Shown here in pieces: positions 1 to 64,000 of a DNA stretch of 64,000 bases. The DNA is from Gulosibacter molinativorax (lineage in GTDB: Bacteria; Actinomycetota; Actinomycetes; Actinomycetales; Microbacteriaceae). Positions within the stretch are counted from its first letter, which is position 1. Each line of letters starts with the position of its first letter. The stretch is taken from positions 1,178,001-1,242,000 of the forward strand of contig NZ_CP028426.1 of the NCBI RefSeq assembly GCF_003010915.2, written 5' to 3'. The translations under genes and the position numbers were made by a program. The notes beneath the pieces were generated by a model. It saw only the letters and a list, made by a program, of their open reading frames with translations, was not told the DNA's origin and did no database searches.

Positions 1-136
1 GCTTCGGGGTCTTGTGCACGTCGCGCGCACGCACCGGCGGATACCAGCGATAGCGCATCGCGAGTCGATAGACCACCGCGCAACCAACAAAACTGACGGC
101 TGCCGCGATGATGATGATCAGCCCGAGAAAGCGCAA
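1..136 (-). CDS. WecA/Rfe-like undecaprenyl-phosphate sugar-1-phosphate transferase (N-terminal fragment, runs off the window)
   Basis: Only the first 45 codons are present; the gene continues past base 1. The frame begins with TTG at 136, directly after the TAG stop of the preceding tsaC gene, so no earlier start is possible in this frame. It reads a hydrophobic helix (residues 2-26, FLGLIIIIAAAVSFVGCAVV) followed by the cytoplasmic loop VRARDVHKTPK. That loop is the hallmark start of the MraY/WecA family, where the region precedes a conserved G-G. In actinomycetes a WecA-type gene commonly follows tsaC. The family transfers GlcNAc-1-phosphate, or a related sugar phosphate, to undecaprenyl/decaprenyl phosphate in the membrane for cell-wall polymer synthesis. 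Substrate cannot be judged from the fragment. Confidence 0.7.
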   Translation of the reverse strand, partial: MRFLGLIIIIAAAVSFVGCAVVYRLAMRYRWYPPVRARDVHKTPK

Positions 137-814
137 CTAGTTCGCCGCATCCTCGGGTTCGAGCAGGTCACCGAGCACGCTCGCGATCGACGCGCGTGAC
201 AGCGCGCCATGCCGTACGATGCGCGCCGGAATCGGGTTGTCCCGAACCGTGAGCCCCGTGGCGTCCAAGATCGTCGAGGCCTCTCCACCAACTTCACCGG
301 CGTCCAGGAAAATCTTCACGTCCTCGCCGAGCTGGGCAACCGCATCCTGAACCGTCGCCGGAGCCGTCTGCCCGTGCTTGTTGGCGCTCGAGACGGCGAG
401 CGGCCCGGTGGATTGCAACAACTCGAGGGTGAGCGGATGGTTGGGGACGCGAAGTGCGACCGTTCCGTTGGTCTCCCCGAGGTCCCAGTTCAGGCTCGGC
501 TGGACCGGAAGGATGACCGTAAGCGGGCCGGGAGCGTATTCGGCAAGTAGGGTGCGAATCACGTCCGGCACCTCGGAGGCCAGCGCATCGATGGTTGCTA
601 CGCTTCCGACGAGTACGGGCGGCGGCGACTGGCGGGTTCGGCCCTTGGCCTCGAGGAGCGCCGCCACCGCTGACGGCTTGAACGCGTCGGCGGCGATCCC
701 GTAGACGGTGTCGGTGGGGATGACCACGAGCTCGCCGAGGCCGAGCGCCCGCTGTGCCTCGCGCATGCCGGCGAGCAACTCGCTCGGGGCGGACAACGAA
801 TAGATTTCTGCCAT
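137..814 (-). CDS. tsaC: L-threonylcarbamoyladenylate synthase (TsaC/Sua5/YrdC)
   Basis: Makes threonylcarbamoyl-AMP from threonine, bicarbonate and ATP, the first step of the t6A37 modification of tRNAs reading ANN codons; cytoplasmic. The 225-residue protein is a single YrdC domain. It has the nucleotide/threonine-binding start VIPTDTVYGIAAD (about residues 32-44), a KGR loop and the SSANKHG signature near residue 142. At this length it lacks the extra Sua5 C-terminal domain. It lies 12 bases downstream of prmC and its stop abuts the TTG start of the WecA-like gene, so prmC-tsaC-wecA form one minus-strand transcription unit, the usual actinomycete order. Confidence 0.93.
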   Translation of the reverse strand: MAEIYSLSAPSELLAGMREAQRALGLGELVVIPTDTVYGIAADAFKPSAVAALLEAKGRTRQSPPPVLVGSVATIDALASEVPDVIRTLLAEYAPGPLTVILPVQPSLNWDLGETNGTVALRVPNHPLTLELLQSTGPLAVSSANKHGQTAPATVQDAVAQLGEDVKIFLDAGEVGGEASTILDATGLTVRDNPIPARIVRHGALSRASIASVLGDLLEPEDAAN

Positions 815-826
815 AACGATTACATA

Positions 827-1696
827 CTAGGCCGCGCGGCCCGCGCGTCGTGCCCACGTGAAGCGGTCGCGATCATTGAGATCCCGTTCAGTCGTGGCTT
901 CGATGAGGCCATTTTCGGTGAAGATTTCGCGCACCGCCTGCCCCTGGCGCTCGGTGTGCTCGACCGCAACGAGACCGCCGGGGACGAGCAGTTGCGCCGC
1001 GGTCGCACCGATGCGCCGGATGTCGCCGAGCCCGTCCACGCCCGAGTACAGGGCGGTCTCGGGGTCGTAGAGGCGAACCTCGGGGTCCGCGGGGATGTCG
1101 CGCGCCGGCACATAGGGCGGGTTCGACAGGATCGCGGTGTACTGGCGCACGGGAGCCGTGTGGATGCGTTCGTGCCAGTCGCCGAACTCGACGCGCACCT
1201 CGGGCGCGAGGTTACGGAGATTTGCGACGAGCCAGGGCAGCGCATAGGGCGAGGCCTCGAATGCCGTTACCTCGGCCTCGGGCACCGAGACAGCGACCGA
1301 GGCGGCGATCGCGCCCGAACCGGAGCCGAGGTCTGCGACGACCGGGCTCGGTGAGCCGAAGGATTTGAGGAACGCGAGACCGAAGTCGATGAGCAGCTCG
1401 GTTTCGGGTCGCGGCACGAACACCCCGGGGCCCACATTGAAATCGAGTCCGTAGCAGGATGCCGTCCCCGCGAGATATTGCAGGGGCTCGCGTCGCGCGC
1501 GGCGACGAGCGGCCCGCAGGACGCGGTTAATGTCCTCGCTCGCCAGCTCCTTGCCGAGGAGATGATCGAGCTCGATATCTCCCAGGCTTCGTCGCAGTAT
1601 GGCTGACAGCAGCAGGTCGGCCTCGCGATTCGGGTTCTCAAAACCGGAGTTCGCGAGCTCGTCGCGAACCTGGCTCCGCACCTGCGTCATGTCCAT
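827..1696 (-). CDS. prmC: Peptide chain release factor N5-glutamine methyltransferase PrmC (HemK)
   Basis: SAM-dependent enzyme that methylates the glutamine of the GGQ motif in release factors, raising termination efficiency. The catalytic signature NPPY is present in ILSNPPYVPARDI, and a SAM-binding loop reads VADLGSGSGAIAAS. The N-terminal helical domain (RREPLQYLAGTASCYGLDF) contacts the release factor. An upstream in-frame ATG at 1747 exists, but the ATG at 1696 follows GGGAGAACGA, a plausible ribosome site, and gives the usual family N-terminus (289 aa). In relatives prmC directly follows prfA. Here the plus-strand cysK-cysE pair lies between prmC and prfA, so prmC needs its own promoter. 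Confidence 0.93.
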   Translation of the reverse strand: MDMTQVRSQVRDELANSGFENPNREADLLLSAILRRSLGDIELDHLLGKELASEDINRVLRAARRRARREPLQYLAGTASCYGLDFNVGPGVFVPRPETELLIDFGLAFLKSFGSPSPVVADLGSGSGAIAASVAVSVPEAEVTAFEASPYALPWLVANLRNLAPEVRVEFGDWHERIHTAPVRQYTAILSNPPYVPARDIPADPEVRLYDPETALYSGVDGLGDIRRIGATAAQLLVPGGLVAVEHTERQGQAVREIFTENGLIEATTERDLNDRDRFTWARRAGRAA

Positions 1697-1889
1697 TCGT
1701 TCTCCCGGCTCAGTGTCTCTCACCCTCGACCGTCTGCCCAGCCGCATGACCGAGTGTTACAGATCTCGCGGGCTCTGCAGGTTTCTGAAGGGCGTGGCGA
1801 CTAACTTGGATTGCGTTCCGTTGCGGCACGCGGCTCGCATCCCTGCTCCGTCACACCCGCACATCACGCTCGCTGCAAGAAAGGCAGAA

Positions 1890-2828
1890 ATGGCCGAGAA
1901 GATCTACAACGATGTCACCGAAGTAATCGGCGGCACCCCGCTCGTACGCCTCAACCGCATCAACGAGTCGGACGCGAATGTGTACGCGAAGCTTGAGTTC
2001 AACAACCCCACCGCGAGCGTCAAGGACCGCCTCGCCTGGGGCGTCATCCGCGCAGCGGAACGTTCGGGTGAGCTGCAGCCCGGCGGCACGATCGTCGAGG
2101 GCACCTCCGGCAACACCGGCATCGCCCTCGCCGCGATCGGCGCGGCGCGCGGCTACAAGGTCGTCATCGCGATGCCCGAGACGATGTCGCTCGAGCGTCG
2201 CGCGCTGATGAAGGCATTCGGTGCCGAGCTCGTCCTCACCCCGGGTCCAGAGGGGATGCGCGGTGCGGTGCAGAAGGCGCAGGAGATCCAGGCGTCAACC
2301 GAGAACTCGATCCTCGCGAGCCAGTTCGAGAACCAGGCGAACGTCGAGATCCACCGCGAGACCACCGCAGAAGAGGTCTGGAACGACACCGACGGCAAGG
2401 TCGACATCTTCGTTGCCGGCATCGGCACCGGCGGCACCGTTACCGGCGTCGGCCAGGTGCTCAAGGAGCGCAAGCCGGAGGTCAAGATCATTGCGGTGGA
2501 GCCTGCCGACTCGCCGCTGCTCACCGAGGGTCGCGCCGCTGGCCACAAGATTCAGGGCCTCGGCGCGAACTTCGTGCCCGAAATCCTCGACCAATCCGTG
2601 ATCGACGAAATCATCGACGTGCAGCTTGACGACTCGCTGCGCGTGTCGAAGGAGCTCACGAAGACCGAGGGCATCTTCTCGGGCATCTCTTCGGGTGCCA
2701 ACGTCTGGGCGGCGCTCGAGGTCGCGAAGCGTCCGGAGAACGCCGGCAAGAACATCGTCGTGATTGTTGCCGACACGGGCGAGCGCTACCTCTCGAGCAT
2801 CCTGTTCGATGACATCCGCGAGAACTAG
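1890..2828 (+). CDS. cysK: Cysteine synthase A (O-acetylserine sulfhydrylase)
   Basis: PLP enzyme that converts O-acetylserine and sulfide to cysteine. The 312-residue protein has the PLP lysine in PTASVKDRLAW (about residues 37-47), the substrate loop EGTSGNTGIALA and the phosphate-binding GIGTGGTVTGVG. The start at 1890 is supported by AAAGG upstream and by the standard N-terminus IYNDVTEVIGGTPLVRLN; the open frame extends further upstream but that part is not family-like. cysE follows 30 bases later in the same direction, so the two steps of cysteine synthesis from serine are co-transcribed, and CysK and CysE also form the cysteine synthase complex in studied species. Confidence 0.96.
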   Translation: MAEKIYNDVTEVIGGTPLVRLNRINESDANVYAKLEFNNPTASVKDRLAWGVIRAAERSGELQPGGTIVEGTSGNTGIALAAIGAARGYKVVIAMPETMSLERRALMKAFGAELVLTPGPEGMRGAVQKAQEIQASTENSILASQFENQANVEIHRETTAEEVWNDTDGKVDIFVAGIGTGGTVTGVGQVLKERKPEVKIIAVEPADSPLLTEGRAAGHKIQGLGANFVPEILDQSVIDEIIDVQLDDSLRVSKELTKTEGIFSGISSGANVWAALEVAKRPENAGKNIVVIVADTGERYLSSILFDDIREN

Positions 2829-2858
2829 TAAGCAGTTCTGATCGGGCAGAATGGCTTC

Positions 2859-3455
2859 ATGGCCAATTCGCAACCGTTTCGCCCCAGCCACCGCGTCGAT
2901 GCGTTCTTCCGAATGATTCGAGAAGACATCTCCGCGGTGCGCCGGGGCGATCCGGCTGCACTGTCCAAGGTTTCAATCGTCCTGAACTACTCCGGGCTGC
3001 ACGCGGTGTGGGGCTACCGGGTCTCGAGCGCGCTGTGGCGGCGCGGGCATCGACTGCTCGGGCGCCTCGTGTCGCAGTTCGCCCGGTTCTTGACGGGTAT
3101 CGAGATTCACCCGGGCGCGAAGATTGGCCGCAGGCTCTTTATTGACCACGGCATGGGTGTCGTCATCGGCGAGACGGCCGAGATCGGCGATGACGTCCTG
3201 ATCTATCACGGCGTCACGCTCGGTGGCGTGTCGACCAAGAAGATCAAGCGCCACCCCACGATCGGTGATCGCGTGATGATTGGCGCCGGAGCGAAGCTGC
3301 TCGGACCGATCGAGATTGGTGCCGACTCTAGCGTCGGCGCGAATGCGGTGGTGACGAAGTCCGCTCCGCCGAATTCAATCCTCACCGGCGTGCCTGCCCG
3401 AGCACGGCAGCGGACCACCCCGGCGACACACGAGCCCGGCGACTGGATCATCTAA
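2859..3455 (+). CDS. cysE: Serine O-acetyltransferase CysE
   Basis: Acetylates serine with acetyl-CoA, the committed and feedback-regulated step of cysteine synthesis. At 198 residues it is the short form typical of Gram-positive bacteria. The left-handed beta-helix is visible as hexapeptide repeats from about residue 80 ([44 protein letters not shown]), with the catalytic-site DHGMG and the YHGVTLGG segment. It is downstream of cysK with a 30-base gap, and ends just before a long inverted repeat that separates it from the converging prfA gene. Confidence 0.95.
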
Positions 3456-3573
3456 AACGCTCATTGAGTAGGGCGAAACGCAGAACGCTCATTGATTAGC
3501 AGCGAAGCTGCGTATCGAAATGTCGTCGGGAAGGCGCATGTCGATACGGGCTTCGCCCTACTCAATGAGCGTT
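3456..3573. repeat. Long inverted repeat between converging cysE and prfA (REP-like copy 1, probable bidirectional terminator)
   Basis: Arms of 22 bases (3456-3477 and 3552-3573) are perfectly complementary. The loop holds a second, near-identical copy of the arm start (aacgctcattgattag near 3483) and a short nested hairpin (agcagcgaagctgc). The outer arms carry the cattgagtag and ctactcaatg ends seen in two other repeats of this window. Its position between two converging genes fits transcription termination from both sides. Confidence 0.75.
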
Positions 3574-3580
3574 CTTGCTT

Positions 3581-4669
3581 TTACTCGCTCAGCTGCGCGA
3601 GGCGCGCCTCTTCGTCCGCGAGAATCGCCGACTCGATCACCGGGCCAAGCGCCCCGTCGAGTACTGCATCCAGGTTGTACGCCTTGTACCCGGTGCGGTG
3701 ATCCGCGATGCGGTTCTCCGGGAAGTTGTATGTGCGGATGCGCTCCGAGCGGTCCATAGACCGGATCTGCGACGCACGCTGGTCGGCCTCGGCCGCGGCC
3801 TTCTCCTCCTGCTGACGCGCAAGGAGGCGAGCCTGCAGCACGCGCATCGCGGCGGCGCGGTTCTGGATCTGCGACTTCTCGTTCTGCATCGAGACGACGA
3901 TGCCGGTCGGGATGTGCGTGATGCGAACCGCGGAGTCGGTCGTGTTCACCGACTGGCCACCGGGACCGGACGAGCGGTACACATCGATCTTGAGGTCGTT
4001 CTGGTCGATCGCGACTTCCTCGGGCTCATCCACCTCGGGGAACACCAGTACGCCGGTGGTCGAGGTGTGGATGCGTCCCTGCGACTCGGTCGCGGGCACA
4101 CGCTGTACACGGTGCACGCCACCCTCGTACTTGAGCGAAGCCCACACGCCGTCGGCCGGCTCGCTCGAGTTCGACTTCACGGCGATCTGCACGTTCTTGT
4201 AGCCGCCAAGATCGGATTCGGTCTTGTCGAGCAGCTCGATCTTCCAGCCGCGCTGTTCCGCGTAGTGCGAGTACATGCGCAGGAGGTCCGCAGCGAACAG
4301 CGCCGATTCCTCGCCACCTTCGCCACCCTTGATTTCCATGATCACGTCACGGCCATCATCCGGGTCACGCGGGATGAGCAGGCGGCGGAGCTTCTCGATC
4401 TGTTCCTCGAGCTGCCCTTCGAGCCCCTCGGCCTCGGCAGCGAACGCCTCGTCCTCCCCCGCGAGCTCGCGGGCGGCCTCGAGGTCGTCCTCAAGTGCCG
4501 CCGCGCGGTCATCCGCGGCAAGAATCTGCGAGACCTCCGCATAGCGACGGTTCACCTTCTTCGCCCGGGCAGCGTTTGAGTGCAGCTCTGGGTCGACGAG
4601 CTGTTCCTGCAGTTCGGCATACTCGGCGCGAAGCGCCCCTACCGAATCCTGAAACTCGGCGCGGCTCAC
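3581..4669 (-). CDS. prfA: Peptide chain release factor 1
   Basis: Recognises UAA and UAG stop codons and triggers peptide release. The 362-residue protein has the PAT anticodon-like tripeptide ([14 protein letters not shown]) that marks RF1 rather than RF2, and the catalytic GGQ in [20 protein letters not shown], whose glutamine is the PrmC substrate. Its start overlaps the stop of rho by four bases (ATGA), so translation is probably coupled to rho. This rho-prfA order is standard in actinomycetes. Confidence 0.97.
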
Positions 4670-6792
4670 TGTGCGCTCACCGTGCTAATCGGGTTGGCGC
4701 GCACGGATGCGAGAAACTCCTCGTTCGAGGACGTCGACGAGATGCGCTCAAGCACCGCTTCGAGCGAGGCCTGCGCGTCGCCATGCAGCGCGCGGCGGAT
4801 CGCCCAGGTCACTTCGAGCTCGTTCGGGCTGAGGAGTTCCTCCTCGTGCAGCGTCGAGGACTGCTGGATGTCGAGCGCCGGGAAGATGCGCTTGTCCGCG
4901 ATCTCGCGCGAGAGGCGCAGCTCCATGTTGCCGGTACCCGCGAACTCCTCAAGGATGACCTCGTCGGTACGTGAGCCGGTCTCGACCATTGCGGTGGCGA
5001 GGATAGTGAGCGAGCCACCGTTCTCGACCTTACGGGCGGCACCGAAGAAGCGCTTCGGCGGGTACAGCGCGGATGCGTCGACGCCGCCGGCGATGATACG
5101 GCCGGATGCGGGCGCAGTCAGGTTGTACGCCCGGCATAGCTGCGTGATCGAGTCGAGCAGCACGACGACGTCCAGACCGAGCTCGACGAGTCGCTTGGCG
5201 CGCTCGATCGCGAGCTCGGCGATCGTCGTGTGGTTCTCGGCCGGCATGTCGAAGGTCGAGGCGACGACTTCGCCGTGGATCGTCCGCTCGAGGCGGGTAA
5301 CTTCCTCGGGGCGCTCATCCACCAGCACGAGCATGAGGTGGGTGTCCGGGCTGTTCTGCGCGATCGCGTTCGCGATGCGTTCGAGGATGATGGACTTGCC
5401 GGACTTCGGCGGGGCGATGATGAGCCCGCGGGTGCCCTTACCGATCGGCGCGAAGAGGTCGATCATGCGCTGAGCGGCGTGACCGTTCTCGGTCTCGAGC
5501 TCGATCCGCTCGTTCGGGTATAGCGGGGTCAGGTTGTCGAACTCGGGACGCTCCCGGTTGCTGTCCGGGGTCTCGCCGTTGATCGTGTCGACGCGAACCA
5601 GGGCATTGTACTTCTGGCGGCCCCCGTGGTGCTCGCCCTCGCGAGGCTGACGAATTGCACCGACGATCGCGTCGCCCTTGCGCAGGCCGTATTTCTTGAC
5701 CTGGCCGAGGGATACGTAGACGTCGTTCACGCCGGCGAGATAGCCGGACGTGCGCACGAAGGCGTAGTTGTCAAGGACATCCAGGATGCCGGCGATGGGC
5801 AGCAGGACGTCGTCCGGTGCGATCTCGGGATCGGCGTCGTCACGGTGGCTGCGCTTGCGGTCGCGCTGGCGCTGGTTCTGGTTCTGCTTACCGTTCTGGT
5901 CCTCGCCAGCGCGTGCGGGCTGCTGCTTGGGCTGACCGCCCTCGTCCTTCTGCTGGCCCTGGTCCTCGGGCTGCTGGCCCTTTCCGCGGTTGCGGTTACG
6001 ACTGCGCTTGCGGCCAGACTGCTGACCGTCGCGACCGTCCTGGCTCGAGTCCTCATCGTCGCCCTCGTCACGAGCGGGTGGCAGGATGATGTCGTCGAGC
6101 GTCCTCGGCGCATCCGCGGCCCTCTCGGCGCGCTGACGCTCCGTCTGCTGTTCGCCGCCCTGCTGCTCGCCAGCCTGCTGGCGGTCGCCGGACTGTGCTT
6201 CCTGCTGGCCGCCGCGCTGGTTACGACCACCGCGGGTCGACTGACCGCGCTGGCCCTGGCCGCGAGCGGCGCGGTCCGCCTGCTGCTCATCCTGCTTGCC
6301 GGCGTCGGCGCCGACGTTGTCTAGTGCCTGGTCGAGCAGGTCGGCGACGGCGAGGGCCGCTTCGTCCTGCTCGGGCTCGGCTGCGCTCTGCTGGCGCGAC
6401 TGTGCCGGACGGTTGCGCCGGGTCGCGGGGCGCTCCGGTGCATCCTGCTTCGGCGCATCCTGCGCAGGAGCTTCCTGCTTCGGCGCATCCTGAACGGGCG
6501 CTTCCTGCGCGGGAGCTTCCTGCTTCGGCGCTTCCTGTGCGGGCACCTCCGACTTCGGAGCCTCCTGCTTTGTCGCTTCGGCCGGGGCCGCTGCGGGGGC
6601 CTGCGCCGTGTTGCCCGACTGGGCTGCCTCAATCGCTTCGACGAGGACGGTCTTGCGCATCCGGGCCGCGCCCTTAATGCCGAGTTCCTGCGCGATTCGC
6701 TGCAGGTCGGCGACACGCATGGCGCTTAGCGGACGGCTTTCGGTAGCTCCCGATTCCGGCTGCGTGCCGGCTTCTTCTGGAGTGGTATTCAT
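4666..6792 (-). CDS. rho: Transcription termination factor Rho with long low-complexity N-terminal insert
   Basis: Hexameric RNA-dependent ATPase that terminates transcription. A Rho-N helical domain is at residues 20-58 ([17 protein letters not shown]). Then comes about 240 residues rich in Q, E, A, P, R and G, including repeated KQEAPAQ/AP units, before the RNA-binding OB fold ([20 protein letters not shown], about residue 328). The RecA-like motor has Walker A PPKSGKS and Walker B-type [10 protein letters not shown]. At 708 residues it is far longer than the about 420 of E. coli Rho; such insertions are known from Micrococcus and other high-GC relatives, where they add RNA-binding capacity. 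Downstream prfA overlaps by four bases. Confidence 0.96.
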
Positions 6793-6977
6793 ATTGAAAA
6801 ATTCCTTGGTTTTGAAATGCGCTCGCCATCAGACGGCGCACGTATTCAAGCGAGGCCACGAGAACTCCGAGCATCCCTGCCACGTCGATAAATGAGATCT
6901 GGGTGGCAAGAACTGATCCGCATGGAATCGCGGCGTTGCCTCACATCAATGTGTTCCTCAGGCTGCACGCCAGAGCG
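6793..6977 (-). other. Intergenic leader between thrB and rho
   Basis: A 185-base gap separates the thrB stop from the rho ATG, the longest gap within this minus-strand block. It probably holds the rho promoter and leader. Rho genes are often autoregulated through their leaders, but no specific element could be identified by eye. Confidence 0.3.
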
Positions 6978-7931
6978 CTAGGCCGACGGTGACACCGTCT
7001 GATTCGGAACTTCCTCCACTGTAGCACCCTGAATGTCAACCGCCGTCAAATACGCCGACCACTTAGTATCGGTGCGCGCCTGCGCAATCTCTGCGGCACG
7101 AAGGCGATCTGCCGGATCGTCGCACAGCACGAGCACGCTCGGGCCGGCTCCCGAGACGACTGCCGCGAGGCCCTCGGCGCGGAGGTCATCAATCAGGGCC
7201 TTCGTCTTCGGCATTGCTGCGGCCCGATAGCTCTGGTGTAGCCGGTCCTCGGTTGATTCGAAGAGCAGCTCAGGGCTCTGCGAGAGCGCCGCCACGAGCA
7301 GCGCCGCGCGCGACAAGTTGAAGATCGCATCCGCGTGCGGCACCTGCGAAGGCTGCAGCGATCGAGCCACCGAAGTCGACATCGTCTCCTCCGGCACCAG
7401 CACGATCACCGAGACACCGCGATCGACCAGCAGCTTTTTCGATCGTGGCGCCCCGCTTGCGGTGACCCACGCGATCGTCAGCCCACCGAACAGGCACGGC
7501 GCGACGTTGTCCGGGTGCCCCTCGAGCTCGGTCGCGAGTTCGAGGAGCGTGTCGTCCGAGACGGACTCCTGATCCTCGATCAATCCCGCCGCGCCCACGA
7601 TGCCTGCGACAATCGCGGCGCCGGACGAGCCGAGGCCGCGGCCGTGCGGAATCGTGTTCGTGGCGTGGAGGCGCAGGCCAGGCTTGTCGTACCCGAGCTT
7701 GCCCAGCACGTAAAAGATGGTGCTGACGACGAGGTGTGACTCGTCGGTCGGCACCTCCCCGGCGCCGACGCCCTCGACCTCAATCTCGAGCTGGCCTGGC
7801 TCGAGCGCCTCAATGACCACTTCGTCGTATTCCGCCAGCGCGAGGCCGAGCGTGTCGAATCCTGGACCAAGGTTGGCGCTGGTGGCGGGAACGCGAACTT
7901 TCACCGTCCGGCCGAGCGTTACTGCGCTCAT
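6978..7931 (-). CDS. thrB: Homoserine kinase
   Basis: GHMP-family kinase that phosphorylates homoserine with ATP, feeding threonine synthase. The ATP-binding GHMP loop is PHGRGLGSSGAAIVAGI (about residues 92-108), preceded by the N-terminal VRVPATSANLGPGFDTLGLAL signature and followed by a C-terminal VSGAGPSVLVL motif. 317 residues is normal. It lies 69 bases downstream of hom; thrC is not between them, as in Corynebacterium, so threonine synthase must be encoded elsewhere. Confidence 0.95.
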   Translation of the reverse strand: MSAVTLGRTVKVRVPATSANLGPGFDTLGLALAEYDEVVIEALEPGQLEIEVEGVGAGEVPTDESHLVVSTIFYVLGKLGYDKPGLRLHATNTIPHGRGLGSSGAAIVAGIVGAAGLIEDQESVSDDTLLELATELEGHPDNVAPCLFGGLTIAWVTASGAPRSKKLLVDRGVSVIVLVPEETMSTSVARSLQPSQVPHADAIFNLSRAALLVAALSQSPELLFESTEDRLHQSYRAAAMPKTKALIDDLRAEGLAAVVSGAGPSVLVLCDDPADRLRAAEIAQARTDTKWSAYLTAVDIQGATVEEVPNQTVSPSA

Positions 7932-8000
7932 ACGTGTGTGTCCTACTGCTTAGTTGTTGCTCAGTGTCGGGTGCCCGGTGCAGTCCGACGATCGGTGTGC

Positions 8001-9335
8001 CTAGAGGTTCGAGCCCTCGACCCGCAACACGCCCTTGATGTCGTGTACCGCGGGCGACTCGGCGAGTGCCGTGACGAGGCTCGACAGTGCTCCCTCGGTA
8101 GCACGGTGCGTGCCGATGACCAGCGTCGCGCGCGATTCGGCGTCCCCGTCATCGCTTTCCTCGACGGGGGCGGCCTGTTCGAGCGTCGCGACCGACACCT
8201 GCTTTTCCGCGAATGTCTGCGCGATCCCGGCGAGGATGCCCGCCTCGTCTTCCGCCTCGAGCGAGATTTGGTAGCTCGTGACGATTTCTTCGACGGGAAG
8301 GATCGGGAGGTCCGCATCCATCGATTCACCGGAGCCTGGGCCGCCAAGCAGGTGGCGTCGCGCCGCGGCGACGAGGTCGCCGAGCACCGCGGATGCCGTC
8401 TCGACACCGCCAGCGCCAGCGCCGTAGAACATCAGCGAGCCAGCGGCCTTCGCCTCGACGAAGATCGCGTTGTTGCCGCCGTGCACGCTCGCAAGCGGGT
8501 GCGTCTCCGGCACGAGCGCCGGGTACACGCGAGCCGAGACCTGATCCTTCTCGCCGTTGTTGCCGGGGATACGCTCGCAGATCGCGAGCAGCTTCACGAC
8601 GTAGCCCGCGCGCTTCGCGTCCTCAATCTCGTCGATCGACACCTTTGTGATGCCCTCGCGATAGACCGAGTCGACGGGAACCTTCGTGTGGAATGCGATC
8701 GAGGCCAGGATCGAGGCTTTCTGCTGCGCGTCGTAGCCTTCGATATCCGCGGTCGGGTCCGCCTCGGCGTAGCCAAGCTCGGTGGCGATGCGCAGCGATT
8801 CGTCGAACGAGTCGCCGCGGGTGTGCATCCGGTCGAGAATGTAGTTCGTCGTGCCATTGACGATACCGAGGATGCGCTCGACGCGGTCGCCGCCGAGGTT
8901 CTCGCGCAGCGGGCGGATGATCGGGATCGCACCGCCGACGGCGGCCTCGTAGTACAGCTGCGCGCCAACGCGTTCCGCAAGCTCGAAGAGTTCGGCGCCG
9001 TGGTGCGCCAGGAGCGCCTTGTTCGCAGTCACGACGTCCGCACCCGACTCGAGGGCGAGCGTGACGAGCTCGCGAGCGGGGTTGATGCCGCCCATGAGCT
9101 CGACCACGATGTCGGCCGAGACGATCAGGGTCTCCGCATCGGTGGTGAAGAGCTCCTTCGGGAGGTCGACATCGCGCTTCGCGTCGGGGTTGCGGACGGA
9201 AATACCGATGAGTTCGAGTCGCGTACCGACGCGCCGCTCGTACTCGTCCGCTTGCTCAAGGAGGAGTCTTGCGACCTGGCTTCCGACAGAGCCTGCGCCG
9301 AGCAGGGCAACCTTGATGGCACGTTTCTCGTTCAT
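8001..9335 (-). CDS. hom: Homoserine dehydrogenase
   Basis: Reduces aspartate semialdehyde to homoserine with NAD(P)H, the branch point to threonine and methionine. The N-terminal Rossmann loop GAGSVGSQVARLL is at residues 13-25, the catalytic domain includes GGAIPIIRPLRE and GIVNGTTNYIL, and a C-terminal ACT-type domain (about residues 350-435, SLEAEDEAGILAGIAQTFAE) fits threonine feedback. Its ATG follows the lysA stop with no intervening base, so lysA-hom are one transcription unit. The homoserine made here is also the substrate of MetX at 30.4 kb. Confidence 0.96.
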   Translation of the reverse strand: MNEKRAIKVALLGAGSVGSQVARLLLEQADEYERRVGTRLELIGISVRNPDAKRDVDLPKELFTTDAETLIVSADIVVELMGGINPARELVTLALESGADVVTANKALLAHHGAELFELAERVGAQLYYEAAVGGAIPIIRPLRENLGGDRVERILGIVNGTTNYILDRMHTRGDSFDESLRIATELGYAEADPTADIEGYDAQQKASILASIAFHTKVPVDSVYREGITKVSIDEIEDAKRAGYVVKLLAICERIPGNNGEKDQVSARVYPALVPETHPLASVHGGNNAIFVEAKAAGSLMFYGAGAGGVETASAVLGDLVAAARRHLLGGPGSGESMDADLPILPVEEIVTSYQISLEAEDEAGILAGIAQTFAEKQVSVATLEQAAPVEESDDGDAESRATLVIGTHRATEGALSSLVTALAESPAVHDIKGVLRVEGSNL

Positions 9336-10766
9336 TCACTTCTCCTCTGGCGACCAGGCCGCGTCGGCCGCGAGCTGGTCTTGAATGGTGATGCGGCGGA
9401 TGAGGGTGCGCGCGGCACCGTCTCGAACTGCCACCACAGCGGGACGGTCTAGGTAGTTGTAGTGGTTCGACAGCGCCCAGCAGTAGGCGCCGGTCGCGGG
9501 CACGGCGAGCAGGTCGTCGGGTGCCACGTCGGACGGCAAGTAGTCGCTGTTGATCACGATGTCGCCGGATTCGCAGTGCTTGCCCACGACGCGCACGAGC
9601 TGCGGGCCCGCCACGGACTCGCGGTTGGCAAGGCGGACGGTGTAGTCCGAGCCGTAGAGGGCGGGGCGAATGTTGTCGCTCATGCCGCCATCGACTGACA
9701 CGTAGAGACGCTCGGCACTGCCGTCCTCAAGCGGCACGTCGACCGACTTCGTCGTACCTACCGTGTAGAGCGTTGTGCCACCGGGGCCAATGATCGAACG
9801 TCCGGGCTCGAACGTGATCTTCGGCAGGTCGCTTCCGGTCTCGCGGCATGCGCGAGCCACCTCGGCCGCGATGCCGCGGGCAAGGTCGGCGAGCTTCGGG
9901 GCGTTGTCGCTCGGGAGGTAGGCGATGCCAAACCCGCCGCCCAGGTTGACCTCGGGGACGGGGCCGTTCGCGAGCAGCTCCGCGCGGAAACGCATGAGCT
10001 TGTCGGCGGCAGCGCCGAACCCGGCCGCCTCATAGATCGAGGAGCCGATGTGGGAGTGGAGCCCGAGGAGCGAGAGCGATTCGAGCTCGCGGATGCGCGC
10101 GATCGCCGTGCGCGCGACGTCGAAGGTCAGACCAAACTTCTGGTCCTCGTGGCTCGTGGCGAGGTACGAGTGGGTCGAGGCGTGGATGCCCGCGTTCAGG
10201 CGCACCATGACCGGCTGGACCTTGCCGAGTTCCGCTGCGACCGTCGCGATGCGCTCGATTTCCTGCAGCGAGTCAATGATGATCGAGCCAACGCCAACCT
10301 CGACGGCACGGCGGATCTCGGCGACAGATTTGTTGTTGCCGTGCAAGCCAATCTGCGCGGGATCGATGCCGGCAGCGAGCGCGACCTCTAGCTCACCGCC
10401 GGAGGCGACGTCGAGCCCGAGTCCGCCCTCGGCCATCCAGCGGGCGACGTCGATCGAGAGGAATGCCTTCGAGGCGTAGTGCAGCTCGACCTCGGCGCCG
10501 ATTTCGGCAAACGCGGCACCGAAATCGCGCGCGGCGTTAGCCGCACGCTTTCGAACATCCGCCTCGTCGACGATGTAGAGCGGTGAGCCGAACTGCTCGA
10601 GTAGCGCACTCGCGCGTACCCCGCCGATTTCGAGTTCGCCATCGTCGGTGCGTTTCGCGGTGCTCGACCAAACCGCCTCATCGAGGTAGTTCACGTCGCC
10701 GGCGGGAAACTCAAGCCATTCGGGAGCAAGTGGGCTGGGCAAGAAAGAAGCGGCGGAGGTGTCCAT
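9336..10766 (-). CDS. lysA: Diaminopimelate decarboxylase
   Basis: PLP enzyme of the alanine-racemase-fold decarboxylases; converts meso-diaminopimelate to lysine. The PLP lysine is in HYASKAFLSIDVARW (about residue 99), with the HSHIGSS loop, the GGGFGIAY phosphate loop, the EPGRSI motif, and the C-terminal CESGD and GAYCWA residues from the partner subunit. At 476 residues it is slightly long because of an N-terminal actinomycete extension (about 45 residues). A weak 7-base-arm hairpin lies just upstream of the start (about 10765-10787). The argS-lysA-hom-thrB order is typical, though here two envelope genes sit between argS and lysA. Confidence 0.96.
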   Translation of the reverse strand: MDTSAASFLPSPLAPEWLEFPAGDVNYLDEAVWSSTAKRTDDGELEIGGVRASALLEQFGSPLYIVDEADVRKRAANAARDFGAAFAEIGAEVELHYASKAFLSIDVARWMAEGGLGLDVASGGELEVALAAGIDPAQIGLHGNNKSVAEIRRAVEVGVGSIIIDSLQEIERIATVAAELGKVQPVMVRLNAGIHASTHSYLATSHEDQKFGLTFDVARTAIARIRELESLSLLGLHSHIGSSIYEAAGFGAAADKLMRFRAELLANGPVPEVNLGGGFGIAYLPSDNAPKLADLARGIAAEVARACRETGSDLPKITFEPGRSIIGPGGTTLYTVGTTKSVDVPLEDGSAERLYVSVDGGMSDNIRPALYGSDYTVRLANRESVAGPQLVRVVGKHCESGDIVINSDYLPSDVAPDDLLAVPATGAYCWALSNHYNYLDRPAVVAVRDGAARTLIRRITIQDQLAADAAWSPEEK

Positions 10767-10825
10767 CCCGGATATCCTACCGGGATCTGGACGCCTCCGC
10801 CGCCGTTCGCGGGAGCCGCGTAACG

Positions 10826-12160
10826 CTACGCCATGCAGGTCGTTATCGCGAGGTCTCCGGTCGGGACGTTGTCAACCTCCCACTGGAAGTGCATGCCCTC
10901 CTCGTCGACCGCGGCTTCGGTGACATACGACTCGTAGTCGGTCGCCTCGCAGGGGTCCACCTGCTGCGTCAAGTCAGTAGTGCCCATCTGGTCCGTGTAG
11001 TCCTGGCCGTCCATGGTCATCGACGTAATTTCCATGACCATCCAGCCTTCGACCGCAGAGATCTGCATCGTCATCTCGACGGTGGAGCCGTACTGCTCCA
11101 TCTTCAGCGAGAGACCATCGCTCGTGAGGGATGCATCCATGCCGTCGAACGTGGCGCCCGTGGCCTCGTCCAAGAACACGTCCATGATGGCATCGGCAGG
11201 AACGTTGACGTCGACGCGAACCCGATCGATCGTGCCTTCCCCGTTCGCGGGTGCGCCGAAGAGCGTGTACTTGACGTCGTACGGAATGTCGTTCGCGACG
11301 AGTTCGGGCCCGTGAACCTCAACCTGCGAATACTTGCCGCCCATGGATTCGAAGACGTACGAGCCGCCCGCGAAGGATCCGTTCAGGTCTCCCTCGGCAG
11401 TCGTACCGTTGATTTCGATCCCCTGCTCCTCGAGGAGCGCGACATAGGTGTTTCCCGCCGAGCTGCGCCCGGCGAATTCCCAGATGAGTCCAGCGACGAC
11501 GAGCAGCACGACCACGCCACCGGCGATGAGGCCGATGAGCATGCCCTTGCTCTTCTTCGGCGTGTTCCCGCCGGTCGGCTGACCGTAACCACCGGACGCC
11601 GCGGCATAGCCGCCGCCCTGCCCGTAGCCCGAGCCCGACTGATCGTAGCTACCGCTGTAGCCGCCCTGTCCCGGCGCACCCTGCTGCTGCGATGCATCCT
11701 GCCCGTAGCCGTACTGCTGCTGACCGGCGCCCTGACCGTAGCCGGAGGCTTCGTTGCCGTAGACCGCCTGGTTCTGCTGGTAACCCGAGCCGTAGCCCTG
11801 GTCGCCGTACGAACCGCCGGACGCGCTGTAGGAACCGTAGTCCGCCGGCTGCCCCTGCGCGTCGGCGCCCTGCTGGCCGTACTGCTGGCCCAGATTCTGT
11901 TGGCCCTGATTCTGCTGGCCATAGGAGTCTGCCCCGTAGGTGCCTTGGCTATACGAGCCCTGCCCGTAGCCGCCCTGGCCGTAAGTGTTCTGACCGGATG
12001 CGTCCTGGCCGCCCTGCGAACCGTACGATTCCTGACCGTATTGGTTCTGGTCGTACTGATTCTGACCGTGCTGCTGACCGCCCGCGTTGCCGGTCTTGTC
12101 TTGATCCTCCGGCTTTTGACCCCAGGGATTCTGATTACCAGCGTTCGGGTCATACGTCAT
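10826..12160 (-). CDS. Single-pass membrane protein with long G/Q/Y-rich cytoplasmic region
   Basis: Function not recognised. Residues 1-210 are very rich in G, Q, Y, N and S with short irregular repeats ([14 protein letters not shown] type) and no predicted fold. Residues 215-238 form one transmembrane helix after KKSKG ([21 protein letters not shown]). The C-terminal 200 residues, expected outside the membrane, are acidic with few cysteines (PCEATDY and ITTCMA near the end could form a disulfide). The topology resembles secreted-domain DUF4352/DUF4190-type actinobacterial proteins, but no family was confirmed. It lies between the LmeA-like gene and lysA in the same direction. Confidence 0.75.
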
Positions 12161-12281
12161 GATTGCTGCTCCTTCGATCCATCGGGCCGCGCAACGGGAT
12201 TGCGCACCACATCATTCAACCACTCGACGGCAACCGCTCACTCGACCGATGAACGAATTCCATCGCCGGGATGAGACAACC

Positions 12282-13145
12282 CTACGCGGCAGAGCAACTC
12301 CCCCGCGTGTCGAAAACCTTGTCGGTGATGGTCATCGGCTCGGTCGTCCGGTAGCCGACCTCGAGCCCATCCTCAACTACCTCGACCGAGGTGATCTCGA
12401 GCGACTCCGGCAGGTGCTCGGCCACGCAGAACTCGAGCGTGAATTGCTCGGGGTCGACCGGAATATCGGCCCCGCTCGCGCCCGAGTGCACCGAAATGCT
12501 TTCGGCAAAGATCTGAATGCGCCCACCCGACTGCAGCCGCGCGTTTGCGACCACATCGAGCGTCACATCCACGCCAAACACGCTGACCGCGGTGGAATAG
12601 CCGAAGCTTCCGTCCTGCAGATCGATCGCGTGCATAGTGATCCCGTATTCGGCCGTGGCGTCGGCCAAAAGTCGGTTCAGCGACTCCTCGCCGATGCGCA
12701 CCGTCCCCTCGGCGGAGCCGATCTCGACGGGATCCGTGAGCGTCACTGATTCTGCCGCGATGTCGATGCTGCCCTTCGCAGCCCCGAAGTAGACGTTGCT
12801 GCCCTCGATGTCGAGCCCGGAAAGCTCCCCGCCGATGACCTCGCACAGGACACACCAGCCGGTCGCCGACGCCGAGACCTCCGCGACCACGCCGTCGGGC
12901 ATCGACTCCTCGATCTGGCTCGCGGCGATCCGGCCGACCAGGATGCGCGTGAGCAGTTCGGCTGCGATCGCGAGGACCACCAGCAGTACGGCGAGCCAGA
13001 CAAGCAGTCGACCCCAGCGCACTCCATTCGGCCGGGCACGATCCTGCTCGCCGTACCCGGGAAGCTCGTAGGCCGGCTGCCCAAAGTCCGGCAGCGCATC
13101 CGACGCTTCGGCCCGGGACGCCGACGCCTCCGAATTCACGGCCAC
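12282..13145 (-). CDS. DUF2993 (LmeA-like) lipid-binding envelope protein
   Basis: 287 residues: a cytoplasmic N-terminus (1-45), one transmembrane segment LLVWLAVLLVVLAIAAELL (about 47-65), then an extracytoplasmic domain with the DUF2993 pattern (LTRILVGRIAASQIEESM, GELSGLDIEGSNVYF, SVFGVDVTLDVVANARL). Members such as mycobacterial LmeA bind phospholipid and act in lipomannan maturation and envelope upkeep. The gene starts 3 bases after the argS stop, so it is co-transcribed with argS. The N-terminal transmembrane anchor is clear; the exact role is inferred from the family only. Confidence 0.8.
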   Translation of the reverse strand: MAVNSEASASRAEASDALPDFGQPAYELPGYGEQDRARPNGVRWGRLLVWLAVLLVVLAIAAELLTRILVGRIAASQIEESMPDGVVAEVSASATGWCVLCEVIGGELSGLDIEGSNVYFGAAKGSIDIAAESVTLTDPVEIGSAEGTVRIGEESLNRLLADATAEYGITMHAIDLQDGSFGYSTAVSVFGVDVTLDVVANARLQSGGRIQIFAESISVHSGASGADIPVDPEQFTLEFCVAEHLPESLEITSVEVVEDGLEVGYRTTEPMTITDKVFDTRGSCSAA

Positions 13146-13148
13146 CGG

Positions 13149-14816
13149 TTACATCCGGTCCGGCGCTTCCACGCCGACCATGTTGAGCCCGTTTCGCAGC
13201 ACCTGCGAGGTCGCCTCGTTGAGCACGAAGCGGCTCGAGTGGACTGCCTCGACGGGGTCGTCGCCCTGCGGGATCACGCGGCACTGGTCGTACCAGCGGT
13301 TGTACGCGGCGGCGAGGTCTTCGAGGTAACGCGTCACGCGGTGCGGCTCGCGCTCGACCGCGGCAACCTCGAGGATGCGCGGGAACTCGCGTAGTTGCCC
13401 GAGCAGGTTGTTCTCGGTTGGATGCGTGAGGGTCGCGGGATCGAAGTTGTCGCCATTGATCTCGGCCGCCGTCGCGTTGCGGTTGACCGCACGCGTGCGG
13501 GCGTGCGCGTACTGCACGTAATAGACGGGGTTGTCGTTTGAGCGGCTTACCAGCAGGTCGAGGTCGATGTCGATTGAGGTGTTGGTCGACGAGCGAACGA
13601 GCGAGTAGCGCGCGGCGTCAACCCCCACTGCATCAATGAGGTCGTCGAGGGTCACGATGTTGCCCGCGCGCTTCGACATCCGCACCGGCTCGCCGTCCTT
13701 CACGAGGTTGACCATCTGGCCGATGAGGATCTGCATGTTGACGCCCGGGGTGTCGCCGAACGACTCGGCCATCGCCATCATGCGGCCGATGTACCCGTGG
13801 TGGTCCGCGCCGAGCATGTAGAGGTTTTCGTCAAACCCGCGCTCGCGCTTGTTCACGTAGTAGCCAATGTCGCCCGCGAAGTAGGTCGGCTCGCCGTTGG
13901 AGCGAATGATCACGCGGTCCTTGTCGTCACCAAAGTCGGTCGTGCGCAGCCAGACTGCGCCATCCTGCTCATAGATGCGACCGAGGTCGCGCAGTCGCTG
14001 GATCGCGAGCTCGACCGAACCATCGGAGTGCACCGTGTCCTCGTGGAAAAACACGTCGAAGTGCACGCGGAACTCTTCGAGCTTGTCGCGGATCGCGCCG
14101 AACATGAGCTCGACGCCGTGTTCACGGAAGACCTCCTGCTTCGCGTCGCGGTCGGATGCCGCAGCGAGCTCCTCAGGATGCGCCTCGGCAACCTCGGTGG
14201 CGATGTCGCTGATGTACTGCCCCGCGTAGCCGTCCTCAGGGGTGGGCTCGCCAAGGTATGCGGCCACCAGCGAGTTCGCAAAACGGTCGATCTGCGCGCC
14301 GTGGTCGTTGAAGTAGTACTCGCGGGTCACATTCGCGCCCGCGTTGAGCAGGACGCGCGCGAGCGAGTCGCCGACGGCGGCCCAGCGCGCGCCGCCGAGG
14401 TGGATGGGCCCGGTCGGGTTCGCCGAGACAAACTCGAGGTTGATCTTGCGGCCGGCGAGCGCGGTCACATTGCCGTATGACTCCCCCGCCGAGACAATTT
14501 CGCGGGCGAGCTCGCCAGCCGAGGCCTCGTCGAGGGTGATGTTGATGAATCCGGGACCGGCGACGTCGACCTTCTTCACCGAAGGGTCGGCCTCGAGGCC
14601 AGCCGCGATCTCCTGCGCGAGCTCGCGCGGGTTCGTGCCGACTCGCTTCGCGAAGCGCATCGCGACGTTCGACGCCCAGTCGCCGTGATCGCGATTCTTG
14701 GGCCGCTCCAGCTTGAGGTCGTCGTCGGTGAGTGTGATGTCACTGCCACCTTCACGGCGGTCGAGCGCCGTGCGGATCGAAGAGGCGAGGGCAGAGGTAA
14801 GGGTCGAGTCGTTCAT
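13149..14816 (-). CDS. argS: Arginyl-tRNA synthetase
   Basis: Class I aminoacyl-tRNA synthetase charging tRNA-Arg. The HIGH box is [15 protein letters not shown] (about residues 120-134), the KMSKS equivalent is VRMSKRAGN (about residue 382), and the C-terminal DALR anticodon domain ends in [16 protein letters not shown]. The start at 14816 ([13 protein letters not shown]) was preferred over the upstream ATG at 14855 because it matches the usual N-terminus; the ribosome site is weak. The tRNA-Arg(CCG) gene lies 73 bases upstream on the opposite strand, so the synthetase and one of its substrates diverge from one intergenic region. Confidence 0.96.
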
Positions 14817-14889
14817 CAGGGTCAATGGTAGGCGTTGCCGGGCGAGGATGCGCATTCCCCCTTCTCAATCCTGCTAAGCTGTCCGAGTT

Positions 14890-14962
14890 GCCTCCGTAGC
14901 TCAGTGGATAGAGCGCCGGTTTCCGGTACCGTAGGTCGCAGGTTCGACTCCTGTCGGGGGCA
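14890..14962 (+). tRNA. tRNA-Arg (anticodon CCG)
   Basis: A 73-base cloverleaf reads GCCTCCG / CGGGGGC as a 7-base acceptor stem with discriminator A at 14962. The D-arm is GCTC/GAGC, the anticodon loop TTCCGGT gives CCG, and the T-arm is CAGG TTCGACT CCTG. CCA is not encoded (the 3-prime end continues CTAAGG). It decodes CGG. Its 3-prime end borders the mobile-element scar that runs to about 18.7 kb, and arginine tRNAs are frequent integration targets. Confidence 0.97.
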
Positions 14963-14971
14963 CTAAGGGTT
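14961..14971 (+). repeat. Candidate attL: direct repeat cactaagggtt at the tRNA 3-prime end
   Basis: The 11-base sequence starts on the last paired base of the tRNA-Arg acceptor stem and recurs at 18714-18724, exactly where the scar ends and normal-looking genes resume. Short direct repeats at a tRNA 3-prime end are the usual trace of tyrosine-recombinase integration. No integrase gene remains, and 11 bases is short, so this stays a candidate. Confidence 0.4.
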
Positions 14972-15092
14972 GTTTGCGATTGGTCTGAGATCAATTTGCG
15001 AAACCATATAGGCATGACGGATACGGCCCGGCGCTCGCTTCTTTCGAGTCCAGCGCGGCCCGTTTCGTTGCCCCTATGCGCGAAAACGACAC

Positions 15093-15144
15093 AATCGCCC
15101 GTTTCCCTATCTCTCGTGGCGGAGATGCTGGGAAACGAGCGATT
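15093..15144. terminator. Hairpin downstream of tRNA-Arg
   Basis: Arms of 15 bases (15093-15107 and 15130-15144) pair with one mismatch around a 22-base loop. The right arm is followed on the plus strand by TTTAGG. It could terminate the tRNA transcript or mark an old insertion-element end; no gene is visible between the tRNA and the first transposase fragment. Confidence 0.45.
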
Positions 15145-15194
15145 TTAGGCGCGCCGATAGCCCCGACTTGTGCGGGGCTAGTGAGATGTGGGTG

Positions 15195-15530
15195 TTAGGC
15201 CGCTACTGGTCGCGGTGGGCCATGCCCAGGCACCAACAGCGGCAGCTCGGGGGCCACGAAATCGGGCAGCGACGAGCCGGTGCGACGCTTCCGCGTGCCT
15301 GTGCCCGGGGACGGTGCTTCATCGCCGCTGCCCTGACGTTTCAAGTACCCAGCGATCTTGCGCAGGTTCACCACGCACACGACCAACGCAATCATGATGA
15401 ACTGTTTGCCGTAGCCACGCACCCGGCGAAGCCCGGACTGCCCCAACCGGCCATTACCATCGCCCTTGAGCGACGTGTTCGCGCTTTCGACCGCAGAGCG
15501 TGGCCCCTGGTAGCGACGCGCACTTGACGG
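15195..15530 (-). pseudogene. Transposase remnant, C-terminal part only
   Basis: The minus-strand frame reads RYQGPRSAVESANTSLKGDGNGRLGQ..., then LRRVRGYGKQFIMIALVVCVVNLRKIAGYL, then a low-complexity tail and stop at 15195. A glutamate followed by RRVRG and NLRKI is the C-terminal pattern of DDE transposases of actinobacterial insertion elements (IS1182/ISL3-like, family not certain). The N-terminal two thirds are missing: at about 15525 similarity stops and a different, plus-strand transposase fragment begins. Confidence 0.6.
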
Positions 15531-15727
15531 TCGTGTTCGCGGCGTTAGCGGTAGCCCGGAAGATTGAGGCCGTCACGGGCTGGTCGCTCAAGAAATTCAT
15601 CACCACCGCGCGCCGTTATCGCGAGGTCGAGATCGTCGTGGGCGGGCATGCCGTGACCGCGGCGGACCCGCTCCCGGAGGACCTCGCCGCGGCCCTCGAA
15701 GCGCTGAAGCAGTGTGCACTAAATTGA
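15524..15727 (+). pseudogene. Transposase remnant, C-terminal part (IS1634/IS1549-like)
   Basis: The reading HLTVVFAALAVARKIEAV, then TGWSLKKFITTARRYREV, then GHAVTAADPLPEDL matches the C-terminal end of IS1634/IS1549-type transposases, in which a conserved H....FAALA helix closes the catalytic core. Only about 65 codons remain and no start is present. It abuts the oppositely oriented remnant at 15195-15530 on its left and an IS3-type remnant on its right. Confidence 0.55.
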
Positions 15728-15746
15728 CCTAAGTCAGGACAATGCC

Positions 15747-15941
15747 ATGGCCGAGGCGCTAAATTCGGTGTTCAAAGCCGAACTGATCGACCGGTACGAG
15801 TGGCACGGGCTGATCGATGTGATGGCCGCGACCTCAGAATGGGTGGGCTGGTACAACCAGCGTCGACTCCATTCCGGCATCGATTATCTGACGCCGGCCG
15901 AGGCCCACGCAATGCACCAACCAATGGCGCTTGCAGCATAG
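15747..15941 (+). pseudogene. IS3-family transposase OrfB remnant, C-terminal 64 codons
   Basis: The reading AEALNSVFKAELIDRYEWHG, then WVGWYNQRRLHSGIDYLTPAEAHA is the C-terminal end of the rve integrase core of IS3-family OrfB, including the DDE glutamate in AEALNS. The 5-prime part is lost. The right IS end appears intact: about 15961-15982 reads like the IS3 terminal repeat (accaaacccggggc), so the element was truncated from the left. Confidence 0.75.
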
Positions 15942-15982
15942 AAAACCAAGAAAAGAACTCTCTACCAAACCCGGGGCTTGAC

Positions 15983-16245
15983 ATGCGGTTGTTCAGTATT
16001 CCCGCGAGCATCGCACGCACTGGCCGGCGCACGATCCTGCATCTGTCTGACCGTGCCCAATGGGCCCAGATCGCGCTGTACGCGATTACGCGCCTACGCC
16101 TGCTCGCACGAGCGCCCGGATAGTCGCTACCCCAGACACCCGCTCTCGAATCGAAAGCCCCTTGGTGTGGAATCCCGCTCCCGCAGCGTCACGCGGCCGA
16201 ATGTCGTGCGCTCATGCAAGAAGTCACTTCGATTCCGGTGACGAC
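15983..16245 (+). pseudogene. IS1380-family transposase remnant with its right end (plus orientation)
   Basis: The plus frame to the TAG at 16121 reads RLFSIPASIARTGRRTILHL-type sequence ending in RLRLLARAPG, the C-terminus of IS1380 transposases. About 120 further bases to 16245 are the element right end: they match, in reverse, the flank of a second IS1380-like remnant near 18.05-18.18 kb (shared core atcccgctcccg.agcgtcacgcgg.cga). The IS3 right end at about 15982 lies directly against it, suggesting one element inserted into the other. Confidence 0.6.
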
Positions 16246-16269
16246 GCTACAAAGCTCCGCTCAACCGAC

Positions 16270-16485
16270 CTATGAAATATCGAGGTTAGGCGCTGCGCGG
16301 TCAGTAAAGCGCATGTCGAGTACGAATTGTTTGACGTTTCCGTCAGTAACGACGCACTCTGCGCGGTTGTCGAGCATCGACACAAGCCTGCACCGATCGT
16401 GGCTGCTCGGTGAATGCATTGAGCGGACTTCAGCCCCGTGAGCGTCGCCCACTGAGAGAGGCGAAGGAAGCGGCATAGCAATCAC
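16270..16485 (-). CDS. Possible small hypothetical protein
   Basis: A 71-codon frame (MIAMPLPSPLSVGDAHGAEV start, FTDRAAPNLDIS end) lies between the IS1380 right end and the next gene. Its composition is plausible for protein and unlike the surrounding antisense frames, but there is no recognisable ribosome site or family. It may instead be the tail of a gene cut by the rearrangements. Confidence 0.25.
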   Translation of the reverse strand: MIAMPLPSPLSVGDAHGAEVRSMHSPSSHDRCRLVSMLDNRAECVVTDGNVKQFVLDMRFTDRAAPNLDIS

Positions 16486-16603
16486 CCAGGAGAGTGACTA
16501 CTTAATTCAGGAGCGTGCGAAGATGCGTTGCTATTGTGTCGGTGTGCAGCGAAGAGATCGAAAGCAGAAATAATCGTGCATGTATTTGCGCAGGAGGACT
16601 CTA

Positions 16604-17041
16604 GTGCCGCTCGAAAACTCCCAAACAAGCAGCGAATTCCGTCGCGTGTTGAGCAAGCTGCATGACATGTATGGGCTGGAAGCGGGTAACTGTGACCTTT
16701 TTGTTCTTGACAATGGGTACCCCGCAATTGCCTACGCAGGTAGCGACAATTCAATCTATGCCATCTACTTGGCACCCTGGACGGATAGATACTGCGCGTT
16801 ACGATTTACTGTTGATGAATGGCAGTTAGGTCATATATGGCCCGAACAAGTGGTCACCCGCCTGGCAGCAGATATTGCGACAGCTTTGCAAGAGCCTTGG
16901 GGCAGCGTCTCGCCACGAGAGGTTCAAGGAATCCTATGGTCTGGTGATGTTTATAGGGATGAAGCGTTCCTGGAAAACCTGCCACCCCGCGCTTTTATAG
17001 ACCAAATTGAGGCCTGGGCTCGAAGCGCCCCTAACGAATAG
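16604..17041 (+). CDS. Hypothetical protein in the scar region
   Basis: 145 residues, no family recognised. GTG at 16604 is chosen because AGGAGG lies six bases before it, a much stronger site than anything before the in-frame ATG at 16580. The protein is acidic, with tryptophan-rich patches (APWTDRYCALRFTVDEWQLGHIW) and a C-terminal segment FIDQIEAWARSAPNE; no signal peptide or membrane helix. Its base composition is clearly lower in GC than the core genes, in line with transfer. It converges with the secreted-protein gene at 17068, 26 bases away; a short inverted repeat (taggggcg...) lies between them. Confidence 0.65.
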   Translation: MPLENSQTSSEFRRVLSKLHDMYGLEAGNCDLFVLDNGYPAIAYAGSDNSIYAIYLAPWTDRYCALRFTVDEWQLGHIWPEQVVTRLAADIATALQEPWGSVSPREVQGILWSGDVYRDEAFLENLPPRAFIDQIEAWARSAPNE

Positions 17042-17067
17042 GCCTTCGCTAGGGGCGTTTCGGTTGA

Positions 17068-17805
17068 TTAGGCTATGGGCTCACGCGACAATGTGTACTC
17101 TGTAGTTTGGTGGTGACCGTCAATGCTCGAAGAGACTGGCGGCGCAGTTACAGTATTCTGAGTGATCCCATCCCTCGTGGCTGCCGAGTTAAGGGCGGTG
17201 GTTACCCAGTCGGGACATTTCGTCGCGCTGTTTGGCATTTCGCAGTAGGACGTCACAAGGCCGAACTTTCCAACCAGAATCACGTTGTATAGAGTCGACT
17301 CATTCAATGCAGGTGAGTAGATAGCATGCATCTTAATCTGCTCGACAGTTTGGCATTTCGTTCCGGTGCAGACTTGGCGTGAGACGTAGGATATTAGGTC
17401 ATAGCAACCATTATTTTGCGGCTTAGTGCTATCATTTGGAGATTGAAGTAGCCATTTGAGCCCCGGGATGGTTCGAATATTGTGCTTATGGTAAGCCTTA
17501 TCGTATCCAAAGCCTTTGCTTGGGGTGTCCGAGTCAAAGTATCCTCGACGAATGGGTATGCTTCCCAATACTGGATTCGATGCAGTGCCCATCACTTGCT
17601 GCAAAGGGTAGCCGTCCGGTGGTAATGCATACGGTTCGAAGTCGAGTTCATCTGTCGTGTCGTCGCTACGCGAATCACCGGCTTCCAGTGGGGCGGCCAC
17701 TGAAGCATTAGCTGTTCCGGCAGGAGTAAGGCTCAATATAGAGGCCAATGTCATGAGTGATATTAGGAGTAAGGTGCTGACTCTTTTTCGAGCGCTTCGA
17801 ATCAT
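17068..17805 (-). CDS. Secreted hypothetical protein
   Basis: 245 residues, function unknown. A Sec signal peptide is plain: basic MIRSARKRVS, hydrophobic TLLLISLMTLASILSL, and an AxA cleavage region (TANASVAA, about residues 31-38). The mature part has an even number of cysteines in tight clusters (CYDL, QVCTGTKC, YCEMP, KCPDW) that could form disulfides. Start supported by GGAG six bases upstream. Low GC, lying between two inverted IS1380 remnants together with the gene at 16604, so probably acquired. Confidence 0.75.
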   Translation of the reverse strand: MIRSARKRVSTLLLISLMTLASILSLTPAGTANASVAAPLEAGDSRSDDTTDELDFEPYALPPDGYPLQQVMGTASNPVLGSIPIRRGYFDSDTPSKGFGYDKAYHKHNIRTIPGLKWLLQSPNDSTKPQNNGCYDLISYVSRQVCTGTKCQTVEQIKMHAIYSPALNESTLYNVILVGKFGLVTSYCEMPNSATKCPDWVTTALNSAATRDGITQNTVTAPPVSSSIDGHHQTTEYTLSREPIA

Positions 17806-18039
17806 TTGGTCTCCGATGAATGAGTTGATGAATGTGTCGTCTTTAGGCGATCATAAATCGAAGAATTTCGAGAACTGATTGCGTCAACAAACTGTGAACA
17901 CACCGGTATTAAAGCGCGAAATTGTATTGATTTAGCGGCCATGCTCGAAGAGGAAATATTCGTTGATACGATGCTGGACGAGATGATCGGACGTCTCCGA
18001 CCCACACTCGACCAATGGTCATTAACATCGTGCATGGGT
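17806..18039. other. AT-rich intergenic stretch, no gene seen
   Basis: About 230 bases upstream of the secreted-protein gene, markedly AT-richer than the chromosome. It should contain that gene's promoter; no convincing ORF, RNA or repeat was found. Confidence 0.4.
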
Positions 18040-18600
18040 CCTTCGGGTGGGGTTTTGCGGCATCGTTGCCTCAATCACAGGGAATTTTTTGCATAAGCGC
18101 ACGACACTCGACCGCGTGACGCTACGGGAGCGGGATTTCAACCCCGAAGGCCCCTTCAATGGTCGAGGTGAGTATCGGAACGAGCTGCTATCCCGGGGCT
18201 CGCGAAAGTCCCCGCAACCGGGTGATCGCCTCCAGCACGGTCTGTACCCAGTGGGCACGGTGGGATATATGCACAATTGTGCGTCGGAAAGTGCATGCGA
18301 TCGCCGCGGGAATGCTGAATAACCGCAGCCGGAGCCGTTTCACCTCCCACCGTCGTGCTCCGCGTCGGGAGACCAGAGGAGCCCCATCCAGGTGGTGATT
18401 TCTCCGGCGAGGGCCACGAGTTGGCACCAGATCTGTTTCTGTGCCAACCCATGCAGAGGCAAATTCCGTGGGCCGGTGTCTTTCGTGATCCGGATTCGGT
18501 CCTCGCACCATGTCTTCGACATCCCGGTGCGCGCCACTATCAGCGGAAGTTTCGGATACGTGAGACAGATGGTCGTTCGCGCGAGTAGCGACATCGTCGA
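18040..18600 (-). pseudogene. IS1380-family transposase remnant with its right end (minus orientation)
   Basis: Read on the minus strand, the segment shows MSKTWCEDRIRITKDTGPRN, LPLHGLAQKQIWCQLVALAG and EITTWMGLL in one frame. After a frameshift near 18360 it reads RRWEVKRLRLRLFSIPAA and IHIS-type sequence ending SRAPG. These are consecutive C-terminal motifs of IS1380 transposases, so this is one broken gene rather than two ORFs. The flank 18040-18187 matches the right end of the plus-oriented remnant at 15983-16245. The two face each other across the orphan genes. Confidence 0.65.
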
Positions 18601-18713
18601 GCCTTCAACAGCTACAAGCAGTGCTTAGAGCTGGGAAGTTTTCGTCCTTAGCCTGGGAAGTGGCCCGCGAGAGACGGTCATAAATCCCTGGTCACCGAGT
18701 TTCGCAAACAGCC

Positions 18714-18724
18714 CACTAAGGGTT
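18714..18724 (+). repeat. Candidate attR: direct repeat cactaagggtt
   Basis: Second copy of the 11-base repeat found at the tRNA-Arg 3-prime end. It overlaps the stop codon of the cupin gene at 18723. Just inside it, GTTTCGCAAA (18699-18708) is the reverse complement of TTTGCGAAAC at 14995-15004, so inverted 10-mers also lie just inside both ends. Confidence 0.4.
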
Positions 18725-19079
18725 AAGCGATGAATTGCCCTGGCGGATAGGGCCGTTTGGCCACGCTAATGAGAATCGCGGAGTCTTCCAGAGCCTCAAT
18801 ACTGTGGCGAGCGTGCGGCACGATGAGGAGACTTCCGGTTCGCGCTTTCCACGAATCGTCGCCCACTCGAAGGCGAACTCGGCCCTGGATCACGTAGACG
18901 GTGACATCGTCCTGATTGTCATGTTCACCGAGATTGGTCCCTTTGATCATCCCGACCACTGTTTGGCGCAGCGACTTCTCATGGCCGCCGAAGACGGTTT
19001 CCGCGGCTCGTCCGCCATCGGCCTCCGCCGCAGCGTGGAGCAGTTCACGCGCGAGCGCACTAATCGAGAGTTTCGTCAT
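18723..19079 (-). CDS. Small cupin-domain protein
   Basis: 118 residues. A single cupin barrel covers residues 40-110: GTNLGEHDNQDDVTVYVIQG supplies the first metal-binding motif (H..., D, E-like positions) and GSLLIVPHARHSIEALEDSA the second. Such small cupins bind metal or small ligands; substrate unknown. The N-terminal 30 residues are helical (LARELLHAAAEADGGRAAET). It is the first intact core-like gene after the scar, and its stop codon overlaps the candidate attR. Confidence 0.7.
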   Translation of the reverse strand: MTKLSISALARELLHAAAEADGGRAAETVFGGHEKSLRQTVVGMIKGTNLGEHDNQDDVTVYVIQGRVRLRVGDDSWKARTGSLLIVPHARHSIEALEDSAILISVAKRPYPPGQFIA

Positions 19080-19215
19080 GATTGCAAGTCTAGGTGCGGG
19101 GCCCTGTCCCGGTCGGCGAGTTGCGCAAACACCCCGCTGCAGGATCGTTCAGTTTTTCAGACATCTGTCGTGAAATGATCATCCCGAACAGACTTCGAAT
19201 CTGGAAGGTGCAGAC

Positions 19216-20136
19216 ATGACTGCGTCGGAGACCCCTCGCGTCTCAGAGAATCGCCTCCTCATGCGATTCATGTGGCTTTCGGTCGCGGCCGCGATCGTCA
19301 CGATTGTGCTCAAGGTTGCCGCGGCCGTCATCACCGGTTCTGTCGGGTTCCTCTCGGATGCACTTGAATCGGGCGTAAACCTCGTCGCCGCCATCGTGGC
19401 GCTGGTCGCGCTTCAGATCGCCTCGCGGCCGGCGGATGCGAATCACCAGTTCGGGCACGGTAAGGCCGAGTACGTTTCCGCCCTCGTAGAGGGAGCGATG
19501 ATCTTCGTGGCCTCCGCGATGATCATTTGGACGTCGATTCAGCGACTGCTCGACCCGCAGCCACTCGAACAGCCTGGAATCGGCCTCGTCCTCAGCATCA
19601 CGGCATCGGTCGTCAACCTCGTCGTGGCGCTCGTGCTCATCCGCGCGGGCAAGCGATACCGCTCCCCTACGCTTTCTGCGGACGGACAACACCTCATGAC
19701 TGATGTCTGGACCACCGTCGGCGTCATCATCGGCATCGCCGCGGTCGCTCTCACCGGCTGGCTCTGGCTCGACCCGCTCATCGCACTGGCCGTGGGCGTC
19801 AACATCCTCGTGACTGGCTACAAGCTCCTCCGATCTTCGCTCTCGAGCCTTCTCAGCCAGGCGCTCCCCGCCAAGGACATGGCAAAGATCGAGCCCGTAG
19901 TGGCAACATTCCAGACGGAGAACGGCGTCACCGTCGAGCGGATTCGCTCTGTCGAGTCGGGACGTGAGCGCCAGATCGCCCTCCTAATGCGAGTCCCCGC
20001 ATCCTGGAGCGTCGACGAAGCGACCCAGACTGCAGATCGGCTTGACCGCGCGATCAATGAGGCGTTGCCCGACACCCAGATCATCGTGGAGACGCGGCCC
20101 CGCGAACAGGCTTCCATGACCCCGCCGAATGACTGA
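19216..20136 (+). CDS. Cation diffusion facilitator (CDF) family metal exporter
   Basis: 306 residues with about six membrane helices between residues 15 and 210 and a cytoplasmic C-terminal domain. Metal-site signatures are visible: SVGFLSDALESGVNLVAA in helix 2 and DGQHLMTDVWTTVGV (HxxxD) in helix 5, plus the HQFGHGKAEY loop between helices 2 and 3. CDF proteins export Zn, Fe, Mn or Co in exchange for protons; the DxxxE/HxxxD pair is closest to Zn/Fe types, but the ion is not certain. Monocistronic by context. Confidence 0.88.
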   Translation: MTASETPRVSENRLLMRFMWLSVAAAIVTIVLKVAAAVITGSVGFLSDALESGVNLVAAIVALVALQIASRPADANHQFGHGKAEYVSALVEGAMIFVASAMIIWTSIQRLLDPQPLEQPGIGLVLSITASVVNLVVALVLIRAGKRYRSPTLSADGQHLMTDVWTTVGVIIGIAAVALTGWLWLDPLIALAVGVNILVTGYKLLRSSLSSLLSQALPAKDMAKIEPVVATFQTENGVTVERIRSVESGRERQIALLMRVPASWSVDEATQTADRLDRAINEALPDTQIIVETRPREQASMTPPND

Positions 20137-20260
20137 TCTCATTCGTCCGCACGCGACCCTGCGCCGATAATCGCGGGACCTTAACTTCGGCAGTCACCTC
20201 TGGCGGGCTCCTCTAGTATCGTCGCTGAAATGTCCGACATAGTAACGAGGGGGCCGGACC

Positions 20261-20836
20261 GTGGATGATCTGAGCGCTTCGCTAGCGGCGGTGGTCCAGG
20301 ATGAGCGGCTCACTCGCGGCCTTTCGCTCGCGGGTCTCGCCGAGGCCTCCGGGGTGTCGCGGGCCATGATCTCGAAAATCGAACGGTCCGAGGCCCAGCC
20401 CACGGCAGCGCTGCTCGCGAAACTCTCGGCGGCGCTGAACCTCACCCTCTCGGAGCTCATCGCCCGAGCCGAGGTCGACTCGCAGCGACTCATCCGGCAC
20501 GCACAGCAAACCGTGTGGCAGGATCCACAAACCGGCTATCGGCGGCGGGCCGTCTCCCCTCCCGGCAGCACCTCGCTCGAGCTCATCGAAGTCGAACTAC
20601 CCGCCGGCGCCGAGGTTCGCTATCCGGCCGAAGCCTATCGATTCATCGATCAGCAAATCTGGATGCTCGAAGGTCACCTTCGGTTCATCGAGGGCGACGA
20701 AGTCCACCAACTCGACCCGGGTGATTGTCTTCAGCTCGGCGCCCCGCAGCACTGCGCGTTCGTAAACCCGACCGATTCGACGTGCCGATATCTTGTTGCG
20801 CTCGACAAGCTCACCGTGACTCGCCGCGACAGCTAG
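20261..20836 (+). CDS. XRE-family regulator with C-terminal cupin
   Basis: 191 residues starting at GTG. Residues 12-65 form the lambda-repressor-like helix-turn-helix (LSLAGLAEASGVSRAMISKI, then LAKLSAALNLTLSELI). Residues 100-185 form a cupin (LIEVELPAGAEVRYPAEAYR, LEGHLRFIEGDEVHQLDPGD). This XRE-cupin type usually binds a small metabolite in the cupin and represses a nearby catabolic or transport gene. Candidate targets are itself or the converging PLP enzyme at 20847-22004. Confidence 0.85.
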   Translation: MDDLSASLAAVVQDERLTRGLSLAGLAEASGVSRAMISKIERSEAQPTAALLAKLSAALNLTLSELIARAEVDSQRLIRHAQQTVWQDPQTGYRRRAVSPPGSTSLELIEVELPAGAEVRYPAEAYRFIDQQIWMLEGHLRFIEGDEVHQLDPGDCLQLGAPQHCAFVNPTDSTCRYLVALDKLTVTRRDS

Positions 20837-20846
20837 CCGCGCATCC

Positions 20847-22004
20847 TCAACCGAGCACGCGACGAATCGAGCCAACGAGATCTGCCCATAGGTCCTCGAC
20901 GTGTTCGATGCCGATAGACGCCCGGCACAGCGTCATCGGCACCCCCGCCGCGATTTCCGCGTCCCATCGTGTCCGCCGCTCGATGACCGTCTCGACACCG
21001 CCGAGGCTCGTGGCGTGGGTCATGAGTGTAAGGCCCTGCAGAATCTCATCGGTCTGCTCCGGGGTGCAATCAAGCTCGAACGAGAGCATGTTGCCGCATC
21101 CCTCCGGCAGCACGCGTCGAGCGAGTTCGTACTGCGGGCTACTGACGAGCCCCGGATAGTTGACGCCACTTACGCGAGGATGCGCGGCTAGCCGCTGGGC
21201 AAGTTCCGTCGCGTTGGCTTCGGCCTTGTCGAGACGCACGGCGAGGGTGCGTAGCCCGCGCAGCGCCAGGAATGGCTCGAGGCCGCCGGGCACCGAGCCG
21301 AAATCGTGCCGATAGGCCGAGAGTCGAGCGGCCACCTCAGGCGCGCGGCAGACGGCTATGCCGAGTAGCGCGTCGTCGTGCCCACCGATGAGCTTTGTTG
21401 CCGAGTGCATGACGATATCGGCGCCCATCGCGAGGGGCCGCTGTCGTAGCGGCGTCGCAAAAGTCGCGTCAACGACGGTCATCGCGCCGTTCGCGCGGGC
21501 ACCCTCGACGATCGCAGGAACGTCCGCCACCAGCATCGTCGGGTTTGCGATCGACTCGAGCCACACGAGGTCCGCCCCGCGCGAGGCCGCAATGACCGCA
21601 TCCGTATCGCCAGCATCCACCGCGACAACTCGCACGCGACCGTGGGCTTCGAGCCGCCGCATGAGGTTCGTCACCCCGTAATACGCCGCGCCCGGAAGCA
21701 CGACGACCCCGCCCGTTGGCACCAAGTCGGCGATCGCGGTTGCCGCCGCGAGTCCTGACGAGAACGCAACTGCGTGGCCGCCATCAAGTGCGCCCACCGC
21801 GGTCTCGAACGCGGCCCAACCATCGTTGCCGTCGCGGCCGTAGGCCCGCTCGGTGTCGTGCACGTAGGTGGTGCTCAGGGTTATCGCGGGGTTCATCGCC
21901 GCACCGGCCACGCGCTCCGGACGCCCCGCCTGCACCGTGACCGTCTCGGGCCGCCATTCGGGCGCCACCGACACATGGGCGGAAGAGATGGACGATTCGG
22001 ACAT
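20847..22004 (-). CDS. Cystathionine gamma-synthase-like PLP enzyme (Cys/Met metabolism family)
   Basis: 385 residues from the ATG at 22004, which follows AAGGAG; the open frame upstream is not coding-like. PLP lysine is in VMHSATKLIGGHDDALLG. Family signatures include AVAFSSGLAAATAI, LVWLESIANPTM and the C-terminal SLGGVETVIERR and RASIGIEHVEDLW. The family covers cystathionine gamma-synthase, beta/gamma-lyases and methionine gamma-lyase. The sequence alone does not decide, although SLGGVET and TMLVADVPAI favour a synthase or lyase over an O-acetylhomoserine sulfhydrylase (a metY gene is present at 29.1 kb). Confidence 0.82.
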   Translation of the reverse strand: MSESSISSAHVSVAPEWRPETVTVQAGRPERVAGAAMNPAITLSTTYVHDTERAYGRDGNDGWAAFETAVGALDGGHAVAFSSGLAAATAIADLVPTGGVVVLPGAAYYGVTNLMRRLEAHGRVRVVAVDAGDTDAVIAASRGADLVWLESIANPTMLVADVPAIVEGARANGAMTVVDATFATPLRQRPLAMGADIVMHSATKLIGGHDDALLGIAVCRAPEVAARLSAYRHDFGSVPGGLEPFLALRGLRTLAVRLDKAEANATELAQRLAAHPRVSGVNYPGLVSSPQYELARRVLPEGCGNMLSFELDCTPEQTDEILQGLTLMTHATSLGGVETVIERRTRWDAEIAAGVPMTLCRASIGIEHVEDLWADLVGSIRRVLG

Positions 22005-22270
22005 GGCACTCCTTAAACACGCAGCGACTGGCAGCTTCCTCGGACGGGAAGACCCACTAATGCTGTCACTATAAGCACCATTGCGTCCACTATCGAGGCC
22101 ACTCGAGCCCGCGCGGTTTGACCGCTGCGCGATTATCCGCACCGGCCGATTCCGACCTACCCGGCACTACGTTGTGCCGGATCGCACGCAGCACAACGTC
22201 CCCGTAATCCTCAGGCATCAAATTGCGTTCAGACCAGTTGTTTTCGAGGTTGTCGCGACAGGCTGTCCGC

Positions 22271-22585
22271 ATGACTCGAACCGCAGTGACAAGTTTTGCC
22301 GCCCTTGCAGTCGTCGGCCTCGCGCTCGCCGGCTGCAGCTCGACCCTCACCGTCTCGGAATCGGATGTGGAGGCCCAGGCTGCCTCAAGCCTCGAAGGCC
22401 AGCTCGGCTTCGCCCCGGAAATCGACTGTACCGAGGGGCTCCCGGGAGAGGTGGGCGCGGAGATCACGTGCGATCTCTTCGACCAGAGCGGCGCCCGCTA
22501 TGACGTCATCATGACCGTCACAAACGTGGATGGGACCAACGTCGAGTTTGACGTCAACGTTCCGCCAGGGCAGACCGGCGAGTAG
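22271..22585 (+). CDS. DUF4333 lipoprotein
   Basis: 104 residues. A lipoprotein signal peptide ends in LALAGC (lipid-modified Cys at residue 22), which fixes the start at 22271 rather than the upstream in-frame ATG at 22223. The mature part has the DUF4333 pattern: SESDVEAQAASSLEGQLGF, then two cysteines (IDCTEGLPGE, ITCDLFDQ) and a beta-rich end GARYDVIMTVTNVDGTNVEF. The family is small, exported and common in actinomycetes; function is unknown. It ends 65 bases before a strong bidirectional terminator. Confidence 0.85.
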   Translation: MTRTAVTSFAALAVVGLALAGCSSTLTVSESDVEAQAASSLEGQLGFAPEIDCTEGLPGEVGAEITCDLFDQSGARYDVIMTVTNVDGTNVEFDVNVPPGQTGE

Positions 22586-22649
22586 GCCTCCGGACGCACT
22601 TCGGCTGCCACCAACACTGCAACTGCATCATCCACTCACCGCAACAGAA

Positions 22650-22684
22650 AACGCCACGCTTTCCGGGGACGAAAGCGTGGCGTT
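22650..22684. terminator. Bidirectional intrinsic terminator between converging genes
   Basis: Perfect 14-base arms (22650-22663 and 22671-22684) flank a 7-base loop. Flanking acagaa and ttctgt extend the pairing. It separates the plus-strand lipoprotein gene from the converging membrane-protein gene. Confidence 0.85.
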
Positions 22685-22696
22685 CTGTGTCCGCGG

Positions 22697-23137
22697 CTAC
22701 ATCGTGCTCGCGGCGAGGTTAAAGATCAGTCCCCCCGCGAAGGATACGAGGACTCCGAAAAGCTCAGCGCACGCGAGGCCGACCGCAATCCCGGCAATGA
22801 CGAGACCTTGACCGCGGCGGAGGGCGATGATCCCGAGCACCAACGCGGTCGCGCTGAGCACGAGCGTCAGCAGAGCATTCACTATCCCTGCCGCGGACAC
22901 AATAAGGCTGCCCACATCGGAAATGAGCAGAAACGACGGTGCCCAGGCAAGTAACGCGTGAACGACCACCGTGACAATCGCGAAGATGAGCGCGAGCTTC
23001 GCGAGACCCGCGCCCCCGCTCCGAGGTGCCGTCGGTGCCAGCTGTGACGGCTGCTCCTGGAATGAGGGCTGCGGAACATATGGCGATTGGAACTGTGACT
23101 GCGGTTGGGACTGCTCAGCGTTGTGTTGGTCGCTCAT
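22697..23137 (-). CDS. Small membrane protein with Q/P-rich N-terminus (DUF4190-like)
   Basis: 146 residues from ATG at 23137. Residues 1-40 are rich in Q, S and P; three to four hydrophobic segments follow (LALIFAIVTVVVHALLAW, SLIVSAAGIVNALLTLVLSA, IAGIAVGLACAELFGVLVSF). The GIIALRRGQGLVIAGIAVG segment resembles the DUF4190/DUF4870-type actinobacterial membrane proteins. Function unknown. It is 10 bases downstream of the C26-type hydrolase gene and likely co-transcribed with it. Confidence 0.75.
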   Translation of the reverse strand: MSDQHNAEQSQPQSQFQSPYVPQPSFQEQPSQLAPTAPRSGGAGLAKLALIFAIVTVVVHALLAWAPSFLLISDVGSLIVSAAGIVNALLTLVLSATALVLGIIALRRGQGLVIAGIAVGLACAELFGVLVSFAGGLIFNLAASTM

Positions 23138-23147
23138 GCCAGCGAGC

Positions 23148-23921
23148 CTAGACGACGCTAGGGTTGGCGCTGGCCTGTTCGGTCGCAATATCCGTCGAGC
23201 GGAGCACGTCAAGTAGTCCGCGAAGGAGGGTTTCGAGGTGCCCCGGCTCCGAGCCGAGCGACTCGGGGTGCCACTGCACTGCCACGAGCGGTGCGGATTC
23301 ATGTTCGAGAGCCTCGACTGTCCCGTCTGGCGCGGTCGCGGCGATGCGCAGATTCTGCCCCAGCGCATCCGCCGCCTGGTGGTGCGATGACTCGGTGAGC
23401 AGCTCGGGTACGCCAACGATTTCCCGGAGACGAGTGCCTTCAACGAGCGTGACCGGATGCTGCACAAATTCGTGCTCCTCGACGCCCGTCTTGCGGTGAC
23501 CGTCGGCCGTGTCGAGATGTTGCACGAGCGTCCCGCCGAGCGCGACATTCACGAGCTGAAGCCCGCGGCAGATTCCGAAGAGCGGCTTGTGATTCGCGAC
23601 CGATTCGCGAATGAGCTCGGTCGAGCGCGCGTCAGCGAGCGAGAGGTGGTTCCCGGTCTCGGGGTACTCCTTCGTCTTCCCATAGAGGGTCGGGTCGACG
23701 TCCTCGCCGCCCATGACGACCACCGCATCCGCCTGGCGATAGGCATTGCGAATGTCTTCCTCCGACGCATCACCGATGTAGATGCGGTTCGGCAGCCAGC
23801 CGACGCTGCGCGCGACGTCGACGACTTGCTGGGTCAATTCGTCAAGGGCTGCGGTGAACGCCTTATCAGCGCGCTCATTGGTGCCCTCGATCACCAGCAG
23901 AAAGGGAACTTGAGTACTCAT
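23148..23921 (-). CDS. Peptidase C26 / gamma-glutamyl-gamma-aminobutyrate hydrolase-like protein
   Basis: 257 residues of the class I glutamine amidotransferase fold. The nucleophile is in LFGICRGLQLVNVALGG (Cys about residue 119) and the His-Glu pair in VAVQWHPESLGS. YGDAS-type and GGEDVDPTLYG loops match PuuD-like hydrolases, which cleave gamma-glutamyl amides in polyamine and related catabolism. The ATG at 23921 is used: the frame continues far upstream to 24308, but that part is antisense to the next gene. Substrate not determined. Confidence 0.85.
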   Translation of the reverse strand: MSTQVPFLLVIEGTNERADKAFTAALDELTQQVVDVARSVGWLPNRIYIGDASEEDIRNAYRQADAVVVMGGEDVDPTLYGKTKEYPETGNHLSLADARSTELIRESVANHKPLFGICRGLQLVNVALGGTLVQHLDTADGHRKTGVEEHEFVQHPVTLVEGTRLREIVGVPELLTESSHHQAADALGQNLRIAATAPDGTVEALEHESAPLVAVQWHPESLGSEPGHLETLLRGLLDVLRSTDIATEQASANPSVV

Positions 23922-24035
23922 CCTCACGGTTATAGCAGTTGACACGTATCGCCGCGAAATGCGAGGCGCGTATTCTTCACGGGAGAGACACTCCGTGAGC
24001 CAACGTAGGTTCGCGAATACCTTGGAGGAGTTGCC

Positions 24036-24779
24036 ATGAAATTCGCAATCGCCGGCGGCACCGGCACGCTCGGGAAGGCCACAGTTCTGGCGGCACAGGA
24101 ACGGGGCCACAACACCGTCGTGCTCGCCCGTAGTCGCGGCATCGACATCACTGTCCCGGAGCAGGTGACTCCCGCGCTCGAGGGTGTGGATGCGGTGATC
24201 GACGCGTCGTCCGTGGCGACGATGGATGCGAAGGAGTCGGTGCGTTTCTTCGGGAAGGCGACGCGAACGCTGCTCGCCGCCGAGCAAGAACACGGCATCG
24301 GCCATCACGTGGCGGTCTCGATCATCGGCGCCGCGCGCATCAACGCGGGTTACTACGCGGGCAAGGCGACGCAGGAAAAGATTCTCCGCGGGCTATCGGG
24401 CGGCTGGTCGATTCTCCGCGCGGCGCAGTTCCACGATTTCGCCCTGCAATTCGAGGATCGATACGCGTTCGCGAACATTCGACTCGTGCCGCGGATGCGT
24501 GCGCAGCCGGTCTCGGTCGACGAGGTGGCTGCCGCACTGCTGGAAATCGTGGAGGGCGGGCCACAGGGACTCGCACCTGATATCGCAGGCCCGCAAGAGG
24601 AGCGGATGGCGGACATGGTGCGCCGCTACCTCAGCGTCAAGAACAGCCCGAACCGCGCCCTCGAGATCCCGCTGCCGGGCAGGCTTGGCCGGGGCTTACG
24701 CGACGGGTCGCTCGTCGCCGGGCCGCACGCGCGACTCGGCACGCAGACCTACAACGAGTGGCTCGCGACGCAGCTCTAA
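24036..24779 (+). CDS. NAD(P)-binding atypical SDR / NmrA-like protein
   Basis: 247 residues. The N-terminal dinucleotide loop is AIAGGTGTLGKATVLAAQ (residues 4-21) with a short GIDI turn, then DAVIDASSVATMDAKESV and HHVAVSIIGAARINAGYYAGK, which holds the SIIGA...YY.GK pattern of atypical SDRs. Members include NAD(P)H sensors and quinone-type reductases; the reaction is not known. Monocistronic, ended by a hairpin at 24803. Confidence 0.85.
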   Translation: MKFAIAGGTGTLGKATVLAAQERGHNTVVLARSRGIDITVPEQVTPALEGVDAVIDASSVATMDAKESVRFFGKATRTLLAAEQEHGIGHHVAVSIIGAARINAGYYAGKATQEKILRGLSGGWSILRAAQFHDFALQFEDRYAFANIRLVPRMRAQPVSVDEVAAALLEIVEGGPQGLAPDIAGPQEERMADMVRRYLSVKNSPNRALEIPLPGRLGRGLRDGSLVAGPHARLGTQTYNEWLATQL

Positions 24780-24802
24780 CGGTCGCGCCTCGGAAACCTG
24801 AA

Positions 24803-24833
24803 GCGGCACCCCACCGCTTGGGTGGGATGCCGC
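24803..24833. terminator. Intrinsic terminator between converging genes
   Basis: Arms of 13 bases (gcggcaccccacc and ggtgggatgccgc) pair with a single central mismatch around a short loop. It lies between the NmrA-like gene and the converging DivIVA-domain gene. Confidence 0.7.
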
Positions 24834-24857
24834 CTCTTCGATAAAGCTGAGGGAGAG

Positions 24858-25142
24858 CTAGTTATCCGTACCGCGCTCGAATTCTTGGAACGCTCGGCTG
24901 AGTCGTTCGAGGAATTGGTCCACATCGTGCGGCTCGTAACCGTCACGAAAACGTGTGGGAGCGAATTGAATTGACTGCACGGTGTTCGCAGTCACGGGCT
25001 GGCGCTCGATGGACTCTCCAGATTCGTACTTCCGAAGAGTATCCACGACTCGGTCAAGGAAGTGGTCTACTTCCCGCTGGTCGTAACCGACCGAGTACTT
25101 TGTGGCACGGAACTGCTCGTTCAGCACTTCATCACTTCGCAT
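24858..25142 (-). CDS. Small DivIVA-domain protein with two tandem motifs
   Basis: 94 residues from ATG at 25142, preceded by GGAGG. Two copies of the DivIVA N-terminal pattern are present: FRATKYSVGYDQREVDHFLD (about residues 11-30) and FAPTRFRDGYEPHDVDQFLE (about residues 62-81). The first normally binds curved membrane through F/K residues and continues into a coiled coil; here the coiled coil is absent and a second motif follows. Full DivIVA/Wag31 proteins scaffold polar growth; this short form may modulate that or an unrelated process (inference). Confidence 0.8.
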   Translation of the reverse strand: MRSDEVLNEQFRATKYSVGYDQREVDHFLDRVVDTLRKYESGESIERQPVTANTVQSIQFAPTRFRDGYEPHDVDQFLERLSRAFQEFERGTDN

Positions 25143-25336
25143 TACTGCCTCCGTAGATTTGGGTGCGTCCAGATCAGGACCGCTGGCAATGCTACGCCAA
25201 GAAAAGGCGTTACTGGGTATCAAAACTGACTGTTTCACAGACATTGGACCGGTCCTACAGGCAACTCGCCAACATCCGCGGTCCGTGGTATGCGCGTGCA
25301 GCCGTGCCAAAGGTCGAGAAATGGGATGATCGACGC

Positions 25337-25735
25337 ATGATCGTTCGCCTCGCCAAGGAAATCTTCCTCGACTCCCCCGTGTCGCGCCTCGGCGCGAATT
25401 TCGCGACCGCAGTGGCGCTCGCCTACGGGGCGCCGCTCTCGACCGGGAAGATCGAGCGACACAACTCGCTCATCGTGCTTCGCGGATTGCCCCGCTGGTC
25501 GTTCAAGCGCGGTGGGGTGTGCGTCGGCCGGGTCTACCTCACCAACCAGAACGTGTCGCCGCGAGTGTTGAAGCACGAAGAGGTGCATGTTCGCCAATGG
25601 CGTCGATACGGGTTGCTTTTCCCCATCCTCTACGCGCTCGCGGGGGCGGATGCGCTCAAGAATCGTTTCGAGATCGAGGCCGGTCTCGAGGATGGCGGCT
25701 ACGTGCGCCGCGGCGGCAAGCCCCGCGCTCGTTGA
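25337..25735 (+). CDS. Conserved small actinobacterial protein with HEEVH motif
   Basis: 132 residues from ATG at 25337, the longer upstream frame being non-coding. Recognisable conserved stretch: VSPRVLKHEEVHVRQWRRYG and KNRFEIEAGLEDGGY. The HEEVH resembles an HExxH metal-binding site and could bind zinc with a downstream glutamate, but this is not proven. Homologues are often mislabelled Fe-S oxidoreductases; no Fe-S motif is visible. One hydrophobic stretch (LLFPILYALAGAD) might touch the membrane. Confidence 0.7.
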   Translation: MIVRLAKEIFLDSPVSRLGANFATAVALAYGAPLSTGKIERHNSLIVLRGLPRWSFKRGGVCVGRVYLTNQNVSPRVLKHEEVHVRQWRRYGLLFPILYALAGADALKNRFEIEAGLEDGGYVRRGGKPRAR

Positions 25736-25797
25736 GTCGCCGCGCAGCGGCGTATCGAAGCGGCCTTTCGATAGCCTCCGCTACTCAAGGACCTACA
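25727..25797. repeat. REP-like palindromic repeat (copy 2)
   Basis: Starts gctcgttgagtcgc, continues gcggcgtatcgaag and closes with ctttcgatagcctccgctactcaagg. The same end sequences occur at 3456-3573 and 42325-42415. It lies at the boundary of two converging genes, where it may also act as a terminator. Confidence 0.65.
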
Positions 25798-25808
25798 TTT
25801 TGGCGTAA

Positions 25809-27260
25809 CTACCAGGTGGACGGGTGGCGGTCCTGCCACTGCAGCTCGCGCTCCAGCTCCCGCCCGAAGCGCAGGAGCGTTGACTCCGTACCCGGGCGAC
25901 CGATCGCCTGCACACCCCAAGGCAGCGGGTCGACGGCGATCGGGAGCGTGATGGCGGGCAGCCCCGCCACATTGAGATAGCTCGTATACGGCGTGTACTG
26001 GCACTGCTGGATGAAATTCCGGTTCCCATCCGAGGTGTCGTACCAGCCGATTGGGCGCGGCGACATCGCGAGCGAGGGCGTGAGCACGACGTCGTAGGAG
26101 TCGTAGTCGGCAATGATCTGCCGCTCGAACCCGGAAAGCGTGCGGAGCGCCTCGACGACCGTGCGGGCCGGGAGCTTCCTGCCCTCCTCGATGATCCAGC
26201 GCGTGAGTGGCTCGATCCCGGCCAGTGTCGCGTCGTCAAGCGGCATCGCGGATGCGCCGCCCTGCCAGATCGCCCGGAACGCGCGGACATACTCGGGGAA
26301 GGGTCTCGGCTCGACCCGCTCCACGGTATGCCCGAGCCGCTCCGCGAGGCGGACCGTGTCTTCGAGCACGCCTGCCGCGCCATCGTCGAGCGTGATCTCG
26401 TAGTCGGTGGCCCACGGCGACCAGGTGTTCCAGCCAATCTTGAGTCGGCGGCTCGGTTCGTGCAGCGACTCGAGGTAGGAGCGCTCCCCGCCAGGCGCCG
26501 TGAGCGCGAACTGATCCCGCGGACGATCATCCTCGCGGCGTGGAATCATGCCGTCGAGCAGCAGCGCGACGTCCTCGATCGAGCGGCCGATCGGACCTTC
26601 GACGGCGAGGCCGGCGAGCGCATCCACCCCGGAACCGCCGGGCACCCGCCCGCGCGAGGGCTTGAGGCCGACGAGGCCGCAGGCCGCGGCGGGGATGCGG
26701 ATCGAGCCGCCGCCGTCGCTGCCCGGGGCGAACGGGAGGAGTCCGGCCGCGACTGAGACTGCGGCTCCGCCCGAGGATCCGCCCGGCCCGCGCGAGGTGT
26801 CCCACGGGTTTCGCGCGACGCCGCCCTCGAGGAGGTTTTCGGTATAACTCGGAAAGCCGAACTCCGGGGTGTTGGTCTTGCCGAGCGAGACTCCCCCGGC
26901 CGCGTCCATCGCGAGCGGCGTCGCGGAGGTCTCGGTTGGGACATACCCGACCATCGCGCGCGAACCATAGGTCGTCGGGACTCCGGCGCGATCGGTGAGG
27001 TCCTTGTCACCGAACGGCATCCCCCACAGCGGCGCGGCGTGCAGGTCGCTGGCCGCCTCGTCGCCCGCATCCCGCTGCGTATCGAGCTGCTCGGCGCGCT
27101 CCCGAGCGGCATCGGTCGTCACGGTTATGAAGCCGCGCAGCTCGTCGTTTTTCGCCGCGATTCGATCGAGGTAGTGGTCCACCAGCTCGAGGCTTCGAAG
27201 CTCACCCGAGGCGAGCATCCGACGCTGTGTCACGGCCGAGAGATCATGCAGTTCGCTCAT
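25809..27260 (-). CDS. Amidase (amidase-signature family)
   Basis: 483 residues. The Ser-Ser-Lys triad is readable: Lys in AAPLWGMPFGDKDLTD, the cis-Ser in GPGGSSGGAAVSVAAG and the nucleophile Ser in FAPGSDGGGSIRIPAAACG. The family hydrolyses small amides (nitrile-derived amides, peptide amides, Glu-tRNA-Gln in GatA); the lack of gatB/gatC neighbours makes a free-standing catabolic amidase more likely. Start at 27260 (MSELHDLSAVTQRR) is preferred; an in-frame ATG at 27278 is possible. Confidence 0.88.
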   Translation of the reverse strand: MSELHDLSAVTQRRMLASGELRSLELVDHYLDRIAAKNDELRGFITVTTDAARERAEQLDTQRDAGDEAASDLHAAPLWGMPFGDKDLTDRAGVPTTYGSRAMVGYVPTETSATPLAMDAAGGVSLGKTNTPEFGFPSYTENLLEGGVARNPWDTSRGPGGSSGGAAVSVAAGLLPFAPGSDGGGSIRIPAAACGLVGLKPSRGRVPGGSGVDALAGLAVEGPIGRSIEDVALLLDGMIPRREDDRPRDQFALTAPGGERSYLESLHEPSRRLKIGWNTWSPWATDYEITLDDGAAGVLEDTVRLAERLGHTVERVEPRPFPEYVRAFRAIWQGGASAMPLDDATLAGIEPLTRWIIEEGRKLPARTVVEALRTLSGFERQIIADYDSYDVVLTPSLAMSPRPIGWYDTSDGNRNFIQQCQYTPYTSYLNVAGLPAITLPIAVDPLPWGVQAIGRPGTESTLLRFGRELERELQWQDRHPSTW

Positions 27261-27311
27261 GCCGCCAACCATAGCCACCGACTCCGAGACCGCGCCCAGC
27301 CCTGCGCTGCG

Positions 27312-27998
27312 CTAGCCTTCGACGCGCCAGTCGATTGGTGACGCACCCTGTGCCTCGAGCAGGGAGTTCGCTTGCGAGAACGGCCGCGAGCCGAAGAATC
27401 CGCGCGACGCCGAGAGCGGTGAGGGATGCGCGGACTCGATCGCGGGCACGTCGCCGAGAAACGCGCGCGCCTTCCGCGCGTCGTTGCCCCACAGGATCGC
27501 CACGAGCGGGCCGCCACGCGCAGCGAGCCCGCGCAGCGCGCATTCGGTGATTGCCTCCCACCCCTTGCCGCGGTGCGATGCGGCTGCGCCGGGCTGTACC
27601 GTCAGGGAGCGATTGAGCAGCAGGATGCCCTGCCCACTCCAGCGGGTCAGGTCACCGTGCGGAGCTGGCGGGATGCCGAGATCGTCCTGGAGCTCGCGAT
27701 AGATATTCGTGAGCGAGCGCGGGATGGGCCGTACGTCGCGATCGACCGCGAACGAGAGCCCGATGGCGTGCCCCGGCGTCGGGTACGGGTCCTGCCCGAC
27801 CACGACGACCCGCACATCCGCGAGCGGCTGCGCGAACGCGCGCAAGACGTTCTCCCCCGCGGGCAGGTACCCGCGACCGGCAGCGTTCTCGGCGCGCAAG
27901 AAGTCGCCCATCGCGGCAAGCTCGGGTGCCACGGGTTCGAGCACGCCGGCCCAGCCCGCATCCATTCGGCCGGAGGAGACGAGTTCGGCAAGGTTCAT
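27312..27998 (-). CDS. ung: Uracil-DNA glycosylase family 1
   Basis: Removes uracil from DNA. 228 residues with the catalytic water-activating motif [20 protein letters not shown] (Asp about residue 66), [17 protein letters not shown] and the DNA-intercalating [13 protein letters not shown] loop. Start [10 protein letters not shown] at 27998 fits the family; ATG at 28010 is the alternative. It sits 51 bases downstream of no related gene; the amidase follows in the same direction. Confidence 0.95.
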
Positions 27999-28132
27999 GA
28001 TCGTACGCAACGTTTCGAGGTGGGACTGCTCAGAGTTAGGTGTTCGGGATGGGGCGACTCGGCGTCTGGGCGTCGCGTCGTTGTCCGGTGTCGGCAGCGT
28101 CGGCAGCGTCGGCTCGACGCGAGTCGGCGGCG

Positions 28133-28915
28133 CTATTCAGCGTCAGCGTCGTCGTCGTCGTCCTCGGCAGTGTCCTCGTCGTTCCCCGCGCGTGACGAGG
28201 TGACGGTCACACCGCCCGCGTCGCCGACGACGTGCCACAGCGAGCCGGTGCCGAACAGCTCGATGCCGGCCTCGGAGATGTCGAGCGCGGTGCCCTCATC
28301 CAGCGCGAGGATGCGGTCGGCAAGCCCCGCCTCGCAGCAAGCCACCGCGAGGCCCACGATTCCGCGCTGGGCCGCGTGCGAAAGCACCGTGAGGTCGACG
28401 AGGCCGAGGCCCTGCTCGACCCGAACCTCGCCCGAGATCGCACTGTCGCCGGGCAGGTTGGGCGCGATCTGGACGCCCCCGATTTCGGTGCCGCCAAGGA
28501 TCGCGACCTCGGAGGCGACCGCGGCACCGCCGCCGATGCCCAAGAACGGCACCTGCTCGTGGACGAGGCGACGGACGTCGGTGACGCGGCTCGAGAGCGC
28601 GGAAAGAATCGCGAGCGGCTGACCGTCGGCGATCACGATGCCGTCGGCGGTGAGGAGCTCCCCACCGTCGAATCCCTCGGTGACGGAACCCGCCGCATCC
28701 ACCGACGCGACCACCGGAATGAGCTCGATCCCGAGCCCGGCAAACAGCGCCTCGGTCGCGCGCAGCTGCGCTTCCGGCTGCGCCGCGGCGGCCACCACCG
28801 CGACCTTCGCGGATGACGACCCCGCGCGCGCGTCGATTTGTGCAACGAATCTCTCGGCGATCGGGCGCAGTGCCTCGATCTCGCCGCCTCCGGCCAGCAG
28901 AATACTCACCCGCAT
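28133..28915 (-). CDS. S51 (cyanophycinase/peptidase E)-like protein lacking the nucleophile
   Basis: 260 residues with the flavodoxin-like class I glutamine-amidotransferase fold of S51 proteins: [19 protein letters not shown] at the start, [15 protein letters not shown], and [19 protein letters not shown] in place of the usual GG.Q..L motif. The nucleophile elbow, normally G-T-S-A-G, reads [12 protein letters not shown] here, with no serine. Catalysis by the family mechanism is therefore unlikely; binding or structural roles remain open. The C-terminus is very acidic ([17 protein letters not shown]). Confidence 0.7.
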
Positions 28916-28920
28916 ATCGT

Positions 28921-29011
28921 GTCATGGATGCGTCGTGGGCAGGTGTCATGAATGCGTCATGGGCAGGTGTCATGGATGCGTCGTGGGCAGGTGTCATGGA
29001 TGCGTCGTCAC
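28921..29011. repeat. 24-bp tandem repeat, 3.8 copies, upstream of metY
   Basis: The unit gtcatggatgcgtcgtgggc-aggt repeats at 28921, 28945 (with two changes) and 28969, and a fourth partial copy runs to about 29011. It fills the gap between the diverging S51-like gene and metY, starting a few bases upstream of the S51-like start codon and ending 100 bases before metY. Spacing of 24 bases is close to two helix turns. Confidence 0.85.
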
Positions 29012-29110
29012 GTTACGCAGGGAGTTGGGCTGTGCCGGGATGCGGGGCAAGATTGAGCCTGTGCGCTTTGCGCCGCCAACCAACGTGCCATCAACCGAAG
29101 AGGAAGTCCG

Positions 29111-30400
29111 ATGACCGAGCGCTTTGAAACCTTGCAGGTCCATGCCGGGGCCCAGACCGACCCCACCACCAACTCGGTAATTACGCCGATCTACAACACG
29201 ACCGCCTACGCGTTCAACTCGGCCGAGCACGCGGCGAACCTGTTCGCGCTCACCGAGTCGGGCAACATCTACACGCGCATCATGAACCCGACGACCGACG
29301 TGCTCGAGAAGCGCGTCGCCGCGCTCGAGGGCGGCACCGCGGCGCTCGCGGTCTCGTCGGGGCAGTCCGCGGCACTCCTCGCGGTGCTGAACATCGCGGG
29401 TGCGGGCGACCACCTCGTCGTATCCTCGTCCATCTACGGCGGCACGTTCAACCTCTTTAAGTACACGCTCGGCCGCCAGGGCATCGATGTCACATTCGTG
29501 CGCGACCAGCAGGATGCGGCTGAGTGGCAGGCTGCCATCAAGCCGAACACGAAGCTGTTCTTCGCCAAGTCGATCGGTAACCCGTCGATCAACGTGCTCG
29601 ACATCGAGCTCGTCTCCGGCGTGGCGCACGAAGCAGGCCTCCCGCTCATCGTCGACAACACCGTCGCGAGCCCGTACCTCACCCGCCCGTTTGAGCACGG
29701 TGCCGACATCGTCGTCCACTCAGCGACGAAGTACCTCGGCGGCCACGGCTCGGTTGTGGGCGGCGTCATCGTCGACGGCGGTAAGTTCCCGTGGAGCCAG
29801 CACGTCGAGCGCTTCCCCGGCCTCACCGAGCCCGACGTCACGTACAACGGTCTCAGCTACACCGGCGCGCTCGGCGACAGCATCGCGTTCATCATGAAGG
29901 CCCGCGTGCAGCTGCTGCGCGACATGGGTACCTCGATCGCGCCGCAGTCGGCCTGGCAGATCATCCAGGGCATCGAGACGCTCAGCCTGCGCATGGAGCG
30001 CCACGTGCAGAACGCGCAGGCGATCGCGGAGTGGCTCGAGGAGCACCCCAACGTCGTCAACGTGAACTACCCGGGCCTCGAGTCGAGCCACAACCACGAG
30101 CTCGCGAAGAAGTACGCACCTAAGGGCGCGTCGGCGCTCCTCACGTTCGAGGTCGCGGGCGGCCTCGACGCCGGCAAGCGCGTCGTCGAGGGTGTGGACC
30201 TCTTCAATCACGTCGTGAACATCGGCGATGTCCGCTCGATCATCACGCACCCTGCCTCGACCACTCATGCGCAGCTCAGCCCCGAGGCGCAGCTCGAGGC
30301 TGGCGTCACCCCGGGGCTCATCCGCCTGTCGGTCGGTATCGAGCACATCGACGACCTGATCGCCGACCTCGAGCAGGCAATCGGCTCCGCAGCGAACTAG
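29111..30400 (+). CDS. metY: O-acetylhomoserine sulfhydrylase
   Basis: PLP enzyme that makes homocysteine from O-acetylhomoserine and sulfide. 429 residues, the longer MetY length. N-terminal RFETLQVHAGAQTDPTTN, PLP lysine in VVHSATKYLGGHGSVVGGVI, and the C-terminal LIRLSVGIEHIDDLIADLEQ. It is followed after 9 bases by metX, so substrate synthesis and sulfhydrylation are encoded together. AGAGGAAGTCCG precedes the ATG. The tandem 24-bp repeat lies upstream and may be regulatory. Confidence 0.95.
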   Translation: MTERFETLQVHAGAQTDPTTNSVITPIYNTTAYAFNSAEHAANLFALTESGNIYTRIMNPTTDVLEKRVAALEGGTAALAVSSGQSAALLAVLNIAGAGDHLVVSSSIYGGTFNLFKYTLGRQGIDVTFVRDQQDAAEWQAAIKPNTKLFFAKSIGNPSINVLDIELVSGVAHEAGLPLIVDNTVASPYLTRPFEHGADIVVHSATKYLGGHGSVVGGVIVDGGKFPWSQHVERFPGLTEPDVTYNGLSYTGALGDSIAFIMKARVQLLRDMGTSIAPQSAWQIIQGIETLSLRMERHVQNAQAIAEWLEEHPNVVNVNYPGLESSHNHELAKKYAPKGASALLTFEVAGGLDAGKRVVEGVDLFNHVVNIGDVRSIITHPASTTHAQLSPEAQLEAGVTPGLIRLSVGIEHIDDLIADLEQAIGSAAN

Positions 30401-30409
30401 GCTGTCCCA

Positions 30410-31618
30410 ATGCAGTGGAGTGACTCACTTTTTCGGGAGAGCAATGCCTTCGGCTCGGAGTTGCCGGGCTCGCGGCGAGTCGCGTCCACGATCCGCCCTC
30501 CAGCCACGGGTGCGTGGCTGGAGGGCGACAACCCCGGCCAACGGAAGTTCGTCTCGGTCGGGGATTTCGAGTTTGAACACGGCGGTTCGGTGCCGGTGCG
30601 CATCGCGTACGAGACGTGGGGCGAGCTCAATGCCGACGCCTCGAACGCGGTGCTTGTCCTGCACGCGCTGACGGGTGACTCGCACGTCGAGGGTTCAGTC
30701 GGACCCGGGCACCCAACCGCGGGGTGGTGGCCTGGACTAATCGGCTCCGACCAGCCGCTCGACCCGACGAAATACTTCATCATCGCGCCGAACATGCTCG
30801 GCGGCTGCCAGGGCACTACAGGGCCTGCCTCGATCTCCCCCGAAGGCACCGAGTGGGGCGCACGCTTCCCCCGCACGACGATTCGCGACCAGGTCCGCGC
30901 GCAGGCACTCCTCGTGGATGCGCTGGGCATTGACCACCTCGTCGCGGTCCTCGGCGGCTCAATGGGCGGGATGCACACCCTCGAGTGGGGCGTCATGTTC
31001 GGCGATCGGGTCGACAAGCTCGCGATACTCTCGGCCCCGCCGGTCATCGACGCCATGACGATCGCGCAAAACACGCTGCAGGCGGATGCGATCCGACTCG
31101 ATCCCGGCTGGTCCGACGGCGAGTACTACGACGCGGCCTCAGGCGACGGCCCGAACCGCGGCCTCGCGCTCGCGCGTCGCCTCGCGATGCTGATGTACCG
31201 CTCGGACACCGAGCTGGATGATCGCTTCGGCCGATCCTGGCAATCAGCACTTGCGCCAGACCAGGGCCACGGGCGCTACGCGGTCGAGTCGTACCTCGAC
31301 TTCCACGGGAACCGGTTCACGCGCCGCTTCGACGCGAACAGCTACATCACGCTCACCACCGCGATGAACACGCACGACGTCGGTCGCGACCGCGGCGGGG
31401 TGGATGCGGCCCTCGCCACGATCCAGAACGAGACGCTCGTTGTCGGTATCGATACCGACACGCTCTTCCGGGTCGAGACGCAGCACCGCATCGCGGCGGG
31501 CATCCCGAACTCCATCACCGGCGATAACGCCTACGTGATCGAGTCGCCGTTCGGCCATGACGGATTCCTGCTCGAACTCCCAGAGGTCTCGGCGGCGCTC
31601 GCCCGCGTACTGAGCTAG
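30410..31618 (+). CDS. metX: Homoserine O-acetyltransferase
   Basis: Alpha/beta-hydrolase-fold acyltransferase that makes O-acetylhomoserine. 402 residues; nucleophile Ser in AVLGGSMGGMHTLEWG (about residue 186), with Asp and His supplied by VVGIDTDTLF and SPFGHDGFLLE at the C-terminus. The acyl group (acetyl versus succinyl) is inferred from pairing with metY. Its stop codon shares the palindromic CTAG with the stop of the converging membrane-protein gene. Confidence 0.95.
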   Translation: MQWSDSLFRESNAFGSELPGSRRVASTIRPPATGAWLEGDNPGQRKFVSVGDFEFEHGGSVPVRIAYETWGELNADASNAVLVLHALTGDSHVEGSVGPGHPTAGWWPGLIGSDQPLDPTKYFIIAPNMLGGCQGTTGPASISPEGTEWGARFPRTTIRDQVRAQALLVDALGIDHLVAVLGGSMGGMHTLEWGVMFGDRVDKLAILSAPPVIDAMTIAQNTLQADAIRLDPGWSDGEYYDAASGDGPNRGLALARRLAMLMYRSDTELDDRFGRSWQSALAPDQGHGRYAVESYLDFHGNRFTRRFDANSYITLTTAMNTHDVGRDRGGVDAALATIQNETLVVGIDTDTLFRVETQHRIAAGIPNSITGDNAYVIESPFGHDGFLLELPEVSAALARVLS

Positions 31619-32280
31619 CTGGCTAGGCGGACGGCGCCCTGCGTCACCGCGGGAATCGCTTCGACCAGGTCGTCAGGCGAAGCCTTGAGGTTGTTGAGCG
31701 CGACGGCGTGAATCGGGCCGTACATCCGATGGTTTGCGGCGAACGCCATCTGCTTGAGTTTGTTCGTGCCAATGTAGCTCTTGAATCGCTCCGGATCCGT
31801 GAGCACGAAGACGAGAAATCGCTGCCGGCTGATGGTCATGAACGCGAAGGCCTGCACTTCTGTCCATGGCACCAGGCCGTTCGGCGCCGCGCTCGACGTG
31901 CGCTCCGCGAAGCCCTCCGGGCGGAGTTCCAGGCCGGGACGCTTGCCGTTGCGGACGAAGTTTCGGATGATCTCGAACAATCCCAGGCCGAAGAGGAGCA
32001 CACCGATCGGCCCGACGATGAGCGCGGTGATTCGCCGACCGTTGTCGCGTCCCGATAATGCACCGGGCTCTACGCCCAAGGCCCAGAAGAAGAGCAACGC
32101 CGACACCACGACGAACAGCACGGCGAGTACCATGAGCCCGATGATTTTCCCGCGCTTCAGCTGGTAGAAGTACCCCGGCCTCTCGCCACCTGGTCGTGAT
32201 GTCGCTTGGCCTTCGCCGTGCGTGTTGTTCGGAGCGCCTGCAACGGGCGAGTACTCGTGGGGTCGCGAATGATCGGTCAT
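31615..32280 (-). CDS. Membrane protein of unknown function
   Basis: 221 residues from ATG at 32280. Two membrane helices: IIGLMVLAVLFVVVSALLFFWAL (about residues 46-68) and ITALIVGPIGVLLFGLGLF (about residues 84-102). The cytoplasmic C-terminus (110-215) has a beta-rich pattern, VPWTEVQAFAFMTISRQRFL, that resembles PH-like domains of bacterial membrane proteins (bPH), not confirmed. An ATG ten codons upstream has no ribosome site. It is 26 bases downstream of the GT87-type gene. Confidence 0.75.
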   Translation of the reverse strand: MTDHSRPHEYSPVAGAPNNTHGEGQATSRPGGERPGYFYQLKRGKIIGLMVLAVLFVVVSALLFFWALGVEPGALSGRDNGRRITALIVGPIGVLLFGLGLFEIIRNFVRNGKRPGLELRPEGFAERTSSAAPNGLVPWTEVQAFAFMTISRQRFLVFVLTDPERFKSYIGTNKLKQMAFAANHRMYGPIHAVALNNLKASPDDLVEAIPAVTQGAVRLAS

Positions 32281-32306
32281 ATCTTCGACCCTATGGGGGT
32301 CCACAA

Positions 32307-33638
32307 TCATTTGCGTCGGTCGGTGGTGCCCCGAAGCATCCTGCGCCCGGCTGAAACCTCTCTCGGCCCGGATGGCCACATCCGCCACACCGAGGCGACG
32401 AGCAGCCCCAGCACGAGCAGGTTGCGCACCAGCAGCGTCATGACGGCCCACGGCACCCCGGCCGTGACCCAGCCGTAGTACCACGGGTAAATAATCTGGG
32501 TGAGCGCCGCTATTGTGAGGCTCACGAGCGCGAGCCAGCGGAACCAGCGGCCGTCCCAAAGCAGCCCGATGATGATGACCGGCGCGAGCCAGGTGAAGAA
32601 CTGGGGTGAGCCGACCTTGTTCACGAGGATGAAGGTGGCCACGAGCGCGAGCGTCAGGGACGGGAACGCGCGTGCCAAGCGAGTGCCAGCCAGTTTCGCG
32701 AGGATCGCGTACACGAGCAGCGCGCCCATGACCACGAACATGAGCGGCGTCAGGATCTCGGAGAATAACTGCGTTCCGGGGCCGGTGATCTGCATCGTGA
32801 GGATCTCGCGGTTGAACGCCACGCTGTAGCCCTCGACGCCCGCGGCACTCAGGGCCAACAGGATGCTCGCCGCGAACGACTCGACCTGCAGGCCGCGACC
32901 GGTCTGCCCGGTGATGAAGCTCGCGAGGTTGTCGATCGACCACCCCGGCACGAACAGCATGATCGGCACGAGCACGACCGCGCAGGCGAGCAGCGCGCCA
33001 ACCACGAGGCGCCAGCGCCGACGCAGCAGCACGAATGCCGCTGCGAACGGCGCCGCAGGCCAGATCTTGAGCCACGCGCCGAACGTAAACGCGAAGCCGG
33101 ACGCCACCGTGCGTTCCCGAATCGTCACGAGCGCGATGATCACGATTGGCACGGTGATCGCATCGATGCGCCCGATACCGATCGGCCCGATCGCGACCAT
33201 GAACGCGACCCAGAACCAGGCGGTGACCCGGCGCATCCTCGCCCCGAACCCGAGCTGCCGCCGGAACGTCAGCCACCACAGCGCGAAGAGGTTCAGCGCG
33301 AGCACGATCACGACCCACGCTTGCGTGTAGTGCTTGTGCCCGCCGAGCACGTCCGCGAGCCACATCGGGAGGAGCGACGCGACCGGGTACACAAACGGTT
33401 CGTGGATGCCCGGAATCGAGCCGCTCAGCGTCGCGTGATCGAGCCAGCCGCGATACACGCTCGTCACGTCGTTGAGCGGGGTTGAGGCGTGCCACGACCC
33501 GACCCACGCGTAGAGCACGTGCACGAGCGCCATCGCGAGCCAGATCATGGCGTTCTCGAGGGTGATCGCGAGGCGGTGGCGCCTCGAGTAGCTGTGGACC
33601 GCGGATGTTACGAGCGGCTTGGCAGGAGCGTCGTTCAC
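32307..33638 (-). CDS. GT87-type (DUF2029) polyprenol-phosphate mannosyltransferase-like membrane protein
   Basis: 443 residues with about ten membrane helices. The first extracytoplasmic loop carries charged residues (LNDVTSVYRGWLDHATLSG) as in GT-C enzymes; RIDAITVPIVII and GAWLKIWPAAPF follow the family pattern. Relatives such as PimE add mannose from polyprenyl-phosphate-mannose to phosphatidylinositol mannosides or glycans; the acceptor here is unknown. GTG at 33638 overlaps the TGA of nnrD (GTGA), so the two genes are translationally coupled. Confidence 0.8.
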   Translation of the reverse strand: MNDAPAKPLVTSAVHSYSRRHRLAITLENAMIWLAMALVHVLYAWVGSWHASTPLNDVTSVYRGWLDHATLSGSIPGIHEPFVYPVASLLPMWLADVLGGHKHYTQAWVVIVLALNLFALWWLTFRRQLGFGARMRRVTAWFWVAFMVAIGPIGIGRIDAITVPIVIIALVTIRERTVASGFAFTFGAWLKIWPAAPFAAAFVLLRRRWRLVVGALLACAVVLVPIMLFVPGWSIDNLASFITGQTGRGLQVESFAASILLALSAAGVEGYSVAFNREILTMQITGPGTQLFSEILTPLMFVVMGALLVYAILAKLAGTRLARAFPSLTLALVATFILVNKVGSPQFFTWLAPVIIIGLLWDGRWFRWLALVSLTIAALTQIIYPWYYGWVTAGVPWAVMTLLVRNLLVLGLLVASVWRMWPSGPREVSAGRRMLRGTTDRRK

Positions 33639-34549
33639 CGGGCCAGCACCGCGGCGATCACGGTGGGGATCGCTTCGGCCACGTCGAGGGCGAGGATGGG
33701 GGCACCGATGGGCCCGGCGAGCAGTTCTTCGGCCGGCGCGCACATCGCGGCGTGCGGCGGCTGCGCGCCCGCGTTGCGCTGCGCGGCGAGCCATCCGGCC
33801 CGGCCGTGCAGCCACACCGCGGCGGCCGCATCCAACGCGAGGTTCGCATCCTCCCCACGCGCGTGCCGCGCCGCGAGGATGCTCCCCAACAGGCCCGCGA
33901 GCACGTCGCCAGTGCCGGCCGTCGATAGCCAGGACGTCGGCGCCACCACGCGAAAGCGCGCATCCGCGCTCGCGACGTGCGTGGCTGCGCCCTTCAGCAG
34001 CACGGTGCAGCGAAGGGCGTCGGCCGCGAGGGACGCGGCGTGGGCCGGGTCGGCCTCGATGTCCTCACGCGAAAGCTCGGAAATCTCGAGCCGCTTGAAC
34101 AGCGCAGCGAGTTCACCGGCGTGCGGGGTGATGACCGTCTCGCTCAGCCCGGGCGTCACGAAGGTGAGCGCGCCCGCATCCACCACCGCGGGATACGCGG
34201 ACCGCCGCGGCTTCGGCATGAGTTCCTGGCGCTCATCCTCACGAATATCGGGGATGCCCGAGCCAATCACGAGCGAATCGCAGCGGCCCAGCCCGCGCAC
34301 GACTTCGGGCCTTGCGGCAAGCACCGCGCGTCCGACGCGCTCCGGGCCGGTGTAGCGAATCATGCCCGCGCCGGCGCGGCCCGCGGCCTGTGCGCTGAGC
34401 ACCGCCGCGCCCGGATAGGTCTGCGAGCCGGTCGCGAGCAGTACGACCCCACGGGTGTACTTGTTGTCGCTCGCACCGGGTGTCTGAAGCACCGAGCGCA
34501 GGTCGTCGAGAGAAATGTCACGCCACGTTGGGGTCGTCGCTTGTGCCAT
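33635..34549 (-). CDS. nnrD: ADP-dependent NAD(P)H-hydrate dehydratase
   Basis: Repairs hydrated NAD(P)H (S-NADHX). 304 residues with the catalytic GTGDVLAGLLG motif (about residues 214-224), the N-terminal NKYTRGVVLLATGSQTYPGA, AGRAGAGMIRY, and VITPHAGELAALF. The NnrE epimerase domain is absent; in many actinomycetes the two are fused, so an epimerase must be elsewhere if present. Overlaps the GT87 gene by four bases downstream and lies 9 bases after the CNNM gene. Confidence 0.92.
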   Translation of the reverse strand: MAQATTPTWRDISLDDLRSVLQTPGASDNKYTRGVVLLATGSQTYPGAAVLSAQAAGRAGAGMIRYTGPERVGRAVLAARPEVVRGLGRCDSLVIGSGIPDIREDERQELMPKPRRSAYPAVVDAGALTFVTPGLSETVITPHAGELAALFKRLEISELSREDIEADPAHAASLAADALRCTVLLKGAATHVASADARFRVVAPTSWLSTAGTGDVLAGLLGSILAARHARGEDANLALDAAAAVWLHGRAGWLAAQRNAGAQPPHAAMCAPAEELLAGPIGAPILALDVAEAIPTVIAAVLAR

Positions 34550-34558
34550 GCGCCTACC

Positions 34559-35596
34559 CTAGCGCCGCGCGGTTGCGTCGCGGACCTCGCCGACGAGCTC
34601 TTCGATGACGTCCTCAAGGAAAAGGATGCCGAGGGTCTTTCCCGACTTATCGATCACGCGGGCGAGGTGCTTACCCGTGCGGCGAAGCGAGGCGAGCGCA
34701 TCCTCGAGTTCGGTGCCGACGTACATCGAGGTCAGCGAGCGCACGTCCTCCGCCGGGATCGGCTCGTCGTACAACGAATCTTCGCGCCCGATGAGGTCCT
34801 TGAGGTGGACGTAGCCGACCGGCTCGCCGTCGTGCGCGATGATGTACCGCGAGAAGCCCTTCTCGGCCACGGCGCGCTGCACGTCGTGCGGCGTCGCGCC
34901 CTCGTCGAGGAGGTAGATGTTCTCAATCGACACTGCGACCTCGCCGACCTTTTTCGTCGTGAACTCGAACGTGTTCGAGAGCGTGCCCGCCTCGTCGGTC
35001 AGCACGCCCTCGCGCTTCGACTGCTCGACGATGACCGCCACCTCGTCGAACGTGTAGGTGCTCGTCGCCTCGCTCTTCGGCGTGACCCCGAACGCGCGCA
35101 GCACGAGGTTCGCGACCTCGTTCAGGAACCAGATGACGGGGTTGAAGATGCGGGCGATGAACACGAGCGGAGGGGCGAGGATGAGCACGGCGCGATCCGG
35201 GATCGAGAACGCGATGTTCTTCGGCACCATTTCGCCGAACACCACGTGCAGGTAGGTCACGAGCACCAGCGTGATCACGAACCCAATGACATTGACCCAC
35301 TCGGTGCTCATGCCCGTCCACGCGAGCGGGCCGACGAGCAGGTGGTGGATAGCAGGCTCGGAGACGTTCAGGATGAGCAGCGAACAGACCGTGATGCCGA
35401 GCTGCGAGGTCGCGAGCATCAGCGTCGCGTGCTCCATCGCGAACAGCGCGGTTTGCGCGGCTTTCGAACCCTGCTCGGCGCGCGGTTCGATCGAGCTGCG
35501 GCGGGCGGTGATCACCGCAAATTCGGCCGCGACGAAGAAGGCATTAATCGCCAGCAGGACTACGAGCCAGACGATGCCAATGAAGTCGGAGCTCAT
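34559..35596 (-). CDS. CNNM-family transporter with CBS pair (short form)
   Basis: 345 residues: CNNM/DUF21 membrane domain (residues 1-185; IVWLVVLLAINAFFVAAEFA, SEPAIHHLL, FGEMVPKNIAFSIP) and two CBS motifs (about 200-335; RYIIAHDGEPVGYVHLKDL, LARVIDKSGKTLGILFLEDV). The C-terminal CorC_HlyC domain present in its neighbour is missing. The family exports Mg2+ or Co2+ (CorB-type). Overlaps the long form by four bases (ATGA), so the two likely form a heteromer. Confidence 0.88.
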   Translation of the reverse strand: MSSDFIGIVWLVVLLAINAFFVAAEFAVITARRSSIEPRAEQGSKAAQTALFAMEHATLMLATSQLGITVCSLLILNVSEPAIHHLLVGPLAWTGMSTEWVNVIGFVITLVLVTYLHVVFGEMVPKNIAFSIPDRAVLILAPPLVFIARIFNPVIWFLNEVANLVLRAFGVTPKSEATSTYTFDEVAVIVEQSKREGVLTDEAGTLSNTFEFTTKKVGEVAVSIENIYLLDEGATPHDVQRAVAEKGFSRYIIAHDGEPVGYVHLKDLIGREDSLYDEPIPAEDVRSLTSMYVGTELEDALASLRRTGKHLARVIDKSGKTLGILFLEDVIEELVGEVRDATARR

Positions 35597-36948
35597 GCGC
35601 GCGCTCCCTTCTCGTCAGCTTCCCGCTCGCGGCGGATGCGTTCCTCGCGCGTCTCGTAGGTATCGTTCGGGATGAACCGGATGCGGCTAATGCGTCGGCC
35701 TTCCATTTCTTCGACGGTGAGGGTGCCCTCGTTCACGGAAATCTGGTCGCCCACCGCGGGGACGCGCGCCAGCTGATGCATCATGAACCCGGCAACGGTC
35801 TCGTAGGGGCCGTCCTCGTCGATGTCGATGTTGAGGCGATCGCGCAACTCGTCTGGCCGGAGCAGTCCGTCAAAGCTGATGCGGTCGCGCGTGCGAATGA
35901 TGTCGACGTGGGCGTGGTCGTGCTCGTCGACGAGCTCGCCCACGATCTCCTCGACCAGGTCCTCGAGCGTGACGATGCCCGCGGTCCCGCCGTACTCATC
36001 CAGCACGATCGCGAGCTGGTAGCCCTCGCCGCGCAACTCGCCGAGCAGCGCATCCAGCTCGATCGTCTCGGGCACAAACACGGCGTCGGTCTTGATCGCG
36101 CCGACCGGCACCCCGGAGCGGCGCTCACGCGGCACGGCCACGGCGTACTTGAGGTGCGCGACGCCGATGACGTCGTCGATGTCCTCCCCGATCACGGGGA
36201 AGCGCGAGAAACCGGTCTGGTCGGCGAGCCGGATGAGCTCCTCCACCGAGGCGTCGGAGGCAATCACGGTCACGCGGGGCCTCGGCGTCATGACCTCGTC
36301 GGCCGTGTGCTCGCTGAAGCGGAGCGTGCGGTTGAGCAGCACGGCCTTGTCGGTATCGAGCACCCCGACGAGCGCGCTGCGGCGCACGAGGCTCGAGAGC
36401 TCCTCCGCGGTGCGCGCGCCGGACAGCTCTTCCTTGGGCTCGATGCCCATGCGGCGGATGAGCCAGTTTGCGGAATTGTTCAGGGCCTTGACCGGGACGC
36501 GAAACACGGCGGTGAACGCGTTCTGCACCGGCACGACGACCTTCGCGAGGGTATCGGGCAGCGCGAGCGCAAAGTTCTTGGGGATGAGTTCGCCGACGAC
36601 CATCGAGAGGAATGTCGCGACCACCATCGCGATGATGGCCCCGACGCTGCTCACCCAGTCTTCGCTGACGCCGATCGATAGCAGCCAGTCACCCAGGAGC
36701 GACGTGATCGCCGGCTCCATCGTGTAGCCGGTGAGGAGCGTCGTGAGCGTGATGCCGAGCTGGGCGCTCGACAGGTGCGTCGAGGTTTCCTTCAGCGCGT
36801 TAATGACCGGCGTAAGCCGCTTCTCGCCCTTGGCCCGACGGGCCTCGAGCTCGTGGCGGTCAAGATTGACGAGCGTGAACTCGGTCGCGACGAAAATACC
36901 GGTTCCGACACAAAGCAGAAAACCGACGGCCAGCAGTATCCAGTCCAT
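35593..36948 (-). CDS. CNNM-family transporter with CBS pair and CorC domain
   Basis: 451 residues: CNNM membrane domain (1-190, [35 protein letters not shown]), two CBS motifs (about 215-340, [40 protein letters not shown]) and the C-terminal CorC_HlyC domain (about 360-435, [33 protein letters not shown]). CNNM/CorB proteins move Mg2+ and related divalent ions. It is followed with a four-base overlap by a second CNNM gene lacking the CorC part; paired paralogues of this kind are common in actinomycetes. Confidence 0.9.
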
Positions 36949-36994
36949 AGTTAGCGCACAGTCTACGGGAGCGACGGAACCTCGAATGCCAGCG

Positions 36995-38431
36995 CTACCA
37001 GGAAACCGGCAGTGGCTTGCCTTCCTCGTAGCCAGCCGCCGACTGGATACCGACCTTGGCTCGTTCGGCGAACTCCGCGAGGTTGCCAGCCCCGGCGTAG
37101 GTGCAGCTCGAGCGGACGCCGGTTGTGATGATGTCGATCAGGTCGTCGACGCTCGGCAGGTTCGGGTCCATGAGGATGGTCGAGTTCGAGATGCCTTCCG
37201 CGAAGAGCATCTTCCGCGCCCGCTCGTACGCGTCCAGCTTCCCGAACCGCTCCGTGACCGCGCGAGTCGAGGCCATGCCGAAGGACTCCTTATACAGGCG
37301 ACCCGATTCATCCGTCTTCGCGACGCCGGGCGCCTCGCAGGTGCCCGCGAACCAGGAGCCAATCATCACGGCGCTGCCGCCCGCGGCGAGGGCCAGGGCG
37401 ACGTCGCGCGGATAGCGCACGCCACCGTCCGCCCACACGCCCGCCCGGTGCGTGCGAGCCGTCTCGGCGCATTCGAGGACGGCCGAGAATTGCGGCCGGC
37501 CGACCGCGGTCATCATGCGCGTCGTGCACATCGCGCCGGGACCGACGCCCACCTTCACGATGTCGGCGCCCGCATTGACGAGGTCGCGCGTGCCCGCAGA
37601 GGACACGACGTTGCCCGCGACGATGGGAAGTCCCAGTTCCGCCTCGCGCACCGCCGTAATTGCCTTGAGCATAGAACCCTGATGCCCGTGCGCGGTGTCG
37701 AGCACGAGCACATCCGCGCCCGCCTCTTGCAGCACCTTCGCGCGGGACACGATGTCGCCGTTGATCCCGAGCGCGGCCGCGACCCGAAGGCGACCCTGGT
37801 CGTCGAGATTCGGGCGATAGAGCGTCGAGCGAAGCGCATCCCGCCGCGACAGCGCGCCGACAAGCTCGCCATCCTGCTCCACCGCGACGAACTTCTCCGG
37901 GACCTCCTCGAGGCGATCGAAGGCGATTCGCGCATCCCGCAACTCCTCTGCGGCCATCATCGGGGCCGCGAGGTGCCCCAGGTCGGCGAGGTGCGCATCC
38001 TCGGGGATGCGCTCGAGCCGGAACGCCTCGAGGATCAGCCTCGTCTCCCCCGCCTCCTGGACGGCGATGGTCTGCCCCTTCACTGCGGGTACTCGGCTCA
38101 GGACCTCTGCGACCGTGGCGCTGCCGTCGAAGGCGAACGGCGCCGTCCAGATCGGATGCTGCGATTTGACCCACGCGAGCCCGGCAACCAGATCGGCCTC
38201 GTCGAGATCCTGCGGCAATACGGCCAGCCCACCGCGGCGCGCCATCGCGCTCGCCATTCTGGGCCCCGTCACCGAGTTCATGTTGCTCGCGACGAGTGGA
38301 ATCTGCATCCCCGTCTCGTCGTTCGTCGCGAGGTCGACACCGAGCCGCGAACCGACCTCTGAACGGGAAGGAATGAGGAACACATCCGAGTACGTCAAGT
38401 CGTGCTGAGGCTGCTGACCATAGAACTGCAT
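36995..38431 (-). CDS. guaB1: GuaB1-family IMP dehydrogenase-related protein with CBS pair
   Basis: 478 residues of the IMPDH/GMPR TIM-barrel fold with two CBS repeats inserted at about residues 95-225. The catalytic loop reads VKVGVGPGAMCTTRMMTAVG, in which the loop cysteine sits in MCTTR rather than the canonical GSICTTR of true IMPDH, as in other GuaB1 proteins. The family has been reported to act as GMP reductase in mycobacteria. The C-terminal TYAGAGNLAEFAERAKVGIQ is typical. Divergent from kgd across 159 bases. Confidence 0.88.
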   Translation of the reverse strand: MQFYGQQPQHDLTYSDVFLIPSRSEVGSRLGVDLATNDETGMQIPLVASNMNSVTGPRMASAMARRGGLAVLPQDLDEADLVAGLAWVKSQHPIWTAPFAFDGSATVAEVLSRVPAVKGQTIAVQEAGETRLILEAFRLERIPEDAHLADLGHLAAPMMAAEELRDARIAFDRLEEVPEKFVAVEQDGELVGALSRRDALRSTLYRPNLDDQGRLRVAAALGINGDIVSRAKVLQEAGADVLVLDTAHGHQGSMLKAITAVREAELGLPIVAGNVVSSAGTRDLVNAGADIVKVGVGPGAMCTTRMMTAVGRPQFSAVLECAETARTHRAGVWADGGVRYPRDVALALAAGGSAVMIGSWFAGTCEAPGVAKTDESGRLYKESFGMASTRAVTERFGKLDAYERARKMLFAEGISNSTILMDPNLPSVDDLIDIITTGVRSSCTYAGAGNLAEFAERAKVGIQSAAGYEEGKPLPVSW

Positions 38432-38590
38432 GCCACAACCCTATTGCGTCCCGCGATTACGCCAGCGGAGATCGTGCCCTGCACGTTCAGTTTCGCCAAA
38501 TTATCGGGCTATGCTGGTTGCTCGAGAGCGCCGAAGTTCACTTCACTTCCGGGCCCGTAATCGAGAAGCAGAAAAGGCGGCGATTCACGA

Positions 38591-41500
38591 GTGTCGACCC
38601 CCACATCCGGACTGGAAACCCCCAGTAACATGCCTGACTACGGAGCCAATGACTGGCTCGTAGCGGAGATGTACGCGAAGTTCCAAGAGGACAAAAACAG
38701 CGTTGATGAGGCCTGGTGGCCCACCCTCGAACGCTACGACGCTGCACAAAAACAGCAGCGAAACGGGACCACCACGGCAACACAGGTGAAGGCGCCGCCG
38801 GCACCGCCCGCGGCCCCTACGGGAGAGCCAGGCAAGACGCAGGCGAAGACGACGGCACGGCCGGCCCGCCAGCAGCCCATCCCCGCCGAGGCACCGACCG
38901 CGAAGAAGGAATCGGCACCCGAGCGCCAGGCCACAGTCGAACCGCTCAAGGGCATGTCGAAGGCCATCGCCAAGAACATGGACATCTCGCTCGAGATTCC
39001 GACGGCGACGAGCTACCGCGAGATTCCCGCGAAGCTGATGATCGACAACCGCATCGTCATCAACAACCACCTGCGCCGCACCCGCGGTGGCAAGATCTCG
39101 TTCACCCACATGCTCGGGTACGCGATCGTGCAGGCGCTCAAGATGTTCCCGAGCCAGAACGTCTACTACGACATCGTCGACGGCAAGCCGACCATGGTCA
39201 CCCCGGCGCACATCAACCTCGGCATCGCGATCGACGTCTCGAATAAGGACGGTTCGCGCGGCCTCGTCGTCCCCAGCATCAAGCAGGCGGAGGACATGAA
39301 CTTCCGCGAGTTCGTGGATGCGTACGAGCAGCTCATCGCGAAGGGCCGCAAGGGCACACTCACCGCCGCAGACCACGGCGGCGCCACGATCTCGCTCACC
39401 AACCCCGGTGGCATCGGTACCGTGCAGTCGGCGCCGCGCCTCACCAAGGGTCAGGGTGCGATCATCGGTGCCGGCGCGCTCGACTACCCGTCGGCGTTCC
39501 AGGGTATGGCGCAGGAGACCATCGACCAGATGGCGATCTCGAAGCGCATGACCGTGTCATCGACCTACGACCACCGCGTGATTCAGGGCGCGGGTTCGGG
39601 CGAGTTCCTCAAGATCGTCTCGGAGCTCCTCACCGGCGGACACAACTTCTACGAGGAAATCTTCTCCTCGCTGCGCATCCCCTACCGCCCGATCAAGTGG
39701 TCGAAGGACGTCCACGTCGACCTCGCCTCGGCGGTCAACAAGACCGCGCGCGTGCAGCAGGTCATCAACATGTACCGCGTCCGCGGTCACATGATGGCGG
39801 ACATCGATCCCCTCGAGTACGTGCAGCGCACGCACCCGGACCTCGAGATCGAGTCGCACGGCCTGACCTTCTGGGACCTCGAGCGCGAGTTCGTCACCGC
39901 GGGCTTCGGCACGAAGCGCATGATGAAGCTGCGCGACATCCTCGGTATCCTGCGCGACACGTACTGCCGCACGATCGGCATCGAGTACATGCACATCCAG
40001 GACCCGGGCCAGCGCGCCTGGTTCCAGTCTGAGCTCGAGCACCCCTACGTTCCCCCGACGCACGAAGAGCAGCTGCGCATCCTGCGCAAGCTCAACGAGG
40101 CCGAGGCCTTCGAGACCTTCCTGCAGACCAAGTACGTCGGTCAGAAGCGTTTCTCGCTGGAGGGCTCGGAGTCGGTCATCGCGCTGCTCGACCAGATCGC
40201 AGCGGATGCGACCGAGGCCGAGCTTTCCGAGGTCGCGATCGGCATGGCCCACCGCGGCCGCCTCAACGTCCTCACGAACATCGCCGGGAAGACCTACAAC
40301 CAGGTCTTCCGCGAGTTCGAGGGCGCCAAGGCCGGCAAGGTCACGGGTACCGGTGACGTCAAGTACCACCTCGGTATCGAGGGTACGTACACGGCCCCCG
40401 ACGGCCGCGAGATGCCGATCTACCTCGCCGCGAACCCCTCGCACCTCGAAGCGGTCGACGGTGTGCTCGAAGGTATCGTCCGCGGTAAGCAGGACCGCTA
40501 CGGCGAGCGCAACTACTCGGTGCTTCCCGTCCTCGTGCACGGCGACGCCGCGATGTCCGGCCAGGGTATCGTCTACGAGACCCTGCAGATGTCGCAGCTG
40601 CGCGGCTACCGCACCGGCGGCACGATCCACGTGATCATCAACAACCAGGTCGGATTCACGACGACGCCGCAGGACGGCCGCACCTCGATGTACGCGTCGG
40701 ATGTCGCCAAGGCGATTCAGGCGCCGATCTTCCACGTGAACGGTGACGACCCCGAGGCGGTCGCCCGCGTCGGCCAGCTGGCGTTCAAGTACCGCCAGGA
40801 GTTCAACAGCGACGTCGTGATCGACCTCGTGTCCTACCGCCGCCGCGGCCACAACGAGGGCGACGACGCGTCGATGACGCAGCCGCTCATGTTCGACCTC
40901 ATCGAGGCGAAGCGCTCGGTGCGTCGCATCTACGCCGACAACCTCGTCGGCCGTGGCGACCTGTCGATCGAAGAGTACGAGACGGCGCAGGCCGAGTTCC
41001 ACGGCGAACTCGAGAAGGCTTTCGCCGAAACGCACAACGCGCACACCGAGTCCATCACGGCGGCCGAGCTGTCGACGGTCGGTTCGCGCGAATCGCAGAT
41101 CGCATCCGTGCCCGAGACCACCGGCGTCAACCGCGAACTCGTCGAGGCGATCGGCGACGCGCACCAGAACGTGCCCGAGGGCTTTACGGTGCACCCGAAG
41201 CTGCAGCGCGTCTTGGATGCGCGGTTCCGGATGACCCGCGAGGGCGGGATCGACTGGGCCTTCGGCGAGTTGCTCGCGCTCGGTTCGCTACTGACCGAGG
41301 GCACGCCCGTGCGGTTCTCCGGTCAGGACTCGCGCCGCGGTACCTTCACGCAGCGCCACGCGCTGCTGCACGACCGCCTCACCGACCAGAACTGGCTGCC
41401 GCTGCAGAACATCCAGGACAACCAGGCGCGCTTCTCGATCTACGACTCGCTCTTGAGCGAGTACGCCGTGCTCGGCTTCGAGTATGGGTACTCGGTCGAG

Positions 41501-42265
41501 CGTCCGGATGCACTCGTGCTCTGGGAGGCGCAGTTCGGTGACTTCGTCAACGGCGCGCAGACCATCATCGACGAGTTCATCTCGTCCGGCGAGCAGAAGT
41601 GGTCGCAGCACTCGAGCGTCGTCATGCTGCTCCCCCACGGCTACGAGGGCCAGGGCCCCGACCACTCGTCCGGCCGGATCGAGCGCTTCCTGACGCTCGC
41701 CGCGCAGGACAACATGACGGTGTCGATGCCGTCCACCCCGGCGAACTACTTCCACCTGCTTCGCCGTCAGGCGTACGCGCGCCCGCGCAAGCCGCTCGTG
41801 GTGTTCACCCCGAAGTCGATGCTGCGTCTGCGCGGCGCGACCTCGTTCGTGGAAGACTTCACCTCGGGTCGCTTCCGCCCGGTCCTCGACGACACGCGCA
41901 TCACGGATACCGCAGCCGTGCGCCGCGTCGTAATCCACTCGGGCAAGCTGCACTACGACCTCAAGCAGCAGCTTGAGAAGAACGGTGACACCTCGATCGC
42001 GCTCGTGCGCCTCGAGCAGTACTACCCGCTGCCCCTCGAGGAGCTGCAGGGCGTACTGGCCCGCTACCCGAACGCCGAGCTCGTCTGGGCGCAGGAAGAG
42101 CCGGCGAACCAGGGCGCGTGGCCGTTCCTGCAGTCGTCGCTCCTGCCGCACCTCGACCGTCCGGTGCGCGGCGTGACCCGTCCCGAGGCCTCCGCGCCTT
42201 CGGTCGGCACGATGAAGGCACACCAGCAGCAGCAGGCGGATGTGATCAGCGCCGCGATCAGCTAG
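38591..42265 (+). CDS. kgd: Multifunctional 2-oxoglutarate metabolism enzyme (Kgd / OdhA type)
   Basis: 1224 residues from GTG. Order: N-terminal segment YGANDWLVAEMYAKFQED (about 17-34), a P/A/T-rich linker, an E2-type succinyltransferase domain (about 115-360, with TYDHRVIQGAGSGEFLKIV as active-site region) and the ThDP-dependent E1o dehydrogenase (about 395-1224; VAIGMAHRGRLNVL, VHGDAAMSGQGIVYETLQ, IINNQVGFTT). There is no lipoyl domain, as in mycobacterial and corynebacterial enzymes, which work within a mixed dehydrogenase complex. Catalyses 2-oxoglutarate decarboxylation in the TCA cycle. A strong hairpin follows at 42284. Confidence 0.96.
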   Translation: MSTPTSGLETPSNMPDYGANDWLVAEMYAKFQEDKNSVDEAWWPTLERYDAAQKQQRNGTTTATQVKAPPAPPAAPTGEPGKTQAKTTARPARQQPIPAEAPTAKKESAPERQATVEPLKGMSKAIAKNMDISLEIPTATSYREIPAKLMIDNRIVINNHLRRTRGGKISFTHMLGYAIVQALKMFPSQNVYYDIVDGKPTMVTPAHINLGIAIDVSNKDGSRGLVVPSIKQAEDMNFREFVDAYEQLIAKGRKGTLTAADHGGATISLTNPGGIGTVQSAPRLTKGQGAIIGAGALDYPSAFQGMAQETIDQMAISKRMTVSSTYDHRVIQGAGSGEFLKIVSELLTGGHNFYEEIFSSLRIPYRPIKWSKDVHVDLASAVNKTARVQQVINMYRVRGHMMADIDPLEYVQRTHPDLEIESHGLTFWDLEREFVTAGFGTKRMMKLRDILGILRDTYCRTIGIEYMHIQDPGQRAWFQSELEHPYVPPTHEEQLRILRKLNEAEAFETFLQTKYVGQKRFSLEGSESVIALLDQIAADATEAELSEVAIGMAHRGRLNVLTNIAGKTYNQVFREFEGAKAGKVTGTGDVKYHLGIEGTYTAPDGREMPIYLAANPSHLEAVDGVLEGIVRGKQDRYGERNYSVLPVLVHGDAAMSGQGIVYETLQMSQLRGYRTGGTIHVIINNQVGFTTTPQDGRTSMYASDVAKAIQAPIFHVNGDDPEAVARVGQLAFKYRQEFNSDVVIDLVSYRRRGHNEGDDASMTQPLMFDLIEAKRSVRRIYADNLVGRGDLSIEEYETAQAEFHGELEKAFAETHNAHTESITAAELSTVGSRESQIASVPETTGVNRELVEAIGDAHQNVPEGFTVHPKLQRVLDARFRMTREGGIDWAFGELLALGSLLTEGTPVRFSGQDSRRGTFTQRHALLHDRLTDQNWLPLQNIQDNQARFSIYDSLLSEYAVLGFEYGYSVERPDALVLWEAQFGDFVNGAQTIIDEFISSGEQKWSQHSSVVMLLPHGYEGQGPDHSSGRIERFLTLAAQDNMTVSMPSTPANYFHLLRRQAYARPRKPLVVFTPKSMLRLRGATSFVEDFTSGRFRPVLDDTRITDTAAVRRVVIHSGKLHYDLKQQLEKNGDTSIALVRLEQYYPLPLEELQGVLARYPNAELVWAQEEPANQGAWPFLQSSLLPHLDRPVRGVTRPEASAPSVGTMKAHQQQQADVISAAIS

Positions 42266-42283
42266 CTAGCCCGCAGGCATGCA

Positions 42284-42316
42284 GAAGGCCGCCTCCCGAT
42301 TCGGGAGGCGGCCTTC
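42284..42316. terminator. Intrinsic terminator after kgd
   Basis: A 16-base perfect inverted repeat (42284-42299 and 42301-42316) around one unpaired base, made of gaaggccgcctcccga and its complement, followed by ttgctgt. It separates kgd from the converging rsrA-sigR operon and the REP-like repeats. Confidence 0.9.
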
Positions 42317-42324
42317 TTGCTGTA

Positions 42325-42415
42325 GCTCGTTGAGTAGCGCAGCGTATCGAAACGCTCGTTGAGTAGCGCAGCGTATCGAAACGCGCCCTGCGATACGCGG
42401 TTACGCCGCTACTCA
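42325..42415. repeat. REP-like repeats: 29-bp direct duplication plus inverted partner (copy 3)
   Basis: Two identical 29-bp units (42325-42353 and 42354-42382: gctcgttgagtagcgcagcg, then tatcgaaac) stand head to tail. They are followed by an imperfect reverse complement, tgcgatacgcggttacgccg, then ctactcaggg, to 42415. It is the most complex of the three copies of this family in the window. Confidence 0.8.
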
Positions 42416-42430
42416 GGGACCGGCCAAAGG

Positions 42431-42670
42431 CTAGTGACTGGTCGCACGCAGGGCTATGCGAACCCGCTCGTGCAGATCAGTGGGCGCAGCCTCGCTATTG
42501 CACGTGCGTCGCACGACCTCGGTCAGAACCGTGTGGATGTGTGCTTCGCTCGAGCACTCCTCGCACCCCTTGAGGTGCTCTTCAATTTCGGCCCGGAAGT
42601 CCGCGGCAACTTCGTTGCGCAGATAGTCCTCGAGTCCGTCCTTGGCTTTATCGCAACCGCAGTCGCTCAC
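42431..42670 (-). CDS. rsrA: Redox-sensitive anti-sigma factor RsrA
   Basis: 79 residues. The zinc-binding anti-sigma (ZAS) signature H-x3-C-x2-C is present in [18 protein letters not shown], with the N-terminal CGC that supplies the redox cysteine of RsrA proteins. Oxidation is expected to form a disulfide, eject zinc and release SigR. Starts inside the last codons of sigR (ATGA overlap), so both are made in fixed ratio. Confidence 0.9.
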
Positions 42671-43281
42671 TTGTCTTCCTCCTTCTCGACTCCGATGCCG
42701 TACTCGGTCGCGTAGTCCTGCAGCTTTTCGCGCAGGAGCTTGCGACCACGGTGTAGGCGACTCATCACTGTGCCCACCGGGGTGTCCATAATTTCGGCAA
42801 TTTCCTTGTAGGAGAACCCCTGTACGTCCGCGAGCAGCACGACCATCCGGAACTCGTCCGAGAGGTCGGCCAGCGCATCCTTCACCGCATCCGACGGAAG
42901 GTTGTCGAACGCCTCGGCCTCGGCAGAGCGGGCAGACGAGTCGGCGGTGTATGAAGTCGCGCCGCCCAGCTGCCAGTCCTCGAGGTCCTCCAGCGCGTTC
43001 GGATACGGTTCGCGCTGTGCCTTGCGGTACTGATTGATGTACAGGTTGGTCTGGATGCGATACAACCAGGCGCGCAAGTTGGTGCCTTGGCGGAATGACC
43101 TAAACGACTGAAAAGCCTTTGTATAGGTCTCCTGCACGAGGTCCTGTGCGTCTGCCGGGTTGCGTGTCATTCGCATCGCGTGACCGTACAGCTGATCGAG
43201 GAGCGGCATGGCCTGCTCCTCGAAGAGGGCAGCCAGTTCGTCGTCAGTGTATTCCGCGTTGCGAGTCTCGGAAGCGTTCAT
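42667..43281 (-). CDS. sigR: ECF sigma factor SigR/SigH (thiol-oxidative stress)
   Basis: 204 residues from ATG at 43281. Region 2 is readable: [60 protein letters not shown]. Region 4 is [20 protein letters not shown] through [17 protein letters not shown]. The linker is 40 residues, as in SigR orthologues that transcribe thioredoxin and mycothiol genes. Overlap with rsrA downstream identifies the pair. No clear GGAAT-type autoregulatory promoter was recognised upstream. Confidence 0.92.
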
Positions 43282-43371
43282 CACGCTCGAGTCTACGGCG
43301 GTACGCCGCAGAGTACTTACTGGCACTTCACCCTCCGTTCACCCGTGTTCGCCCGGTAAGGTGTGTAACCG

Positions 43372-44817
43372 ATGGAGATCTTCAATTATTCCGGTCCCGA
43401 CTTCGACATCTACGGCGATCAGCAGTCTGACCCGCTTGTTCTTGACGACGGCCCCTGGCCCGCACCGGTTGCGACCGAGCCGCTCGACGTCGAGGTCGAG
43501 GTTCCCGGTTCGAAGTCGATCACCAACCGCGAACTCGTGCTCTCGGCGCTTGCCAACGCTCCCTCCACGCTGCGACACCCGTTGCACGCGCGCGACACGC
43601 AGCTCATGAGCGAGGCAGTCCGCCAGCTCGGCGCCACGGTTGACGAGGAAGACGGCGGCGGCCGCTACGGCCCCAACTGGGTCATCACTCCCGCCGAGGA
43701 ACTCGAGGGCGGCGTCACGATCGACTGCGGCCTCGCCGGCAACGTGATGCGCTTCGTGCCGCCCATGGCCTCGCTCGCGCTCGGCCCAGTGACGTTTGAC
43801 GGCGACAAGGCCGCCCAGAAGCGCCCCATGTCGGGCACAATCCAGGCCCTGCGCGATCTCGGCGTCGACGTGAACGACGATGGTCGCGGTCGCCTCCCGT
43901 TCTCGATGTATGGCACCGGCGCCGTCGAGGGCGGCGAACTCGAGATCGATGCCTCCGCATCCAGCCAGTTCGTCTCGGGGCTCCTGCTTTCCGCCCCGCG
44001 TTTCGAAAAGGGCCTCACGCTTCGCCACACCGGCAGCTCGGTGCCGTCGCTCCCCCACATCGAGATGACGCTCGAGTCGCTTCGCAACCGGGGCGTGGAT
44101 GCGCGGATGATCGACGAGCGCACGTGGGGCGTCGAGCCGGGCCCGATCTCGGGCATCGACATGACGATCGAGCCCGATCTCTCGAATGCCGCGCCGTTTA
44201 TGCTCGCGACCGTCGTCGCGGGTGGTGAGGTGCGCATCCCGAACTGGCCCGACGAGACGACTCAGGTGGGCGACCTCCTGCGCGAGATTCTGCCGAAGTT
44301 TGGCGCCCAGGTGTCGGTGGCTGCGGATGGGCTGCTCACCTGCCGGGTCGAGCGCGGCATCATCCAGGGCGGCTCGTTCGAGGGCTTCACGATGGACTTC
44401 GCGGATGCGGGCGGGGAGCTCGTGCCAAACATCGCAGCGGTGTGCGCGTTCGCGTCTTCGGAGAGCCGGCTTACGGGCATCGGCCACCTACGCGGGCACG
44501 AGACCGACCGGGTCAAGGCGCTCGCGACCGAGCTCACGGCCGTCGGCTCCGACGTCGACGAGCTCGACGAGGCGTTGGTGATTCGCCCCGCACAGTTGCA
44601 CGGCGCCGAATGGAAGTGTTACGCGGACCACCGCATGGCCACCTCCGGCGCGCTCGTCGGCCTCGCGGTCGAGGGCATCGCGCTCGACGACGTGCAGAGC
44701 ACCTCGAAGACGCTGCCGCAATTCGTCGAGCTGTGGGAGGGGATGCTCGCGGGCGACACCTCCGCGCCGGTCGAGGTCGATGCGCCCACGAATGGGTTCC
44801 TCACGACCGAGCTCTAG
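43372..44817 (+). CDS. aroA: 3-phosphoshikimate 1-carboxyvinyltransferase (EPSP synthase)
   Basis: Condenses shikimate-3-phosphate and phosphoenolpyruvate in aromatic amino-acid synthesis. 481 residues, slightly long owing to an N-terminal extension of about 35 residues. Motifs: VPGSKSITNRELVLSALA, IDASASSQFVSGLLL, GHETDR and YADHRMATSGA. The PEP loop reads CGLAGNVMRFVPP; related actinomycete enzymes read CGLAGTVMRF, so the residue equivalent to E. coli Thr97 is Asn here. It diverges from sigR; rsgA follows after 15 bases, the usual actinomycete aroA-rsgA order. Confidence 0.95.
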   Translation: MEIFNYSGPDFDIYGDQQSDPLVLDDGPWPAPVATEPLDVEVEVPGSKSITNRELVLSALANAPSTLRHPLHARDTQLMSEAVRQLGATVDEEDGGGRYGPNWVITPAEELEGGVTIDCGLAGNVMRFVPPMASLALGPVTFDGDKAAQKRPMSGTIQALRDLGVDVNDDGRGRLPFSMYGTGAVEGGELEIDASASSQFVSGLLLSAPRFEKGLTLRHTGSSVPSLPHIEMTLESLRNRGVDARMIDERTWGVEPGPISGIDMTIEPDLSNAAPFMLATVVAGGEVRIPNWPDETTQVGDLLREILPKFGAQVSVAADGLLTCRVERGIIQGGSFEGFTMDFADAGGELVPNIAAVCAFASSESRLTGIGHLRGHETDRVKALATELTAVGSDVDELDEALVIRPAQLHGAEWKCYADHRMATSGALVGLAVEGIALDDVQSTSKTLPQFVELWEGMLAGDTSAPVEVDAPTNGFLTTEL

Positions 44818-44832
44818 GCCGGGGCGGACTTC

Positions 44833-45927
44833 ATGAGCTGGGAACGCACGGACGCGTACGACCAATACGGCCGGTGGTCGGAAGACGATGTGCGCGTGCG
44901 CGCGAACCGGAAGGGATCGCGCCCGCGCACGAAGCAACGTCCCGACCACGAGGATGCGATCGACGGGTTCGTCCTGACGGTCGACCGTGGCCGCTACACC
45001 TGCCTCGTTGAGGAGGGCCACAAGAAGCGTGAGCGCACGGTGATTGCGACGACCGCGCGCGAGATGGGGCGGAAATCGGTCGTCGTGGGCGACCGCGTGT
45101 CGCTCGTCGGGGATGTGTCGGGCGAGCCCGGAACGCTTGCGCGCATCGTGCGCGTTGCCGAGCGCTCGACACTCCTGCGCCGCTCCGCCGACGACTCGGA
45201 TCGCGTCGAGCGCATCATCGTCGCGAACGCGGACCAGCTCTGTGTAGTAGTCGCCGCGGCGCAGCCCGAGCCGCGGCCGCGGTTGATCGACCGCTATCTT
45301 GTCGCCGCCTACGACGCCGGGATCTCGCCGATCGTGATGATCACGAAGACTGACCTCGCCTCCCCCAAGCCCATTCGCGAGCTCGTCGCATCCCTCGAGG
45401 TGCCCGTGTTCGAGTCGGCCCTTGGTTCGGACCCCGACCCTGAGTTCCGCGCGATGCTGACCGATCACATCACCGTGATGGTCGGGCACTCGGGCGTCGG
45501 CAAGTCGACGCTCGTGAACGAGCTCGTGCCGAAGGCGGGGCGCGCGACTGGTCACGTCAACGTCGTCACCGGTCGTGGGCGGCATACGTCTTCTTCGTCG
45601 GTCGCGCTGCGGGTCGAGGATGCGTCGGGTGCCGATGGCTGGATCATCGACACTCCCGGCGTACGCTCGTTCGGCCTCGGCCACATCGACTCGGATGCGG
45701 TGTTCATGGCGTTCCCCGGCATCGCCGAGATTGTCGCGGAGTGCCCGCGCGGCTGCACGCACCGCGCCGATGCGCCCGACTGCGAGCTCGACGAGGCTGT
45801 GGCGGACGGCCGACTGGATGCGGTGGGCGCTGCCCGTGTCCCCTCGCTTCGGCGCCTGCTCGGGTCCATGGACCCGGACGACGCGGCGCCGGGTGCGCAG
45901 CAGGACGCCGAGCAGCCGCCCGAGTAG
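44833..45927 (+). CDS. rsgA: Small-ribosomal-subunit GTPase RsgA
   Basis: Circularly permuted GTPase for 30S maturation. 364 residues: OB fold (about 40-115), G4 MITKTDLASP, G1 GHSGVGKSTLVNEL, G3 DTPGVRSFG in permuted order, then the zinc site CPRGCTHRADAPDCELDEAV. Coupled with aroA by a 15-base gap. In relatives hisN follows; here the amino-acid transporter operon and a GNAT gene lie between rsgA and hisN (50.6 kb). Confidence 0.95.
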   Translation: MSWERTDAYDQYGRWSEDDVRVRANRKGSRPRTKQRPDHEDAIDGFVLTVDRGRYTCLVEEGHKKRERTVIATTAREMGRKSVVVGDRVSLVGDVSGEPGTLARIVRVAERSTLLRRSADDSDRVERIIVANADQLCVVVAAAQPEPRPRLIDRYLVAAYDAGISPIVMITKTDLASPKPIRELVASLEVPVFESALGSDPDPEFRAMLTDHITVMVGHSGVGKSTLVNELVPKAGRATGHVNVVTGRGRHTSSSSVALRVEDASGADGWIIDTPGVRSFGLGHIDSDAVFMAFPGIAEIVAECPRGCTHRADAPDCELDEAVADGRLDAVGAARVPSLRRLLGSMDPDDAAPGAQQDAEQPPE

Positions 45928-45955
45928 GCGGCCGCTCGGCCGGTTGCGCTAACCC

Positions 45956-46933
45956 CTACGGGCGCGGCAGCCCCGGTGGGTTGAGCAGCGACTCGTCGAT
46001 CGCCTCATCCTGCAGCGACCAGCGGTCGATGACCTCGCCGTACGCGCCGTCCTCGATCGCCGACTGCAGCACGAGCTGCACCGGCTCAATCAGGCCGTTG
46101 CCCTTCGCGGTCGTCACGCCGATGTTCGCGGTGTCGGGCCAACCGCCGTTCAGCGTGCCGACGACCTCGGTCTCACCGGTCTGCGCCGCAGCGAACGCGA
46201 GCACCGCGTTGGGCGAGAGCAGTGCATCCACCCGGCCCGAGCTCAGCGCGAGCTGCGCGGCCGCGTTGTCGTCGTAGTAGACGAACTCGACGGGATCGAG
46301 GCCCGCGGCGACGTTCTCCTCATCCCACTTCTGCAGGATCGCCTCCTGGTTCGTGCCGGAGCCGACGACGATCTTCAGCCCTGCGACATCCTTCGCCTCG
46401 GTGATCGACTCGATCGGGCTGCCCGCCTTCACGGCGAAACCAAGCACATCCTCGCGATAGGTCGCGAAGTCGAAGAGGTCCTTGCGCTCCTCGGTGACGG
46501 TCACGTTCGAGATCACGACGTCGTACTTGCCCGACTGCACGCCGAGCGGCCAGTCAGCCCAGGCCACCGCCTCAACGTTCAGCTCGAGCCCGAGACCGTC
46601 GGCGACGAGCTGGGCGATGTCCGCCTCGTTGCCGAGCACGAGGTTCGGGTCGTCCTCGGCGGCGAACGACAGCGGCGCCACGTACGGGCTGATCGCGACG
46701 GTGAGCTGGCCTTCGTTGATCGGCTCGAAGCCGCTCGCCTCGAGCGCATCCACCGCCTCGGCGACCGGGTCGATGTGGGTGCGCGACTCGACATTGGCCG
46801 AGCTGAGGTCGACACCTCCGGTCTCGCTCGTGTCGGAATCCGCCGCCGAGGTCGGGTTGGTGCACGCCGTGAGCGCGAGTCCGGCCGCGGCGAGGAGCGG
46901 CAGCACCGCGGTGAGTCGCTTACGAATAGTCAT
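45956..46933 (-). CDS. Polar amino-acid ABC transporter, substrate-binding lipoprotein
   Basis: 325 residues. Signal peptide with lipobox LALTAC (Cys about residue 24). The mature protein has the SBP_bac_3 pattern: LTVAISPYVAPLSFAAEDDP, VEAVAWADWPLGVQSGKYDV, VISNVTVTEERKDLFDFATY and DVAGLKIVVGSGTNQEAIL. It is the last gene of the permease-ATPase-binding-protein operon. Cystine and similar polar amino acids are typical ligands of the closest families; the ligand here is undetermined. Confidence 0.9.
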   Translation of the reverse strand: MTIRKRLTAVLPLLAAAGLALTACTNPTSAADSDTSETGGVDLSSANVESRTHIDPVAEAVDALEASGFEPINEGQLTVAISPYVAPLSFAAEDDPNLVLGNEADIAQLVADGLGLELNVEAVAWADWPLGVQSGKYDVVISNVTVTEERKDLFDFATYREDVLGFAVKAGSPIESITEAKDVAGLKIVVGSGTNQEAILQKWDEENVAAGLDPVEFVYYDDNAAAQLALSSGRVDALLSPNAVLAFAAAQTGETEVVGTLNGGWPDTANIGVTTAKGNGLIEPVQLVLQSAIEDGAYGEVIDRWSLQDEAIDESLLNPPGLPRP

Positions 46934-46962
46934 TGAGTTCTCCTGAATTTGGGTTTGAAACG

Positions 46963-47799
46963 TTAGAGATAGCGCCGCAGGAACTCGCGGGTGCGTTCCT
47001 CGCGGGGATTGCCGAGCACCACATCCGGGGTGCCCTGCTCGACGATGCGGCCCTCCGACATAAAGACGACGCGGTCGGCGACCTCACGCGCGAACGAGAT
47101 CTCGTGCGTGACGACGACGAGGGTGCGGCCCTGCTCGGCGAGTTTCCGGATGACCTGCAGCACCTCTCCCACGAGCTCGGGGTCGAGCGCGGAGGTCGGT
47201 TCGTCGAAGAGCATTACGTCCGGGTCGAGCATGAGCGCGCGGGCGATTGCAACCCGCTGCTGCTGACCTCCCGAGAGTTGGCGCGGATACCGATCCGCGA
47301 GGTGACCAAGGCCCACACGCTCGAGGAGCTCGAGGCCGCGAGCCCACGCATCCGACTTGCTCGAAAGCTTTCGGGACGTGACCGGAATCGTCACGTTCTC
47401 GAGCGCGGTGAGGTGCGGGAACAGGTTGAACTGTTGGAAGACCATTCCGATGCGCAGGCGACGGTTAAGGATCTCGCGCTCGGGTAGCTCGAGCAGCGCA
47501 TCCCCGCGCTCGGCGTAGCCGATGAACTCGCCGTCGATCGTGATTTCCCCGGAGTTGATTGTCTCGAGGTGGTTGATCGTGCGCAGGAGCGTCGACTTGC
47601 CGGATCCCGAGGGTCCGAGCAGCGCGACCACCTCGCCCGGCTCGACGGTGAGGTCAATGCCATGCAGCACCTCGACGTCGCCGTAGGACTTGTGCACCTC
47701 GCGGATCTCGACCCGGCCGCGGGGGTTGGTGCGCAGGTTGGGCTGCGTGCCGGCGCTGGTCTGGGTTCTCGTGCTGGTGTGGCTGGCGGTGGTGGTCAT
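46963..47799 (-). CDS. Polar amino-acid ABC transporter, ATP-binding protein
   Basis: 278 residues. Walker [15 protein letters not shown]-loop in [15 protein letters not shown], signature [16 protein letters not shown], Walker [16 protein letters not shown] and H-loop VTHEISFA. N-terminal 30 residues are T/N-rich and lie outside the domain. Family GlnQ/TcyN. It begins 9 bases after the permease gene and is followed by the binding protein after 29 bases. Confidence 0.95.
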
Positions 47800-47808
47800 G
47801 CTGGTCTC

Positions 47809-49530
47809 CTAGCGGCTCGGGGCGGATGCGAGCGCGGGCTCGGATGCGGCGGGCTCGGATGCGGGGGTCGGCGATGCGGGGGTCGCGGATGCGGTGGGCG
47901 GGCCGGATGCGGGAGTCGGCACCGGGTCGGGTCGCCTCGCGGCGAACCAGCGGCGGATGCGCTGCAGCGGCGTCGGCGGCAACTCGCGTTCGTGGCCCTT
48001 CGCGTAGTGGCGCTCAATGTAGAACTGCGCGATGTTGAGCGCCGTCGTGATGACCGCGTACCAGGCGACTGTCACGAGCAGCAGCGGGATCACCATCTGA
48101 TTGCGGTTGTAGATGACTTGCGCGGTGTAGAACAGCTCGGGCAACGCGACGATGAAGACGACCGAGGTTCCCTTGACGAGGCCGATCACCGAGTTGAACG
48201 CGTTCGGCACGATCGAGCGCAGCGCTTGCGGCAGCACGATACGGAAGAAGCGGGTCGCGCGCGGCAGGCCCAGCGCACGGGAAGCCTCGAGCTGGCCCTG
48301 GTCGACCGAGAGCAGGCCACCGCGGATGATTTCCGCCGAGTATGCGGCCTCGTGGAGCGAGAGGCCGAGGATCGCGGCCGCGAACGCCGAGATGAGCGTG
48401 ACGGTGTTGAACTCGTAGATCCAGAAGTTGGTGGTGAACGGGGTGCCGAAGCCAAGGGTCGGCCACAGGTACCCCAGGTTGTACCAAACCACGAGCTGCA
48501 CGACGAGCGGCACCGCGCGGAAGAACCAGATGTAGCCGCTCGCGAAGCTCTGCAAGATCGGCGAGTCCGACATCTTCATCACCGCGAGCACGGCGCCGAG
48601 CACGAAGCCGATCACCGCGGAGATTGCCGTCAGCGCGAGCGTGAGGAGCACGCCATCCACGATCGCCTTCGAGAGCACGTACTCGGCGAACACATCCCAG
48701 TGCCAGTTCGGGTTTTTGAACAGCGACACCACGAACTGCGCGACGAGGAAGATCGCGATGGCCGCGAAGATCCAGCGCGCGTAGCTTCGGCGGCGGATGA
48801 CGCGGCGGGCGGGCTTGTGCTCGCGATTCGGTTGGGACTGCGTGGCTTGGTCGGCGACAGGACGCCCGCCGTCGGCCTGGTCGCGGCCGTTTTCCGGAGC
48901 ATCCTCACCACGGCGCCCGGGCGCTGCTGCCTCTCGAACTGAACCCGACGCATCCGCTTCGGGCCGCTTCATACCGACAAGCTCGTCGAACGACTGGGAT
49001 ACTGGATCGAAACCTGCGGGCAGCGTCGTGCCGTCGACGCCGTCTACGAGCGCCTTCGTGTACGGATGCACCGTGTTGGCACCCGGGCTGAAGTGCGCCG
49101 TGTAGCCGTTGCGCTCGTAAAGGCGATCGGCTTCGGGCTGCCGCGGACCGGTCGTGAGATACACCTTGCGATAGCCGAGGTCGCGCGCCGCATCCTCGAG
49201 CTTCGCGAGGAGTCGCGAGCCGAGCCGCTCACCCCGGCGATCCGGGTTCGTCCAGATCTTCTTGAATTCGATCGTCTCGGCATCGATGCGTTTGCCGGCA
49301 CCCGACGCGAGCACCTCATCCCCGTCGAGCAGGATGAGGAACGTGCCGCCCCGCTCTTCGGTGTAGTTCTCGAGCCCCGTGTACACCTCGGCGCGGGAGT
49401 TGTGCCCCTCGATGTCGCCGTAGCGGGAGCTGTACTCGCGGACGAGGTCCTCAAGCACCGGCTGGACGCGCGCATCGCTCGGATGCACGATCTCGATTCG
49501 CGTCGTCGTGTCGACGTGTGTGTCGCTCAT
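47809..49530 (-). CDS. GNAT acetyltransferase fused to amino-acid ABC permease
   Basis: 573 residues from ATG at 49530, preceded by GGAGG. Residues 1-165 form a GNAT domain (VQPVLEDLVREYSSRYGDIE, EFKKIWTNPDRRGERLGSRL, TTGPRQPEADRLYERNGYTA). A charged linker of about 60 residues follows, then a permease domain (about 250-510) with helices such as IFAAIAIFLVAQFVVSLF and an EAA loop EASRALGLPRATRFFRIVLP. The C-terminus is P/A/S-rich. The frame is uninterrupted across the junction. A GNAT linked to a cystine-type importer recalls the Bacillus ytmI/tcy operons that acetylate S-substituted cysteine. The acetyl-CoA loop reads RGERLG, where the paralogue at 49868 has canonical RGQGLA. Confidence 0.85.
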   Translation of the reverse strand: MSDTHVDTTTRIEIVHPSDARVQPVLEDLVREYSSRYGDIEGHNSRAEVYTGLENYTEERGGTFLILLDGDEVLASGAGKRIDAETIEFKKIWTNPDRRGERLGSRLLAKLEDAARDLGYRKVYLTTGPRQPEADRLYERNGYTAHFSPGANTVHPYTKALVDGVDGTTLPAGFDPVSQSFDELVGMKRPEADASGSVREAAAPGRRGEDAPENGRDQADGGRPVADQATQSQPNREHKPARRVIRRRSYARWIFAAIAIFLVAQFVVSLFKNPNWHWDVFAEYVLSKAIVDGVLLTLALTAISAVIGFVLGAVLAVMKMSDSPILQSFASGYIWFFRAVPLVVQLVVWYNLGYLWPTLGFGTPFTTNFWIYEFNTVTLISAFAAAILGLSLHEAAYSAEIIRGGLLSVDQGQLEASRALGLPRATRFFRIVLPQALRSIVPNAFNSVIGLVKGTSVVFIVALPELFYTAQVIYNRNQMVIPLLLVTVAWYAVITTALNIAQFYIERHYAKGHERELPPTPLQRIRRWFAARRPDPVPTPASGPPTASATPASPTPASEPAASEPALASAPSR

Positions 49531-49867
49531 GAGGCCTCCTTGAGTCAGTCGGTTTCGACTTGCAGGAGGCAATTGTTGAGGCTGCGTGGATGCGCGCGCC
49601 ACTGTGTGACGTCACATTTGCGCGGGTTCCTTCACGGAACGTCAATCGGCGTCACAAAGAGGTTTCGCCCTCGACAAATACGCGCGTTCGCGGGATAAGC
49701 GGCTCGCGCCGTCCCGCGCGCAGAAAAAAGTGCACGTACGAGCAACGTCACCGGCGCGTCGCCGCGTGTCGCGCGCATACGTGCACAATTTTCCCGCGGT
49801 GCTCGGGGCCGGCGGCGGCTCGCATCCGCAGGGAGGCGCAGCCACCGAATATTACGAATCGCTCGCG
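49531..49867. promoter_or_regulatory. Intergenic region with a perfect palindrome and a distant inverted repeat
   Basis: 337 bases with no convincing gene. TGTGACGTCACA (49605-49616) is a perfect 12-bp palindrome 75 bases before the fusion gene and a candidate operator. GTGCACGTA (49730-49738) and TACGTGCAC (49778-49786) are perfect inverted arms 39 bases apart. Neither matches a regulator site that can be named with confidence. Confidence 0.4.
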
Positions 49868-50434
49868 CTAGCTGAGCTTGGCGATGCCGTCGAAGTCGGG
49901 GGCGGGGCCGCGCACCGACTCGGGCAGCGCATCCGCGTTCGCCTCGGGAACCAGCGCCTTGACGTATGGATGCACGACGAACTCCGAAGCGTCGAAGTGC
50001 GGCGTATAGCCGGATCGCTGATACAGCCGATCGGCCTCGGGCTGCCGCGGCCCGGTCATGAGATACACCTTCTCGTAGCCCAACTCGCGCGAAGTCTCCT
50101 CGAGCTTGTCGAGCATCCGCCTGGCGAGGCCCTGGCCGCGACGCTCGGGATGCGACCAGATCTTCTTGAACTCTGCCGTCGTATCGTCGAGGCGGCGGAT
50201 GCCTCCGGTCGCGATCGCGGTGTCGCCGTCGAGCAGTGCGATGAAGGCGCCACGCTCCTCCGGGAAGAATTTCTCGGCGCTGCCGTCGTATACCTCTGCA
50301 CGAGCGTCGTGGCCATCGATGTCGCCGTAGCGATCGTGATAGTCGCGCACGAGTTCCTCGAGCACAGGAACGAGGCGCTCATCGTGCGGGTCGAGCATTT
50401 CGAACCGCTCGGTTGCAGTCGTAGTCGTCGTCAA
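49868..50434 (-). CDS. GNAT-family N-acetyltransferase (stand-alone paralogue of the permease-fused domain)
   Basis: 188 residues from TTG at 50434, chosen because GGAGAG lies just before it; the only upstream ATG is far away. The protein matches the N-terminal domain of the fusion gene over its length (LVPVLEELVRDYHDRYGDID, EFKKIWSHPERRGQGLARRM, LMTGPRQPEADRLYQRSGYT). The acetyl-CoA loop is the canonical RGQGLA. The two genes are probably an old tandem duplication, in which one copy became joined to the permease. The acceptor is unknown; likely a small amino compound. Confidence 0.88.
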   Translation of the reverse strand: MTTTTTATERFEMLDPHDERLVPVLEELVRDYHDRYGDIDGHDARAEVYDGSAEKFFPEERGAFIALLDGDTAIATGGIRRLDDTTAEFKKIWSHPERRGQGLARRMLDKLEETSRELGYEKVYLMTGPRQPEADRLYQRSGYTPHFDASEFVVHPYVKALVPEANADALPESVRGPAPDFDGIAKLS

Positions 50435-50569
50435 GATCTCTCCTCGCTGCGTCAGTGGCTTGGTTTGGCGGCCCGGAATTTGGGCACCCCGACGATAACG
50501 CACGCGTCTTTGCGAGCATTCCCGGAGCGTTCAGGGTCCCAAAGCGTGTTGGCAGGCGATACTGAGGAC

Positions 50570-51391
50570 ATGGCCTACGAACTTCTCCACTCGATCACTG
50601 CCGACCTGCGTCTCGCCCGCCAACTCGCCGATATTGCCGACGAGATTTCGATGGACTACTTCAAGCGTCGTGACCTCGGGGTGTACGTGAAGGAGGACCG
50701 CACGCACGTCACCGATGGCGACCGCGCGGTCGAGGAGGCGATCCGTGCGAAGCTCGCGCAGGAGCGACCGAGTGACTCGGTGTATGGCGAGGAGTTCGGC
50801 ACCGAGGGGTCTTCCCGCCGCCAATGGATCATCGACCCGATCGACGGCACCGCGAACTTCATGCGCGGCGTGCCGATCTGGGCCACACTCATCTCGCTCG
50901 TGATCGACGGCCGGCCCGAGGTCGGCGTGGTCTCGGCCCCGGCGCTCAACCGCCGCTGGTGGGGTGCGACCGGTCACGGCGCGTACCTCGATGACGACCT
51001 CGCCGATTCCGACACCGCGACCGACCGGCGCATCCAGGTCTCGGGCGTGGGTCGCCTCGAGGAGGGCCAATTCAGCTACGGCTCGATGCAGTATTGGCTG
51101 CAGGTCGGCAAGCTCGCGCCGATCGTCGAGTTCAACGAGCGGATGTGGCGCTCGCGTGCGATCGGCGACTTCTGGCCCTACATGCTGGTCGCGGAGGGCT
51201 CGGTCGAGGTCGCGTGCGAGATCGACCTGCAGCCGTACGACATGGCGGCGCTCGTGCCGATCATCGAGGAGGCCGGCGGCACGTTCACCTCGATCGACGG
51301 CAAGGAAGGCCCGTGGCACGGCTCCGTGCTGGCGACCAACGGCATCCTGCACGACGAAGCCCTGGCGATCTTCCGCGCCCATGAGAAGTAG
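50570..51391 (+). CDS. hisN: Inositol-monophosphatase-type histidinol-phosphatase HisN
   Basis: 273 residues. IMPase motifs: metal-binding GEEFG (about residue 70), WIIDPIDGTANFMRGVP (about 85-101) and FWPYMLVAEGSVEVACEIDL (about 200-219). In actinomycetes HisN of this superfamily performs the histidinol-phosphate step of histidine synthesis; general inositol phosphatases share the motifs, so the assignment rests on the aroA-rsgA-hisN neighbourhood. Start ATG at 50570 with GAGG upstream. The nearby GNAT gene diverges from it. Confidence 0.85.
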   Translation: MAYELLHSITADLRLARQLADIADEISMDYFKRRDLGVYVKEDRTHVTDGDRAVEEAIRAKLAQERPSDSVYGEEFGTEGSSRRQWIIDPIDGTANFMRGVPIWATLISLVIDGRPEVGVVSAPALNRRWWGATGHGAYLDDDLADSDTATDRRIQVSGVGRLEEGQFSYGSMQYWLQVGKLAPIVEFNERMWRSRAIGDFWPYMLVAEGSVEVACEIDLQPYDMAALVPIIEEAGGTFTSIDGKEGPWHGSVLATNGILHDEALAIFRAHEK

Positions 51392-51393
51392 CG

Positions 51394-53223
51394 TTAACCT
51401 TCCCCGTAGAGCTCGACCATCGCATCCTGGAAGTGCTCGAGCACGACGCGGCGGATGACCTTGGTCGAGGCCGAGATCTCCCCCTCGGCCTCCGAGAACG
51501 CACGGCGCACAATCGTGAACTTGCGGATCGACTCGGCGCGGGAGACCTTGCGGTTGGCCTGATCGATCGCGGTTTGCAACGCATCCCGAACCTCGGGGCT
51601 CACCCGAGCCTGCTCGAGCGACAGGCTCGGCAGGCCGCGGTTCGCGAGCCAGCCCGGGAGCATCCCCTCGTCGAGCGCGATCATCGCGCCGATGAACGGT
51701 TTCCCCTCGCCCACGACCATGACCTCGCTGATGAGCGGATGCGAGCGCAGCGCGTTCTCGAGGACGGCGGGCTGCACGTTCTTGCCGCCCGCGGTCACGA
51801 TGATCTCCTTGCGCCGGCCGGAGATGTGAAGGTAGCCGTCGGCGTCGATGTAACCGAGGTCGCCCGAGTGGAACCAACCCTCGGCGTCGAGCGCCTCCGC
51901 CGTCGCTTCAGGGTTGTTGTGGTAGCCGCGGAACACACTCGCGCCGCCGATGAGGATCTCGCCGTCGTCCGCGATGCGCAGCTCGATACCCGGATACGGG
52001 GCACCAGCGCTGCCGAGCTTGATGTGCCCGGGCCGGTTCACGGATGCGGGCGCGGTGGTTTCAGTCGCGCCGTAGCCCTCCATCAGCTCGATGCCGAGGC
52101 CGCGGAAGAAGTGCGCGTGCCGGTTCGACAGCGCCGCGCCGCCCGAGATCGCGAAGCCGAGCTGCCCGCCCATGAGGTCCAGGATGCGGCCCAGCACGAG
52201 TTTGAGCGCGACCGTGCGTCGCCAGGTCTGCAGCGTGCTCGGGCCCTCGGCCGTGTCGAGCGCGAGCGAGTAGGCCTGCACCGCGTTGACCGCCCAGCGG
52301 AAAAGCCGTTTCGTGACGCCCGTGCCGGCCTTCGCATCCGCCGAGTTGTAGACCGTTTCGAAGACGCGAGGAACGGCGATGAACCAGGTGGGCCGGAACT
52401 CCTGCATGTCGTCGATGAGCTTCTTCGTGTCGGGCGCGTAGCCGATGATCGAGGACGACGCGAGCCCGAGGAACTCCACGAAGCGACCATACGAGTGCGC
52501 GAGCGGCAGGAACAGCAGCACGCGCTTCTGCGCGCCGTCCTCCACCGGCGTGACGACGAATCCGAGGCCCGGGTCGCCTGTGCCGTTCTTCACGTGCGCG
52601 AGAAGGTTCGCGTGCGTGAGCTCGACGCCTTTGGGGCGCCCGGTGGTGCCAGAGGTATAGCAAATGGTCGCGACGTCGGTGCTTCGCACGGCGGATGCGC
52701 GGGTCGAGATGGTCTCGTCATCGACGCCTTGGCCTTCGTTGCGGAGGTCATCGAGCGCGCCGTCGTCGATCACCAGCAGGTGCTCCAGCTGCGTGGTCTC
52801 AAGCAGCGGCGCGACCACCCCGTACTGTTCCGCATCCTCGACGAAGATCGTGTGGATGTTCGAGTCGGTCGTCATCCACTCCACCTGGTCCCGGGATGAG
52901 GTCTGGTAGATCGGCACGACGACGCCCCCGAGTGAGAGCACCGCGAGGTCGAGGACCGTCCACTCGTAGCGCGTGCGGCACATGATGCCGACGGTGTCGC
53001 CGGGTTCGAGGCCGCGCGCAGCAAAGCCCTTCGCCGTTGCTCGGACGTCCTCGTCGAGCTGACGGATGGTGATGGGAGTGAACGGGCCGCCGTCGATGCG
53101 TCGCTCCGCGAAGATCGATTCGGGGTTTTCGGCGAGACGCTCCGGGATGAGCATGTTTACGGACATCTCCGGCTTGATGTCGAACGTCGCGGGCGTGCTT
53201 GTCTCGCGCAGGGTCTCGGGCAT
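51394..53223 (-). CDS. Long-chain fatty-acid-CoA ligase (FadD15-like)
   Basis: 609 residues of the AMP-forming ANL superfamily. P-loop YTSGTTGRPKGVELTH (about residues 160-175), YGATETTAPASVN adenine loop, WFHSGDLGYIDADGYLHISG hinge region, and the catalytic lysine in NRKVSRAESIRKFTI. Activates fatty acids to acyl-CoA via acyl-AMP. The ATG at 53223 has GGAG eight bases before; ATG at 53235 is the alternative. Its stop lies 2 bases from the hisN stop, the two genes converging. Confidence 0.92.
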   Translation of the reverse strand: MPETLRETSTPATFDIKPEMSVNMLIPERLAENPESIFAERRIDGGPFTPITIRQLDEDVRATAKGFAARGLEPGDTVGIMCRTRYEWTVLDLAVLSLGGVVVPIYQTSSRDQVEWMTTDSNIHTIFVEDAEQYGVVAPLLETTQLEHLLVIDDGALDDLRNEGQGVDDETISTRASAVRSTDVATICYTSGTTGRPKGVELTHANLLAHVKNGTGDPGLGFVVTPVEDGAQKRVLLFLPLAHSYGRFVEFLGLASSSIIGYAPDTKKLIDDMQEFRPTWFIAVPRVFETVYNSADAKAGTGVTKRLFRWAVNAVQAYSLALDTAEGPSTLQTWRRTVALKLVLGRILDLMGGQLGFAISGGAALSNRHAHFFRGLGIELMEGYGATETTAPASVNRPGHIKLGSAGAPYPGIELRIADDGEILIGGASVFRGYHNNPEATAEALDAEGWFHSGDLGYIDADGYLHISGRRKEIIVTAGGKNVQPAVLENALRSHPLISEVMVVGEGKPFIGAMIALDEGMLPGWLANRGLPSLSLEQARVSPEVRDALQTAIDQANRKVSRAESIRKFTIVRRAFSEAEGEISASTKVIRRVVLEHFQDAMVELYGEG

Positions 53224-53457
53224 GCGGGTCTCCATTGTTAACAACGTTCTGGACAGACTACTTGTGGGTGCGTGCGGTCTCGCTTTTCGACGGCGCGGTT
53301 GACCGAGAAACGCGTGCACGTTGCTCCGGCTACGTGAGCCTCCGTGAAGCTTGAAAGCCGAAGTTGGAGAGCGTAGCCTTGCAAGTGCCTCCCGTTACGA
53401 CGGATCAGGAAGAAGGTCTTAGAATTCCAGCCGGACGACTGGGTCTAGGACCTTTCG

Positions 53458-54054
53458 TCATTCCCCTCTTGAACTGGGTGTATTCAGTCGAATACGCAGC
53501 GTTTCATTGAACGCTGCCATGTATTCGCCGTCGTCCAAGTACTGCACGTGTACAGTGCCGAGAACTGCATCTGAAATCCAGAGAAGCTGCTCATCACGAC
53601 CGCGAGCATGATTTATCCTCAGCCTCGGGTCGAGTCCCTGGCCCTGGCCCTGGAGACTCACGATATGCGCCCGATCCAGCTTGTCTTGGTTAGAGCTCCG
53701 GCTCTCGAGCGTCGCGCCGAAGATCTGCCGTTCGACCAGCGTGTAGTAAAGAGTTTCAAGGCATTTTCGCCGGTACCGCTCGTCTTGTTTGCGCTGCTCA
53801 TCTAGGTGAGAAACGACTATGGCATTGACATCAAGATCCGCAACCTGGGAGACGATCTTTCGCCTACGAGAACTCTGTTCATCGCTCCAATGGAGTTTCA
53901 ACTGTCCCGGTAGCAGCAGCGTTCGTAGTGACTGACGAACTGCGTCAACCGCAGTTACCTCGACAAGCGCCGCGCAGACTAGATACTCCTGCTGTCCGTC
54001 AGGCCGCGGACCAGATGATTCGTCAATGAAAGCTCGAATATCACCCGCTGGCAT
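53458..54054 (-). CDS. DUF3800-type protein
   Basis: 198 residues. The N-terminal IRAFIDESSGPRPDGQQEYL has the DUF3800 hallmark (F-I-D-E-S), followed by LVCAALVEVTAVDAVRQSLR, LKLHWSDEQSSRRRKIVSQV and HARGRDEQLLWISDAVLG. The conserved acidic residues suggest a metal-dependent, RNase-H-like fold, as proposed for the family; no activity is established. DUF3800 genes recur in mobile and defence islands. It has lower GC than fadD and lies between fadD and the truncated helicase copy. Confidence 0.7.
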   Translation of the reverse strand: MPAGDIRAFIDESSGPRPDGQQEYLVCAALVEVTAVDAVRQSLRTLLLPGQLKLHWSDEQSSRRRKIVSQVADLDVNAIVVSHLDEQRKQDERYRRKCLETLYYTLVERQIFGATLESRSSNQDKLDRAHIVSLQGQGQGLDPRLRINHARGRDEQLLWISDAVLGTVHVQYLDDGEYMAAFNETLRIRLNTPSSRGE

Positions 54055-54235
54055 GTGGGCACATTACCGAGTACCTACGACATGACCACGACGATTTACA
54101 CAGCCCAGTTCGACCGCATGCCAGTCTCGTTCCGAGATCGGTACTCTTTCGAAGCCTGATGCCGACGTTTCGTATTACCCAATGCAACATGATCGAAGTC
54201 GCCGATGCGTCATCGGCATTCAAACTTGTCCGTGC

Positions 54236-54745
54236 TCACCCACCAAGCAACCCCGTAACCTCGCCCTCATACGTCACGATAAGCTCATCCCGCGCTCGGG
54301 TCGCCGACACGTAGAGCAGCGCCGTCTCGTGCCTGCGCCGCTCGGCCCGCACCGCCTCGGAGGCACCATTCATCGGCGCCGGGAATCGACCATTCGACAT
54401 GTCGTACAGCAGCACCCGCGAGAACTCGTGGCCCTTCGACTGGTGCATCGTCATCGTCACGACCGAAACCTTCACGCCCTCGCTCGAAGCCTGCGCGAAA
54501 CGCGCGGGTATGCCTACGTCCGACAGGAACGTCGCGATCGACTGCGCATCGTCTCGCTTCCGTGCGAGCACCGCCATCGTCAGCGCATCCACGCCGTCAT
54601 CGATCCAGTGGCGCACGACTGCCTGCACGACATCGATTTGTTGGTGCAGATTGTGCCTTGACGCATCCGCCACGCGACGCTTGTAACCAGATAGCCGCGA
54701 TGACGTGATCACACCCAATAAATATTGAACCAATTTCTGTGTCAC
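54236..54745 (-). pseudogene. Displaced 3-prime copy of the SF1 helicase gene
   Basis: A 169-codon frame whose residues from about 37 (QIDVVQAVVRHWIDDGVDAL) to the end match residues about 636-769 of the 771-residue helicase at 56684-58999. Motif V (TMTMHQSKGHEFSRVLLYD) and motif VI (LLYVSATRARDEL) are kept. The nucleotide alignment is gap-free at a constant offset of 2451 bases from 54241 to about 54640. Changes are scattered; by eye roughly 85-90 percent is identical. The first 35 codons are unrelated, there is no Walker A, and it cannot be an active helicase. Confidence 0.85.
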
Positions 54746-54776
54746 TTTATGTACCAGTTTGGATAAACTGTGCCCA
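54739..54776 (+). promoter_or_regulatory. Promoter and operator of the toxin-antitoxin operon, probably leaderless
   Basis: GATAAACT at 54762 is a good extended -10 element whose start point would fall at about 54775-54776, i.e. the antitoxin ATG, so the transcript may be leaderless; there is no ribosome site. CAGTTT-GGAT-AAACTG (54755-54770) is a perfect inverted repeat over the -10, a likely site for autorepression by the antitoxin. Confidence 0.45.
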
Positions 54777-55060
54777 TGTCAACAGCCGAAGTGATCACCA
54801 GCCACGCTGCCCGCGAGCAGCTACCCAGCACTCTCAAGCGCTTCCGCGAGGAGGGAATCATGGCTGAACCGCTGATCTTCGGACCGCACCGCAAAGCGGA
54901 AGCGGTGGTCATTCCGTTCGAGCTGTACGAGAAGTTGATTCCGGCGATTGAGGAGATTGAAATCGCGGAACTCGTTCGTGAACGCTCAAAGGCTGGAGAG
55001 CCGACACCGCTTGGCGATCTCGCTGAGTCCATCGGTCTCGATCCCGCCGATTACCGATAG
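54776..55060 (+). CDS. Phd/YefM-like antitoxin
   Basis: 94 residues. Pattern VITSHAAREQLPSTLKRFRE, then EPLIFGPHRKAEAVVIPFEL and YEKLIPAIEEIEIAELVRER follows Phd/YefM: DNA-binding N-terminus and acidic helical C-terminus that wraps the toxin. GTG at 54770 could start two codons earlier. The stop overlaps the toxin GTG by one base, so translation is coupled. It lies within the 2.45-kb unit between the two helicase 3-prime copies. Confidence 0.82.
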   Translation: MSTAEVITSHAAREQLPSTLKRFREEGIMAEPLIFGPHRKAEAVVIPFELYEKLIPAIEEIEIAELVRERSKAGEPTPLGDLAESIGLDPADYR

Positions 55061-55419
55061 TGGCGGCAGATCAGCGAAAGCGCCGCGAACTGAAGCTCAC
55101 GGCGCTGCCCGGAGTTCAAGCCGACTTCGATCAGCTCCCGAATGACGCCGTGAGGAAAATGGCCCTCGACCAGCTCGTGCTGATTCGCGATGGCAAAGTC
55201 TCCGGAATGCCGTTGGGCGATCATGTCGACACCGGAGACCTGTCCGACTGCTACAAACTGTATTTCGACCCTGACGGCAGCCAGAAGCCTCGATTCAGGC
55301 TCGTGTACCGATATACACCGAACGAAATCCAAGCCGTAGCCATCGAGCCCGTTGCGGTCGGGCGGCGGCGTAACCATGAGGTTTACCAGATTACGAGTTC
55401 GCGTCTCAGACGACGCTAG
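55060..55419 (+). CDS. RelE/ParE-superfamily toxin
   Basis: 119 residues from GTG at 55060, coupled to the antitoxin stop. The fold pattern is LPGVQADFDQLPNDAVRKMA, QLVLIRDGKVSGMPLGDHVD, LSDCYKLYFDPDGSQKPRFR and LVYRYTPNEIQAVAIEPVAV, i.e. helices then a beta-sheet with LVYRY, as in RelE. RelE members cut mRNA in the ribosome, ParE members poison gyrase; the basic C-terminus (GRRRNHEVYQITSSRLRRR) leaves the choice open. Confidence 0.8.
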   Translation: MAADQRKRRELKLTALPGVQADFDQLPNDAVRKMALDQLVLIRDGKVSGMPLGDHVDTGDLSDCYKLYFDPDGSQKPRFRLVYRYTPNEIQAVAIEPVAVGRRRNHEVYQITSSRLRRR

Positions 55420-55552
55420 CGAGTACGACCCCGTTGGCCGTGTAACGCTTGTGTGACCTACGTTCGAGGAAGTCCGGACCGTATCTTGCAACGCACCGGA
55501 ACTCCTGATGGGGATGGTCGAGTAAAAGCTGACGATAGCTCAGCTACCCAAT

Positions 55553-55801
55553 TCAGTTCGCGTCAGGTAGAGCATCGGGATCGACGGGCTCATCTTGGAG
55601 TCCAAACTCACGTTCAAGTTCTTCCATTGACACGGTAACCTCCGGCTCTTCCCCCAAATTTGCAAATCGATCCACGAAACGTCGTTCCCAGTCCATACTC
55701 GGGAGGTCGCCGTTTAACGTCCTCCCCACGATCTCGACACGCATCAATCGGGCGGCCTCGGCGAGTACGCCGCACTCGCCCACTTTGGTGCGTACCCTCA
55801 T
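55553..55801 (-). CDS. Small hypothetical protein starting at the centre of a palindrome
   Basis: 82 residues from the ATG at 55801 (a GTG nine codons earlier, 55828, is also possible). Sequence: MRVRTKVGECGVLAEAARLM, then EIVGRTLNGDLPSMDWERRF, and an acidic end VSMEELEREFGLQDEPVDPD. No family recognised; size and acidic C-terminus are reminiscent of antitoxins, with no partner seen. The start codon lies at the dyad of the 50-bp palindrome 55776-55825, so expression might be affected by a hairpin. Confidence 0.5.
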   Translation of the reverse strand: MRVRTKVGECGVLAEAARLMRVEIVGRTLNGDLPSMDWERRFVDRFANLGEEPEVTVSMEELEREFGLQDEPVDPDALPDAN

Positions 55802-55825
55802 GAGGGTACGCACCAAAGTGGGCGA
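55776..55825. repeat. 50-bp perfect palindrome without spacer
   Basis: Bases 55776-55800 and 55801-55825 are exact reverse complements, centred on ctca/tgag. The half-site holds gggtacgcaccaaagtgggc. Both strands from the centre read ATG AGG GTA CGC ACC AAA GTG GG, so the same short peptide is encoded divergently. It can extrude as a cruciform or form a hairpin in RNA. There is no U-tract. Confidence 0.95.
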
Positions 55826-55912
55826 CACGCGGCTCCGTATTGCCTATTTTTGGGCAACGTCATAGACTTGGTAACACGAAGGTGAGGACAAGGTCCCTCA
55901 TCATGAGTGGAG

Positions 55913-55954
55913 AGAGTCTGCAGGACGATATGCGCCTGCAGGCTCTTTCGTTTT
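55913..55954 (+). terminator. Intrinsic terminator (plus orientation)
   Basis: AGAG-CTGCAGG and CCTGCAG-CTCT arms (55913-55924 and 55935-55946, one mismatch) with a 10-base loop, followed by TTCGTTTTG. It ends plus-strand transcription before the converging HEPN gene at 55964, although the last clear plus-strand gene stops at 55419. Confidence 0.6.
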
Positions 55955-55963
55955 GACAGAACG

Positions 55964-56641
55964 CTAGCGTTGCGATGGCCTCCGGTTAAGGACTTCCGAA
56001 ACTTTGCTGCCGCCCGTGACCCAGTTCGCCACTTCAGTATCGATGCTTCGAACAAGTTGGAACGCTTTCTTGACTTCATCCTGCACGTCGATATTTAGCA
56101 AGGGTTCCATATGGGACACCCGATTGCGAAGTTGGTGCAGGCGAGCCACGCGCCAGAACGTAATTTCCCCATCCGGGTCCTCCTCATTGGGGAACGCGTA
56201 AGTGAGTGCCTCCCGCCAGAGACGTGCTCGATTCGAGTTGTCCGTACTGTTCCCAGCGCCTGGCTGGTGATTCGGTAATAGGTCTTTCCAAATGCCAAAC
56301 ATCAGTTGGGCCAGGACATCATCATGGGACACGGTTTCGCCGTATCTGCGATGATTGGAATTCCGACGTTCCGCTTCTCGTGTTGCGGCTTCCAATGCCC
56401 GCTTCCGCTTGTTCGCTGAGAGACTGCGCAACGGCGCTGCCGGTTCCTCAAGTAGCCAACTACGCCGACCGCCGGTTTCCTTCGTATTCCAGCTCTGAAG
56501 TTCCTTGTCCATCGCGTTACGCAGGACAACCTCAGTCACACCAAGAACAGATTGGACCGCGGAAGTAAGCTCTAGGTGCCATTGATAAAGGGCGAGTGCG
56601 CGCTTTTCGTTATTGCCCGTAGCGTCGAGGTACGGACGCAT
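55964..56641 (-). CDS. Abi-type HEPN protein
   Basis: 225 residues. RALALYQWHLELTSAVQSVL and GVTEVVLRNAMDKELQSWN match the Abi_2-like N-terminus of abortive-infection proteins. The HEPN RNase motif R-x4-H is present in ARLHQLRNRVSHMEPLL (about residues 171-187). HEPN proteins of this kind usually cleave RNA when triggered. A TAA lies 11 codons upstream of the ATG at 56641, so the start is confined. The gene begins 42 bases after the SF1 helicase stop in the same direction and lies inside the 2.45-kb unit. Confidence 0.75.
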   Translation of the reverse strand: MRPYLDATGNNEKRALALYQWHLELTSAVQSVLGVTEVVLRNAMDKELQSWNTKETGGRRSWLLEEPAAPLRSLSANKRKRALEAATREAERRNSNHRRYGETVSHDDVLAQLMFGIWKDLLPNHQPGAGNSTDNSNRARLWREALTYAFPNEEDPDGEITFWRVARLHQLRNRVSHMEPLLNIDVQDEVKKAFQLVRSIDTEVANWVTGGSKVSEVLNRRPSQR

Positions 56642-56683
56642 ACGCGACCGATGCAGAGCATTGATGATTCGCTTTTATGCGCA

Positions 56684-58999
56684 TCAAGCGTCACCAAGCA
56701 ACCCCGTAACTTCCCCCTCATACGTGACGACAAGCTCGTCGCGCGCCCGCGTCGCCGACACGTACAGCAGTGCCGCCTCGTGGCGACGGTGTTCATCCCG
56801 CACCGCCTCGGATGCACCGCGCAACGTCGCCGGGAACCGCCCCCGAGACATGTCGTACAGCAGCACCCGCGAGAACTCGTGGCCCTTCGACTGGTGCATC
56901 GTCATCGTCACGACCGAGCCCTTTACGCCCTCGCTCGAAGCCTGCACGAGCCGCGCCGGAATTCCGGCATCCGACAGGAACGTCGCGATCGACTGCGCAT
57001 CGTTTCGCTTCCGCGCGAGCACCGCGATCGTCAGTGGGTCCACGCCGTCATCGATCCAGTGCCGCACTTCCGCCTGCACGACGTCGATCTGTGCGCCACC
57101 CGCCGGCGTCCCCACTAGCCTCGGCGCAGGCCCCCGCCGCGCAGACACGTAACCCGACGCATCCTCGAGGGTGCCCTCGCCGGTCTCCCAAGTCTCACCA
57201 CGAAGCGCCTCAAGCGCGAAGTCGAGCGTCTCCTGCGTAGTCCGGTAGTTCAGTTTCAACCGCCGCGAACGGCCACGGAGATCAATCCCGACCCGCGCCA
57301 TCCGCACCGGTCGACCGTAGATCCGCTGGTGCGCATCTTCAGCGATAAAGAGATCGTTGGCACCCGGCCGAGCCAGCGCCCGCAAGAACTGCCACTGCGG
57401 GGCGACGAGGTCCTGGCCCTCATCGACCAGCACGTGATCCGCCAGGCCGCCTTCCACGCCAGCCGCAGCAACCGCGCCAATTGCCGCGAGCTCCGGGAAC
57501 GTCACCTCGCGGTCCACGCGCTCGCTCAGCCGATACTGCTCGATCGCATTCCACACATCGACCCGTTGCTTTCGCCCGAGCCGCACGCCGCTGCCGAGCC
57601 GAGAGGTTCGCAGGTAGTCGTCACGAGAGATGATTCGCTCACGCAGCACAATATCGAGGTACTCCTCGTCGAGAAAATCCGCGTCCGCGAGCGGGCCAAG
57701 CACGGCCTGCATGTTCTGCGCCACCGTCGCCCACTGCGTCGACTGCTTCGTGACAGGGTTCCGCCCCGCAATCGAAGATCCGATGACTTCGACGCTCGCC
57801 GCGTTGAACTGGCGCTTCCAACGCCGCTGCACCTCGGCCACGAGCTGATCGACGCCGCCGATGTAGATGCCCGCCTCGCCAAGCCTGTTCGCAAGCTTCA
57901 GCTTCGGGTCGAGCCGTTGGAGATCGCGGCTCAGCATCCGTGCGAGCGACCGCGTGAACGTCGTCAGCACGATCCGCGCATCCGGATTCGCAAGCGCGAG
58001 CCGCCGCGCGCGATGCAGCAGAATCACGGTCTTGCCAGTACCCGCGCCCCCGGTAAGGCGGAACGTCCCGGCGTAGTCGCGGTCAACGTAGTGCCGCTGG
58101 TCCGGGTGCAGAAACACCGTCCACGCGCCGAAGTCCTCGGCCTCGATCACGCGTCGCAGCTCATCCTGCCCCTCGACGTACGTGAACTGACGGCGAGCGG
58201 CCGGATGCTGGAAGCCACGCAGAATGCGCTCGTCCTCGGTCTGGACGTGGTCGGGCTCGGGGGTGGATGCGCGGGCTGGCTCGGCAGGTTCGTCGACGGC
58301 GTCACTTTCATCGATTTCGTCGACGGTGTCACTGTCATCGATGGGTTCGGTAATCTCCGCCAGGATGCCCTCGATCGGCTGCCCCTCGAGCATCGCGATC
58401 ACCGCGAGCTCCTGCCAGGCATTGCCGAACGCATCGACCAGCTCGCTCAGCTCGGCCTCGTCGCGGGCCGCCATGAGGCGCTCGGCATCGGCCACCGAGA
58501 ATCCGACGTCCTCGACGAGCCCCGCCAGGGTGTAGCCCTTGCGTTCGAGCACGGGGGTCACGATGAGCCCGGCCGCCGTCGCCTCGGCCGCCTTCTGCTG
58601 GGCCGCGGCGATCTCCTGCGCCTTCGCGACCACGTCGTCGACGTGCTGCGAGGCCTCTCCCGCGCCAACCTCGATGATCTCATTGACGCCATTAACCGGG
58701 TTCACCTGCAGCCTGCGGGTCTTCGCAATCTCGATCGCCTCGTCGTGCTCCCACACGCCGATGAACACGTACGTCACCTCACCGCCCGGCGGGTCGAGCC
58801 GGAACAGCACCGCGCGCAGGCCATCGTCGACGCGTCCGGTGCGCGCACGCGGATCGGCAGCGTTCACCATCGGCTCGATGTGCAGCCCCGGCGCGGTGTC
58901 GTCCTCGTAGAGCTTCGTCACGAAGTTGAACACCTTCGGCTTCACACTGCCGTCGATCTTGTTCGACTTCTGTTGCGCCCACACCACCTGCGGCATCAC
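56684..58999 (-). CDS. SF1 UvrD-like helicase with RelE-like N-terminal domain
   Basis: 771 residues. Walker A GGAGTGKT at 317-324, Walker B LVDEGQD at 525-530, motif IV LNYRTTQE at 583, motif V HQSKGHEF at 702, motif VI LLYVSATRARDEL at 744. Residues about 15-115 (FNFVTKLYEDDTAPGLHIEP, YVFIGVWEHDEAIEIAKTRR) look like a RelE/ParE fold: a basic helical start, a hydrophobic strand and HDEAIEIA. An acidic linker (215-250) joins it to the helicase. It overlaps the large SF2 helicase gene by four bases (ATGA, 58996-58999), so both are co-translated. Its 3-prime end is duplicated at 54236. Confidence 0.85.
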   Translation of the reverse strand: MMPQVVWAQQKSNKIDGSVKPKVFNFVTKLYEDDTAPGLHIEPMVNAADPRARTGRVDDGLRAVLFRLDPPGGEVTYVFIGVWEHDEAIEIAKTRRLQVNPVNGVNEIIEVGAGEASQHVDDVVAKAQEIAAAQQKAAEATAAGLIVTPVLERKGYTLAGLVEDVGFSVADAERLMAARDEAELSELVDAFGNAWQELAVIAMLEGQPIEGILAEITEPIDDSDTVDEIDESDAVDEPAEPARASTPEPDHVQTEDERILRGFQHPAARRQFTYVEGQDELRRVIEAEDFGAWTVFLHPDQRHYVDRDYAGTFRLTGGAGTGKTVILLHRARRLALANPDARIVLTTFTRSLARMLSRDLQRLDPKLKLANRLGEAGIYIGGVDQLVAEVQRRWKRQFNAASVEVIGSSIAGRNPVTKQSTQWATVAQNMQAVLGPLADADFLDEEYLDIVLRERIISRDDYLRTSRLGSGVRLGRKQRVDVWNAIEQYRLSERVDREVTFPELAAIGAVAAAGVEGGLADHVLVDEGQDLVAPQWQFLRALARPGANDLFIAEDAHQRIYGRPVRMARVGIDLRGRSRRLKLNYRTTQETLDFALEALRGETWETGEGTLEDASGYVSARRGPAPRLVGTPAGGAQIDVVQAEVRHWIDDGVDPLTIAVLARKRNDAQSIATFLSDAGIPARLVQASSEGVKGSVVTMTMHQSKGHEFSRVLLYDMSRGRFPATLRGASEAVRDEHRRHEAALLYVSATRARDELVVTYEGEVTGLLGDA

Positions 59000-61900
59000 G
59001 CACCCCCTTGCTCGACCACAACGCGGTCGTTGAAGTAACCAATCACTCCGTCGGCGTCGCGCACGTCATACCCCGCGGAGGTCACTAGCTGCAATTCCTC
59101 ATCACCCAGCTCCGGCGCAAACACGAGGTGCTCGTCCTTCCACAGCGCGAGCACCAGCACCCCCGCCGCGGCCTCATCGCCGACGACGGGCGGAGGCACG
59201 ACGCCCGACTCGAGCAGCGGCGCAAGCGCCGTCTTCTCCTCGTCCAGGGCGTACTCGAGCGCATTGCTCCAGTCGGTCGCGAACACGATGTCCGCGCGGC
59301 CCCCCGGCCTGTCCTCGGCACCGGATGCGCGCCCCGCCGAAAGCGCAGGCTCCCGTTCATTTCCGGCAGAGCCCGTGGATGCGAACTCGGTCGCGCGCGG
59401 CACCTCAGCTTCCGACACAGCCCGCGCCGGCGCGGCACCCGCTGCCTCTCCCGCAACCACCGGTTCCCCGCTCAGCAGCGACCGCGTCGAAATCACGGTC
59501 TGCTCGGCGTCGAACCCGAGCACGTTGCCCCAGTGCAGGTACTCGCGCCACTGCTCACGGAACCCGACACTCGCAAGCGCATCGTTGCTGTCGTCGAGCA
59601 CGAGTGCCGTTTCAAACACGGGCCCCGCCTTCACATACGCCGTCACCGCGACGAACGCACCGTCGCGGATCTGGGCGGACCCCCGGCCACCCGCGGGAAG
59701 CGGGCCGTCCAGCAGCGCGAGCGCCGCATCCGTCACCGACCTCCCGCCGAGGTCCGCGGCCGTATCGGGCCCAATCATGAGCGTCGGCAATGCCGGCAGG
59801 ATGCGCGACCACGCCTCGCGGGCATGGCGCGGGTTCCGCATCCAGTCAAGGATGCGACGCATCGGGTTCTCGAAGAGCCGCTCGGTATCGCCCGCGTTCA
59901 GCCCAAGCAGAGCCCCGAGCTGGCCGAACGTCGGCCGGGACCGCGCCAACTCGGGCACCCGCGTCGGCACGCCCGCGAGGAAGTCCTGCACGTCGTCCCA
60001 CGTGAGCGAGATCACCGAGACATCCGGCAGCGCCCGAATCTCTTCGCGCTTGCGGGCGTCTTCGGCGAGGCGATTCACTGCCTGCGTCGCATGGAACTGC
60101 ATCCCGTCGAGGAAGACGGCGAGCTTCCCATCGGCGGCATTCTCGGATTCGAAGAAGAAGTCCGCGCGCGCATTCGCGATGTTCACCTCGGGCCGCACCG
60201 TCCGGCGCGGCTGGGAGGGCATCGTTACGGTGAGCGAGTTCCCGTAGGTTCCGGGCTGCTGCGTGACCGACGCGCCGAGCTCCTGCAGTCCAACGAGCAG
60301 CGCCTTGCGGAAGAGCTGCTCGAGCGCCGAGCCAGCCTCGACCTTTCCGGGGTCTTCCTCCACGACCTGCCACTTCGCGGCCCGCGAGGCAGCAGCATCC
60401 GCGGCATCCCGCCCCCACCCGAGCAGCTGCCGCAGCACGCGCACGGCGGTCTCGCGCCACACCGACTTCGTCGCCCCCGGGGGCGCGAACGGCAGCAGGC
60501 AGCGGTGGCAGGCCGAGCGACGCTCGTCGGCACACGGGCACGCCTCGACCACATCCAGCGCGGCCAACAGGATGCGCTCGAGCCCGTCACGCGTCGCGTG
60601 ATCGGCGAGGTAGCCGGTGCCGCCGGGCACGCGGTCGTGCACGAGCAGGCTATCGAACGTCGCGGTGCCGAGGCCCGAGTGCGACACATCCTGCACCGCC
60701 GCGATGTCGAGGTGGCTCGGGTCGCCGCCGATCGTCTTGCGCAGGCCGAGCCGCAGCGCCGCGGCGAGCGACGGCAGCACGTAGGGGTCGCCAGCGGCCA
60801 TCCCTTCGGGGAGCCGCACGAGCATCCCCTGTGTGGTGAGCGTGCGGCTGAGCGCGACGTTCACCGGATCCTCGTCGCGGTTCTTGCGGTGCGAGCACCA
60901 CGGCCGGTGCTCGCGCCACGAGTTCTCGCCGGGCTGGGTGTCGAGCTGGCCGCACTCGCGACACACGCGAAACAGCGGCGCCTGCCGCTCGTTGCCGCCC
61001 AGGATGCGCTGCACCCCGCCGGCGCTCTCCCCCGAGCTGCCGAGGTTGAGGGTCCGCAGAGTCACCTCGCGCAGGTACTTCACCGCGATCCCCGTGTTCT
61101 CCTCGAACCACTGCGCGAGCACATTCTTCGGCTCGAAGTCGGCGAGCTCGACGCTCGTAAAGAAGCTCCGCACGCGGTCGTCGCTCGAGTCCGAGATGAG
61201 GTGCTCGTCGCGGCGCACCTGCGCCGACACCTTCTCGAGCTCGATCACATGCAGCCGCTGCCCCTTGTCCGCAAACGCGGCCTCGCCGCAGCGCGGGCAA
61301 GGCCCGATCGTGGTCGCGGTCGCCAGCCCATTGGATGCGGCGGTCAGGTCCTCGACGTATCCGCACCTCGGGCAGCAGGCCCAGTCGTGCACGGCCTCGC
61401 CGTTCGCGCCGGTTTCGACGCTGTCGATCTCGATCTCGAGCCCCTGCGCGTAGAACGTCGCGCCGGGCGCGAACTCGCGGATGGCGTTCCTCGCGTCCCG
61501 CGAGTAGGTGAAGGAGTCGGCATGGAACTCCTGCGTGTCAGCATCGATCCAGCTCACCCCGACGTCGAGGGTCACCGAGTCGTCGAGCAGCGTGTAGTTG
61601 GGCAGGATTCCTGCACGCTCGAGCGCGCTGACCCAGTGCATCCCCTCGAGGTCCTGCCGCGTGCGCGCGAGCATCCGCATCGTCGCCTTCGCCGCGCGCA
61701 GCTCGTCCTTGTCTTCCTCGGTCGGGGCGGGCCCGTCGACCTTGTCCTGCAGCTCCGCGATCGCCTTCGTGGTCGCGTTCAGGCGGTGGCTGAGCCCTTC
61801 GAGCTCGCTCGCAAAGCGGCGGGATGCGCTGCTCAGGTCCTCGTGAACGGGAACCATCCCGCGCTCGTCGGGTTGCAACCAGTCCCGCAGGCTCTGGATG

Positions 61901-64000
61901 CTGTCCTCGCGCAGCCCGCGCTGGCTGAGTACCCCGGGGCATTCCTCAACAACCCCAAAACTCCTCAAGAACCGCTCGAGCAGTTCCTCCCCGCGGGTCG
62001 AAATCTCCTCGCGGATATCCCCGAGCGGCGTGCCCGGCCCATCGGTGAGCAGCACATCCTTCGCCAGACGAACCGCCTGCTGCCCACCATCTGCGGCGAC
62101 CTGGTCGAAGACCGCGGCGAGGAACTGCCGCTTCAGGATCTCCCCCGCGTCGAGGTAGGTCGCAGGCGGCGTCACCTCGCCGTCGATCAGCTCGAGCGGG
62201 TCCTGATACCACGCGAGCTGGTCGTGCCGCCCGGGTACGAACGCCAGTGCCAGCGCGCTACCGCTCAGTCGCCCGGCGCGGCCGACGCGCTGCACGTAGC
62301 TCGCGACGGTCTGCGGCAGCGACGCGAGCACGACGGTCGAGAGGTCGCCGATGTCGATTCCCATCTCGAGGGTGGGCGTCGCGACGAGCACGTTCGGCGC
62401 ATCCGGCGCGGGGTCGGTGCTCTTGAACGCCCCCTCGTACGCCAACCGCACATCGTCCGGCAGCAGGCTCGTGTGCTCGCGCGCGACGACGCGGCGCATA
62501 TCGGCCTCTTCGTACAGGCTGCGGTAGAAGTTCGGTTTCTTCAGCGCGTGGCGCTGCAGCGTGCCGCCCTCGCACTGCATCCCGGGGCATGGGCTGCCGG
62601 CGAGCTGGGCGACGGTCGTGGGGCTGCCCGCGGTGAGCGCACCGCAGCGGTCGCACTCGAGCATCGTGTTACCCGCCTCGCGGTCGGCGGCGGATGCGGG
62701 GCTCACCAGGATGCGGTCGGGCGTGATCCCGAAGGCGTGGCTCCCGCCGCCACGGGTGATCGGATAGGTATCGAGCAGCCCGCCCTCGGCGAGCGACTCG
62801 AACAGGCGCCGCGCGAGTCGACCGCCCGCGTCCTTCGGCACGCCGAAGAGTCGCGAGGTCCAACGCGCGTACCAGCCCTGCGGTGAGGCGAGGTCATCGA
62901 GTAGGAACTCGACCTTGCCCTGCTTGGGGTTCGCACCGACCCGCGCGAACGCGGGCGCGCTACGGCCGCGTGGGAATGCGGGCATGCCCTCGGCCTTCGG
63001 TCGGCCGCCCCACACGCGATAGCGCATACCGCTGTCGGCGATGTACGTCTTGAGCCACTGGTGATAGATGCCGCCGCGCGAACGCAGCTCCTCGAGCGTC
63101 CCGCGGGCCCACGCGACGAGCGTCGCTGGCGACACGACCCCGTCCGCGCCGAGCTCGGCGTCGAACTCGAAGCCGGTCACCGCATCCCGCGCGAGCCGCT
63201 CCAGCAGCGTCGCCGAGCCGGATACGACCTCGACGGTGACTGAGCCGGTGCGCTCGAGCGTGCGCGCGAACGACGACTGCAGCCCGAACTCGAGCTGCAG
63301 GTCGAACGCGAGGCGCTTCGCGACGCGCAGGCGCACGTTCACGTCGATGCTCGCGGCGTCCTCGGTATCCCAGAACGAGCGAAAGCTTTCGCGTTCCACG
63401 ATGTCCGGCCCCAGCAGCCGGTACCGCTCCGAGCGGGTCTGCGCGCGGGCGACCAGCTCGGTCGAGAGCTCGTCGAGGGTGCGCGGCTGGTCGCCGAGCG
63501 CGCGGCGGATCGCGTTGCGCAGCCCAAACGTGTGCGCGCGGCTCTGCACGAAGCCGGCGCGGTGCGCGGCGTCCTGCACGCTGTCGGTGAAGACGAGTTC
63601 TTTCTTCTCGGCCTCGTCGAGATCCCCGTCGCCGAAGAGCGCGGTCGTGACGACCGAGAGCATGGTCGCGACTGCGGCACCCATGAAGCGGATGCCGTCG
63701 CGGCGACCGCAGGCGGGGCACGTCTGGCTGTTGGATTCCTTGCTCGCGTCTTCGCCGTCGAGCCAGCGCACGGGCAGGATGTTCGAGTCGGCCTGGCCGT
63801 GATCGCGCTCGTCGCCGGCGAGGTCGGGATGCGTCGCAAACACGCGACCGTTGGGCACGTCCCACCACCCGAAGCCGGGGACGGGTGCGTTGCTCGTGTA
63901 GTGCTGATCGGCCTCGCGGTCGGCGTAGATGAGCGCCCGGAACGTGCCGGTCCGCTTCACGGCCGTCTCGCGCGGGTTGACCTCTTTCTTCTCGAGGTCA
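58996..64000 (-). CDS. Very large SF2 helicase with zinc ribbons, DUF1998/MZB module and Vsr-like nuclease tail (5-prime end outside the window)
   Basis: At least 1667 residues; the frame is open to base 64000, so the N-terminus, including Walker A and DExH, is missing. Counting from the codon at 63960: zinc pair CPAC (81-84), CDRC and CPGMQC (436-463), helicase motifs V and VI (ATPTLEMGIDIGDLSTVVLA 527-546; QRVGRAGR 557-564), zinc ribbon CPRC/CPRC (863-891), CREC (1000-1003), DUF1998 core RVPGGTGYLAD (1110-1120) with MZB cysteines CPC...CHRC (1141-1154), and a PD-(D/E)xK/Vsr-like segment (1210-1330; RADFFFESE, LAVFLDGMQFHA, DARKREEI). The organisation recalls MrfA and DISARM DrmA/DrmB. Coupled to the SF1 helicase by ATGA. 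Confidence 0.85.
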   Translation of the reverse strand, partial: DLEKKEVNPRETAVKRTGTFRALIYADREADQHYTSNAPVPGFGWWDVPNGRVFATHPDLAGDERDHGQADSNILPVRWLDGEDASKESNSQTCPACGRRDGIRFMGAAVATMLSVVTTALFGDGDLDEAEKKELVFTDSVQDAAHRAGFVQSRAHTFGLRNAIRRALGDQPRTLDELSTELVARAQTRSERYRLLGPDIVERESFRSFWDTEDAASIDVNVRLRVAKRLAFDLQLEFGLQSSFARTLERTGSVTVEVVSGSATLLERLARDAVTGFEFDAELGADGVVSPATLVAWARGTLEELRSRGGIYHQWLKTYIADSGMRYRVWGGRPKAEGMPAFPRGRSAPAFARVGANPKQGKVEFLLDDLASPQGWYARWTSRLFGVPKDAGGRLARRLFESLAEGGLLDTYPITRGGGSHAFGITPDRILVSPASAADREAGNTMLECDRCGALTAGSPTTVAQLAGSPCPGMQCEGGTLQRHALKKPNFYRSLYEEADMRRVVAREHTSLLPDDVRLAYEGAFKSTDPAPDAPNVLVATPTLEMGIDIGDLSTVVLASLPQTVASYVQRVGRAGRLSGSALALAFVPGRHDQLAWYQDPLELIDGEVTPPATYLDAGEILKRQFLAAVFDQVAADGGQQAVRLAKDVLLTDGPGTPLGDIREEISTRGEELLERFLRSFGVVEECPGVLSQRGLREDSIQSLRDWLQPDERGMVPVHEDLSSASRRFASELEGLSHRLNATTKAIAELQDKVDGPAPTEEDKDELRAAKATMRMLARTRQDLEGMHWVSALERAGILPNYTLLDDSVTLDVGVSWIDADTQEFHADSFTYSRDARNAIREFAPGATFYAQGLEIEIDSVETGANGEAVHDWACCPRCGYVEDLTAASNGLATATTIGPCPRCGEAAFADKGQRLHVIELEKVSAQVRRDEHLISDSSDDRVRSFFTSVELADFEPKNVLAQWFEENTGIAVKYLREVTLRTLNLGSSGESAGGVQRILGGNERQAPLFRVCRECGQLDTQPGENSWREHRPWCSHRKNRDEDPVNVALSRTLTTQGMLVRLPEGMAAGDPYVLPSLAAALRLGLRKTIGGDPSHLDIAAVQDVSHSGLGTATFDSLLVHDRVPGGTGYLADHATRDGLERILLAALDVVEACPCADERRSACHRCLLPFAPPGATKSVWRETAVRVLRQLLGWGRDAADAAASRAAKWQVVEEDPGKVEAGSALEQLFRKALLVGLQELGASVTQQPGTYGNSLTVTMPSQPRRTVRPEVNIANARADFFFESENAADGKLAVFLDGMQFHATQAVNRLAEDARKREEIRALPDVSVISLTWDDVQDFLAGVPTRVPELARSRPTFGQLGALLGLNAGDTERLFENPMRRILDWMRNPRHAREAWSRILPALPTLMIGPDTAADLGGRSVTDAALALLDGPLPAGGRGSAQIRDGAFVAVTAYVKAGPVFETALVLDDSNDALASVGFREQWREYLHWGNVLGFDAEQTVISTRSLLSGEPVVAGEAAGAAPARAVSEAEVPRATEFASTGSAGNEREPALSAGRASGAEDRPGGRADIVFATDWSNALEYALDEEKTALAPLLESGVVPPPVVGDEAAAGVLVLALWKDEHLVFAPELGDEELQLVTSAGYDVRDADGVIGYFNDRVVVEQGGA

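Follow-up and report, generated by a model that had tools for sequence, protein, structure and literature searches.

The window, i.e., the whole stretch of 64,000 nt of the Gulosibacter molinativorax genome analysed here, ends within an operon of four genes, which lie on one strand in the order armA-armB-armC-armD (Table 1). The operon is cut by the window edge; armA, armB and the rest of armC were taken from the genome beyond position 64000, in agreement with a first-pass annotation, made on the window alone, that had placed the upstream part outside of it. Inside the window, the open stretch of armC runs from 58996 up to 63999 and comprises 1667 codons, which matches the more than 1,650 residues claimed for the first helicase. 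The four core genes form long open frames with intact motifs, and their junctions are tight: +1 nt between armA and armB, -1 nt between armB and armC, and -4 nt between armC and armD. The latter overlap had been reported as ATGA; its length of four nucleotides was right, but the sequence reads GTGA. armD starts with this GTG, or with the ATG directly behind it, on the TGA stop codon of armC.

Table 1. Features of the locus (window coordinates; "ext." denotes window coordinates extended beyond position 64000).
Feature	Position	Strand	Remarks
armA, SNF2-like helicase, 1038 aa	70657-73773 (ext.)	-	
armB, PglX/type IIG-like methyltransferase, 1640 aa	65733-70655 (ext.)	-	
armC, YprA/DruE-like giant helicase, 2245 aa	58996-65733 (ext.; contig 1236996-1243733)	-	
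MZB/DUF1998 zinc module of ArmC, residues 1656-1746	60496..60768	-	Pfam MZB 1.4e-10
PD-(D/E)xK nuclease-like domain of ArmC, residues 1795-1925	59959..60351	-	Vsr-like by sequence
armC/armD stop/start overlap, 4 nt, GTGA	58996..58999	-	
armD, GajB/UvrD-like SF1 helicase, 771 aa	56684..58999	-	Pfam UvrD_C 2.9e-19, UvrD-helicase 2.6e-13
RelE-like domain of ArmD, residues 1-130	58610..58999	-	AlphaFold2 model, pLDDT 89.3
HEPN/Abi-like gene, 225 aa, directly 3' of armD	55964..56641	-	PADLOC PD-T4-5 8.5e-13
Toxin-antitoxin-like pair, 96 aa + 119 aa	54770..55419	+	Antitoxin: PhdYefM 0.0039, below cut-off
Partial second copy of armD 3' end, 169-aa ORF	54236..54745	-	Pfam UvrD_C 4.4e-18
DUF3800-like gene, 198 aa	53458..54054	-	Pfam DUF3800 E=0.08, below cut-off

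Domain content of the four proteins

Both helicases proposed earlier, a giant SF2 protein with an MZB module and a UvrD-like SF1 protein, are present and supported by Pfam. In ArmC, the helicase core is matched by DEAD (7.1e-19) and Helicase_C (7.1e-11), and its MZB match is the sole one in the genome at E ≤ 0.001. By sequence the protein resembles YprA (PDB 6znp, 1e-14). An alignment of ten sequences, among them the window's own protein, reveals the invariant cysteines C559/C562, C672/C675, C1027/C1030, C1049/C1054, C1454/C1457, C1479/C1482, C1591/C1594 and C1732/C1734/C1742/C1745. These pairs agree with the presence of several zinc ribbons, as had been noted from the window.

The C-terminal part of ArmC carries a PD-(D/E)xK nuclease-like domain, which is probably of Vsr type. 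Its E, D, DG, H, D and KR are invariant across 30 sequences, 24 of which match REase_MTES_1575 at E ≤ 1 (best 4.1e-7; window 0.0076, below cut-off), while Pfam Vsr is touched by only one of the 30 (E=0.12). A single hhalign comparison with E. coli Vsr gave a modest result (probability 24%, E 8e-4), and a sequence search of the PDB with the domain alone returned one weak match, 3r3p (0.77).

ArmD resembles UvrD/PcrA and, among PADLOC families, NERD+UvrD (1.6e-33) and GajB (7e-23). Its N-terminus is predicted to have a RelE/YoeB-like fold: in a Foldseek search of the PDB with the modelled domain, RelE/YoeB/YafQ/ParE-type proteins fill ranks 1-22 with probability 1.00, the best E-value being 1.2e-3 and thus none at E ≤ 1e-3. 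R53, R56, R62 and H85 are invariant in 56 sequences of this region, for which the PDB sequence search yielded a single weak match (8gad, 0.29).

ArmA, an SNF2/RapA/BrxHII-like translocase by similarity, is matched by Pfam SNF2-rel_dom (1.5e-14) and by the PADLOC families DrmD (2.1e-92), BrxHI (8.7e-55) and HmaA (6.9e-51). ArmB, by similarity an adenine methyltransferase, is matched by Pfam Eco57I (1.1e-12), by the PADLOC model of type IIG REase-MTases (E=0) and by DrmMI (1.3e-53); its search against PDB sequences gave no match at E ≤ 0.001. Against NCBIfam, each of the four proteins scores under the cut-offs of the models it matches, e.g., RapA (1e-38) and DrmD (333 bits versus a cut-off of 610) for ArmA and BREX-2 PglX (2.1e-7) for ArmB.

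Assignment to ARMADA type II and conservation of the operon

According to Bell et al. (2025; PMC12458937), ARMADA type II consists of ArmA-B-C-D and was described from E. coli, where it has anti-phage activity that requires all four genes. The same paper lists, for ArmC, a Vsr-type nuclease at the C-terminus, a BrxA-like insert, zinc beta-barrel and MarR-like inserts and a coiled-coil extension, and, for ArmD, an N-terminal RelE-like domain. The E. coli systems of NCTC 12900 and ATCC 8739 have the identical gene order and similar domains where compared, and the junctions in ATCC 8739 (-4, -1 and +2 nt) likewise include a 4-nt overlap of armC and armD. Alignments with the ATCC 8739 proteins span most of each of the four sequences (ArmA, 35% identity over 839 columns; ArmB, 35% over 1436; ArmC, 27% over 2085; ArmD, 30% over 770). 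The proteins share only 30-36% global identity with their counterparts in the tested E. coli system (30% for ArmC, 33% for ArmD), and ArmC is larger here (2245 versus 2113 aa). All eight residues mutated by Bell et al. are kept: K152 and D251 in ArmA, G621 and N997 in ArmB, the latter within an NPPW motif, K124 and D248 in ArmC, and K323 and D526 in ArmD. In their work, protection was fully lost in six of eight E. coli point mutants and partially lost with ArmD D454N and ArmB G605A.

As judged from these comparisons, the locus is very probably an ARMADA type II anti-phage operon of an actinobacterium. Since its four genes match this type gene for gene, it adds a further member to a defence system that was named only recently; the system itself is not new. 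The initial view of a defence-type operon is thereby upheld, while the suggestion of an uncharacterised system gives way to precisely the kind of match that had been named as speaking against it (PMC12458937; E. coli ATCC 8739). The PADLOC search that had been recommended (version 2.0.0, 2023) did return relatives, with no family called ARMADA among the best 25 matches listed per protein; its labels DrmD, REase_MTase_IIG, DruE and GajB are read here as relatives of the Arm proteins, not as names.

The DrmD and DrmMI matches, together with an MZB module like that of DrmB, are what a variant of DISARM class 1 (DrmD, DrmMI, DrmA/DrmB) would show, and DISARM class 1 also has SNF2-like DrmD and methyltransferase DrmMI homologues. 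However, a one-piece ArmC of 2245 aa, combining helicase and MZB in one ORF, replaces the separate DrmA and DrmB, and its match to DruE models (1.5e-77) is far stronger than that to DrmA (5.2e-18). The additional UvrD-like fourth gene is not known as a DISARM part. A search for PLD (DrmC) matches was negative at E ≤ 1e-3 for ten proteins, namely the four operon proteins and six neighbours, and at E ≤ 0.01 for eight flanking proteins. A DISARM variant is hence very improbable. BREX was discarded as well, no PglZ match appearing among the scanned operon and neighbour proteins (for PADLOC, among the best 25 listed for each). The early judgement that neither system fits is borne out; the extension past 64000 recommended at that time did uncover a methyltransferase, which is PglX-like, and a further helicase of SNF2 type, but among the scanned proteins no PLD match.

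DruE3 is the best PADLOC model for ArmC, and a giant DruE-like helicase is shared with Druantia type III, so that the locus might be read as a relative of that system with an unrelated partner gene. Yet the pairwise score of ArmC is far higher with E. coli ArmC (591 bits) than with E. coli DruE (112 bits for the best piece), and the other three genes, among them a methyltransferase and an SNF2 motor that the operon has in addition to Druantia type III, match ArmA, ArmB and ArmD. Furthermore, the nuclease end of ArmC appears Vsr-like by sequence, while Druantia III carries PLD domains according to PMC12458937. The DruH model is absent among the best 25 PADLOC families listed per protein. We regard a Druantia type III relative as extremely improbable.

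ARMADA type I, which was compared by description only, has YprA-like, BrxHII-like and PglX-like genes in common with the window locus (PMC12458937). There, the YprA gene generally comes first and an ArmD is not described, whereas here armC stands third and ArmD is present.

For conservation, we considered the best 80 ArmC loci among the matches listed in one scan; being the top of a longer list, they are biased to close relatives. Within them, armD follows armC in 79 cases, and the junction overlaps or spans at most 30 nt in 64 of 66 measurable loci. Such a tight junction argues against chance and supports the translational coupling that the first-pass annotation had proposed and wished to see followed across genomes. 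Fifty-five of the 64 junctions fall between -8 and +30; the remaining nine have computed overlaps of 67-403 nt, which probably reflect start-codon choice. Where at least 9 kb upstream were visible (60 of the 80 loci), A-B-C-D occur in order in 50, armB lies within 200 bp of armC in only 39, and it was not seen within approximately 10 kb before armC in six. The distribution is patchy: ARMADA occurs in 8 of 98 other relatives and, within the genus, in 2 of 10 further genomes.

These data also bear on the likeness of the two helicases to YprA and UvrD/PcrA, which could mean that the housekeeping repair genes MrfA/YprA and UvrD adjoin by chance. However, many Actinomycetota as well as E. coli retain the two genes side by side, close relatives have them only patchily, and the pair belongs with a methyltransferase and an SNF2 motor to a conserved four-gene operon, which leaves chance adjacency a practically negligible probability.

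Flanking genes, ArmB ends and proposed function

The genes 3' of armD had been taken as typical of defence islands, for which the evidence is weaker than claimed. The HEPN/Abi-like gene has a PADLOC match (Table 1), but its Pfam matches to HEPN_Swt1 (0.0021) and Abi_2 (0.096) lie below cut-off, as do those of the antitoxin and the DUF3800-like gene; for the toxin, Pfam gave no match at E ≤ 5. None of these genes has a relative in the best 80 ARMADA loci at E ≤ 1e-4, and the 3' flanks of the two other same-genus loci differ: a ZacA-like gene follows armD in one (L020), an ORF with an XRE-like N-terminus, NTPase-like by eye, in another (L021). They were therefore rejected as fixed ARMADA parts and are variable cargo outside the core. 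The neighbours of the E. coli ATCC 8739 operon are different again, namely Druantia III and Zorya II.

The incomplete duplicate of the armD 3' end had gone unmentioned in the first-pass annotation; positions 54241-54641 are 86% identical to 56692-57092 over 401 nt. This copy, along with the toxin-antitoxin pair and the HEPN gene just 3' of armD, could point to an ARMADA II locus that has lost its activity, the armD region having been hit by an event that left a second 3' end. Such an inactivation is unlikely, as the core genes are long and open with intact motifs and the duplicated piece lies outside armD.

A clean empty site was not found among five same-genus loci with fadD homologues from genomes lacking ARMADA (L123-L127), all of which are free of ARMADA genes. 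In L126 and L127, ABC-transporter genes known from the window occur within approximately 10 kb, but fadD has them on its opposite side; L123 and L124, of which only 9 kb were available, share fadD alone, and L125 shares fadD plus weak matches. The fadD genes of these loci are 60-67% identical and may be paralogues.

Some related ARMADA loci have a tyrosine recombinase upstream of armC. Six cases were seen, four of them in loci chosen for ArmC, one of which was also found genome-wide; wider sampling, with overlapping samples, found few genomes. In locus L057 the recombinase sits 2.2 kb before armC. Four related loci carry a second, inverted ArmB C-terminus beside the recombinase, and the two ArmB ends of one intact locus are distinguished mainly by a single segment. 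The window's own locus has neither recombinase nor inverted end. The differing ends suggest, on sequence grounds, a specificity that may be switched by inversion. We lean slightly towards ArmB being the specificity subunit, acting through a variable C-terminal segment (approximately residues 1360-1480 in the numbering of the window locus) that would be inverted by the recombinase in several actinobacterial lineages. Our literature search on phase variation, at the level of search results, returned no paper on ARMADA inversion.

Starting from the gene identity, order, junctions, conserved motifs and domain calls observed in this genome, we infer a division of labour for defence in the host. ArmB would read a short DNA site, whose methylation state would decide between self and non-self. 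ArmA and ArmC may be motors that are drawn to phage DNA when it is unmarked or replicating, or that become active on such DNA, which ArmC would cut. ArmD would act as a second motor, with RNA cleavage or ribosome binding as a possible role of its predicted RelE-like domain. Defence would be direct and non-abortive with survival of the cell, and cells survive in E. coli ARMADA II defence according to PMC12458937.

The published tests of ARMADA II (PMC12458937) were made in E. coli; the window locus adds an actinobacterial member in which the motifs are intact, and the comparison of loci hints at the part of ArmB that determines specificity. If the role proposed for the ArmB end is true, ARMADA II would exist in a fixed form, as in the window and E. 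coli, and in a phase-variable form, and would resemble a BREX or type I RM-like system whose target site is movable. Loci with an inverted ArmB end, if confirmed as switches, would offer a direct test of self/non-self discrimination by ArmB methylation.

Gene content and identity of the operon

The first-pass annotation described two coupled helicase genes as a candidate uncharacterised defence system. The observation was correct, but the system is already known: together with two further genes, the pair corresponds to ARMADA type II, which is defined in Bell et al. (bioRxiv 2025.09.15.676423, PMC12458937) as a gene set in strict order of ArmA (BrxHII/RapA-like), ArmB (PglX-like), ArmC and ArmD. 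Extension beyond base 64000, where methyltransferase or further helicase genes had been proposed to be sought, revealed a methyltransferase gene and an SNF2-type motor gene on the same strand, and the giant helicase, annotated as exceeding 1,650 residues, was completed. The window corresponds to G000:C1:1178001-1242000, and the extension used 20 kb of neighbouring sequence on its flanks. The two helicase genes do overlap by 4 nt, but the overlap reads GTGA rather than ATGA. A divergent DUF222/HNH gene lies 5' of armA.

Genes of the operon and further features discussed in the text (extended window: numbering continued past base 64000; L003: stretch beyond the window edge; L020: ARMADA locus of the same-genus genome G007; L051, L060: loci of relatives)
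Feature	Coordinates	Strand	Length and remarks
UvrD-like gene (armD)	56684-58999	(-)	771 aa
Giant helicase gene (armC)	58996-65733, extended window (65733 is position 1243733 of the contig)	(-)	2245 aa, runs past the window edge
Methyltransferase gene (armB)	65733-70655, extended window	(-)	1640 aa, 1-nt overlap with armC
SNF2-type motor gene (armA)	70657-73773, extended window	(-)	1038 aa, 1-nt gap to armB
Partial armD 3' copy	54236-54745	(-)	401 nt match 56692-57092 with 86% identity; flanks the TA/HEPN block
Fic-domain gene	L003:15416-16663 (extended window 85416-86663)	(+)	PADLOC SoFic, 5e-62; about 11.6 kb past the operon 5' end
DDE_3 transposase gene	L003:17392-18480 (extended window 87392-88480)	(+)	flanking genes smpB- and ftsX-like by eye
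ZacA-like gene	L020:1637-2893	(-)	6e-123
Gene in armB-armC gap	L051:5734-7731		matches Orf5/HEC-06/type IV restriction models
Gene in armB-armC gap	L060:8128-9981		matches Orf5/HEC-06/type IV restriction models

Gene identities were assigned by PADLOC and Pfam searches, with NCBIfam added. Among the PADLOC matches listed, DISARM DrmD is closest to the SNF2-type motor, which also matched the BrxH, DrmA and HmaA models. The methyltransferase is an Eco57I-type adenine methyltransferase, nearest among the matches listed to a type IIG enzyme model and then to DrmMI. The giant helicase carries DEAD, Helicase_C and MZB domains (Pfam), with Druantia DruE nearest among the PADLOC matches listed, and the fourth protein is UvrD/GajB-like (PADLOC, Pfam). 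NCBIfam returned relatives of DrmD, RapA and PglX, every match below the model cut-off. Since the 3.5-Mb, two-contig genome contains one MZB match and no second, a separate MrfA-type gene is absent by this test.

All four proteins align with those of E. coli ATCC 8739, whose locus was tested by deletion in PMC12458937: ArmA with 35% identity over 839 columns (E 2e-135), ArmB 35% over 1436 (E 0), ArmC 27% over 2085 (E 3e-178), and ArmD 30% over 770 (E 6.5e-78). Junctions measure -4, -1 and +2 nt in ATCC 8739 and -4, -1 and +1 nt here. According to PMC12458937, the E. coli system protects against 13 of 80 phages, and six of the eight point mutations abolished protection, with ArmD D454N and ArmB G605A reducing it; all eight mutated residues are kept in the Gulosibacter proteins. 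ArmC scores 591 bits against its E. coli counterpart, whereas the comparison with E. coli DruE falls into two pieces of 112 and 58.5 bits. The related DruE of Druantia III is described as a helicase-nuclease which loads on 3' ssDNA (PMC13192584), and by analogy this offers a lead as to how ArmC may act. The best PDB match to ArmC (1.8e-34) is a solved 2108-aa 'DEAD/DEAH box helicase' (9tu7-9tuc).

Terminal domains of ArmC and ArmD

In the published definition of ARMADA type II, ArmC is YprA-like with a Vsr-type nuclease end, and ArmD is a GajB-like UvrD helicase with an N-terminal RelE-like domain (PMC12458937). At the ArmC C-terminus, an E...DF...DG...H...D..KR pattern is invariant across 30 sequences. 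Pfam matches at E<=1 comprise REase_MTES_1575 in 24 of these 30 (best 4.1e-7; 0.0076, below cut-off, for the window's own ArmC), DUF559 in two, and Vsr in one (0.12). Alignment with E. coli Vsr by hhalign is modest (probability 24%, E 8e-4) and superimposes the RPDFV...FTHG..H motif. This combined evidence gives good support to a predicted PD-(D/E)xK domain and makes its assignment to the Vsr subtype likely, though not proven.

The ArmD N-terminus was modelled with AlphaFold2 from 56 sequences (pLDDT 89.3) and compared to the PDB with Foldseek. Ranks 1-22 all belong to RelE/YoeB/YafQ/ParE-type proteins, several with a title that says just toxin or toxin-antitoxin complex and two with just 'conserved hypothetical' (2otr, 1z8m); all of these we take to be RelE-type. 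The best match has E 1.2e-3, probability 1.00 and a TM to target of about 0.65; no PDB match reached E<=1e-3.

Distribution and neighbourhood

At a threshold of E<=1e-50, an ArmC-like gene is present in eight of 98 other genomes drawn as relatives; the genus itself, with 10 other genomes in the sample, accounts for two of the eight. The order A-B-C-D is complete in five of the eight loci; of the others, L022 has armA cut off at the contig end, L023 has armB in pieces, and in L025, fetched from armB on, about 6 kb of other genes separate armB from armC. A scan of genome contigs yielded at least 566 relatives, the best 80 of which, all apparently Actinomycetota, were analyzed. Both sets overlap (e.g., G038 is locus L077), so their counts are not additive.

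Conservation of the pair, proposed as a check, was confirmed: 79 of these best 80 loci have armD 3' of armC, in the same orientation and no more than 3.5 kb away, and in the single exception, L088, the contig ends inside armC. Within the same best 80, 60 loci have at least 9 kb visible 5' of armC; armB is present in 54 of them (within 200 bp of armC in 39) and not seen in six, and the order A-B-C-D is found in 50. The C-D junction was measurable in 66 loci of this set, and in 64 of them it overlaps or spans at most 30 nt; nine of these have a computed overlap of 67-403 nt, which may be a start-codon error.

In the same-genus genome G004 the operon occupies the same chromosomal slot, from an MFS/methionine-synthase-like side to a fadD side (FadD 83% identical). 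The G007 operon has a different position with respect to that genome's own fadD homologues. The genes 3' of armD look like exchangeable cargo, since they differ between the three genomes: HEPN, TA, partial armD and DUF3800-like in the window, in G007 a ZacA-like gene immediately 3' of armD and then a long ORF that resembles PLD proteins by eye, and in G004 an XRE-like/NTPase-like ORF. The partial armD copy suggests that the HEPN/TA block may have been acquired by recombination in the 3' end of armD. Some ARMADA operons enclose defence genes of other kinds, as the Orf5/HEC-06/type IV restriction-like genes between armB and armC in L051 and L060 indicate. Beyond the operon 5' end, a Fic-domain gene and a DDE_3 transposase gene, presumably IS630-like, were observed.

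A recombinase and an inverted second ArmB end in relatives

A tyrosine recombinase gene was observed 5' of armC in the ARMADA II loci of G271 (L117/L118, G271:C2:822001-850000) and G130 (L119), and in L033, L055, L057 and L077. The latter four, from the best 80 of at least 566 relatives, encode one close family (64-72% identical to the L077 protein) at about 25 nt (L077), 44 nt (L055), 600 nt (L033) and 2.2 kb (L057) before armC. Three of them have, next to the recombinase, a C-terminal piece of ArmB in inverted orientation; L055 shows no such piece, its contig starting 195 nt before the recombinase. In all four a contig end is close by.

G271 displays the unbroken order armA, full armB, inverted second ArmB end, recombinase, armC, armD. 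The second end matches residues 1092-1628, and both ends have identical inverted blocks of 158, 255, 267 and 335 nt in common. They differ mainly across window-ArmB residues 1360-1479 (49/114 identical) and less so at 1120-1159 (23/39) and 1240-1279 (31/40); when the window's ArmB is compared in 100-residue bins with the ArmB of G007 and of G004, conservation is likewise lowest in 1400-1499 (45% and 55%, respectively). Copies identical in long blocks yet differing in a TRD-like segment make a putative inversion-switched specificity probable in G271. Phase-variable pglX genes are known from BREX-like systems. Genome-wide recombinase searches covered overlapping samples of 396, 394 and 398 genomes (order, class and family) and matched three genomes at E<=1e-70 in the order sample and one each at E<=1e-90 in the others. 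At E<=1e-90 the recombinase adjoins armC in all three genomes concerned (G130, G271, G038); the remaining cases are no independent association, because their loci were chosen for ArmC. For a weaker match (49%) in G114, the 6 kb covered contain no Arm gene, but the contig stops 243 nt beyond the recombinase in the direction where armC would be expected. The main text of PMC12458937 makes no mention of phase variation, inversion or an invertase. The remaining interest lies in the actinobacterial ARMADA branch and in the inverted second ArmB of these relatives.
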